Of a stretch of DNA of 39,169 nt, positions 1-39,169 are shown one piece after another. Within the stretch, counting starts at the first letter, position 1. The number at the start of each line of letters is the position of its first letter. The position numbers and the translations under genes are program-made. The DNA is from Bacteroidota bacterium (GTDB taxonomy: Bacteria; Bacteroidota; Ignavibacteria; Ignavibacteriales; Melioribacteraceae), in assembly GCA_021824635.1 (NCBI GenBank), contig JAKAKD010000093.1, positions 1 to 39,169 of the forward strand, written 5' to 3'. The notes below the pieces were generated by a model. It was not told the origin of the DNA. It did no database searches and saw only the letters and a program-made list of their open reading frames with translations.

Positions 1-652
1 TCTGATTCCACGTAAGCATTTTGTTCTTCAATGCATAGCTTCTTAAAATCATATCGCGGTGAGTATCCCAATTATCATAATTGAATTCTTTGCGGTTGTA
101 TTGAGCTGTTCCTTCGGCAAACCATGCAGGAACATTAATTCCCGGAATTGGATATGAAGCAATAACATTTGGGAAACCGAAAAGAATATCGGGACGGCGC
201 TTGTCTTCGTAATTCATAAATTGAAGATAGAAGACCGGAATTGTTCTGGAAAGTTTCATTGATGCTTGAATCTGCACCATATGAGTAAACTCGTGGGAGA
301 TAACATTACGAAGCCAATTGTGCGTTCCCCGCAAATCAAAATCGAGCGATGAAGACCAGATCTCAATCTTGTTATCGAAAAAATAGGTTGCACCGTTGGA
401 GTAATCGTCAATGTCTTTGATAACGAAATCAACAACGTCCGGTTCGTATTGATAAAGAGAAGTAATCGGTCCCCAAACTTCATCCGCAATTTTGGCAACA
501 GTTTTTGCTGTGCGCTCTGCTTCTTCATGATAATGAACGCGCACATGCTTCCCTTTTATTGTCAGCCAATTGAAATCGGGATTGTAATTAAAATCCTGCG
601 CGAAAGTTTTGGACACAAAAATCAGTAATGATATAAAAATTATTTTTTTCAT
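1..652 (-). CDS. Secreted gluzincin-type metalloprotease, N-terminal part (cut by window edge)
   Basis: The start is the ATG complementary to 650-652; the frame stays open for 217 codons to the left edge, so the C-terminus is missing. The first 19 or so residues (MKKIIFISLLIFVSKTFAQ) are a signal peptide with a Bacteroidota-style A-Q cleavage site. Around residue 115 there is a zinc motif, HEFTHMVQ (HEXXH), and about 60 residues later WFAEGTAQY, which gives the third zinc ligand (Glu) of a gluzincin. Proteins with this N-terminal arrangement often continue into a TolB-like beta-propeller, but that part is not visible. It lies 29 nt downstream of the M6-like gene on the same strand and is probably the last visible member of the porU-porV transcript. 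A secreted or surface peptidase is likely; the substrate is unknown. Confidence 0.75.
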   Translation of the reverse strand, partial: MKKIIFISLLIFVSKTFAQDFNYNPDFNWLTIKGKHVRVHYHEEAERTAKTVAKIADEVWGPITSLYQYEPDVVDFVIKDIDDYSNGATYFFDNKIEIWSSSLDFDLRGTHNWLRNVISHEFTHMVQIQASMKLSRTIPVFYLQFMNYEDKRRPDILFGFPNVIASYPIPGINVPAWFAEGTAQYNRKEFNYDNWDTHRDMILRSYALKNKMLTWNQ

Positions 653-681
653 TTAGAATTCGGATTAGAACAAAGAAAAAA

Positions 682-3600
682 TTATTTAATGACAGCAATC
701 TTGATAATTTTATTTGCAGAATTTCCGCTTACTCCTTTGACTTCAAGCCGTGCAAAATAGATACCGCTTTGGACTTTACTTACATCCCAAATTATTTCAT
801 TATCTAAACCGCCGTTGGCATGTCCGTTCAATTCAGCAACTAATTCTCCGGCAAGATCAACAATTTTAATATTTACATCAGCGTCTTCCGAAGTGTAGAA
901 CCTGATATTGGTTGAACCGCCGTAAACCGGATTCGGCCAGTTGTAAGCTTTTTCCGTCGGGAAAAATTCTGTTGCTTTATTTGAGCTTGAAGGCGCACTA
1001 ACAAACGAAGTATTCATTGCATCGCCGAACATTCCGCTCCAATATGATTTACCTTGAACGGGTGAAAGATTCCAGACATATAACTTGTCGGTTTGGTCTA
1101 TTACTGCGAGATATGGTTTATATATTGGCAAAGGTCCCATTGTTGGGAGTTCTTCTTTTAACAATACCGGGTTTAATAAAAATTGAATACCAGTAGTTAT
1201 TGGAAAACCATCCGCAATTTTTCCGCTGACAGGATTATACGCATAAATTGTTCCCGTTTGAGTATATGCAATTACACTCGTAACTCCATTATTGTTCAGA
1301 TCCAAAGCCAGCGGCGCTCCGGTAAATGATTCATTGCCGGAAATAGTAAAAGGAAAATTCGGAGCGAAATTCCCATTCATGTTATATGCTTCCAGATTTT
1401 GCCCATTAGAAATTAAAATATAATTCTGACCATCTCCGTATAAATCTGCTAATGAGAAATCCGTTATATCATTTTGCGAATTGATTGTAAATCTGTTTAT
1501 AATTTTTCCACCGGCTATAATATAGAACTCATTCTTCTCTGTAAGCACAATGCTGAACGGTTTTGAACCGGTATCTATTGAGTTTATCAGTTTCCTTGCG
1601 GGATTTGCAAGTTTAATAACTGTTCCGTTCGCATCTGAAAAATAATTTTGAGTGATAAGAGAAAAATAATCTGGGCTAGCGCTTATCTGTTTTACCGCTT
1701 CACTCTGTTTTGTTACAACTTCCTTAAAAACGAATGGAATGAATTTCAGTACATCACCAAGCGGATTGCTCGAGTAAACCCGCCCGTCCGATGTGCCTGC
1801 ATAAATTTTTGCGTTATCGCCTGCTTGATCAATTACCAAAGGTGCGCTTACATTTGAAGAGAATGTATAATCTGCAGCGGTTGTTCCACGAAGTTTTAAT
1901 ACATTAGATTGGGTTCCAACTTGATTATAATCAAACGAAGCCGGAATCATATTGCTAAAATTTGGGATAGTTGATTTTAGAACTCCGTTTATATCGTACC
2001 GGTATGTGTTTAAGTTATCAGTCACACAGATAAGAGCCTGCCCGCTTGCAAGTAAAGAAGTTAAATATTTTTGCCCAGTAGATAGTTTCAGATTTGTTAC
2101 GGAAACCGGTTTAATGTTACCGCTGCTGTAATTCAGATTGAATGACATCTTATTGGATACTTTGCTGAAATTTTCCATCGTTATAAAACTGTTAGCGCCG
2201 TTGTTAGTCTTTGTATTGGGCTTTGTATCCGGACCGAAAACATTTTTGTAAAGCTTGGAATCATTTCCTGAATACCAAAAATCCTGGTAGCTGCCTTCAC
2301 CTATTGATGTGCCAAAAATTGAATTGAATTGTTTTCCTATATCCATTATACCATCAGCTTCTTCAACATAAACACCACGCTGATTGGCGTTGGCGTTGAT
2401 GCTATTCGATCCGATGTTTGCATCTATTATTCTATCATCAATATGCCAAATTACAATTCCGTTTCCCGGAACTGCGGCATCATATTCATCAACATCAATA
2501 ACAACCCCACCGTGAATTTTTTCCGGAAGGATTGTGTATAATCCGTTTGTATCAGGTTGAATTGTTGTTGTAAAATTCTGCCCGCCTTTACGGTAAGTAA
2601 CTTTAACATTGTCTTTGTTAGCATCTTGCTGACGGTTCTCAATTAAAAAATACTCGCTTGAATTAAGCGGCACTTTCAATAATGTAGTATCATTTTGTGA
2701 AGCAGTTAACCTGGCTGCAATACTTATTTTTTTATCCGCGATTGACGATATTGTAGTTGGAGTCTCCCAGCCGAGATACATTTTTCCCCACGGTGATGGC
2801 TCAGGCGGAAACATTCCATTATTTGCAACTATTGCTTGCCCATCCATCAGACCAAAACGACCTATTGCGCTTATTCCGGTTTCAGTATTAAACAAATCAG
2901 GTAATCCAAGATAACTTGCAATGTTTGCTACAATAGCCCCATTAATTGTTATTTGTTGAAGTATAATCGAATTATCAATTGCGGTTACTTCCCTTGATTC
3001 AGTTTCAGGAAGAATAATTGAGTTGGAAATTTTACCGCTCTTTGTAGGGAATCCGGTAAATTGATTACCAAAAATTTTTTGAAATGTATTTTGTCCCATA
3101 TAAAGAGATGGCATATTCCTGTCAATAGAATATATTCCTAAATCTAAACCGCTGCTTACTCCGGCATGAAAAATTATAAATAGATCGTAATCGGAAAATT
3201 TTATATTGGAAAATTTACTGTCTGCAATTGTCCAAACTTCTTTTGCAAAATTTGCAAGCGGAGTTAAATCATTGGATTGATAATCCTGCACATAATTCCG
3301 CATGGTTTGCGAAACGGTAATGATATCAGGTAAGACTTTATAATTGATATTCAGTTTGCCATGAGAAACTTTATTAAAATAATTTTTCGCAAAGAGAAGA
3401 TGATCTGAAAAATAATTTGCATCATGCGGAAGCGGATCTAAAATTGTATCACCGTAATCTTGAGTATAATTGGAGCCGAATTTTCCCGTTCCAATTGTTG
3501 CGTCATATTTATCTGCTTGAAAATCCACCATTATCGCTAGAATCTTCAAAGTATCCGCAGATGAGAAATTTTTCAAAACCGGAGAAGGATTGTGAATTAC

Positions 3601-3690
3601 CTTTTCTACAAAAGATTGGGCAGATATACCTGCCTGTCCGGCAGGCAGGCTGCCCAATCCAATAATCAATGCAAGAAATAATTTTTTCAT
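682..3690 (-). CDS. M6-family metalloprotease-like protein with T9SS sorting domain; zinc motif lost
   Basis: This protein has 1002 residues. It has a signal peptide (about residues 1-24), an M6 (immune inhibitor A-like) region at about 70-500, a beta-propeller/FG-GAP-like middle (about 540-880) and a C-terminal T9SS sorting domain (about 915-1002, starting YNWPNPVYGGSTNIRFY and ending in a Lys-rich strand). The M6 landmarks YFNKVSHGKL, LGLPDLF and GRFGLMDG are present. Where active M6 enzymes have HEXXH just before LGLPDL, this protein reads ANIAS (about residues 249-253), so the two His and the Glu are absent. It is therefore probably a non-catalytic surface protein. The signal peptide contains PAGQAG, encoded by a palindromic insertion (3614-3659). 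The gene begins 6 nt after porV ends, which fits one transcript. Confidence 0.85.
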   Translation of the reverse strand: MKKLFLALIIGLGSLPAGQAGISAQSFVEKVIHNPSPVLKNFSSADTLKILAIMVDFQADKYDATIGTGKFGSNYTQDYGDTILDPLPHDANYFSDHLLFAKNYFNKVSHGKLNINYKVLPDIITVSQTMRNYVQDYQSNDLTPLANFAKEVWTIADSKFSNIKFSDYDLFIIFHAGVSSGLDLGIYSIDRNMPSLYMGQNTFQKIFGNQFTGFPTKSGKISNSIILPETESREVTAIDNSIILQQITINGAIVANIASYLGLPDLFNTETGISAIGRFGLMDGQAIVANNGMFPPEPSPWGKMYLGWETPTTISSIADKKISIAARLTASQNDTTLLKVPLNSSEYFLIENRQQDANKDNVKVTYRKGGQNFTTTIQPDTNGLYTILPEKIHGGVVIDVDEYDAAVPGNGIVIWHIDDRIIDANIGSNSINANANQRGVYVEEADGIMDIGKQFNSIFGTSIGEGSYQDFWYSGNDSKLYKNVFGPDTKPNTKTNNGANSFITMENFSKVSNKMSFNLNYSSGNIKPVSVTNLKLSTGQKYLTSLLASGQALICVTDNLNTYRYDINGVLKSTIPNFSNMIPASFDYNQVGTQSNVLKLRGTTAADYTFSSNVSAPLVIDQAGDNAKIYAGTSDGRVYSSNPLGDVLKFIPFVFKEVVTKQSEAVKQISASPDYFSLITQNYFSDANGTVIKLANPARKLINSIDTGSKPFSIVLTEKNEFYIIAGGKIINRFTINSQNDITDFSLADLYGDGQNYILISNGQNLEAYNMNGNFAPNFPFTISGNESFTGAPLALDLNNNGVTSVIAYTQTGTIYAYNPVSGKIADGFPITTGIQFLLNPVLLKEELPTMGPLPIYKPYLAVIDQTDKLYVWNLSPVQGKSYWSGMFGDAMNTSFVSAPSSSNKATEFFPTEKAYNWPNPVYGGSTNIRFYTSEDADVNIKIVDLAGELVAELNGHANGGLDNEIIWDVSKVQSGIYFARLEVKGVSGNSANKIIKIAVIK
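3614..3659. repeat. Long palindrome inside the signal-peptide coding sequence
   Basis: An outer perfect 10-bp inverted repeat (GATTGGGCAG at 3614-3623, CTGCCCAATC at 3650-3659) encloses an inner perfect 8-bp stem (CCTGCCTG at 3629-3636, CAGGCAGG at 3642-3649) with loop TCCGG. It is much richer in GC than its surroundings and is translated as part of GSLPAGQAGIS in the M6-like protein. It stays in frame and replaces hydrophobic signal-peptide sequence without breaking it. Confidence 0.85.
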
Positions 3691-3696
3691 TTCTGT

Positions 3697-4857
3697 TTAG
3701 ATTCCGCGTGGAAAACCGAGTGTTGGTTTTGATACTGAGCCCCATCCTACCAATAATGTGAATCTCAATGTGTTTGAAAGCGGATGATTCTCTGTCCCCT
3801 TGAAAATATCTGTTGTTATATAACTGAAATCAAATCCGTAAAGATCGTATCTAATACCTGCGCCCATGGTTACAAATTTTCTATTACCGTGATCTGGATC
3901 TTCGTAGAAAAATCCTGCGCGAAGAGCAAACATAAAATCTGATGGAACACCATACCAATATTCTAATCCCATAGCAGTATTAACACTCTTAAGAACTTCT
4001 GTGAACGGGCGGTCAGTCCATGATGTGAATAACGCTTTGTAAAAATCCGGTCGTCTTCCTGCAGTATCGGCAACACCGATTAATAATCTACTAAAATCTA
4101 ATGTATATGTAAGCGAATTATATTCATCTTGGAAAATTCTCGCGGCAAGACCAACCCGTAGATCAGTAGGAATAGGGTCAGCTTGTGCCTGGTCTATATA
4201 ATAAATTTTAGGACCTAAGTTGCTCAGATTAAATCCAAGACTGAATGAGTTGCCAAGATCACCAAGGAGAGGAACTTCAAAATGTTCCGGACGGTACATT
4301 GCGGCAATATCGAAACTTACAGATGTCGCAACACCGGAACCCTGCTCTGCTTCCGTTGGTTTATCTGCCAGACGGCTATGAATCAACCTAAAGTTGAAAC
4401 CCAAGCCCCAATTATTACTTAACTTGGTTGCATATCCTAATGTTAATGCCGCGTCGAAAGATTTAAATGTTCCGATCGGGTCCGGAGAGTTGGAACTAGT
4501 TCTTACAAATTCGCCAAAGTTCATGTATGTTATACTTGCGGTAATACTTCCGTTTAAGTCTTCCATGTATTGACGGTAAGTTGCATAATCATAGAATAGA
4601 TCAAGTTGAAATTGCGGAAGCCAATTGCTATGTGTAAAACTAAATTCAGAGCCTGTTAAGAATGCAATTCCAGCCGGATTCCAAAAAATAGCCGCAGAAT
4701 TATCCGCTAATCCAGATCCGGATTCACCAATACCGCCGGCACGAGAATCTGGTGCAAGAAGAAGAAACGGTACTGCCGATTCGCCTTGTGCTTCAATTCT
4801 ATTTCCGAACGACATTATCAATGCAAACACAATAAAAAGCATCGATACTTTTTTCAT
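3697..4857 (-). CDS. porV: PorV/PorQ-family outer-membrane beta-barrel protein of the type IX secretion system
   Basis: The protein has 386 residues from the preferred ATG at 4857, which has GGAGG (4866-4870) 8 nt upstream; an ATG 15 nt further up lies before this ribosome site and is unlikely to be used. A signal peptide (about residues 1-23) ends near IEAQG. The mature start contains LLLAPDSRAGGIGESGSGLADNSAAIFWNPAG split over two strands, typical of PorV/PorQ proteins, and the rest alternates short amphipathic strands ending in a terminal VGWGS strand region, as in a FadL-like barrel. In known T9SSs PorV is the shuttle that brings cargo from the translocon to the PorU sortase. The gene sits 46 nt after porU, which supports porV over porQ, though the sequence alone cannot fully separate them. 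Confidence 0.85.
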   Translation of the reverse strand: MKKVSMLFIVFALIMSFGNRIEAQGESAVPFLLLAPDSRAGGIGESGSGLADNSAAIFWNPAGIAFLTGSEFSFTHSNWLPQFQLDLFYDYATYRQYMEDLNGSITASITYMNFGEFVRTSSNSPDPIGTFKSFDAALTLGYATKLSNNWGLGFNFRLIHSRLADKPTEAEQGSGVATSVSFDIAAMYRPEHFEVPLLGDLGNSFSLGFNLSNLGPKIYYIDQAQADPIPTDLRVGLAARIFQDEYNSLTYTLDFSRLLIGVADTAGRRPDFYKALFTSWTDRPFTEVLKSVNTAMGLEYWYGVPSDFMFALRAGFFYEDPDHGNRKFVTMGAGIRYDLYGFDFSYITTDIFKGTENHPLSNTLRFTLLVGWGSVSKPTLGFPRGI

Positions 4858-4903
4858 TTTTACTACCTCCAATAAAAGATATTTTTATTCATGATTTAAT
4901 ATT

Positions 4904-7900
4904 CTATCTGACTACTGCTAACTTTCCAAGGACATTATCTTTATACAAACCGTCAACCGATTCAACTATTAGTTTGTAAAGATAAACCCCGTTTGCAATT
5001 TGATTTCCGTCTTCATCGCGTCCGTCCCAATCAATCTTAACAAATTTATCCATCAAGTCAGTTGCTTCAATCTGTTTGATTAGCCTTCCCGCAATAGAAT
5101 AAATTTTTATTTTAGCATTGATTGCAGTGCTGATATTATGCTGAAACGTAAACGTTGTGCTGGACGAAAACGGATTAGGATAATTTACAACATCACGCAG
5201 TACAATTCCGTTGTCTGCCGATACTACTGTAAATGAAGCATCTTGAGTTGATAAGTTGTTGTAAACGTCCCACGCCTTAATTGTTATTTTATAATCGCCC
5301 GGAATCATATTTGTAAACTTGTAATTAATGGTTCCCGATTTTCCGCCGGAATTCAGATCACCTACAAAACTGTTTGAAAGATCAATCGCATTGGTTTGAT
5401 CATCATTTAAGATAGCTTCCAGTTTGTGCCCAATTCCGGTGCCTGTTGTGTTAAGACCTGTTTGATCTGAAAGTTTTGCGATTAATGTAAAATCCGGGTT
5501 AACTAAATATGAACTTGTAAAATTAACGTTGTCAAAATAGATTGCTATATCCGGACCTTTGCCGTCGCTCTTGGCATTTGGGTTTGTTCCGCCGACAATA
5601 ATATTATTTGTATATCCAACACCGTCAACGCTGCTGTTGGAAATGTACGCGACTATCTTTCCGTTTTTGTTTTCATAAGAAATATCTTTTGGAACAACAA
5701 ACTCAGATTGGAAATCACCATTTGTAACTGTTGCTCTTCCTTTGTAAATCAATCCGCCTTGAAGAGTAATTGTGTAATCCATCTCTTTTAATTCAAGAGA
5801 ACGCTCGGAATCATAAACGCTGACGACTGCTTCTCCATTATATAAATTTTTTGTTCCGTCTGGATTTCTTACGGACCCTTTGATCTTAACCGGACCAAGC
5901 GCATTTAATTGAACAAAAGATTGTAAACTATTACCGTTCACAGAATCTATGGTTGTTTTCATCTGAGGTTCATCAAGACGCAAAGCCGGGTCGCCAAACA
6001 AGTGATACTTTTCATCATTTTCGTAATTGAGAAATTGTTTGGTGCGGAAATACGCTGCACCAATTCTTGTCGGTAAGTTATTTACATCCCGCACCCTAAA
6101 AAGATTGGAATATAATGAATCGTTTATTTCAGCATTTGATCCGGAAAATACAACCCTCGCAGCAGTAAAAGCTGCTACAGAGCCGCCGTCTCCTTTATTA
6201 TTCATCAATTCTGTTGAGCTTTGAACTGCCGGATCATCATATTTACCAAAGTCGCATGTGGCTGCGGTTAAGAAAAAATAATTTTGATTCACTAGCTGCG
6301 GAATCGTAGTAGTTTTTTCAAAAACACTTTCATGCGCCCAGACACCGGGGTTACCATGTCCGATCCAATTCAAAATCAGAGTTCCATTATTGACAGCATC
6401 AATTATTGCTTTGTTTACTGCCGGTTTTCTTCTTCCGGATGAGGAGAAGACAGTTGGATATGCCGCAAGGTAGATTTTATCCAAGTCAAAATATTTTGGA
6501 ATTTTATTGTTAGCTAAGTTTTCCGACTGACCGGTATGAATGCTGCCATCATCTTGTCCTGCACCCGCAGGTCCGTCATCCGCAGCAAGAGTAATTGTAT
6601 TACGCCATAATCCTTTTTCCAATCCGGTTTCATACTTGATAACTTTAGCAACTGCAATATCTGCATCTTGTGTATTCTGAATATTCATTCTGCCTATTGC
6701 AAGATCAATCTTTCTATCGTCACCGGAGACACGAACGAAGTAATCATCCATTGGATAAGAAGAAATTTCATTCAACGATTCCGCAGTTTGATATGTCGGA
6801 ATAAAATTCACATTTAATTTTTCGCTGTTAAGATAATCGTAATCGCCATCGCCGAATAATAGAACGTAAGATGGTTTGATCTGCCAGTTCTCAAACGCAT
6901 ACTTAATAAAATCTCTGATGGCTGTAGGGTCAAGCACGCCGCCGGAGAATTCGTTCATTATATCATCAACATAAAAAACTTGCGTTGATAATTTATATGG
7001 AGATTGACTTGAGCGGTACGAAGCATATTTTTCCGCTTGGGTTTTGAAATCACGCGGAGCTATTATAATCATTTCACTGCCGGCTATATTACCGCGAAGA
7101 TTTGAGTTGGTAATTTTTGTACCATTTGCCGGGACCTTAAACCCAGATTGCCCTACAGCAAGATATTTGCTCACTTTACCGTTGATTTCGCTTGACTGGA
7201 ATCTGAATTGACCGCCGCTGATTGCAGCACCGCTAATAACTTTTACATTCGCAAAATCGGTTACATCAAATGTTTGAATTGTGCTGTTGGTAAAATTACT
7301 AAGTGTGTATTCAATATTAGCGGTAGTATCTTTAGAGAAGAATAAAAGATTATCGGAAATAGCGTTTAATACTCTCTGATAATAAATTTCAAAATAATCG
7401 AGATATAACCTTTGCGCATCAGAACTTGACGTGAGTGAAATTTTTAGATTACTGCGTTCTTGAGAAAGTGCTCCGTTAAAAGTTGCCGATTCACTACCTG
7501 GATCTTCTACACCATAAAGAAAATCTACAACGCCGCCTATACTTGTTGTATAGATTTGAGTACCGCTTTCCTGAACTAAAACTGAAACATCAGGAGAGTT
7601 TCCATTAACAAATCTAAATTTATAATTGATTTTACTGGATGGGATTATTCCGGTCAGAGTATTTAAATATGTTCTGCTCTTTGTAACAAGATCAAATTGA
7701 TCGCCGAGATAGTCTCTGCCCGATTTACCGATATTCACACTGTCTTTATCGTTGCTCTTGAATGCAAATGTTGATTGCTGCTGATAAGCATTAGAAACAT
7801 TTAACGACGGCTTCCCGCCCATCCGTTTTCCATTCGTAGAACTAATATTGAGCAGGTAATAATTCTTTTTTGAATATGGTTGTTTTACGCGAATGATTTT

Positions 7901-8863
7901 CTTCTGATTTGAACTATATTCCCAAAATTCCGGCTGTCTTCCGTAAAAGAGAATGTAATCGCTTGCGTCAAACTTTCCATCCTGTTCACCAACTACAGTA
8001 ATAGCATTCTCAATTGGCGAACTGCTTTTAGATAAACTAACTGTTTCCGGTAAAGAATAACCGCCGTAACCAAATATTTTTATTTTTCTCGGGTCTAGAT
8101 TGTTAACATCTACACCAAGCGTCTGCAAATAGTTTCTATCAATCTTATATATTCCTTCTTCAGGAGTTTCGATTCGGTACCAATCTCCGTCCGCAAAAGC
8201 AGAACTGGAAATTCTTTGAAGTTTCTTTTGAGCAACGCCCCAATTTTTTGCAACATCCCAATTGAGTACTACGGATTGAAGCATACTATCATTAATTATT
8301 TGAGTATTAACGCGTGATGATGAAAACGAAATCTTGAAAACTATTTTCTTATATATTTTTATTGTGTTTGATTTGCCGTCAAATTGAATCGGATAAATAT
8401 TTATTGTCTGTACAGAAAGATTTCTTACAAGTCCAAACTCTCCGAAAGAAACTAAATCCGGTTGTGGCGACAAAGAATAATTATCAGCTTTAAAATATTT
8501 TTCAACAGTTCCGGCTGAATCTTTTTCCAACTTCGGATTTGGCAAATATTTTCCGCTGAGTGTGGAAAAATCCGAACTGATAATCTGGATTGTATTACCG
8601 ATCTCTGATGGAACGCCAATATTTAAAGCACGCACTTGAAGCTGAGGCAAACCTTGCTTCGAAAAGTTCTCAATGAACCCACCGAGCAGTTTTATCCTTA
8701 CAAACTGTTCTCCTTGCGATGAAATTGTAGAAGTGTCGCCGTAAACCGGATGATACTCAAGGATGATAGAATTTAAATCTGATGAAAGAATTTTAATGTC
8801 CTGGGCGGACAAGATCAGATTTAAAACAAAAAAGAGAATGATTAAAGAGAATTTAGTTTTCAT
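4904..8863 (-). CDS. porU: Type IX secretion system sortase PorU (C25 peptidase family)
   Basis: This protein has 1319 residues. It begins with a signal peptide (MKTKFSLIILFFVLNLILSA, then QD) and contains a gingipain-like C25 catalytic domain in the middle. The catalytic His lies in WIGHGNPGVWAHE (about residue 836) and the nucleophile Cys in LTAATCDFGKYDDP (about residue 869); the domain closes with KYHLFGDPALRL. The C-terminus (about 1230-1319) starts VVNYPNPFSSSTTFTF and has FlgD-like features (DWDGRDEDGNQIANGVYLYKL in parts). PorU cleaves the sorting domains of T9SS cargo at the cell surface and attaches the cargo to lipopolysaccharide. It is the first gene of the cluster, behind a promoter at 8970-8998. 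The catalytic residues are intact, unlike those of the M6-like protein downstream. Confidence 0.93.
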   Translation of the reverse strand: MKTKFSLIILFFVLNLILSAQDIKILSSDLNSIILEYHPVYGDTSTISSQGEQFVRIKLLGGFIENFSKQGLPQLQVRALNIGVPSEIGNTIQIISSDFSTLSGKYLPNPKLEKDSAGTVEKYFKADNYSLSPQPDLVSFGEFGLVRNLSVQTINIYPIQFDGKSNTIKIYKKIVFKISFSSSRVNTQIINDSMLQSVVLNWDVAKNWGVAQKKLQRISSSAFADGDWYRIETPEEGIYKIDRNYLQTLGVDVNNLDPRKIKIFGYGGYSLPETVSLSKSSSPIENAITVVGEQDGKFDASDYILFYGRQPEFWEYSSNQKKIIRVKQPYSKKNYYLLNISSTNGKRMGGKPSLNVSNAYQQQSTFAFKSNDKDSVNIGKSGRDYLGDQFDLVTKSRTYLNTLTGIIPSSKINYKFRFVNGNSPDVSVLVQESGTQIYTTSIGGVVDFLYGVEDPGSESATFNGALSQERSNLKISLTSSSDAQRLYLDYFEIYYQRVLNAISDNLLFFSKDTTANIEYTLSNFTNSTIQTFDVTDFANVKVISGAAISGGQFRFQSSEINGKVSKYLAVGQSGFKVPANGTKITNSNLRGNIAGSEMIIIAPRDFKTQAEKYASYRSSQSPYKLSTQVFYVDDIMNEFSGGVLDPTAIRDFIKYAFENWQIKPSYVLLFGDGDYDYLNSEKLNVNFIPTYQTAESLNEISSYPMDDYFVRVSGDDRKIDLAIGRMNIQNTQDADIAVAKVIKYETGLEKGLWRNTITLAADDGPAGAGQDDGSIHTGQSENLANNKIPKYFDLDKIYLAAYPTVFSSSGRRKPAVNKAIIDAVNNGTLILNWIGHGNPGVWAHESVFEKTTTIPQLVNQNYFFLTAATCDFGKYDDPAVQSSTELMNNKGDGGSVAAFTAARVVFSGSNAEINDSLYSNLFRVRDVNNLPTRIGAAYFRTKQFLNYENDEKYHLFGDPALRLDEPQMKTTIDSVNGNSLQSFVQLNALGPVKIKGSVRNPDGTKNLYNGEAVVSVYDSERSLELKEMDYTITLQGGLIYKGRATVTNGDFQSEFVVPKDISYENKNGKIVAYISNSSVDGVGYTNNIIVGGTNPNAKSDGKGPDIAIYFDNVNFTSSYLVNPDFTLIAKLSDQTGLNTTGTGIGHKLEAILNDDQTNAIDLSNSFVGDLNSGGKSGTINYKFTNMIPGDYKITIKAWDVYNNLSTQDASFTVVSADNGIVLRDVVNYPNPFSSSTTFTFQHNISTAINAKIKIYSIAGRLIKQIEATDLMDKFVKIDWDGRDEDGNQIANGVYLYKLIVESVDGLYKDNVLGKLAVVR

Positions 8864-8969
8864 CGCGCTATTGAAAATAAAGTTAAGTTTTTAAAATTTT
8901 ATTGCTGAATATGATATTCAAAAGCGGTAGACAAACTCTCTATAATTTTTCTCCATTTTTACGGGGCAA

Positions 8970-8998
8970 AATTTAGGGAAGATACCGCCACTTGTCAA
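8970..8998 (-). promoter_or_regulatory. Candidate sigma-70 promoter for the porU-porV cluster
   Basis: On the minus strand there is TTGACA (8998-8993), a 17-nt spacer, and TAAATT (8975-8970; 4 of 6 matches to TATAAT, followed by TTG). The predicted start near 8963 would leave a 5' leader of about 100 nt before the porU ATG at 8863. No other comparably good site was seen in the 267-nt gap. Confidence 0.5.
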
Positions 8999-9130
8999 GT
9001 CAATTAATCATATTCTCAAATTTTGATACCAATCTGCGACCTGCGCTATTTCCCTCTGGATTTCGATCAGCCGTTCTGTCTTGATATCAAATATCAGAAG
9101 AAGTCTGTTTACAAACGAACATTGCCGTTA

Positions 9131-9700
9131 TTATAATCCTAATGCTTCTTTATTTTTTTTCATCGCATTAATACAAAATTGAATATGCTCATCAAGTGCA
9201 ACTCCAAGTTCTTCGGCACCCTTAGTAATATCCTCGCGGTTCACCGCCCTGGCAAAAGCTTTATCTTTCATCTTTTTGAGAACTGATTTCAATTCAACTT
9301 CATCAATACTTTTGCTAGGTCTAACATAAGTAACAGCCGTTATAAATCCGGCCAACTCATCGCAAGCAAAGAGTGTTTTTTTTAACAACGTTTCTCTCGG
9401 AATGTTTGTGTAATCTGCATGAGACATAATAGCATCCCGGAATACTTCGTCAAATCCTTTTCCTTTTAGAATCTCATTTCCTTTAAAAGGGTGTTCTTCC
9501 GCAGTTGGATATTTTTCATAATCAAAATCATGAAGCAGAGCAACATTTCCCCAATAATCAATATCTTCATTAAACTTTTCGGCATATGCCCTCACACAAG
9601 TTTCAACAGCAAAAGCGTGTTTTAACAAACTATCGCTCTTGGTATATTCATTAAGAATCTCCAAACAGAAATTGCGATCTCTCATTTTTTCTGTATTCAT
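9131..9700 (-). CDS. HD-domain phosphohydrolase
   Basis: The protein has 189 residues starting at MNTEKMRDRN. This start is chosen because its ATG overlaps the nth stop codon (ATGA) and GGAG lies 8 nt upstream; a longer reading frame (to 9784) would run inside nth. HD-superfamily metal ligands are visible: His28, the LLHDFD pair (His57-Asp58), His94 in SHADYT and Asp114 in ACDELAG. Proteins of this type are often annotated as HDIG or phosphohydrolase family and act on nucleotides or phosphorylated metabolites in the cytoplasm; the actual substrate is not known. Overlap with nth suggests translational coupling. After its double TAA stop the same frame stays open for 39 more codons (to 9008) but has no start signal. 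Confidence 0.8.
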   Translation of the reverse strand: MNTEKMRDRNFCLEILNEYTKSDSLLKHAFAVETCVRAYAEKFNEDIDYWGNVALLHDFDYEKYPTAEEHPFKGNEILKGKGFDEVFRDAIMSHADYTNIPRETLLKKTLFACDELAGFITAVTYVRPSKSIDEVELKSVLKKMKDKAFARAVNREDITKGAEELGVALDEHIQFCINAMKKNKEALGL

Positions 9701-10353
9701 TTTTTTACTCCGCTCTTTGGATTGTAAGAAGGACATAAATCCGCCAGCACGCAAATATTGCATTGCGGGCGACGTGCAAAACAAACATTTCTTCCGTGAG
9801 TAGCAAGCCAGTGCGATGAATTGATCCAGTAACTTTCCGGTAATAATTCTTTCAAACGGAATTCAATTTTTTCAGGATCAGATGATTGAACAAAGCCAAG
9901 CAAATTAGATAACCGTTTAACATGTGTATCAACTGCAATTGAAGGAATGCCAAAAGCATTACCCGCAACAACAGAAGCAGTTTTTCTGCCGACACCGGAA
10001 AGTTTAGTAAGCGCATCAAAATCTTTTGGCACTTTGCCTTTATGTTTTTCAATCAGTTGTGCGCAGCAATTACGTATGCTCTTAGCTTTCTGCCTGTAGA
10101 ACCCGGTAGAAAAAATATCTTTTTCAAGTTCCGAACTCTCAACTTTTAGATAGTCTTCCGGTTTCTTGTATTTCTTAAAAAGATTTTTTGTTACAATGTT
10201 CACACGTTCGTCAGTACATTGTGCCGAAAGAATTGTGGATATTAATAATTGAAAGGGCGAGGCATAATCCAATGCCGGGCGAACTGCAGGATATTCTTTC
10301 CCTAAAAGGTCAAAAATCTTTTTCGCATATTTTTTTTCTGCCGGATCAATCAT
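9697..10353 (-). CDS. nth: Endonuclease III (DNA glycosylase/AP lyase)
   Basis: The protein has 218 residues, a normal length for the family. The helix-hairpin-helix LSGVGRKTA carries the lyase Lys124, and the catalytic Asp142 lies in AVDTHVKRLSN. The C-terminal iron-sulfur motif is complete: Cys191-X6-Cys198-X2-Cys201-X5-Cys207. It removes oxidised pyrimidines and nicks abasic sites in base-excision repair. Its start overlaps the end of the 2Fe-2S gene upstream by 8 nt and its stop overlaps the HD gene, so the three are probably co-transcribed. Confidence 0.96.
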   Translation of the reverse strand: MIDPAEKKYAKKIFDLLGKEYPAVRPALDYASPFQLLISTILSAQCTDERVNIVTKNLFKKYKKPEDYLKVESSELEKDIFSTGFYRQKAKSIRNCCAQLIEKHKGKVPKDFDALTKLSGVGRKTASVVAGNAFGIPSIAVDTHVKRLSNLLGFVQSSDPEKIEFRLKELLPESYWINSSHWLATHGRNVCFARRPQCNICVLADLCPSYNPKSGVKK

Positions 10354-10675
10354 CTCTTAAAAACTTCTTAATAAGCAATCTTTCAACCGGCTTGTCATTG
10401 ATTAAATGATTTTGAATTATCTCTTCAACATCTGCAACCTTGACTCCGCCGTACCAAACTTGTTCGGGAAAAACTACAATGCTAGGACCAAACGCGCAAG
10501 CATCTAAACAACCGGTGCCATTTGCACGCATTTTTTTATTTAGTCCCAATTCTTTCAACCGTTTCTTAAAAAGATCACGTATTTCTAACGAGCCTTTTTC
10601 GGAACAGCAGCCTCGCGGATCACCGGGATCTCTTTTGTTTTCACAGATAAAAATATGTTTTTCGTATCGTGACAT
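10346..10675 (-). CDS. Thioredoxin-fold (2Fe-2S) ferredoxin-like protein
   Basis: This is a 109-residue cytoplasmic protein with the cysteine pattern of the thioredoxin-like 2Fe-2S ferredoxins (NuoE/Shethna-like): Cys11 in HIFICENKRDPG, Cys23/Cys24 in GCCSEKG, Cys56 and Cys60 in GTGCLDACAFGP. The GP and YGGV segments after the second pair are also usual for the family. It would carry or exchange electrons, but a partner is not evident; the neighbours are nth, which itself has a 4Fe-4S cluster, and an HD hydrolase. It is the first gene of the three-gene overlapping set, and about 140 nt without a coding gene separates it from the tRNA-Glu remnant upstream. Confidence 0.85.
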   Translation of the reverse strand: MSRYEKHIFICENKRDPGDPRGCCSEKGSLEIRDLFKKRLKELGLNKKMRANGTGCLDACAFGPSIVVFPEQVWYGGVKVADVEEIIQNHLINDKPVERLLIKKFLRDD

Positions 10676-10758
10676 AACTTTAATTCATTGTGATAAATAC
10701 ATTAATCTATTTGCCGCTAATATTAAAACAAAAAAGGGAAACAAATAATTTCCCTAAG

Positions 10759-10819
10759 TGTAGCGCGTACGGGGGTCCTCCATAGGAGTCCCTTCGGGAG
10801 AACCCGTGATCTCCGCCTT
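10759..10819 (-). pseudogene. Displaced 3' half of tRNA-Glu with a 22-nt insertion
   Basis: Read on the minus strand, it reproduces the tRNA-Glu gene at 11090-11163 from the two A residues just 3' of the anticodon to beyond the discriminator base: 39 identical nt (intact counterpart 11088-11126). It is interrupted in the T-loop by 22 nt (10778-10799) that can form two small hairpins (CTCC-ATA-GGAG and TCCC-TTC-GGGA). It overlaps the last two bases of the GIY-YIG stop codon. It lacks the 5' half of the tRNA and cannot make a functional tRNA by itself. Confidence 0.85.
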
Positions 10820-11063
10820 ATTTTAGAATTATTCCATTCTCTTTTAACCAGTTATATCCATCAATAGACTTGAAAAATCTCTCCCTTTCAAAAGCTTCTT
10901 TCCTTGTAGAGAATTCTTCAAGATAGTGCAATTTATAAGGTCTATGCCCTTTTGTATACTTAACTTTTCCATTATTATGTTCTTTTAATCTACTCTCTAA
11001 GTCCTTTGTTGATCCATAGTAGTAAGTACCATCCTTAATACTTCTTAATATATAAGCAAACAT
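10818..11063 (-). CDS. Small GIY-YIG nuclease, inserted behind tRNA-Glu
   Basis: This is an 81-residue single-domain GIY-YIG protein (UvrC-N/UPF0213 type). The motif strands are AYILRS (residues 3-8) and TYYYGS (13-18), followed by the usual Arg25 and His29 of DLESRLKEHNNGK, then TKGHRPYKL and the helix KEAFERERFFKS with the candidate metal-binding Glu. The frame is open further upstream through the tRNA, but that part would be translated tRNA sequence, so the ATG at 11063 is chosen; AGGA lies about 11 nt before it. The gene is flanked by a direct repeat of the tRNA-Glu 3' half. It is either a domesticated repair-type nuclease or part of a mobile unit; the domain assignment is firm, the role is not. 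Confidence 0.85.
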   Translation of the reverse strand: MFAYILRSIKDGTYYYGSTKDLESRLKEHNNGKVKYTKGHRPYKLHYLEEFSTRKEAFERERFFKSIDGYNWLKENGIILK

Positions 11064-11089
11064 CAACAGAACAGTCCTTAAATAAAATG

Positions 11090-11163
11090 TAGCGCGTACG
11101 GGGGTCGAACCCGTGATCTCCGCCTTGAGAGGGCGGCGTCCTGGACCACTAGACGAACGCGCC
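11090..11163 (-). tRNA. tRNA-Glu (anticodon CTC)
   Basis: A 74-nt cloverleaf is readable on the minus strand: acceptor GGCGCGT pairing with ACGCGCT (the first pair is a G-U wobble), D-stem GTCT/GGAC, anticodon stem CCGCC/GGCGG with loop CTCTCAA (anticodon CTC at loop positions 3-5), T-stem ACGGG/CCCGT with loop TTCGACC. The sequence CGCCGCCCTCTCA is typical of bacterial tRNA-Glu. CCA is not encoded. The 3' part of the gene is repeated at 10759-10819. Confidence 0.95.
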
Positions 11164-11215
11164 ATTTGATTTTATGCTGTGCAAAAATAACTCAATGAGC
11201 GCAATAAACAAAAGA

Positions 11216-12757
11216 TTACTTGGAAGTTCGCAAAAACAGATCTTGGTATAAATTAAAAATTAGCTGATTATCAAAAGTTGGAATTTTCATCGAAACAAAT
11301 TCACCATGAACTAACTCATTGTTTGTCAAGAATTTTAGTTTGGTTTCAAAAAAATCTCTCCGCGTTATTAATAAACAATTTTTCAACAGATCACACATCC
11401 CGTGCTTTGCTGAAACGTCCAGTCCTTTGTAGTCTATTATAGCGTCATTGTTATAAAAATCCATTGTAAAAAATCGGATTTCGGGAAACCGTATTTGCAA
11501 TCCACGGGCAGCGAGATAAATAGTTGGATCCAAGAAGACGGTATTTGGTTTCTGTTTCATGATAAGATTTGAAAGTTCTTTTATCATCTGATCCTGGTGA
11601 TATATTCTTGAAGCAGACATCAGATATGAGGAGAAAGTTCTATCAACCCAAATTTCAGCTAAATTATTATTTCTTTTTTGAGGTGATAAAAGACTAACTA
11701 CTGGCAATTCTCTATAAGGACTTGCTACAAAAAACAAAATTTCAATTGCTATTATTAAATAGATGATTGTTTTATTTAACATTCCTCTTTCGAAAAATAT
11801 TCCGACAAATGCGTAAAGAGGGATTACAGAGATCAGAAAATAGCCCTTGTTATAGGTGAATAATATAAAGGTGAGCAATGATGGGACGAGCCACACAGCA
11901 AAAAGTAATATTAAATTTTTATCCGTTAGCATAGATGACAATACATTTGCTCTCTTAAACAGCAACGATAGTAGGATTATAAGTAAAGGAGTTAACACAA
12001 AAAAACAATAGGAAGAAAACTGGAAAATGTTTTGCATCAAATTAATATTAGGTAGCGGACTATTTGTTTTATATAACGAGATGTAGCCGTTCAAACCGCC
12101 TGCTGAATTTATCATAGGTAAGAACCAAACCAATAAAAAGAATATTCCAGCTAGATGAAATGCTGTAAACCTTTTCCAAGAAATTTCTTTAGAACTAATT
12201 TTCTGCCACCACAATAAAATGTAGAGTGGGAATAGGAGTAATCCGGATGTTTGTCTTACACCGCTTCCTAATGCAAGCAGAATTGGTGTGAGATAAATCG
12301 TATTTTTATTCATCCCTAATAAGACTAAAGAAGCGCTCAGAACTAAATCAAAAGAATAGATTTCCGTTGATGTCCCCTGAAACCAAACCAGCGGGTTGAA
12401 TATTATTAAGGTAGTAATATACAGAGCTGTGTTTTTCTTGAACCATTTCTCGAGTAAAATAAATGAGAGAACAGCACCAAACGATGAATAGAATGCACTC
12501 AAAAGAACCATCGTTAAATGGACATCTTTTATTATCAGATTAATAATGGTAATTAACTTTACATGCAAATAATAGCCAGGCAAATGCGGCCGTGTATTTT
12601 GAAGTGAGTATGAAATAGATCCTAAAGCTACCCCTACAGTATCACCGTCAAAAAAGTATTTTTCTGAGAAAATGATTCTGGAAATAAATGTTATGACAAA
12701 AATTAAGATGAAGAGCCATAACTTGTTGGGGAATATATGCTTTAGGTCAATTTTCAT
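11216..12757 (-). CDS. Polytopic membrane protein, GT-C (ArnT/PMT-like) glycosyltransferase
   Basis: The protein has 513 residues from the ATG at 12757 (MKIDLKHIFPNK); a reading frame 30 codons longer begins at a TTG and would put a basic, poorly conserved tail in front. About ten hydrophobic segments follow, for example LWLFILIFVITFISRIIF near the N-terminus. The first external loop has FFDGDTVGVALG, where GT-C enzymes place a catalytic acidic residue, then a HLPGYY segment. A soluble C-terminal part (about 390-513) follows the last membrane helix. GT-C enzymes move sugars from polyprenyl-phosphate donors to lipid or protein on the outer face of the inner membrane. The sugar, acceptor and even transferase activity are not shown by the sequence. 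It ends 53 nt before the tRNA gene. Confidence 0.6.
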   Translation of the reverse strand: MKIDLKHIFPNKLWLFILIFVITFISRIIFSEKYFFDGDTVGVALGSISYSLQNTRPHLPGYYLHVKLITIINLIIKDVHLTMVLLSAFYSSFGAVLSFILLEKWFKKNTALYITTLIIFNPLVWFQGTSTEIYSFDLVLSASLVLLGMNKNTIYLTPILLALGSGVRQTSGLLLFPLYILLWWQKISSKEISWKRFTAFHLAGIFFLLVWFLPMINSAGGLNGYISLYKTNSPLPNINLMQNIFQFSSYCFFVLTPLLIILLSLLFKRANVLSSMLTDKNLILLFAVWLVPSLLTFILFTYNKGYFLISVIPLYAFVGIFFERGMLNKTIIYLIIAIEILFFVASPYRELPVVSLLSPQKRNNNLAEIWVDRTFSSYLMSASRIYHQDQMIKELSNLIMKQKPNTVFLDPTIYLAARGLQIRFPEIRFFTMDFYNNDAIIDYKGLDVSAKHGMCDLLKNCLLITRRDFFETKLKFLTNNELVHGEFVSMKIPTFDNQLIFNLYQDLFLRTSK

Positions 12758-13185
12758 TTTTCTGTACACTAATGAAAAATACAATTCGAATTTAAGGAAA
12801 ATTTGTTGATTTACTATTTTCGTGAGTAAATAATTCTGGTTATTCAACTGCGGGCGTTTTTTACGATATTATATAGAAAAAGAATGGCAATTTTAGTTTA
12901 TTCTTTAATTCAACCAACTAAAATTATCAGCATTCTTTGTTTGGTCACTTTCTTCTTTATATACGTGGCAAAACTTTGTAACTTACAATTGCAAAGAGCG
13001 TGTGATAAATTTTTTCATAATTAATTTGAAAGAGATTTTAATAGTAGTATTTGGGAGAAAAAATGGTATTAAATTATAAATTATCTTCATTGTTCTCCAT
13101 GTTGCAATACTAACACCATCCTTTCAAAAAACTGTATTTATTCACAGCTAAATAAAAATTAATAAATCTTTTAAGGCTGACTTTC
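12758..13185. other. Intergenic region between divergent genes; weak promoter signal and a 16-codon ORF
   Basis: This AT-rich spacer separates the minus-strand membrane protein from the plus-strand kinase. A possible Bacteroidota-type promoter for the kinase is TTTG at 13025-13028 and TAGTATTTG at 13045-13053, close to but not matching the TAnnTTTG consensus. At 13063-13113 there is an ATG-started 16-codon frame (MVLNYKLSSLFSMLQY) with GGGAG 5 nt before it. It may be a leader peptide or chance. Nothing else was recognised. Confidence 0.3.
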
Positions 13186-16100
13186 ATGAGAAAGGACTCA
13201 AGAGCTACAGTTATAAAGAAATGGCATATCATTGCCTTATCCACAGCATTAAGCATCCTAATCACAATTGGTGCGTATTTTTATTTTTCCTACGAAGAAC
13301 GGACGATACATTATGAAAAACAAAATGAGTTGAAAGCAATTGCTGAACTTAAAATTTCTCAAATTTCCAACTGGAATAGAGAAATATTATCCGATGCAAA
13401 TATGCTTTCCAGAAGTCCCTTCTTTATTCAAGGAATAGAAAATTGGATCAGTTCTAAGCCAAGTTCTTCTGTAAAGTCGGAAATATTGAAAATATTAGGT
13501 CTGATAAATTCGGAATCTATTTACAGCGATGTTATAATTACAGACGCCAAAGGTAAATTGCTCATTTCTTTGAACCCGAAGCTTCAACAAATAGATTTAC
13601 TCACACAGAAATTTATTTTAAAAGCATTAGAAGAAAAAAAAATACTCAGTACAGATTTGTACCAGTGCCCGCCGCATAATGAAATTCATCTTGATTACAT
13701 TGTTCCGATAACCGGCAAAAATAATCTAGTAATTGCCTCTTTAATTTTACGAGTTAATCCAGATACTTATTTGTATCCCTTAATCAATGAATGGCCTACG
13801 CAAAGTAAAACTTCAGAGACTATGATTATAAGAAAAGACGGCGACAGCGTCTTATATTTGAATGAACTTACTCATCAGAAAAACACTGCTTTGAAATTAC
13901 GGATCCCGCTAACAAGAAAGGACGTTCCGGCTGTAAAAGCCGCGCTTGGTTTCAACGGAATTTTTGAAGGCACAAGTTACCGCGGCACAAAGGTATTGTC
14001 TTACATAAGTCAAATAGAAGATACTCCATGGATTATGATAGCTCAAGAAGATGACAGTGAAATTTATGCAGGTCTCCATTTTAGAGAAATAGTAATTATT
14101 TCGTTCACTCTCCTTCTCATAGTAACTATAAGTGTTGGACTTATATGGTATTATCATTACCGCCAAAGAAATATTTACAGAGAACTTTTTGTCAAAGAAA
14201 AAGAACTGCGTGAATATCACGAGGAATTTAGAACTATCCTTTACAGTATCGGAGACGGTGTAATTACAACCGATATGGAGGGCAATGTTAAACAAATGAA
14301 CCCTGTTGCCGAAGAACTTACCGGGTGGAACGAAACTGAAGCAAACGGTAAACGCATAGAAGAGATTTTCAAGATTATCACTGAAGTAACAAGAGTTAAA
14401 GTAGAAAATCCTGTTCATAAAGTTTTAGAAGAAGGAGTTATTGTCGGACTCGCAAATCATACACTCTTAATTTCCAAAGACGGAAAAGAAATTCCTATTG
14501 CAGATAGCGGGGCGCCGATACGCAACGAGCAAGGTGAAATTGAAGGCGTTGTGCTTGTCTTTCACGATGTAAGTAGAGAGCGCGATACTCAAAAATTGCT
14601 CGACACACGTTTAAGACTGTTTGAATTTTCTTCTTCTCATTCTCTTGAAGAATTGCTTACCAAAATGTTAGACGAAGTTGAAAAATTTACAAAGAGTTCA
14701 ATCAGCTTTTACCATTTTGTTGATTCCGACAAAAATACTCTTTCACTTCAAGCATGGTCTACACGCACAACGAAAGAATTCTGCAAAGCTGAAGGAAAGG
14801 GGCTACACTATAACATAAATGAAGCCGGCGTGTGGGTAGATTGTATCCGTCTTCGCAAACCTATAATTTATAATGATTATGAATCGGTAAAAAATAAAAA
14901 AGGACTGCCTGAAGGGCACTCTCCCTTAATCCGCGAGCTGGTGGTTCCTATTTTCCGCAATGATACTGTGGTTGCAATTCTTGGCGTCGGTAATAAATCA
15001 ACGGATTACACCGAAAAGGATATTGAGATTGCTACTTACCTGGCAGATGTTGTGTGGGAAATTGTAGAAAAAAAGAAAACCGATGAATTGCGCGAGAAGA
15101 GTGAAGCCCGGTTGGTCCGCGCCGAGCTTGCATCCAAAGCAGGCAACTGGGAACTCCACCTTGATACCAAAATGATGATCGCTTCAGAAGGTGCGGCAAA
15201 AATTTTCGGCGTTGATTGGAAGGAGATGAATTATGAAGTTGTTAAAAAAGTTCCGCTACCGGAATACCGTTCATTAATGGATACCGCGATTAAAAACTTG
15301 ATTGAGAAAAATGAAGCTTATGATATCGAATACAAAATTAGAACTGTTGATACAGGCGAGATCAAAGACATTCATTCGGTCGCGCATTATGATAAAGAAA
15401 ACAAAATTCTCTTCGGCGTTATTCAAGATATTACAGAAAGGAAAAAAGCTGAGACCGCACTTGTTGATAGTGAAGAAAAAATGCGTACGATTGTTGAAGG
15501 AACTCCATATCTTTTCTTTTACACACAAGACAATAATGCCAATATTACTTACATTTCTCCTTCAATCGAAAAAATAACCGGGTATACAGTTGATCAATGG
15601 CTCGGTCAAAAACATTGGTTTGTCACAGATTCGGGAATCAATAAGCTTGCAAAAGAAAAAACCCACGCTCATCTCCGGGGTGAATCAGTTAAAGAAACCA
15701 TATTTATCGAAATTACTCACGCTAACGGCAATAATATTCTGCTAGAAGTTTATGAAAATCCGATTATAAAAGAGAACAAAGTTGTTGGACTTCAAGGCAT
15801 TGCCCGCGATATAACAGAACAGAGAAAACTCGAGCAAGAACGTTTTCAATTGTTGAGCATTTTAGAAAACAGTTTAAACGAAATTTATGTTTTTGATTCC
15901 TCTACACTCAAGTTTGAATACGCTAATCACGGTGCTCTTCAAAATATCGGCTATACTCTGGAAGAGATGAAAAACTTAACTCCCGTTGATATCCAACCGG
16001 AATACAACAATGAAACTTTTAGACAAGCAATCGAACCGTTAATAAATGCTCAGCAAGAAAAATTAGTTCTCGAAACAATACATAAAAGAAAAGACGGAAC

Positions 16101-17991
16101 AAATTATCCGGTGGAAATTCATTTGCAATTGCATAAGCTGGAAAATAAAAGCGTCTTCTTTGCAATAATAAATGATATAACCGAACGCAAAAAAACAGAG
16201 AACGCGCTGAAAGAGAGAGAAGCTTTCTTAAACAATCTTCTTACAACAATGCCCATACCTGTTTTCTATAAAGACACTAACGGGAATTACATTGACGCTA
16301 ATACCGCTTTTACTTCCCTCTTCGGTTATTCGAAAGAACAGTTAATCGGTAAAAGTATTTTTGACCTTTATCCAAAGGAATTGGCTGAAGTTTATTTCGC
16401 AAAAGATAAAGAACTTTTTGAAAATCCCGGTGATATTCAAATCTATGAGTCACGCTTATTGAGTGCTAATGGTGAACACCATGACGTAGTATTCCATAAA
16501 GCGGTATTTAGAAATGACAAAGGAGAAATATCCGGTTTAATTGGTGCTGCCTTAGACGTTACCGAACGCAAACACGCTGAAGAAGCGCTGCGCAAAAGTG
16601 AAGAAAGACACCGTACAACTCTATACAGTATTGGCGATGGCGTTATTGCTACCAGTAACCGCGGTTTCATAAACCAAATGAATCCTATTGCAGAAAGTTT
16701 AACGGGCTGGAGCGAGCAAGAAGCCAGGAACAAACCGCTTGAAGAAATTTTTACGATCGTTAATGAAACAACCCGGAGTTCCGTTGAGAATCCCGTGCAC
16801 AAGGTCTTGAAAGAAGGCAAAATTGTCGGACTTGCTAATCATACTCTTCTAATTTCAAAAGACGGAACAGAGATTCCTATAGCAGATAGCGGCGCCCCGA
16901 TTAGAAATGAAAATGGTGATATTGACGGCGTTGTACTTGTATTCCGCGATCAATTAAAAGAAAGAGCAGCGCAAAAAATTCTGGAAGAAAGCGAGGCGCA
17001 GTTAAAACAATCCCAGCGTGTGGCGCGTATCGGCTATTATATTTTTGATATTACTGCCGACACATGGTCGAGTTCCGAAATGCTGGATGAGCTTTTTGGC
17101 ATTGATAAAAATTATAAACGCAATACCGAAGGCTGGTTGAATCTTATACACCCCGATCACCGGGAGGAAATGACGGCTTATCTAACAAATCATATTCTCC
17201 AGGAGAAAAAAGAGTTTAACAAAGAGTATAAAATTTTAAGAAAGCGTGATAATGCAGTGTTCTGGGTCTATGGACTCGGAAGTCTGGAACTTGATAAGAA
17301 CGGCAGCCCGGTAAAAATGTTCGGAACTATTCAAGATGTAACTGAACGTATTGAAGCGCAAAACACAATCAAGAATTCGCTGAAAGAAAAAGAAATTCTC
17401 CTTAAAGAAATTCACCACCGTGTTAAAAATAATTTCCAAAGGATTATTAGTTTAATTGCTTTGCAGACTGAACTCATCAATGACCAGAAGGTTCTGGATA
17501 TATTTGAGGATCTGCAAAATCGTCTAAGGACAATGTCTTTAATTCACGAATTGATGTACGGCACGGGCGATTTTGTTGGTGTTGATGTTAAAGACTATAT
17601 AACAAGACTCACGAATTATTTAGTCAAAACATATTCTTCTTCGGGCAACGTAAAATTAAATTTGGATTTGGAAAGTCACAGTCTCGATTTAGAAACTATT
17701 ATTCCGTGCGGATTAATTGCAAACGAAATAGTTACAAATTCTCTTAAATATGCTTTCCCAAATGATGCGGAAGGCACTGTTAATATTTCATTCAAAAAGA
17801 AAAACGGTGATTTTTGCCTCGAATTTTTCGACAATGGAATAGGCATAAAGAACAAAATTGACTTTGAAAATATAAATTCGCTCGGCATGAGGTTGATTGA
17901 CCTTCTTACAAAACAATTAAGAGGCACGCTGGAAGTTATTCAACCGGATAATGGTTTGCAGTTCATTATAAAGTTCAAAGGAGAAAACTAA
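13186..17991 (+). CDS. Membrane sensor histidine kinase: Cache-like sensor, GAF, seven PAS, HisKA_2
   Basis: The protein has 1601 residues. A membrane helix (about 14-34) and a second (about 302-326) flank a periplasmic sensor of Cache type. Then come PAS (about 347-465), GAF (475-630), and PAS domains starting near 641, 762, 886, 1010, 1138 and 1265. The catalytic part starts with the HisKA_2/HWE-type box LLKEIHHRVKNNFQRI (phospho-acceptor His1410 or 1411) and ends with an ATPase domain (N-box NEIVTNSLKYAF, G-box DNGIGIKN). The PAS at 347 and the one at 1138 are very alike, both carrying GLANHTLLISKDG and EIPIADSGAPIRNE. There is no receiver domain, so its phosphate must go to another protein; the next gene begins with a receiver. 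The signal it senses is unknown. Confidence 0.92.
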   Translation: MRKDSRATVIKKWHIIALSTALSILITIGAYFYFSYEERTIHYEKQNELKAIAELKISQISNWNREILSDANMLSRSPFFIQGIENWISSKPSSSVKSEILKILGLINSESIYSDVIITDAKGKLLISLNPKLQQIDLLTQKFILKALEEKKILSTDLYQCPPHNEIHLDYIVPITGKNNLVIASLILRVNPDTYLYPLINEWPTQSKTSETMIIRKDGDSVLYLNELTHQKNTALKLRIPLTRKDVPAVKAALGFNGIFEGTSYRGTKVLSYISQIEDTPWIMIAQEDDSEIYAGLHFREIVIISFTLLLIVTISVGLIWYYHYRQRNIYRELFVKEKELREYHEEFRTILYSIGDGVITTDMEGNVKQMNPVAEELTGWNETEANGKRIEEIFKIITEVTRVKVENPVHKVLEEGVIVGLANHTLLISKDGKEIPIADSGAPIRNEQGEIEGVVLVFHDVSRERDTQKLLDTRLRLFEFSSSHSLEELLTKMLDEVEKFTKSSISFYHFVDSDKNTLSLQAWSTRTTKEFCKAEGKGLHYNINEAGVWVDCIRLRKPIIYNDYESVKNKKGLPEGHSPLIRELVVPIFRNDTVVAILGVGNKSTDYTEKDIEIATYLADVVWEIVEKKKTDELREKSEARLVRAELASKAGNWELHLDTKMMIASEGAAKIFGVDWKEMNYEVVKKVPLPEYRSLMDTAIKNLIEKNEAYDIEYKIRTVDTGEIKDIHSVAHYDKENKILFGVIQDITERKKAETALVDSEEKMRTIVEGTPYLFFYTQDNNANITYISPSIEKITGYTVDQWLGQKHWFVTDSGINKLAKEKTHAHLRGESVKETIFIEITHANGNNILLEVYENPIIKENKVVGLQGIARDITEQRKLEQERFQLLSILENSLNEIYVFDSSTLKFEYANHGALQNIGYTLEEMKNLTPVDIQPEYNNETFRQAIEPLINAQQEKLVLETIHKRKDGTNYPVEIHLQLHKLENKSVFFAIINDITERKKTENALKEREAFLNNLLTTMPIPVFYKDTNGNYIDANTAFTSLFGYSKEQLIGKSIFDLYPKELAEVYFAKDKELFENPGDIQIYESRLLSANGEHHDVVFHKAVFRNDKGEISGLIGAALDVTERKHAEEALRKSEERHRTTLYSIGDGVIATSNRGFINQMNPIAESLTGWSEQEARNKPLEEIFTIVNETTRSSVENPVHKVLKEGKIVGLANHTLLISKDGTEIPIADSGAPIRNENGDIDGVVLVFRDQLKERAAQKILEESEAQLKQSQRVARIGYYIFDITADTWSSSEMLDELFGIDKNYKRNTEGWLNLIHPDHREEMTAYLTNHILQEKKEFNKEYKILRKRDNAVFWVYGLGSLELDKNGSPVKMFGTIQDVTERIEAQNTIKNSLKEKEILLKEIHHRVKNNFQRIISLIALQTELINDQKVLDIFEDLQNRLRTMSLIHELMYGTGDFVGVDVKDYITRLTNYLVKTYSSSGNVKLNLDLESHSLDLETIIPCGLIANEIVTNSLKYAFPNDAEGTVNISFKKKNGDFCLEFFDNGIGIKNKIDFENINSLGMRLIDLLTKQLRGTLEVIQPDNGLQFIIKFKGEN

Positions 17992-18023
17992 ATTGGAGAA
18001 CCAAAGCAATTAAAAAAAAATTT

Positions 18024-18285
18024 TGTTTAACAAACCCGTTGTATGGCTTAACAATTGGCTGTACCAGCATAAATTTAGAAATCAATTGTCCCTACGGGAC
18101 AATCTGGAAATTGGTTAAGCATATAATCGTCTCGTTAGGGATGAAATATTTATATTGTCCCTACGGGACAATCCGGAAAAGTTATAAAGGATCCGTAGGA
18201 GCCAGATATTTATAGCTTAGAGACGATATGTTTATTGATTGCACAAAAAAATAACCGTCGCGTAGAGACGGAATATTCATTGGAG
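18024..18285. repeat. Cluster of palindromic repeats between two kinase genes
   Basis: The 301-nt gap is filled with repeat units. A perfect palindrome ATTGTCCCTACGGGACAAT occurs at 18085-18103 and 18154-18172. Between and after these are four degenerate units of the form CGT-n-AG-G-n-ATATTTAT-n-G, starting near 18132, 18193, 18214 and 18259. The left end carries AACCCGTTGTATG, which resembles the end of the element at 27157-27310. No gene is seen here. Confidence 0.75.
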
Positions 18286-18295
18286 AGATGAATTG
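18282..18295 (+). promoter_or_regulatory. Ribosome-binding site deciding a TTG start
   Basis: GGAGAG at 18282-18287 stands 5 nt before the TTG at 18293. The only nearby ATG (18288) is out of frame and opens a different reading frame. The receiver domain begins within ten residues of the TTG, so no later start is credible. Confidence 0.7.
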
Positions 18296-21200
18296 GATAA
18301 GCCATTAAGTTCAAAAGCTAACATCCTTCTTGTGGATGACGATGTTCTCATCGCGGAGAGCAATAAGTTCATTTTGAAAAAAGCCGGCTACAATATTGCC
18401 GGAATTGCAACGGAAGGTTTGCAAGCCATAAAATTGGCAAAAGAAAAACAACCGGATTTAATTCTTATGGATATCAATCTCGGCAATTCTATGGATGGAA
18501 TTACTGCCGCAGAAGAAATCCAAAAATTTGCCGATATACCGTTTATCTTTCTTACAGCTTATTCCGACAATGCAACAATTGAACGCGCAAAAAAAGTTGG
18601 TCCGTTTGGCTACTTAATTAAACCATTCGATAACCGCGAACTGATTATTGCATTAGAAACTTCCCTTTATAAACACTCCTTCGAAAAAAAAACTAAAGAA
18701 CAGGAACTGTTATTTAGAACCGTAGCTAATTTTGCTTATGAATGGGAATTCTGGCTTCAGCCCGATTTACAGTTTAAATATTGTTCCCCATCTTGTCAAA
18801 GATTAACCGGCTATAAACCGGAAGATTTTACTTCTAACCCGAAATTACTTTTTGACATCGTTCATCCCGATGATAAAGATGCTTTCGAAAAACATATTCA
18901 GAATAGTTATAGCGAAAAGAAAGATGAGATTGTTGCCGACTTCCAATTTAGAATTATTGATAAGTACGGCATTGTAAAATTTGTGAGTCATACATGCAGT
19001 TCAATTTTTGATGATAAGAAAAATTACCTGGGCAGAAGAGGTACAAACGTAGATATTACGCAACGGAAGTTGACAGAGTTGGTCCTTCTGGAAAGTGAAG
19101 AAAGAAACAGAGCAATCACCGAAACGGCTAATGATTCTATAATTACAATTGATACTTACGGAAAAATTCTTTCTTGGAATAAATCCTCTGAGAAAATTTT
19201 CGGCTACGAAACTTTAGAAATGGTCGGACGTGATCTTTTTGCTATAATTCCGGACAAACATAAAGCCGATCATCAAAAAACATTTGGGCATCTAATCAAA
19301 GGTGGCGTAGCTAAGTTAATCGGTCAAACTGTTGAGTTAACCGGATTAAGAAAAAACGGAAGTGAGTTCCCCATTGAAATTTCTCTTTCCAGTTGGGAAA
19401 GTAATTCTCAAAAATATTATACAGCAATTATCCGGGATATAACCGAACGCAAACTGGCAGAGGAACAAATTAAAGAAGCTAATCTCGGTCTTCAATTAGC
19501 AATCGAAGGAGGAGAACTTGGTACCTTTGATGCCGATATCACAAACGGAAAAGTAAAAGTAAATGACCGTTATCTTACTATGCTTGGATACTCCCCCGGT
19601 GCTATTGAGATGACTAAAGAATTTTGGATGAATCTGATTCACCCTGAAGATTTACCGGGAGTTCTTGATCTTTCAAATAAAATTGAATCCGGCGAAATTA
19701 GAGAAATGGAAATTGAATACCGGATAAAACACAAATCGGGTAATTGGATTTGGATTTTTGATAAAGCTAAAGGGTTTAATTACGACAACAAGGGAAAACC
19801 AACACGGTCTGCCGGAACTCACCGTGATATTACATCAAGCAAACAAGCGGAAGAGGCGCTTATAAAAAGCGAAGAGAGATACCGGCATATTTCCGCTGCT
19901 GTTTCCGATTATGTTTTTTCATCTCAAGTCGACAAGTCAGGGAAGTTGATATTGAACTGGGTAGCAGGTGCGTTTGAAAAAATCACCGGTTATACTTTTG
20001 AAGAATATACTTCGTGTGGAGGATGGCGTGCAAGGATACATCCGGAGGACATTGGAGTAGATGATAGAGATATGCAAAAACTTCGCTCTAATCAGACAGT
20101 AATAACCGAACTACGAACACTTAAGAAAGATGGAAGTGTCCTCTGGGTGGGCGTTTATGCAAACCCGGTTATGAGTTCTGATGGGAAAGAGTTAATTGGG
20201 ATAAACGGTGCAGTGCGGGATATTACAGAACGCAAACTTGCCGAAGAGGTTATTCAAAAAAACAAAGAACGCTGGCAAAGTCTGTTCAACAATAGCCCGA
20301 ACGCTATTGCGGTTTATCAAGTTGTTGATGACGGTAATGATTTTCTTTTTACCGATTTTAACTTAACGGCACAGACGACGGAAAACCTAACCCGTGATGA
20401 AGTTATTGGAAAGCGAATTAGCCAATTATTCCCCGGAGCTGAAGGACTTGGGTTTCTTGATATCTTTAGAAAAGTATGGCAAACCGGAAAAACAGAATAC
20501 ATAAAATCATCCTTCTATAAAGATAACCGGATTGAGGGATGGCGTGAAAATATAATTTATAAACTAAACACCGGTGAAATTGTTGCTATCTACAATGATG
20601 TAACGGAACGAATGGAAGCCGAAATTGCTTTACGAACAAGCGAAGAAAAATTCCGCAGCATTTTTGAGAACCATTCCGCTATTAAACTTTTAATTGATCC
20701 CGATACAGGAAATATTGTAGATGCTAACCAAGCTGCTGCAAATTATTACGGCTGGACGAGGGAAGAACTGAAACAGATGAACATTACCCGGCTTAATTCT
20801 CTTTCGCTCGAAGACGCGATAAACGTAATGGAACAGATAAAAGTAAACAGTAAAAACCATTTTGAATTACAGCACCGGCTAAAAGATGGTTCTATAAGAG
20901 ATATGGAAGTATTCAGCAGTAAAGTTGAGATCGGAGGAAAAATTTATCTGCATGCGATCAATCATGATATTACAGACCGTATAATAGCGGAAAAGAAACT
21001 GAAAGAATATCAAAACCATCTTGAAGAATTAGTTGAAACAAGGACCGAAGAATTAGACAAGCTGAATGTTGATTTAAAAGAACAGCTTCAAAAAGAGAAA
21101 GAGCTTGAAATGATGCTGAGGAAATCCCTTGGTAAAGAGAAAGAACTTAACGAACTAAAAACAAGATTCATTTCCACAGCTTCTCACGAATTTAGAACGC

Positions 21201-21832
21201 CGCTCACAACTGTTCTTGCGGCAACGGAAATGATTCAGCGTTACGGTAAAAAATGGAGCGAGGAAAAGTATAACGAGTATATTGACAAAATAAAAAAATC
21301 CGTAAGCTATTTAACAAAACTTATGGATGATGTATTAACAATCAGTCGTTCCGAAAGCGGTAAAATTCTTTACAATCCGGACATGGTTAATCTCTATAAA
21401 TTATGCACAGAGATAATAGAAGAAACAAGATCCAATACAGACGCCCGGCATGATTTTGTATTCAATTTCTCAATGAGAAAAATAAAATACCATCTGGATC
21501 CGAATCTGATAAAATTCATCTTAACAAATTTGCTCTCAAACGCTTTTAAGTATTCTCCCGAAGGGGGAAAAATTGAACTCTCCGTTTCATCAAAGAAAGA
21601 TCAAATTGAGATAACTGTTGCGGATGAAGGAATCGGAATTCCCGGAGAAGATATGATACGCTTGTTTGAACCGTTCCACCGCTCTGCCAATACGGTAGAA
21701 ATTCCCGGCACAGGTTTAGGACTATCAATTGTTAAACATGCCGTTGATTTACACAAAGGTAAAATAACTGTTAAGTCCAGCCTTGGAAAAGGAACAACCT
21801 TTAGCGTTGACATTCCAAAGAGGAAAAAATGA
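18293..21832 (+). CDS. REC-PAS(6)-histidine kinase (receiver-first hybrid)
   Basis: The protein has 1179 residues and no membrane segment, so it is cytoplasmic. A receiver domain (residues 8-122) has its acidic pocket VDDD, phospho-acceptor Asp60, Thr88 and Lys110. Six PAS domains follow, starting near 137, 267, 395, 521, 659 and 781, then a coiled coil (about 900-960). The HisKA box STASHEFRTPL has His965, and the ATPase domain has NLLSNAFKYSPEGG, DEGIGIP and GTGLGLSIVK. The N-terminal receiver marks it as an intermediate in a relay: it could accept phosphate from the HisKA_2 kinase upstream and drive the regulator whose start codon overlaps its stop (ATGA at 21829). Starts with TTG. Confidence 0.92.
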   Translation: MDKPLSSKANILLVDDDVLIAESNKFILKKAGYNIAGIATEGLQAIKLAKEKQPDLILMDINLGNSMDGITAAEEIQKFADIPFIFLTAYSDNATIERAKKVGPFGYLIKPFDNRELIIALETSLYKHSFEKKTKEQELLFRTVANFAYEWEFWLQPDLQFKYCSPSCQRLTGYKPEDFTSNPKLLFDIVHPDDKDAFEKHIQNSYSEKKDEIVADFQFRIIDKYGIVKFVSHTCSSIFDDKKNYLGRRGTNVDITQRKLTELVLLESEERNRAITETANDSIITIDTYGKILSWNKSSEKIFGYETLEMVGRDLFAIIPDKHKADHQKTFGHLIKGGVAKLIGQTVELTGLRKNGSEFPIEISLSSWESNSQKYYTAIIRDITERKLAEEQIKEANLGLQLAIEGGELGTFDADITNGKVKVNDRYLTMLGYSPGAIEMTKEFWMNLIHPEDLPGVLDLSNKIESGEIREMEIEYRIKHKSGNWIWIFDKAKGFNYDNKGKPTRSAGTHRDITSSKQAEEALIKSEERYRHISAAVSDYVFSSQVDKSGKLILNWVAGAFEKITGYTFEEYTSCGGWRARIHPEDIGVDDRDMQKLRSNQTVITELRTLKKDGSVLWVGVYANPVMSSDGKELIGINGAVRDITERKLAEEVIQKNKERWQSLFNNSPNAIAVYQVVDDGNDFLFTDFNLTAQTTENLTRDEVIGKRISQLFPGAEGLGFLDIFRKVWQTGKTEYIKSSFYKDNRIEGWRENIIYKLNTGEIVAIYNDVTERMEAEIALRTSEEKFRSIFENHSAIKLLIDPDTGNIVDANQAAANYYGWTREELKQMNITRLNSLSLEDAINVMEQIKVNSKNHFELQHRLKDGSIRDMEVFSSKVEIGGKIYLHAINHDITDRIIAEKKLKEYQNHLEELVETRTEELDKLNVDLKEQLQKEKELEMMLRKSLGKEKELNELKTRFISTASHEFRTPLTTVLAATEMIQRYGKKWSEEKYNEYIDKIKKSVSYLTKLMDDVLTISRSESGKILYNPDMVNLYKLCTEIIEETRSNTDARHDFVFNFSMRKIKYHLDPNLIKFILTNLLSNAFKYSPEGGKIELSVSSKKDQIEITVADEGIGIPGEDMIRLFEPFHRSANTVEIPGTGLGLSIVKHAVDLHKGKITVKSSLGKGTTFSVDIPKRKK

Positions 21833-22587
21833 AAAAAATATTGGTTATAGAAGACGAGAAAGATATCCGGGAGGTTATCAATGCCCTACTCACAGAAGAA
21901 GGATACGCGGTTTATTCTGCTAAAAACGGAAAAGATGGAATAGAACTAGCGAAGAATGAGATTCCAAACTTGATAATTTGTGATATCATGATGCCGGGCA
22001 TGGATGGCTATACTGTTCTAAAAGAGTTGTCAAAAAACAGTAGCACAAAATCAATCCCGTTTATTTTTCTAACCGCAAAAGTTGAAAGAAATGATTTACG
22101 CTTCGGAATGGAACTTGGCGCCGATGATTATTTATTCAAACCGTTCAAATCGGAAGAACTTCTGAAATCAATCTCTTCACGCCTAAGCAAAATTGAAACA
22201 TTAAAAGCAGAGTTTACCAAAACAAAGGAAGATTCTACTCAAAAGAAGTATACTATTGATGATAAAATTTTTATACATGCAAACGGCAGTCCTCATCTTA
22301 TAAGAATTAATGAGATTCTATTTATTGCCGCAGAAAGACAGTATTCTTCTATAAGACTTCTTGACGGGAAATCATATTTACTAAGAAAGTCCGTTTCTAA
22401 ATGGGAAGAGCTTTTGCCGTCCAAAAATTTTTTAAGGATACACCGTTCAACAATCATTAACATAGATTATTTAGTAAAGATGGAAAAATGGTATAACTCA
22501 AGTTTTTTAGTGCATCTTAAAAATGTTCCGGAACCATTTGAAATTAGTAAAAGATACGCAACCAAACTACGCCATAATACCGCTTAA
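21829..22587 (+). CDS. LytTR-family response regulator
   Basis: The protein has 252 residues. The receiver (1-120) has Glu/Asp pocket IEDE, phospho-acceptor Asp52, Thr82 and Lys104. After a short linker, a LytTR DNA-binding domain (about 150-252) shows LIRINEILFIAAERQYS, KSVSKWEELLPSKNFLRIH in parts, and RSTIINIDYLVKMEKW, all usual in this family. It would bind direct-repeat promoter sites as a dimer when phosphorylated. Its ATG overlaps the stop of the kinase upstream by 4 nt, so the two are translationally coupled and are very probably partners. No obvious LytTR target repeats were recognised nearby. Confidence 0.93.
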   Translation: MKKILVIEDEKDIREVINALLTEEGYAVYSAKNGKDGIELAKNEIPNLIICDIMMPGMDGYTVLKELSKNSSTKSIPFIFLTAKVERNDLRFGMELGADDYLFKPFKSEELLKSISSRLSKIETLKAEFTKTKEDSTQKKYTIDDKIFIHANGSPHLIRINEILFIAAERQYSSIRLLDGKSYLLRKSVSKWEELLPSKNFLRIHRSTIINIDYLVKMEKWYNSSFLVHLKNVPEPFEISKRYATKLRHNTA

Positions 22588-22657
22588 TAATTCTTAATCT
22601 TGCTCTTAATCATGATCATGTATTTTCATGCTCTTCCCTTTTCATTTCGGAACGTAG

Positions 22658-22678
22658 GGATCGGTCTTTAACCGATCC
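22658..22678 (+). terminator. Hairpin after the LytTR gene, possible terminator
   Basis: GGATCGGT (22658-22665) and ACCGATCC (22671-22678) form an 8-bp stem with loop CTTTA, 71 nt after the LytTR stop codon. It is followed by GCTTTACGG, so there is no strong U tract. It may be another member of the local repeat families instead of a true terminator. Confidence 0.35.
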
Positions 22679-22695
22679 GCTTTACGGCATTTTGT

Positions 22696-23079
22696 GGAAT
22701 TGTTACCCGACAAACAACAGCCGGGCAACCAAAACATTCTCTACAAAACACTTACCTCGTCATTGCGATCCCGCGATAGCGGGAGAAGCAATCTAATTTT
22801 TGAAATTGTAGTAAATAAAAAATATGAGATTTTCGCGTCCCGCTGTGCGGGTTTCGCAATGACTTATGCAAGGAGGAAACACTTGCCGGAATGGTTACCC
22901 ATCAAACAACAGCTGGGCAGGCAAACCATTCCCAACAAAACACTTACCCCGTCATTGCGATCCCGCGATAGCGGGAGAAGCAATCTAATTTTTGAAATTG
23001 CAGTAAGTAAAAAATATGAGATTGCCGCGTCCCGCTGTGCGGGACTCGCAATGACTTATAAAAGGTGGAAACATTCCCT
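22696..23079. repeat. Two tandem copies of a 192-bp repeat with CGTCATTGCGA-type core
   Basis: Copy 1 is 22696-22887 and copy 2 is 22888-23079; GGAAT(T/G)GTTACCC marks the start of each. Inside each copy is a palindromic core starting CGTCATTGCGATCCCGCG (22758 and 22950) with GATAGCGGGA, AAGCAATCTAATTTTTGAAA, and ending with GCGTCCCGCTGTGCGGG and CGCAATGACTTAT, the two ends being inverted to each other. Such CGTCATTGCGA...CGCAATGAC elements are common dispersed intergenic repeats in bacteria. A 138-codon open frame runs through both copies because 192 is a multiple of three; it has no credible start and is not called a gene. Confidence 0.85.
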
Positions 23080-23226
23080 ACAAAAAATATATTTTTTATT
23101 ATTCTTATAATATTTTCATTTCTCCATACCACCTCCGTTGAAACAATTCTAATCCGTTTGAAACATTTTCATTAATAAGTCTCCTTTTGGCTACGAATAT
23201 TAATCATACAATTAACGGAGAAATCT

Positions 23227-24327
23227 ATGAAAACAATTCTTGTCGTTGAAGATGAGATGGACATAAGGATGAGTTTGCAAGATATGCTTGAAAATGAAGG
23301 GTTTAACGTTTTAACTGCTAAAAACGGCAAGGAAGGATTGGAACTCTCCGTTTCAAAAGAGCCGGACCTTATTCTAAGCGATATTCTTATGCCCCAGATG
23401 AACGGTTATGAACTGCTGAAAAAACTTCAAGAAAATCCTAACACAGCCGCTACCCCATTTATTTTTCTTACAGCTAAAGTTGATGTGAAAGATTTTAGAA
23501 AAGGAATGACCTCCGGAGCCGATGATTATCTAATGAAACCGTTCAAAATTGATGAAGTGTTAACCGCAATCAATACACGTTTAAGAAAAAAAGAGAACTA
23601 CCAATCCGTTGTAGAAAATTTCAGAAATACATTGATAAAAAAAGTGCCTCACGAATTACGCACGCCGCTTGTTGGAATTTTGGGATTTTCAGAAATAATT
23701 GAAAACGACGTTGAAGATCTGACCAAAGAAGAACTGAAACAGATGGCTAAGAAAATCCGCTCTTCCGGAAAACGGCTACACAGAAGAATTGAAAAATTTT
23801 TAGTGTACGCCGAACTATTCTCTTTGGATAAAGAAAATATTGCTACGGGAAATTTTGCACTTCAGGAATATGAAGTTGAACCGGAATATTTAGCAACTCA
23901 TTTAAAAAGTAAAATCGCAGAGTTCGAAAGAACGGAAGATTTAAATATTCATTTTGAAAAAGGCAAAATGAACGTCAACATAATCCATTTTGAAACTTTG
24001 CTGGAAGAGTTGATTGAAAATTCGGCAAAGTTTTCCTCACCGGGCAGCTCAATAGAAATCAGCGGCAAATCCAACGGTCAATATTATAAAACAAAAGTTA
24101 CCGATCATGGAATCGGTATGAAATCACCGGATAAAAACCAGATAGCACCATTTAATCAGCTTGGAAAAGAAGATACGTTCAAAGAAGGGCTGGGATTTGG
24201 TCTTGCAATAGTGAAAGCAATAATAGAATTACACAACGGCTACTTAAATATTGAAAGCGAAGAAGGAATTAACACAATAGTAGAATTTGGAATTCCATTA
24301 AGCAATAATCATGGAGTACTGAAATGA
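23227..24327 (+). CDS. Response-regulator receiver fused to a compact histidine kinase
   Basis: This is a 366-residue cytoplasmic protein. The receiver (1-118) has VEDE, Asp52, Thr82 and Lys104 and is clearly related to that of the LytTR regulator (for example TAKNGK-GLEL, PFIFLTAKV and GADDYL-KPF in both). The kinase begins at KKVPHELRTPLVGILGFSE (His142), with no PAS domain between; the ATPase domain has LLEELIENSAKFSSPGSS, DHGIGMKSP and GLGFGLAIVKAIIELH. ACGGAGAAATCTATG gives a good ribosome site. Its stop overlaps the next gene's ATG (24324-24327), so the small helical protein is likely made together with it. Confidence 0.92.
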   Translation: MKTILVVEDEMDIRMSLQDMLENEGFNVLTAKNGKEGLELSVSKEPDLILSDILMPQMNGYELLKKLQENPNTAATPFIFLTAKVDVKDFRKGMTSGADDYLMKPFKIDEVLTAINTRLRKKENYQSVVENFRNTLIKKVPHELRTPLVGILGFSEIIENDVEDLTKEELKQMAKKIRSSGKRLHRRIEKFLVYAELFSLDKENIATGNFALQEYEVEPEYLATHLKSKIAEFERTEDLNIHFEKGKMNVNIIHFETLLEELIENSAKFSSPGSSIEISGKSNGQYYKTKVTDHGIGMKSPDKNQIAPFNQLGKEDTFKEGLGFGLAIVKAIIELHNGYLNIESEEGINTIVEFGIPLSNNHGVLK

Positions 24328-24689
24328 AAAACACATTAATTATTTCTTACGATTTCTTTAGAAAAGTTTTAAGTCTAGCCGAATATCTGGAACAAAGTTC
24401 AAAGAGCTTAATTTCTCTTATCAGCAAATTAGAAGAGAATGAGGCGTATGAAAAAGATTCAATAAAAAATTTAAACGGAGAACTATCCTCCCTTCACAGC
24501 AGAGCACAAAAGATTAAAGAAGGACTTGTTTACGCCGCCGTTCACCAGGAAGAAGTTCTGAATAATGACGAGCCATTCTTGAATAGTTTTAAAAAATTAT
24601 CACAGGATTTAAAGAAGATACACACAATCTGCGAAGAGATTGCTGAACCAAATTATTACATAAATGCAGAAGGCGAATTAACTAAGTAA
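24324..24689 (+). CDS. Small helical protein of unknown function, coupled to the REC-kinase
   Basis: The 121-residue product is not a family I recognise. It is charged, rich in Glu, Lys and Leu, and predicted by eye to be almost wholly alpha-helical with heptad-like spacing (FRKVLSLAEYLEQSSKSLIS, then KNLNGELSSLHSRAQKIKE). It has no signal peptide, membrane helix or Cys pair motif. The 4-nt ATGA overlap with the REC-kinase and its position before the chemoreceptor suggest an accessory or scaffold role in signalling, for example as a kinase-binding or phosphotransfer-like helical bundle, although no conserved HPt His motif can be seen. Confidence 0.7.
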   Translation: MKNTLIISYDFFRKVLSLAEYLEQSSKSLISLISKLEENEAYEKDSIKNLNGELSSLHSRAQKIKEGLVYAAVHQEEVLNNDEPFLNSFKKLSQDLKKIHTICEEIAEPNYYINAEGELTK

Positions 24690-24702
24690 GGAGTACTGTT
24701 AA

Positions 24703-24816
24703 ATGAGCAGTTTAAATCAGAAGAAAGATGATTCCGACGAGTTTCTTGCTCTGATTGATCTGAATAAGATCTTACTAAAAGAAGAATCATCACAATTACA
24801 AGAGGTTGCATATTAA
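24703..24816 (+). CDS. 37-residue acidic small protein (hypothetical)
   Basis: A 37-codon frame begins MSSLNQKKDDSDEF and ends LQEVAY. It is preceded by AAGGAG (24688-24693) at 9-nt spacing and lies 13 nt after the helical-protein gene in the same direction. The sequence is acidic and amphipathic (FLALIDLNKILLKEESS), as if it forms one helix. Its good ribosome site, tight spacing and balanced composition support a real gene, but its length makes chance possible. No family recognised. Confidence 0.5.
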   Translation: MSSLNQKKDDSDEFLALIDLNKILLKEESSQLQEVAY

Positions 24817-24954
24817 AATGAGGGGATGGACTAGATAAAATGTTCCGTGCGTTCATTTTGCTTCTGCTAATGCCGCCAATTATTAATGAGGGTAAAAGCA
24901 ATTTTAACGTCTTAAAGATCTTTGGCACATTTATAAACAAAAAGGAGAAACAAA

Positions 24955-27057
24955 ATGAAATGGTTCTATAATTTGAAAATCAGCAAGAAGTTAATCTTCA
25001 GCTTCTCACTCGTAGCTTTAATTGCCGTATTCATCGGTTACACAGGCATCAGCAAGATGTCGTTAATGAATGATAATGCAAAACAAATGTACAATGATCG
25101 CGCCGTACCATTAGTAGAATTGGGCGGTGCACAGCAGGAACTCTATGAAATTCGCCTCTCTGTTGCAAATCTTGTAGCATCAAAAGATGCGTCAGAAAGA
25201 ACTATGCTGGAAAAAGCAATTTCAGATCATGAGAAAAAGGAAGATGAACTCATGGCAAAATTCGCTTCTACAAATCTTGACCGCGAAGAGAAAAGGTTAT
25301 ATGAAGAGTATAAAAAATCATGGGATGAATTCAAGCCGGCTGTTGAGAAAGGTGTTAAATTGGCACTCAGCGGTGATGAAGTTGCTGCTCATGAATTCGA
25401 AGCGGGTGAATTTGATCATGAGGCAAAAAGAATAACCGAAGAACTTGACAGCGTTATGACTTCAGAGGAACATCTTGCGGATTCTTTGGATCAGGAAATC
25501 GGTCAAGAATATAGCTCTGCAAGTTTAGAAATATATGTAGTGTTAGGCGTTGGTATTGTTGCGGCTTTTTTCATAGGAATTTTTATTTCTAATTATCTCT
25601 CCAGGTCTATTAATCAAGTTGTTGATAAATTGAACAGCATTAAAGATGTGGATATTCAAAATCTTTCCAGATGCGGTGAACAGCTTGCCAATGGTGATCT
25701 TAATATTAATTTAGATTCCAAATTAACGCTGATCGAAATTAAATCTACCGACGAAATAGGAAATCTGGCAAATAGCATAAATCAGATCAGTGCAGGAGTT
25801 CAGAATACAATTAAGTCAATTGGTGTTGCGGTTAACGCGATAAAAGATACCGTTCACGAATCGAATTTACTTGTTGAGGCAGCGGTTAACGGAAAACTTT
25901 CCAAACGAGGCAATGTAACAAAATTCAACGGCAGCTATAAAGAATTGATTAACGGTCTAAACGCGACAGTTGATGCGGTAGTTCAGCCGATAAATGAATC
26001 AAGCAAAGTCTTGGAAAATTTAGCCAGCGGAGATTTAACAGTTCGCATGAACGGAGATTATAAAGGTGATTACGCCGTAATTAAAAATAGTATCAATAGC
26101 TTAGCGGATTCATTCAGCAGTGCGTTATCAGATGTATCGGAAGCAATTCAAGCTACTGCCAGCGCAAGTAATGAAATCTCATCAAGCACAGAAGAGATGG
26201 CGGCGGGCGCTCAAGAGCAAAGCGCTCAAGCAACAGAAGTCGCCGGTGCAGTGGAAGAGATGACAAAAACAATTTTCGAAACCACAAAGAATTCCGGCTT
26301 AGCATCGGATGCGGCTAAGAATGCAGGCGCTATAGCCAATGAAGGCGGTAAAGTTGTTGGCGAAACAATAGATGGAATGAACAGAATAGCTGAAGTTGTG
26401 AAAAAATCTGCGGATACAGTTCAAGTATTGGGTAAGAGAAGCGATGAGATTGGCGAGATTGCACAAGTGATTGATGATATTGCAGACCAAACGAACTTAC
26501 TTGCTCTCAATGCAGCAATTGAAGCCGCACGCGCCGGTGAACAAGGAAGAGGTTTTGCTGTGGTTGCAGATGAAGTTAGAAAATTAGCGGAACGTACAAC
26601 CAAAGCAACAAAAGAGATTGCTACAATGATCCGCCAGATACAGAAAGACACAGAGGGCGCGGTTGTATCAATGCAGCAAGGAACAGAAGAAGTAGAGAAA
26701 GGAAAAGTATTGGCAGAGAAAGCAGGACAATCTTTATCACAGATTATTACCGGCGCACAAGATGTAGTTGATATGTCAACACAAGTAGCCGCCGCGAGTG
26801 AACAACAGAGCGCAACAGCGGAGCAGATAAGCAAGAACATCGAATCAATCAGCAGCGTAACACAACAAAGTGCAGCCGGAGTGCAACAGATTGCTAGAGC
26901 AGCCGAAGATTTGAACAGATTAACACTAAATCTGCAAGAGCTGGTTTCAAGATTCAAAATTGATGCGAATTCAAACGGGAATGGCAGAAGCTCCCACAAG
27001 ACTGTAACAAGAAGTCAATTGGCTGTTAGATCAAACGGTAAATTGGTCATTCATTAA
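24955..27057 (+). CDS. Methyl-accepting chemotaxis protein
   Basis: The protein has 700 residues: membrane helix at about 11-31, a periplasmic four-helix-bundle sensor (32-188, 4HB_MCP type, starting [20 protein letters not shown]), a second helix (about 191-213), HAMP and HAMP-like segments to about 390, and the cytoplasmic signalling hairpin. The kinase-interacting tip is intact: [20 protein letters not shown], then [20 protein letters not shown] and [11 protein letters not shown]. The C-terminus has no NWETF-type pentapeptide for CheR/CheB docking. AAAGGAGAAACAAAATG is a strong ribosome site. No cheA, cheW or methylation genes are in the window, so the receptor must work with partners elsewhere or be tied to the kinases here. 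A hairpin terminator follows. Confidence 0.95.
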
Positions 27058-27097
27058 GATTTAGAAAAGAAGAGAAAATAAATTATCAATACTTTAG

Positions 27098-27137
27098 AAA
27101 TAGAAGAGGAGAAATGAAAGTTTCTCCTCTTCTATTT
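27098..27137 (+). terminator. Rho-independent terminator after the chemoreceptor gene
   Basis: A perfect 17-bp stem, AAATAGAAGAGGAGAAA (27098-27114) and its complement (27121-27137), closes a TGAAAG loop, 40 nt after the stop codon, with Ts in the 3' arm. The stem is AT-rich but long. Confidence 0.8.
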
Positions 27138-27156
27138 TAAAATTCTTACTCAACGT

Positions 27157-27310
27157 GTTGTGTGAATAAAAAAAATATAGTTTAATAAACTGTTGAAACA
27201 GTTAAAAAAATCATTGCTCCTTTGATTAACCCCGCGATTAATCGCGGGGTTAGAAACACAAAGCACAATGTTAGAACCGTTTTAACGGTTTACATTCTAA
27301 TTCACACAAC
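27157..27310. repeat. 154-bp MITE-like element with terminal inverted repeats
   Basis: GTTGTGTGAAT (27157-27167) and its exact complement ATTCACACAAC (27300-27310) bound the element. Inside are a perfect 24-nt palindrome made of AACCCCGCGATT and AATCGCGGGGTT (about 27227-27250) and a smaller one, AACCGTTTTAACGGTT (27275-27290). It fills most of the gap between the chemoreceptor and the CHASE3-like kinase. It encodes no transposase; short open frames across it are not credible genes. Confidence 0.7.
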
Positions 27311-27409
27311 GGGTTTATTCAATAATTTATTAGAAGCATTTTCTGTAAGTTATATTTGCAAGAACATATTATTTTTAGTAGTATTTAAAATAAATAAACA
27401 GATTTTTAC

Positions 27410-29185
27410 ATGAGAAAAAATATTTCACTACTCAACAAGTGGCGCCACGTTCCAATTGAAAAAAAAATTGCAATCAGTTGGATCATTTCGATCTTGGTAG
27501 TTGTTTCGCTCAGCGCTATACTTTATCTATCCAAAAAGCAGTTGCATCAAAGTTCGGATGTAATTGCACTCAACACGGAATTGCGTTCGGCGACTCAAGA
27601 TATTCTTGCTTCTATTCAAACACTTGAAATAAGCAGTAAACGGTTTATCTTAACCGGAAGCAGAAAGGATTCCGCAAAATATTTTGCCAATTTGGATTCA
27701 CTCCAGATAAATTTATTACGCTTAGAATCGTTAATTAAAGATCAGCCAAGATTTTTCAAATTCTTTTTACCGCTTCAAAGAACCATTAGAAATGAATTAT
27801 ATAAAATAAATCACCTCTCCTTTTCGATTAGGGACGCAAAAATTTTTGATTCGGAAATAGTCAAAATTGAAGAGAACATTTACAAAAAACTTGATAACTA
27901 TTGGCAGCTTTTAGACGATGAGGAAGAAGCGGCAACGCTAGAGCAGATTCAAGTATTACATTCAAAGATCAATAAGAATCTAAATTATTTCTTGATTCTT
28001 ATAATAACCTACATTCTATTCCTTACCGCTCTGTTCGTCATAATTAGTTCAGATGTTAAAAAAAGGAGAAAGCTCGCCGCCGAGGTGGTAGAAAGCAGAA
28101 AAGAATTAGACGTAATTATAAATACGGCACCGGCATTAATATTTGTTAAAGACATTGAAAAAAAGTTTACACTATTGAACAAATCCTTCTTGAATTTTTT
28201 CAAAGTTGATAAAGAAAAAATTCTACTTCACAATAATAAGCAGTTAGTTCCAAGAAATGAACAATGGCTTGCCAACGAAGAAGATGATGCTATTATCAAA
28301 GACAAAATTTCCTTAAACAATATTGAACGGCAAACCGCTCTTGCAGATGGTACTAAACGCTGGCTAAATATTAACAAAGCTCCGATGTTCGATGAGAACA
28401 ACAACGTGATTGGTATAGTTGGAGTAATGGATGATATAACGAAAAGAATTGAATTTCAGAATGCACTCATTGATACACAAAAGAAACTTGAAGAGTTGAA
28501 TCAGCAGAAAGACAAATTCTTTTCGATTGTAGCACACGATTTACGCAGTCCTTTTGCCGGTATGCTTGGTTTTGCAGAAATTTTATCGGAAGATTATGCT
28601 GAACTATCCGAAGATGAAAAGAAATTTTACATTGATAATATTCAATTATCTTTAAAAAATCTTTTGTCGCTAATTGATAATCTTTTAACCTGGGCGCGGT
28701 TAAACCTTAACCGTGCAGATTACAATCCCAAAGAAGTACAACTGGCTGAAATAATAATCTCGGTAATCAGATCTCAAAACATTGCCGCAACGAATAAAAA
28801 AATTGAATTGCAATCCAACACCGACAAAAACATATCGGCTTTTGCCGATCCTGATATGATTGAAACCGTAATCCGTAATCTAGTCTCGAACGCAATTAAG
28901 TTTACAAATACCGACGGAATTGTAAAGATCAATGCAATTGATAACGGACAATTTGTAAAAATAGAAGTTGAAGACAACGGCGTTGGAATGAAACCGGAGA
29001 TTGCAAATAATCTTTTCAAGATTGATGGGCATGTAACAACCAAAGGGACAAACGATGAAAAAGGAACCGGGCTTGGCTTAATTATCTGCAAAGAATTTGT
29101 AGAAAAACACGGCGGAACAATTTCGGTAGCAAGTGAAGTCGGACGAGGAACAACAATTTCATTCATGCTGCCTAAGAAGCCGTAA
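27410..29185 (+). CDS. Membrane histidine kinase with CHASE3-like sensor and PAS domain
   Basis: The protein has 591 residues. Two membrane helices (about 22-42 and 195-215) enclose a helical periplasmic domain of CHASE3 type (residues 43-190, with TQDILASIQTLEISSKRFIL). A PAS domain (about 235-355) and a coiled coil follow. HisKA has FFSIVAHDLRSPFAGMLGF with His376, and the ATPase domain has VIRNLVSNAIKFTN, DNGVGMKP and GTGLGLIICKEF. The gene lies after a terminator and a MITE-like element, so it is probably transcribed separately from the chemoreceptor. No receiver or regulator is attached. It converges with the methyltransferase gene, the two stop codons being 14 nt apart. Confidence 0.93.
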   Translation: MRKNISLLNKWRHVPIEKKIAISWIISILVVVSLSAILYLSKKQLHQSSDVIALNTELRSATQDILASIQTLEISSKRFILTGSRKDSAKYFANLDSLQINLLRLESLIKDQPRFFKFFLPLQRTIRNELYKINHLSFSIRDAKIFDSEIVKIEENIYKKLDNYWQLLDDEEEAATLEQIQVLHSKINKNLNYFLILIITYILFLTALFVIISSDVKKRRKLAAEVVESRKELDVIINTAPALIFVKDIEKKFTLLNKSFLNFFKVDKEKILLHNNKQLVPRNEQWLANEEDDAIIKDKISLNNIERQTALADGTKRWLNINKAPMFDENNNVIGIVGVMDDITKRIEFQNALIDTQKKLEELNQQKDKFFSIVAHDLRSPFAGMLGFAEILSEDYAELSEDEKKFYIDNIQLSLKNLLSLIDNLLTWARLNLNRADYNPKEVQLAEIIISVIRSQNIAATNKKIELQSNTDKNISAFADPDMIETVIRNLVSNAIKFTNTDGIVKINAIDNGQFVKIEVEDNGVGMKPEIANNLFKIDGHVTTKGTNDEKGTGLGLIICKEFVEKHGGTISVASEVGRGTTISFMLPKKP

Positions 29186-29199
29186 CAAAATTAAAAAGT

Positions 29200-29820
29200 C
29201 TATCTGCTCAAAACCACAATGTGAGTTGTTGAGGGTGTGTTTTTTATCTCTTTAACAATTTTCAAACCGGTCCTTTCTGCAAGCCCGCTAATTCCTTTCT
29301 TAGCAAGATATGATTTAAAATTTCCGTAATGTTCTCTTCCGGCGGCAAACTCAACTGCTCTATTTAAAGTTGACCAGAAATTGTTTGGACGAGGATACAG
29401 ATAATCAACAATAATTATTTTATTTACCGATTCCGATAGTGCGAGTAAAATATCTTCTCTTTTATCTTCATCTACTTCGTGAATGACATAAGAGATTACC
29501 GCGAAATCATATCGTTTATTTTTAGATTGTAGAAAAGTTTTAGCTTCCGCGTGGTAAAATGAAATTTTATCCGAAGGATTTTGGGAAAGATTTTTTAATG
29601 CCAGCTCAATATTTCTTTTTGAAAGATCAATTCCATCATAATTGCTGAACTTGCTGCCGAGTTGGAATGCCAACCTGCCGGTGCCGCATCCGACATCAAG
29701 AAGTGAAGAATTATCTGATATGAGTGATTTCACTATCCGATAAGCTTTATCTTGATTCGGCGCGATTATTTTATCATAGAATAAACCGTCATACCAATGA
29801 TCTTTATTTTGAACGCTCAT
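29200..29820 (-). CDS. Class I SAM-dependent methyltransferase
   Basis: This is a 206-residue soluble protein. Motif I is SLLDVGCGTGRLAFQLG (residues about 38-54), followed by the acidic end of strand 2 (YDGIDLS), then YDFAVISYVIHEVDE and KIIIVDYLYPRPNNF, all standard for the Rossmann methyltransferase fold (Methyltransf_11/25 type). The substrate cannot be read from the sequence. The gene stands alone: a repeat element separates it from the sulfur operon on the same strand and it converges with the kinase gene on its other side. Confidence 0.88.
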   Translation of the reverse strand: MSVQNKDHWYDGLFYDKIIAPNQDKAYRIVKSLISDNSSLLDVGCGTGRLAFQLGSKFSNYDGIDLSKRNIELALKNLSQNPSDKISFYHAEAKTFLQSKNKRYDFAVISYVIHEVDEDKREDILLALSESVNKIIIVDYLYPRPNNFWSTLNRAVEFAAGREHYGNFKSYLAKKGISGLAERTGLKIVKEIKNTPSTTHIVVLSR

Positions 29821-29838
29821 AAAATTCTCTTTCTAAAA

Positions 29839-29971
29839 AAGAAGGTGTCTCAAGAGTCAATAATGTCATGCTGAATTTATTTCAGCATCTATTATTAATC
29901 TAAAATCGATATTTTAGATTCCGGATCAATCCGCCAAGGCGGACGGAATGACAGTCTTGAAGCACCTTCTT
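29839..29971. repeat. 133-bp MITE-like element with nested palindromes
   Basis: AAGAAGGTG (29839-29847) and CACCTTCTT (29963-29971) are exact terminal inverted repeats, extended imperfectly through TCAAGA/TCTTGA and ATGTCAT/ATGAC. Inside are ATGCTGAA-TTTAT-TTCAGCAT, TCTAAAAT-CGAT-ATTTTAGA, and TCCGCC-AA-GGCGGA. It separates the sulfur operon from the methyltransferase gene and, as RNA, would form a strong hairpin that could stop transcription from the operon. Confidence 0.75.
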
Positions 29972-29983
29972 GTAAAAATTAAA

Positions 29984-31177
29984 TTAACACCCGCCAACAA
30001 CTCGTTTTTGTACTTTCTTAACCGGTCCGGCTGATTTATTATTTTTGATCAATACCGGAATAATCTCTTTAGCTTTTGTACGGAATCGGTTTGCGTATTC
30101 TTCATCAAGTGTTTTTGGATTTTCAATCGGCTTGAAATTTAATATTTGCTCTTTAAATGCATTCAACCCGCCTTGTAAAATTTTTATTCGTTTGTCTCCT
30201 AGCTCGGTTGCAATAATAGCCATCTTTCTTTCAGTCAATTCATCGTCAGCTACAAATACATTTATCTTATGTTTTAGCGTCAAAATTTTGTTCGGTTCTT
30301 TTTCGAACATATTATCAAGCGTAAACAAAGTGGATTTAGGCAGACTCATTTTGGCGTATTCTTTATCCGGTCTAAAATCAATTATCTGAAACTTATCGTC
30401 TTGCTCATCCATTAATCTGTAAGCAAATTCATCTGGCGTCATCGTTTCTAATTTGTATGATTGAACAAAATTTGCGTCTTCTTCCGACTTTATTAAAGAA
30501 GCTTTTCTTTCCGGAAAGATAAATGCTGAGGCAGCCATAAGTATTCCGATTGAAGCAATGCCAACATAATAAGGCGTTAATCGAATCGGTGATTTTGCGA
30601 CTTTATTTACTCTATTTTCAACAATAGAAGCAAACCAAAATGCGAACAACCCGAACACAACTATAATAAATGCAAAAATATTCTGCGACATTCCTAGCGT
30701 TTCAAAAAATCTTGGACTTCCCAAATTAGCTGCTTTGTAAAGTGGTTCAAAAACCGGATAACCTTCCGCAAAAATTACTACTCCTATTAATGCGCCACCA
30801 ATAAATATCATCGCATCAATTTTGCCTATTGCCGCCGCGCAAACAGATGTCCCGGGACAAAATCCGCCAACTACAAATCCCAACCCCATTATTATTCCAC
30901 CAACAATTGCAGACCAAAGAAAAGTCGGGTTAACATAAACTAGATTGATATCTATTAATCCGTAATGCTCAAGACCCATAACGCCAATCATAGCCACAAT
31001 GCCTGCGGTAAAGAAAACTCTTAGCACTGTAAAATCGTATCCGTAAAATAAACCTACTAATTTTTTTGAAGTTGAAAATCCGGCTTGCTCTAAAATTGCG
31101 CCGAATAAGACTCCAATTACTAATGCTACAATAAAATTTAAGTTGTTACTTATAACATCCGGAACTAATGGTCCCAT
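29984..31177 (-). CDS. YeeE/YedE (TsuA-like) transporter half fused to a cysteine-less rhodanese-like domain
   Basis: The protein has 397 residues. Its N-terminal membrane part (1-about 225) is a YeeE/YedE sulfur-transport repeat with GGFCPGTSVCAAAIGKID, giving Cys107 and Cys113 in the membrane where TsuA-type thiosulfate importers have conserved cysteines. The C-terminal part (about 250-355) has a rhodanese fold: QIIDFRPDKEYAKMSLPKST, then KINVFVADDELTERKMA where active rhodaneses have the Cys-containing loop, then RIKILQGGLNAFKEQI. The active-site Cys is not there. The protein ends in a basic tail and Val-Val-Gly-Gly-Cys. It starts behind GGAG, 15 nt after the smaller transporter half. It probably imports thiosulfate or a related sulfur compound; the tail Cys could act as a sulfur acceptor, which is conjecture. 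Confidence 0.82.
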   Translation of the reverse strand: MGPLVPDVISNNLNFIVALVIGVLFGAILEQAGFSTSKKLVGLFYGYDFTVLRVFFTAGIVAMIGVMGLEHYGLIDINLVYVNPTFLWSAIVGGIIMGLGFVVGGFCPGTSVCAAAIGKIDAMIFIGGALIGVVIFAEGYPVFEPLYKAANLGSPRFFETLGMSQNIFAFIIVVFGLFAFWFASIVENRVNKVAKSPIRLTPYYVGIASIGILMAASAFIFPERKASLIKSEEDANFVQSYKLETMTPDEFAYRLMDEQDDKFQIIDFRPDKEYAKMSLPKSTLFTLDNMFEKEPNKILTLKHKINVFVADDELTERKMAIIATELGDKRIKILQGGLNAFKEQILNFKPIENPKTLDEEYANRFRTKAKEIIPVLIKNNKSAGPVKKVQKRVVGGC

Positions 31178-31192
31178 AACATAATCTCCTTC

Positions 31193-31711
31193 TTAAATCC
31201 AAAATTTTCTAAAAAAGTAAGCAAACATATAAGCACCGGCAAAGATTGCGAACATTGTAATTATTCCGCCGGTTGACATAACAGCCATACCGCTTAAAGC
31301 GGCACCGCTTGTGCATCCTCTTCCTAATTGTGAACCGATGCCCCAAAGAATTCCTCCGATTAAAGCTCCGGCAATTCTAATTCTTGTTGTTGTGTGTGGA
31401 CCTTTTTCTAATTTGAAATCCAATCTGTTTGAAATGAGTCCGGATAAAAATGCGCCGATAAGCACTCCGGTAACTTCGAACACAAGCCAATTCATTAAAG
31501 GACTTGAGCCCTCGTGTTTCTTTCCATATTCTTGATAAAATTTAGTAGATCCGGTATGTGACGGTGCAATTGTTTCCACCGCTGTTACAGCATAGCTTTT
31601 GATTGCGCCGCTTGCACCCAAACCTCGTCCGGTTATGTAGATTGTAGCAACTAACAGCAAACCGAGCAAAACTCCGGCTATATACGGATTCATATATTCT
31701 GTTTTTTCCAT
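31193..31711 (-). CDS. YeeE/YedE (TsuA-like) transporter half
   Basis: This is a 172-residue membrane protein with about five hydrophobic segments. The family signature is GSQLGRGCTSGAALSGMAVM, with Cys133 in the membrane, paired with the FCPGTSVC motif of the next gene. In TsuA (YeeE) a single chain carries two such repeats; here they are split into two adjacent genes, as in other two-gene YeeE/YedE systems. The two chains would join to form one importer for thiosulfate or another sulfur compound. GAGG stands before the ATG, and the gene begins 8 nt after the cytochrome b gene. Confidence 0.85.
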   Translation of the reverse strand: MEKTEYMNPYIAGVLLGLLLVATIYITGRGLGASGAIKSYAVTAVETIAPSHTGSTKFYQEYGKKHEGSSPLMNWLVFEVTGVLIGAFLSGLISNRLDFKLEKGPHTTTRIRIAGALIGGILWGIGSQLGRGCTSGAALSGMAVMSTGGIITMFAIFAGAYMFAYFFRKFWI

Positions 31712-31719
31712 AAAATCCT

Positions 31720-32385
31720 CTAATCTAAATTTTGTGTTGATAATTTTGATTCATCCATTTTTTCTTCTTTGTGTTCATCTTCTAATTCTTCAAAACCGGT
31801 AAGCATTGCTTTTAGATTTGATGTAACAGTTTCACCTGTTGTAATCAAATACAAATGAGTTATGATAAATGCAATCAACATAATTGCAGCTATTGTATGA
31901 AAGATTGCAATGAGCTCAAGAGTCTGAATGTTTATCGCTTCAACGCCGTGTTTAGTTGGATAGCGGTAAAACATATAGAGTAATCCTGAAGTAACGCTAA
32001 CCGGTATTACCAAAATTTTTAATCCGAAATAGGTAATCTTTTGTAAGGGATTAAGCTTGCTTAAAACACTTTTCTTGGTAGGATGAGGCGCGTTACGGAA
32101 AATTCCGAAAATATAGTAGTCCAACTGTGCTTTAATGTTCTGAAATGTTGGTATGTATTGTTTGTATTCGCCGGTAGTTAAGTGCCAGAAAATTGCGAAT
32201 ACAATCAAACCGATAAATAGATAAGCGGCAAAATTGTGATAACGAACTGCATCCCGAAATCCAAAAAACGTATATGTTCCGTGAATTTCAAATCCGGTAA
32301 AGCCAAGAAAGAAAATTAAAATTGCCTGCATCCAATGCCAGAATCTTTCAAAGCTTTTATAGATATAAACTTGTTTCTTACTCAT
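31720..32385 (-). CDS. Di-heme cytochrome b (cytochrome b561 / thiosulfate-reductase subunit type)
   Basis: The protein has 221 residues and four to five membrane helices. Likely heme-ligand histidines lie in FERFWHWMQ, DAVRYHNFAAY, FAIFWHLTTG, and in AIFHTIAAIMLIAFIITHLYL (two, spaced on one helix). This is the pattern of Ni-Fe-hydrogenase/thiosulfate-reductase type b cytochromes, which take electrons to or from quinones. Its ATG overlaps the stop of the octaheme cytochrome gene (ATGA at 32382-32385), so it is very probably the membrane anchor and quinone contact for that cytochrome. An acidic tail (ELEDEHKEEKMDES) follows the last helix. Confidence 0.88.
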   Translation of the reverse strand: MSKKQVYIYKSFERFWHWMQAILIFFLGFTGFEIHGTYTFFGFRDAVRYHNFAAYLFIGLIVFAIFWHLTTGEYKQYIPTFQNIKAQLDYYIFGIFRNAPHPTKKSVLSKLNPLQKITYFGLKILVIPVSVTSGLLYMFYRYPTKHGVEAINIQTLELIAIFHTIAAIMLIAFIITHLYLITTGETVTSNLKAMLTGFEELEDEHKEEKMDESKLSTQNLD

Positions 32386-33959
32386 TTTGTAACCTCTTTT
32401 TTTAACTTTCTGGAAGCAATAATTCTAAACGTAGCATGAAATGCGATTCCTATTAACGAGAGAATTATAAGCCATTTACCTGCAGTATCAACCAAAGACG
32501 AATAATCTCTTCCCGGCATATAAAAATCTTTTAATCCCGCTAAACGGCTATCGTTTCTTGTATGGCATTCGTTGCACTTGACGGTGTTTTCTTTACTTGC
32601 CACCATATGATTTATAGGCCAATACATTTCTGTTTTGATGAACAAAACCTTGCCGCTGAATGGTAAACCAACATCTTTCATTCCAACTTCAGCAGAAGTT
32701 TTCCAGTTAAAATCTTTCCAGAAAGCGCCCTCACCTTTTTCTTCCGCAAAGAGTTTCGGCTGAATTAATATTTTGTTTATAGGATCGTATGGTTGTTTGG
32801 CAACGTGAATTTTAACCGGAACAATTTTCGATTCATCATCTGCATAAGAACCGTGAAGTTGGTTTAACACCAATGGCTTTGTCGTATCTTGAATTTTATC
32901 TCCTTCAAGATAGTGCGATGCGGTTCCGTTAAACCAAATGTAATCGGGTTTAACATTTTTCTTCCAGACAAAACTTCCTTTGATTGACATATAAGCGTGA
33001 TTGCCCATACTGTCTTCTTCAACATAAGGTTCACCATTTTTCAACTTGCCCGCTGTTGACCAATCCCAATACATTTTTGTAGCATTTGCTTTTGCATAAG
33101 TTGGAATATGACAGGTTTGACAAGCAACTTTTAATGTGTGTTCATTCAGGATATCATCTTCATGCGGAGTTGCTGTATGGCATTGCTCACAAGTATTGCG
33201 GTTATGACTCATAGAGGAAAGTGAATAAACTTTTCCTGCAATGTTATGCTGATCTGTTGTATGACAATCAACGCACTGCAGATTCATTCCGTCTGTTGCC
33301 ATGTGAATGTCAATCTCTTTTGTCGGTTCGAACATTGACATTTCAAGATCGCCGTGTTTTACATTATTTCCGCCGCCGCCGTAAAAATGGCAAACACCAC
33401 AATTACTTCTTTTCGGCTTACCCACGCTTTCTGCAATCTTGTTGAAATCCAAAGTGGTTAGCGGCGCACCGCCTTTTTCCGGAGCCTTTGCATAAGTCTC
33501 GGAATTATCGTGACAAACTAGGCAGTCTATATTGTTAGGATCGGTATAAATCTTTCCTTTGCTGTCCATTCCATAACCGATATGGCATTTTGCACAGCTT
33601 TCCTCATTACCCTTTGTTCCGATACAGAAATTATTGATTGCATTCCTTTTCCCCAAATAAATTACACCCCGACCTTGAACATACTCTTCACGCTCCCAAT
33701 TCCAGTGATTGGAATTCATAACTTGATGAGCAGTCATGTTGTGACAAGATTCGCAAGCTTTAGTTACTTCTTGCGGAGATTTGAACTTCTGCTGAAGCAC
33801 AGCAAATTTACTGTGATCCACAGATGGTTTTTCCTTTTTTGAATACTTTTCTTTCAGTTTCATTAGTGTTGTAGAATCAGTTTCTTTTTGTGAAAGCGTA
33901 CCAACTGCTATTACTACTAACAATCCGATAAAAGCAAGAATCAATACTACCTTTTTCAT
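32382..33959 (-). CDS. Octaheme c-type cytochrome, tetrathionate-reductase (OTR) family
   Basis: The protein has 525 residues. There are exactly eight CXXCH heme sites: 69-73, 122-126, 146-150, 187-191, 229-233, 257-261, 280-284 and 462-466. An N-terminal signal anchor (about 4-21) and a C-terminal membrane helix (about 495-514) place the hemes outside the inner membrane. Seven sites are packed in the first 285 residues, then a long segment without hemes, then the eighth, as in the OTR family. Members can reduce tetrathionate, nitrite and hydroxylamine in vitro, so the physiological substrate is uncertain. The overlap with a cytochrome b gene and the downstream sulfur transporter genes favour a sulfur-compound reaction. 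It begins 49 nt after the MarR gene. Confidence 0.9.
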   Translation of the reverse strand: MKKVVLILAFIGLLVVIAVGTLSQKETDSTTLMKLKEKYSKKEKPSVDHSKFAVLQQKFKSPQEVTKACESCHNMTAHQVMNSNHWNWEREEYVQGRGVIYLGKRNAINNFCIGTKGNEESCAKCHIGYGMDSKGKIYTDPNNIDCLVCHDNSETYAKAPEKGGAPLTTLDFNKIAESVGKPKRSNCGVCHFYGGGGNNVKHGDLEMSMFEPTKEIDIHMATDGMNLQCVDCHTTDQHNIAGKVYSLSSMSHNRNTCEQCHTATPHEDDILNEHTLKVACQTCHIPTYAKANATKMYWDWSTAGKLKNGEPYVEEDSMGNHAYMSIKGSFVWKKNVKPDYIWFNGTASHYLEGDKIQDTTKPLVLNQLHGSYADDESKIVPVKIHVAKQPYDPINKILIQPKLFAEEKGEGAFWKDFNWKTSAEVGMKDVGLPFSGKVLFIKTEMYWPINHMVASKENTVKCNECHTRNDSRLAGLKDFYMPGRDYSSLVDTAGKWLIILSLIGIAFHATFRIIASRKLKKEVTK

Positions 33960-34008
33960 AGAGTCACTCTGTAATTTGTGATAACATCATTTGTTTTAGA
34001 CTATAAAG

Positions 34009-34458
34009 TTATTTTTCATCCACCCATTTTTTAAATACATCTACAAGAATTTGTAAAGAAGAATAGATTTTCTCCATTTCCTCCCCTTTAACGGTTTTAA
34101 GAATATCTTTGTGCAGTTTATTATAATTTTGATGTAGATTCTGAATCAGAGGAGTTGCCTTAGGAAGAAGCTTAACTATGATATTTCGTTTATCGTTTTC
34201 ATCCGGAATTCTTGCAAGAAGTTTTTTCTCTTCTAAAGTGTCTAAAATATGGGTTATTCGACCTGGTGTCAACTTTAGCGCATCACAGATTTCTTTTATT
34301 GTGTACGAAGGAGCAAAAGCGAATAATTTTAAGAATCTTACTTCGGTTGGAGAGAGATTGAAACTGGCTGCAAAGAATTCCTCTTTAATATTACAATTAC
34401 GAGTCAATTCGCAGATCAATTCCGCAAGAATCTCATATTCTTTATCAGATTTTATCAT
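34009..34458 (-). CDS. MarR-family transcriptional regulator
   Basis: This is a 149-residue protein with a winged helix at about 32-103: LSPTEVRFLKLFAFAPSYTI, then KEICDALKLTPGRITHILDT as the recognition-helix region, then the wing LARIPDENDKRNIIVKLLPK. The ends form the helical dimer interface. It is the first gene of the cytochrome/transporter operon and so probably controls it in response to a ligand. Two cysteines near the N-terminus (Cys16 and Cys22 in LICELTRNCNIKEE) could be a redox or sulfur switch, which is only a suggestion. GGCGGAAGT precedes the ATG. Confidence 0.9.
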   Translation of the reverse strand: MIKSDKEYEILAELICELTRNCNIKEEFFAASFNLSPTEVRFLKLFAFAPSYTIKEICDALKLTPGRITHILDTLEEKKLLARIPDENDKRNIIVKLLPKATPLIQNLHQNYNKLHKDILKTVKGEEMEKIYSSLQILVDVFKKWVDEK

Positions 34459-34566
34459 ACTTCCGCCGTTATAATTATTTTATACCCTAAAATAAATAAA
34501 AATGTTCCGCTAGACAAGTCGGAAATTAATCATGGATACAATATTCAGACTTTCATATTTAAATTA

Positions 34567-34639
34567 GATTGTGCAAAAGTATCTACACGATGGGAGGTAA
34601 GCCTAAGCGTTCCATTTTAGCGTTCGCTTTTGTACAAGA
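34567..34639. repeat. Short AT-rich element with imperfect inverted ends
   Basis: TTGTGCAAAAG and CTTTTGTACAA (one mismatch) bound a segment of about 72 nt between the deaminase and MarR genes. A segment with similar ends (GTGGCGAAAACATCTATACG ... CGCTTTTGTAAAC, 35790-35904) lies on the other side of the deaminase gene. It may be an old repeat, or an operator region for the MarR gene. Confidence 0.3.
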
Positions 34640-34673
34640 AAAGCTTTCGGTAAGTAAAAATAACTTCGATCAG

Positions 34674-35714
34674 TTATTTAGAGTGAAAACTAATGTTATA
34701 CTCTTCAATTTTTTTGATAATTATTTCTTTTTCATTCTCATCAAGAAAGCTGGCTAAGAAAGAATTTTTAGCGAGCTGAGAAATCTCCTCTATTGTCAAA
34801 GCCAAAGATTCTGCCAATACTAGGTAATTTTCATTCACGTAACCGCCAAAGTAAGCCGGATCATCAGAATTAAGAGTTACAAGCAAACCGCTCTTCATCA
34901 TTTTTTTCAACGGATGATCTTCTAAACTTTTTACCACCTTCAATTTTAAATTTGAAAGCGGACAAACGGTTAAAGGGATTTGAGTTTTGCTTAAGTGTTT
35001 TACTAACGTTTCATCATCCATTGAATGGTTACCATGATCAATTCTGGAAACTTTGAGCAAATTAATCGCTTCCCAAACATATTCAGCAGGACCTTCTTCG
35101 CCAGCATGTGCAACAGTTAAAAATCCTTTATCAAGAGCACTCTTAAACACTTCCTTAAATTTTGAGGGAGGATTTCCGACTTCAGCGGAATCAAGCCCGA
35201 AAGCTGTAATCCAATTTTTATATGCACATGCTTGATTAAGAGTTTCCATTGCGGATTTTGGATCAACATCCCTTAGAAAGCACGGAATTAGTTTGCTCGT
35301 AATTCCGAATTTAGCTTCAGCATCATCTAGAGTTCTATGAATACCATTGATAACTGTGTCGAAGCTAATGCCGCGATTGGTATGTGTCTGCGGGTCAAAA
35401 AATATCTCAGCATGAAGAACATTTTGTGAATGAGCTTTCTCAATGTAAGCCCAAGTCATATCATAAAAATCTTGCTCTGTGATTAGCACCGAAGCACCTT
35501 CGTAATAAATATCAAGAAACTCTTGAAGATTATTGAAATGGTATGCATCTCGAAGTTCTTGTATAGAGTTCTGTCTTATTTTTATGTTGTTTCTCTTGGC
35601 GAGTTCAAACATCAGTTCCGGTTCTAACGTCCCTTCAATATGCAAATGCAATTCTGCTTTTGGTATTCCTTTTATAAATTCTCCTAAAGATTTATTTACG
35701 TTCATAGTTTTCAT
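34674..35714 (-). CDS. Adenosine/adenine deaminase family protein, adenine type more likely
   Basis: The protein has 346 residues. Metal and catalytic motifs of the amidohydrolase deaminases are intact: KAELHLHIEGTLEPEL (His23, His25), VAHAGEEGPAEYV (zinc His and catalytic Glu), RIDHGNH and LNSDDPAYFGGYV (two Asp). The SDDPAYFGGY ending and EGTLEPELMFELAKRN are features of the adenine deaminase subgroup (yeast Aah1-like), whereas true adenosine deaminases usually differ at these places. It would turn adenine into hypoxanthine for purine salvage in the cytoplasm. It starts at ATG 35714, or three codons later; neither has a strong ribosome site. Expression seems independent of its neighbours. 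Confidence 0.88.
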   Translation of the reverse strand: MKTMNVNKSLGEFIKGIPKAELHLHIEGTLEPELMFELAKRNNIKIRQNSIQELRDAYHFNNLQEFLDIYYEGASVLITEQDFYDMTWAYIEKAHSQNVLHAEIFFDPQTHTNRGISFDTVINGIHRTLDDAEAKFGITSKLIPCFLRDVDPKSAMETLNQACAYKNWITAFGLDSAEVGNPPSKFKEVFKSALDKGFLTVAHAGEEGPAEYVWEAINLLKVSRIDHGNHSMDDETLVKHLSKTQIPLTVCPLSNLKLKVVKSLEDHPLKKMMKSGLLVTLNSDDPAYFGGYVNENYLVLAESLALTIEEISQLAKNSFLASFLDENEKEIIIKKIEEYNISFHSK

Positions 35715-36110
35715 CCCGGTATTGAAAATTCGTTTTGATTGAATTTATTCTCTTAATTTTATTATTAACTTTTTTGAGGTGAGTTCATAAAAGTGGCGAA
35801 AACATCTATACGTCCTATTTTAAAGGGAAAGTCATTAATTTCTAAAATGCTGCCAATTATTATTCTCGGTTAAAATTCTAATTTCAACTAGTACGCTTTT
35901 GTAAACTAAATAATTGATAAACTAATTCCAATTTTAGATCGTGTATAAGGGCAATTTGACTGAAATAATTGTTGTCAGGCATTCCGAAATCATTTTCAGG
36001 CAACTTATTAGGTAATAAATTTGTTTTAAGATAAGAATTCAAACAATATACAATTGGCATGATTGATGGTGAGATTTAGAATTCTAAAATCAATTAATTA
36101 GAGGTATACC
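35715..36110. other. Intergenic region between divergent deaminase and exported-protein genes
   Basis: It is AT-rich. It includes the degenerate segment 35790-35904, which resembles the one at 34567-34639, and, at its right end, the ribosome site GAGG six nt before the ATG at 36111. No convincing promoter, RNA gene or further open frame was recognised. Confidence 0.5.
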
Positions 36111-37613
36111 ATGAAAAAAATATTTTTACTTGTTTTCATTCTTATGACTAATTTATCATTCGCTCAAATGATGAACAGTCATCTTAGAGCAGATAAATTA
36201 GACACACTAACATTAACCGGTAAAGCAATTGTTGATCAATCAACACCGGTCCAGCAGTATTTTATAGATACAAATCTTGACGGGAATGCTGATTATCATC
36301 TTAACTTTGGTCCGCCATGGTATCAACCTGATAGTTCCGCTGCTCAACGTCCCCAAGACGGTGATCAAATAAAAATTGTTGGCGGTGCCTATCAATCATC
36401 TAAATACAATTTTAAGTCGATAGCAGTTTATGAAATCAACGATCTGTTCTGGCGGGATCCATTCTTTGCTGATTGGAATGACATGGGTAAACACAACCAC
36501 ATGTTCGGATGGAGTAAATATGGAATGTTCAGCGGGAGTTATGGTTTCGGTTGGAATCATGACTCACTAAAAACTGTTACGCTAACCGGTACGGCTTTAG
36601 TGGATACAACTTTCATGATGGATCATTTTTACTTAGATACCAACAACGACGAAAAGCCAAATTATTTTTTAAATTTTGGACCTTACTGGTATTTGCCCTC
36701 GTCCGGAGCCAAGAGACCTCAAAATGGCGCAACAGTTACAGTCATGGGCGCCTTGCTTTCCAACAGTTCCGGTTTATCAATGTTGATTGTTTATGAGATT
36801 AACGGAGAAGTATGGAGAGACTCGACAAAGCTAAATCCACATTTCGGAGGTGGATGGATAAATAGAAATTCTGTTTCGATGCGCTTCAATTCCCCTTTTG
36901 ATGACAGCACAATGGTAACAATGATGCAAGGATGGCACATGATGGGTCCTTTACCGGATTCCGTTTTCGGTCAGATGTTCGAAGTTTATCCTGAGAATAT
37001 GCCTAACTATAAAGGTCAAAATATTTTTGCCGGCTACGAAATTGATATGTTCAATCCTTCCGGTAATAATATGATGTGGCAAAATGGTCATGGTGGCGGT
37101 CACATGGATTTCGGGAACAACCTCAAAGTTCAGCTTCATTTTACAGATGCGCAGCTAAACGCATATAATATGAACAAGAACAGAATCCAGGTAAAACTTT
37201 GGGATAACCAAACGAGTTCGTGGAAAACCGTTACAGCATCTGTGGACGAACTAAACAACATAGTATCGTTCAGTTCATCAACTGCTAGCGGATTCGTAGC
37301 TTTAACAAGTTCAGAAGTAACTGCCGTTGAAAACGATCAAGTTGTACCAACAGAATTTGCTCTCGATCAAAATTATCCCAATCCTTTTAATCCATCTACA
37401 ACAATTTCTTACAAACTTTCATCCAATGGTAATGTCAGTCTAAAAATTTATGATATTCTTGGCAATCAAGTTGCAACTCTTATAACCGGATATCAAAACG
37501 CAGGTAGTCATAAGATTAACTTTGATGCAAGCGCACTTGCAAGCGGAATATATTTTTACAAATTGCAAACTAGCAATCTTATTCAAGTAAAAAAAATGAT
37601 GCTGCTAAAATAA
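36111..37613 (+). CDS. Exported Met/His-rich protein with duplicated domain and T9SS sorting domain
   Basis: The protein has 500 residues. A signal peptide (MKKIFLLVFILMTNLSFA) is followed by two copies of an approximately 85-residue domain (about 30-115 and 150-235), each with LTLTG-A-VD, a F-DTN-D strand, LNFGP-WY-P, a RPQ-G segment and VYEIN---WRD. Met- and His-rich linkers follow (HNHMFGWSKYGMF, MMQGWHMMGPLP, MMWQNGHGGGHMDF). A C-terminal type A T9SS sorting domain begins NYPNPFNPSTTISYKL (about 415-500). The role is unknown; the Met/His clusters would fit copper or other metal binding. It is transcribed alone, between a 396-nt gap and a terminator. Confidence 0.8.
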   Translation: MKKIFLLVFILMTNLSFAQMMNSHLRADKLDTLTLTGKAIVDQSTPVQQYFIDTNLDGNADYHLNFGPPWYQPDSSAAQRPQDGDQIKIVGGAYQSSKYNFKSIAVYEINDLFWRDPFFADWNDMGKHNHMFGWSKYGMFSGSYGFGWNHDSLKTVTLTGTALVDTTFMMDHFYLDTNNDEKPNYFLNFGPYWYLPSSGAKRPQNGATVTVMGALLSNSSGLSMLIVYEINGEVWRDSTKLNPHFGGGWINRNSVSMRFNSPFDDSTMVTMMQGWHMMGPLPDSVFGQMFEVYPENMPNYKGQNIFAGYEIDMFNPSGNNMMWQNGHGGGHMDFGNNLKVQLHFTDAQLNAYNMNKNRIQVKLWDNQTSSWKTVTASVDELNNIVSFSSSTASGFVALTSSEVTAVENDQVVPTEFALDQNYPNPFNPSTTISYKLSSNGNVSLKIYDILGNQVATLITGYQNAGSHKINFDASALASGIYFYKLQTSNLIQVKKMMLLK

Positions 37614-37624
37614 AACCTTTAAAG

Positions 37625-37657
37625 GCGGAGCTTGAATAATCAAGCTCCGCTTTTCTT
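37625..37657 (+). terminator. Rho-independent terminator after the T9SS cargo gene
   Basis: A perfect 11-bp stem, GCGGAGCTTGA (37625-37635) with TCAAGCTCCGC (37640-37650), has loop ATAA and is followed by TTTTCTT. It starts 12 nt after the stop codon. Confidence 0.92.
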
Positions 37658-37721
37658 CTAAATTCAATTCTACATATTCTTTTGGAATTTGGTAATTTAA
37701 TGCCGGATTATTGGAAAGATC

Positions 37722-39169
37722 ATGATATCGGCAGGAAAAGTATTTTCATCTAAAAAAACAATTGAGCTCATTGCAGTTATTCTCCTCTTTCTACTTTCGC
37801 TGTTGTGGCTATTCAATCCATTCAATCGCTTTATCGAAAACACTTTTACCAAATTAACGGGACAAAGATCATTAGACTCTCGTATAATTATAATTCACAT
37901 AAATGATGCTGATATTGAAAAACTCGGCGGCTGGCCTCTGAAGAGGAGCTATTACGCATTACTGATTGACAAACTAACAAAGTTAGCTGTTTCCAAAATT
38001 GGTATCGAAGTTCTTCTATCGAATAACGCAGCAATCCAATCTATCTATAACGATCTATTGAATGAAGAAATTAAACGCAGCGGAAGAGTTGTTGTATCGT
38101 CTTTGATAACAAATGTCGGAGGAGCCGATTCAATAATATATTCGCAACCAAAATTAGACAATCCAAATCTCACGAGCGGTCATTTAAATTATATTTCAGG
38201 TGATGGCATTTATATCCCAAATTTAATAACGGTTAACGGCACGCATGAAAAATCCTTTTCTTCGGCTCTGGCAAATAAAGATTTCAATTATAACCGGACA
38301 AAAATCAATTTCTATAACTCATGGAAAAATTATCAAAACTATTCTCTTATAGAATTTTTCGGAATGGTTGAAGATAACGGCAGCAGCCTTGTAAGTTTCA
38401 AAAACAAAATTGTTTTGGTTGGTGTAAGCGATCCATCCATCGCAAAAACTATTTCTACCGGTTATGATAATGAGCTTCCTGGTGTTGCGCTTCATGCCTT
38501 TGCGCTCGATAACATTCTCACAAATCGTACTCTTAATTTCCGTTTAAGTTCATATCTGGCATTTGTTTTTTTGATGCTGTTGTTTGCAGTAATTCTGATT
38601 AATATAAAACTTTCGCCGGCGTATGCTGCTTTGATCTACCTTTTCGTTTTTTTTATCACCGCTTATATTCTCTTAATATTTTTCTTCATCGAAGTAAATT
38701 ATTCGGCAGTAATAATTCCAACAATTGTTTATCTCATGATCGAGTTCGGTTTTAATCTTTCCGAGAGCAAAGCAAAATTGAAAAATACTTTCAACGAATC
38801 TGAAATATTGAAACGTGCGTTATCGGTAAAAGAAGAAGAATTGGTTAGATTAAAAGATCAACTCGGTTCTGCATCCGATAAGAAACAGAGCGAACTAATC
38901 TCCAAGATTGTTTTTCTAGAAGATGAGATATCACAACTGAAAAAATGGAAAGATGATAATGAACCGGAGATCATTTATGCCGGAGAAGAAACGATTACAA
39001 ATTTTGAGGGAATGGTCTTTCAAAGCAATGTTATGCGCGACCTTGTTGAAATGGTAAAAAAAGTCTCAGCTTCCGATGCAACAACTTTAATTCTTGGCGA
39101 GAGCGGCAGCGGAAAAGAACTTGTAGCAAGGGCAATTCATAATCTTGGAAAACGAAAAAATAATAACTT
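37722..39169 (+). CDS. CHASE2 membrane sensor fused to sigma-54 (NtrC-type) AAA+ domain, cut at window end
   Basis: The ATG at 37722 has GGAAAG about 3 nt upstream and the frame stays open for 482 codons to the edge. An N-terminal membrane helix (about 13-32) is followed by an extracytoplasmic CHASE2 region (about 45-270; DSRIIIIHINDADIEKLGGW, then KNKIVLVGVSDPS and LPGVALHAFALDNILTNRTL). Three or so membrane helices (about 280-350), a coiled coil (about 350-410) and the start of an AAA+ module come next: FQSNVMRDLVEMVKKVSASD and Walker A ILGESGSGKELVARAIH. These two pieces are the opening of a sigma-54 enhancer-binding domain. The rest, including any DNA-binding HTH, is beyond the window. 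It would be a membrane-anchored activator. Confidence 0.85.
   Translation, partial: MISAGKVFSSKKTIELIAVILLFLLSLLWLFNPFNRFIENTFTKLTGQRSLDSRIIIIHINDADIEKLGGWPLKRSYYALLIDKLTKLAVSKIGIEVLLSNNAAIQSIYNDLLNEEIKRSGRVVVSSLITNVGGADSIIYSQPKLDNPNLTSGHLNYISGDGIYIPNLITVNGTHEKSFSSALANKDFNYNRTKINFYNSWKNYQNYSLIEFFGMVEDNGSSLVSFKNKIVLVGVSDPSIAKTISTGYDNELPGVALHAFALDNILTNRTLNFRLSSYLAFVFLMLLFAVILINIKLSPAYAALIYLFVFFITAYILLIFFFIEVNYSAVIIPTIVYLMIEFGFNLSESKAKLKNTFNESEILKRALSVKEEELVRLKDQLGSASDKKQSELISKIVFLEDEISQLKKWKDDNEPEIIYAGEETITNFEGMVFQSNVMRDLVEMVKKVSASDATTLILGESGSGKELVARAIHNLGKRKNNN

Follow-up and report, generated by a model that had tools for sequence, protein, structure and literature searches.

An insertion of 329 bp beside an intact tRNA-Glu gene, with a GIY-YIG gene of 81 codons as its sole gene, is likely to be a minimal mobile element of the homing type that uses its predicted nuclease. 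It was found in the window, i.e. the whole stretch of 39,169 bases that was analysed, and units of the same design were detected at many other tRNA loci. These units are split from the tRNA at recurrent loop points, with the gene lying between the intact tRNA and a hairpin-interrupted part of it. The tRNA-associated GIY-YIG unit is real and widespread and most likely represents a variant of the cassettes of free-standing homing endonucleases, and there is some chance that its insertion, marked by a structure, constitutes a new class; as far as our searches show, it has been undescribed so far.

Organisation of the unit in the window

An initial annotation of the locus had named an intact tRNA-Glu, an 81-residue GIY-YIG gene and a second tRNA 3' half of 39 nt, and these were recovered by ARAGORN and Rfam, by PF01541 and as two perfect repeat blocks of 20 and 19 nt, respectively (Table 1). 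Alignment of tRNA-Glu to the displaced copy gave a score of 71, compared to 19 for the best of 30 shuffles, and a chance repeat as the source of the copy was ruled out by these shuffles together with the recurrence of the unit. Measured from outer block to outer block, the 329 bp hold no integrase. The coding frame runs from 11063 to 10821 on the minus strand with the TAA stop at 10820-10818, which is overlapped by the first bases of the inner arm, and a longer frame of 115 aa (10818-11165) that reads back through the tRNA turned out to be the same GIY-YIG frame extended upstream. The gene stands alone and outside any intron; at gathering thresholds, the tRNA was the only Rfam match in the window, and none of the 27 sequences that were searched gave a family beyond tRNA and tmRNA.

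Inside the displaced copy, a twin hairpin of 22 nt was detected which the annotation had missed. The annotation had also placed the start of the copy at loop position 37 and had taken it as the mark of an insertion into the anticodon loop. This start is correct for the window, but it differs from unit to unit and was therefore ruled out as an insertion mark. Insertion into the anticodon loop probably did not take place here, as the hairpin splits the copy at recurrent loop positions, in the window between C56 and position 57 of the T-loop.

Table 1. Parts of the tRNA-Glu locus and their positions in the window.
Feature	Position	Strand	Evidence
Intact tRNA-Glu(CTC)	11089..11163	-	ARAGORN; Rfam RF00005, 62.6 bits (Rfam end 11090)
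Spacer, 25 nt, from tRNA 3' end to GIY-YIG start codon; divergent in G000 versus G001	11064..11088	-	Sequence, alignment
GIY-YIG gene, 81 aa plus TAA stop	10818..11063	-	ORF; PF01541, E 2.7e-16
Displaced tRNA copy, inner arm, 20 nt, loop position 37 to T-loop C56, identical to tRNA	10800..10819	-	Repeat search
Twin hairpin, 22 nt, minus strand TCCC-GAA-GGGA + CTCC-TAT-GGAG, splitting the copy between GGGTTC and GACCCC	10778..10799	.	Sequence; covariation in the family
Displaced tRNA copy, outer arm, 19 nt, T-loop 57 to tRNA 3' end	10759..10777	-	Repeat search
Terminator-like hairpin and T run	10731..10755	-	Read by eye
Ferredoxin-like gene, outside the unit; flank marker for finding the site in relatives	10346..10675	-	ORF

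Occurrence of the units

The genome that holds the window contains eight GIY-YIG matches, three of them with a tRNA (Glu, Cys and Ala) and a displaced copy, one located 135 nt downstream of the tmRNA at a contig end (L005, 1016-1734) and four without a tRNA in the stretch. A unit at a tmRNA was also observed at L060, with a displaced tmRNA 3' end and a similar hairpin. A search of 146 genomes at E 1e-3 gave GIY-YIG matches in 127 of them, and a search at E 1e-12 of 296 genomes from the whole phylum gave matches in 61, both counts including the genome of the window. The hosts named for 42 loci include Melioribacter, Stygiobacter, Caldithrix, Calditrichia, Pedobacter puniceum HX-22-1 and Niabella hibiscisoli THG-DN5.5, and direct reading revealed that the GIY-YIG gene is whole in the Pedobacter strain and broken by two stops in the Niabella strain.

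For the survey, 33 loci (30 ferredoxin loci and three repeats) were dropped, leaving 178 loci with 246 matches, 217 of which are non-redundant. A displaced tRNA copy accompanies 159 of these 217 matches, 99 in the 3' type (intact tRNA upstream, copy downstream) and 60 in the 5' type with the mirror order, 86 of the 159 copies coming from hand-picked stretches of match lists, some chosen as array-like. When only the loci that came automatically from the searches were counted, one or more units with a displaced copy were present in 63 of 81. The other matches lay in loci without a tRNA on the strand concerned (33), had a same-strand tRNA but no copy above the threshold (22) or gave no candidate (3). 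This recurrence bears out both the minimal unit proposed in the annotation, which consists of a GIY-YIG gene alone and a replacement tRNA part, and the wider pattern of small GIY-YIG genes at tRNAs that it had suspected. The 151 units that entered a tree belong to tRNAs for Ser (81), Arg (18), Cys (15), Leu (11) and Glu (8), the rest to others, with one at tmRNA.

Carriage by phages or plasmids was ruled out, the searches having returned distant matches only, in 10 phage and four plasmid records and all below 60% identity. GIY-YIG frames are present in the unannotated phage records H1-H4 and H7-H10, whose names refer to Listeria or Staphylococcus phages. Those from Listeria phages match as well as Listeria records from the plasmid collection, and the phage records concerned may contain host chromosome.

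Tandem arrays

At least two GIY-YIG matches were found on 46 of 158 locus-strands, a few of which represent split matches of a broken gene (L079, L173) or the non-tRNA clade (L002, L113) and have odd periods. Periods of 306, 323 and 289 bp were observed in arrays of three units each and a period of 450 bp in an array of five, and overall the periods are mostly 283-488 bp. Several arrays are found in one-contig genomes (G034, G045, G047), and some hold identical unit copies. Where truncated and intact units share an array away from contig ends, the truncated unit was tRNA-distal in 12 of 12 cases and proximal in none, of which L079 is to be set aside due to its frameshifted tRNA-proximal copy (leaving 11). 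The truncated units lie on the downstream side in 3'-type arrays and on the upstream side in 5'-type arrays, a polarity that fits repeated insertion at the tRNA with older units being pushed outward.

Empty, filled and decayed sites in relatives

The same site was located in relatives by means of the ferredoxin-like neighbour, which gave matches in 45 of 57 genomes, and 30 loci were taken. The comparison with close strains suggested in the annotation led to an empty tRNA-Glu site in L014, L016 and L018 of the same genus, where the tRNA runs directly into the terminator and no unit is present, and the same terminator stands after the displaced copy in the window and in L011 (G001). Therefore, the 3' flank native to the tRNA belongs to the displaced half at this locus, and the unit sits between the displaced half and the intact tRNA. 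The window's unit occupies the same site in G001, and a recent transfer of it is thus not in evidence.

Among the 24 tRNA-Glu genes in the ferredoxin loci, 19 are without a displaced copy and five have one. A profile search of these loci at E 1e-3 detected a GIY-YIG gene in L010 and L011 only; two of the five displaced copies are accompanied by the gene (own genome and G001) and three are not (L013, L017, L023). In L017 (G009) the displaced hairpin-split half is kept, with the split at the T-loop point of the window, and L013 and L023 hold similar remnants. According to the annotation, a displaced half without the gene in relatives would speak against a connection between the two. Such halves were indeed found at these three loci, but since L017 shares its split point with the window, we read them as units that probably lost their GIY-YIG gene.

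Empty and filled states were also observed for the mirror form within one genus, with L029 (G034) being empty and L045 (G109) having two units, both in the order tRNA-Gln, tRNA-Glu, ferredoxin. At tRNA-Ala, a full unit in G000 and a decayed gene in G001 share the same flank. A clean empty tRNA-Ala site was not found: G006 was ruled out since its unit-less tRNA is inverted relative to the matching flank, and the tRNA-Ala without unit in G034 has a weak flank match of 89 bases. In L003, a tRNA-Gly piece with the hairpin ATCCCGACTTGTCGGGAT in place of the anticodon arm was observed upstream of an intact tRNA-Gly (1890-1965, minus strand); no GIY-YIG gene lies between the two, and the piece is possibly a solo remnant.

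The twin hairpin and the split point

The twin consists of two back-to-back hairpins, each of 4 bp with a 3-nt loop, inside the T-loop of the displaced copy. A twin of this kind occurs once in the window, with a mean of 0.04 in the Markov control. In the fetched loci, 42 twins of 22 nt were detected in 13,464 bp of displaced copies compared to 47 in 457,016 bp outside of them, and 41 of these 47 are located within 300 nt of a GIY-YIG match and six farther away. Due to this enrichment and the single occurrence in the window, the 22-nt twin was ruled out as a generic genome palindrome; some of the palindromes of other clades may be generic.

Inserts of at least 8 nt are present in 149 of the 159 copies and missing in 10, and a stem of at least 4 bp was detected in the inserts of 125 copies compared to 44.4 expected from shuffled inserts. 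The 171 inserts of 12-60 nt were assigned to the T-loop (55), the D-loop (45), the anticodon loop (31) and elsewhere (40). When T-loop inserts of at least 12 nt, 18 nt from the tRNA end and without deletion, were considered, 46 of 46 were placed between GTTC and (G/A)A, the position having been a selection criterion and T-loops being conserved anyway.

The twin 4-3-4 form was recognised in 38 of the 42 distinct inserts of 22 nt; the remaining four, which include two twins read with a shift of one base, were left out. In 34 of the 38 twins, 97.1% of the pairs hold compared to 79.6% after shuffling, and 53 cells were changed on both sides compared to 14.8 after shuffling (reached in 0 of 500), with two changed on one side. 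Two of the five covariation measures were weaker, namely pairs with a two-sided change (6 versus 4.0; 13 of 500) and pair types (11 versus 9.7; 97 of 500). The first loop reads (G/A)NA in 36 of 38 twins and the second loop is of its reverse-complement kind in 28 of 38; therefore, one mini-hairpin of the type C-(G/A)NA-G tends to be present on either strand. C-GNA-G hairpins are unusually stable in DNA. Stem mismatches among 304 pairs were two G.T, five A.C and four others, and the lack of a wobble excess over A.C weakly favours a DNA over an RNA role; an RNA-level role as the main constraint is not supported by these few mismatches. Disruption of the target alone would need no conserved twin-hairpin shape, which counts against the homing reading proposed below.

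In L130, L171 and L196, a second twin appears nested inside the first. Upon division of five nested-twin inserts, three leave an exact 22-nt twin and two a near or shifted one, with ties among some of the divisions. Both twin loops read C-NNN-G, and a CNNNG motif is needed at the cut site of I-TevI (PMC4065259). This similarity may be a coincidence.

The GIY-YIG protein and its coupling to the tRNA kind

PF01541 covers residues 3-65 of the 81 residues and is followed by two further helical turns in the AlphaFold model, which shows a single GIY-YIG domain with a mean pLDDT of 95.1. The protein has no distinct region for DNA binding next to the catalytic domain, a feature of I-TevI that is usual but not strictly defining for free-standing homing endonucleases. 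Y4, Y15, G17, R25 and E61, which we take to be the catalytic residues, are among nine invariant columns in an alignment of nine sequences. Profile searches led to 1zg2 (E 8.2e-13) and 1ywl (E 1.9e-11), both UPF0213, and to Slx1 (E 0.0049). Fold comparison of the window model gave 1zg2 as best match (E 1.2e-3), as well as Slx1 (E 8.2e-3) and I-TevI 1ln0 (E 0.36), with no match below E 0.001, and TIGR01453 scored 20.8 compared to its cut-off of 56.05. The dN/dS was 0.07 for the window versus G001 and also 0.07 for the Cys pair, and 0.29, 0.09 and 0.73 for three within-array pairs, the last being based on four changes.

For 129 of 151 units, the nearest protein at another locus belongs to a tRNA for the same amino acid, compared to a mean of 48.7 and a maximum of 68 after shuffling; when Ser units were left out, this held for 57 of 70. 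Twins in which no more than one pair is mismatched were detected in 42 of 65 copies in the window's clade compared to 3 of 86 others (Fisher p 4e-17), a clade that was delimited after seeing the tree, which has few columns and many open forks; other clades bear other hairpins. The displaced copy was compared with the tRNA of its own locus and with the tRNA of the same anticodon at the unit of its nearest relative; the local tRNA was the better match in 105 cases and the worse one in four, with nine ties, and therefore the copy derives from, or stays matched to, the host's own tRNA gene. Between G000 and G001, the displaced copy differs at 3 of 61 positions where ~30% would be expected at the synonymous divergence of 0.38, the terminator beside it being likewise conserved.

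In a sister clade without tRNA association (L002 1480-2423; L086, L097, L110, L111, L113, L115 and L120), the GIY-YIG genes are located between inverted-repeat arms, i.e. at a hairpin apex. The arms vary together (ACCCCGTGAGATA/TATCTCACGGGGT, ACCCCGTCAAATA/TATTTGACGGGGT and others), and for nine genes they were above the shuffled 95% level in 9 of 9 cases and above the shuffled maximum in six. A frame of 145 aa with a HIHG motif, which is reminiscent of Y1 transposases, lies between two GIY-YIG genes in L002 (1725-2162); an identity as Y1 transposase was rejected, as Pfam gave no match at E 0.001.

Proposed insertion mechanism and alternative explanations

We propose that the 81-residue protein, a predicted nuclease, would cut the intact tRNA gene at a site within one of its conserved loops, and that homologous repair through the tRNA arms on either side of the split would copy the unit into the break. 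For strict insertion at a point X, a 3' unit would be composed of the tRNA from X to its end, the spacer, the GIY-YIG gene, the tRNA up to X and the hairpin, and a 5' unit would be the mirror image. Repair of a break at X from a unit-bearing copy would then yield exactly the observed product, in which the intact tRNA would be rebuilt and the displaced target would stay split by the hairpin. The twin hairpin may keep this displaced target from renewed recognition, probably as a DNA structure, and continued cutting of the rebuilt tRNA gene followed by repair from the sister copy could lead to tandem arrays. That the rebuilt tRNA still bears the presumed target counts against the homing reading, and the arrays suggest that the rebuilt tRNA is not fully spared from cutting.

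Among the alternatives, a structure-directed insertion, in which an Slx1-like GIY-YIG protein acts at the DNA hairpin apex of tRNA arms or palindromes and the twins are products of this reaction and not a passive disruption, is unlikely but survives best. It may explain why 131 of 171 inserts are located in a T, anticodon or D loop, why inner twins apparently lie within outer twins and why the nine GIY-YIG genes of the non-tRNA clade stand between co-varying inverted-repeat arms, and Slx1 is among the best fold and profile matches. However, no fold match reaches E 0.001 and the matches are general to GIY-YIG proteins, and the nested twins are few, with other divisions of some of them scoring equally. 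It is possible, though doubtful, that the single-gene GIY-YIG elements of ~300 bp form a categorically new class of mobile DNA. They would target the hairpin apex of tRNA arms (other palindromes in the sister clade), restore the tRNA and stamp the copy with an occupied-site twin having a C-(G/A)NA-G loop per strand, and the nested twins would be a record of repeated attack.

We regard it as quite improbable that the gene is an immobile old host gene beside tRNAs, with the copy made by local duplication and its split serving as an mRNA end structure or as a block to a false tRNA. The same orientation of gene and tRNA, the constraint on the copy (though shared by the adjoining terminator) and the low dN/dS would agree with such a gene, but not the empty and filled states within one genus, the units at Glu, Cys and Ala in one genome, the arrays with their polarity and the missing excess of G.T over A.C, which would be expected for a one-strand RNA role, small as these numbers are. 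Least probable is the integrase-island remnant considered in the annotation, with the GIY-YIG gene as passenger or remnant of a tyrosine-integrase island and the displaced half as an ordinary att repeat: displaced tRNA 3' halves are the usual mark of integrase elements, and a real integrase gene is located at the same tRNA-Glu in G005 (L015, 325-1389; PF00589, E 4e-31), but the T-arm half displaced by that insertion is without a hairpin compared to an insert in nearly all unit copies, the short periods of the arrays leave room for little beyond the GIY-YIG gene, such arrays recur at many tRNA kinds in 5' and 3' mirror forms with some identical copies, and both the kind of tRNA and the type of hairpin go with the GIY-YIG protein.

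Relation to known systems and significance

Closest in behaviour to the homing-type element proposed here are SegB, which is longer than the window protein, and the T-even intronless-homing enzymes, with a GIY-YIG gene outside introns and beside tRNA genes and with tandem amplification. SegB is a strong precedent for the proposed mechanism: it is described as a free-standing enzyme of the GIY-YIG type whose cuts form sharp peaks within tRNA genes, with RAWTSGAAC as the motif of 23 of 83 sites, and which drives a nuclease- and recombination-dependent tandem amplification of tRNA and segB (PMC13096335); intronless homing is treated in a review (PMC2988022). By our own reading, the other strand of this motif, GTTCSAWTY, would correspond to the tRNA T-loop, a word not used in the SegB paper. 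Whereas SegB is found in phages, the units described here reside in bacterial chromosomes and encode 81 aa with little beyond the catalytic domain. The rebuilt tRNA and the displaced copy split by a covarying twin hairpin set them apart from SegB, and their tRNA kind follows the protein, whereas segB genes had no preference for a tRNA kind (PMC13096335).

Tyrosine-integrase islands, one of which occupies the same tRNA-Glu in G005, share the replacement tRNA part and the displaced original part at the far end with the units. They differ from these in the integrase, in the hairpin-marked insertion inside tRNA loops, the mirror 5' form and the tandem arrays of the units, and in the displaced part, which is an uninterrupted direct repeat in the islands but split by 22 nt here. 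UPF0213 proteins (YazA/YhbQ) have the same single GIY-YIG domain in sequence and fold and include the closest solved sequence relatives (1zg2, 1ywl), but the one example considered, in B. subtilis, sits in a housekeeping neighbourhood between trmNF and rsmI and not at a tRNA, which the window gene adjoins. I-TevI and the GIY-YIG endonucleases of group I introns share the fold, weakly for 1ln0, and the C-NNN-G motif; their genes are surrounded by an intron, whereas none was found in the window and TIGR01453 remained below its cut-off. The E. coli tyrT repeats (rtT) resemble the units in that they follow a tRNA gene in tandem and that every repeat contains a piece of the 3' end of the tRNA, but they are not known to include a nuclease gene or a hairpin split. 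A literature search, which covered few subscription papers and no bioRxiv preprints, revealed no account of displaced hairpin-split tRNA copies with GIY-YIG genes and no paper on the tyrT repeats.

If the homing reading is true, few known DNA units that spread by themselves would be as small as these, which consist of one 81-codon gene and a tRNA piece and would be tolerated because the essential tRNA is rebuilt. As they span Ignavibacteria and Calditrichia to cultured Pedobacter, homing in tRNA genes, as described for SegB in phages, would be a permanent trait of bacterial chromosomes. The twin hairpins raise the question of how an element that targets an essential and universal gene marks an occupied site. 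Finally, the small protein with its preference for a tRNA kind would be a compact natural nuclease, as predicted, whose target code may possibly be readable.
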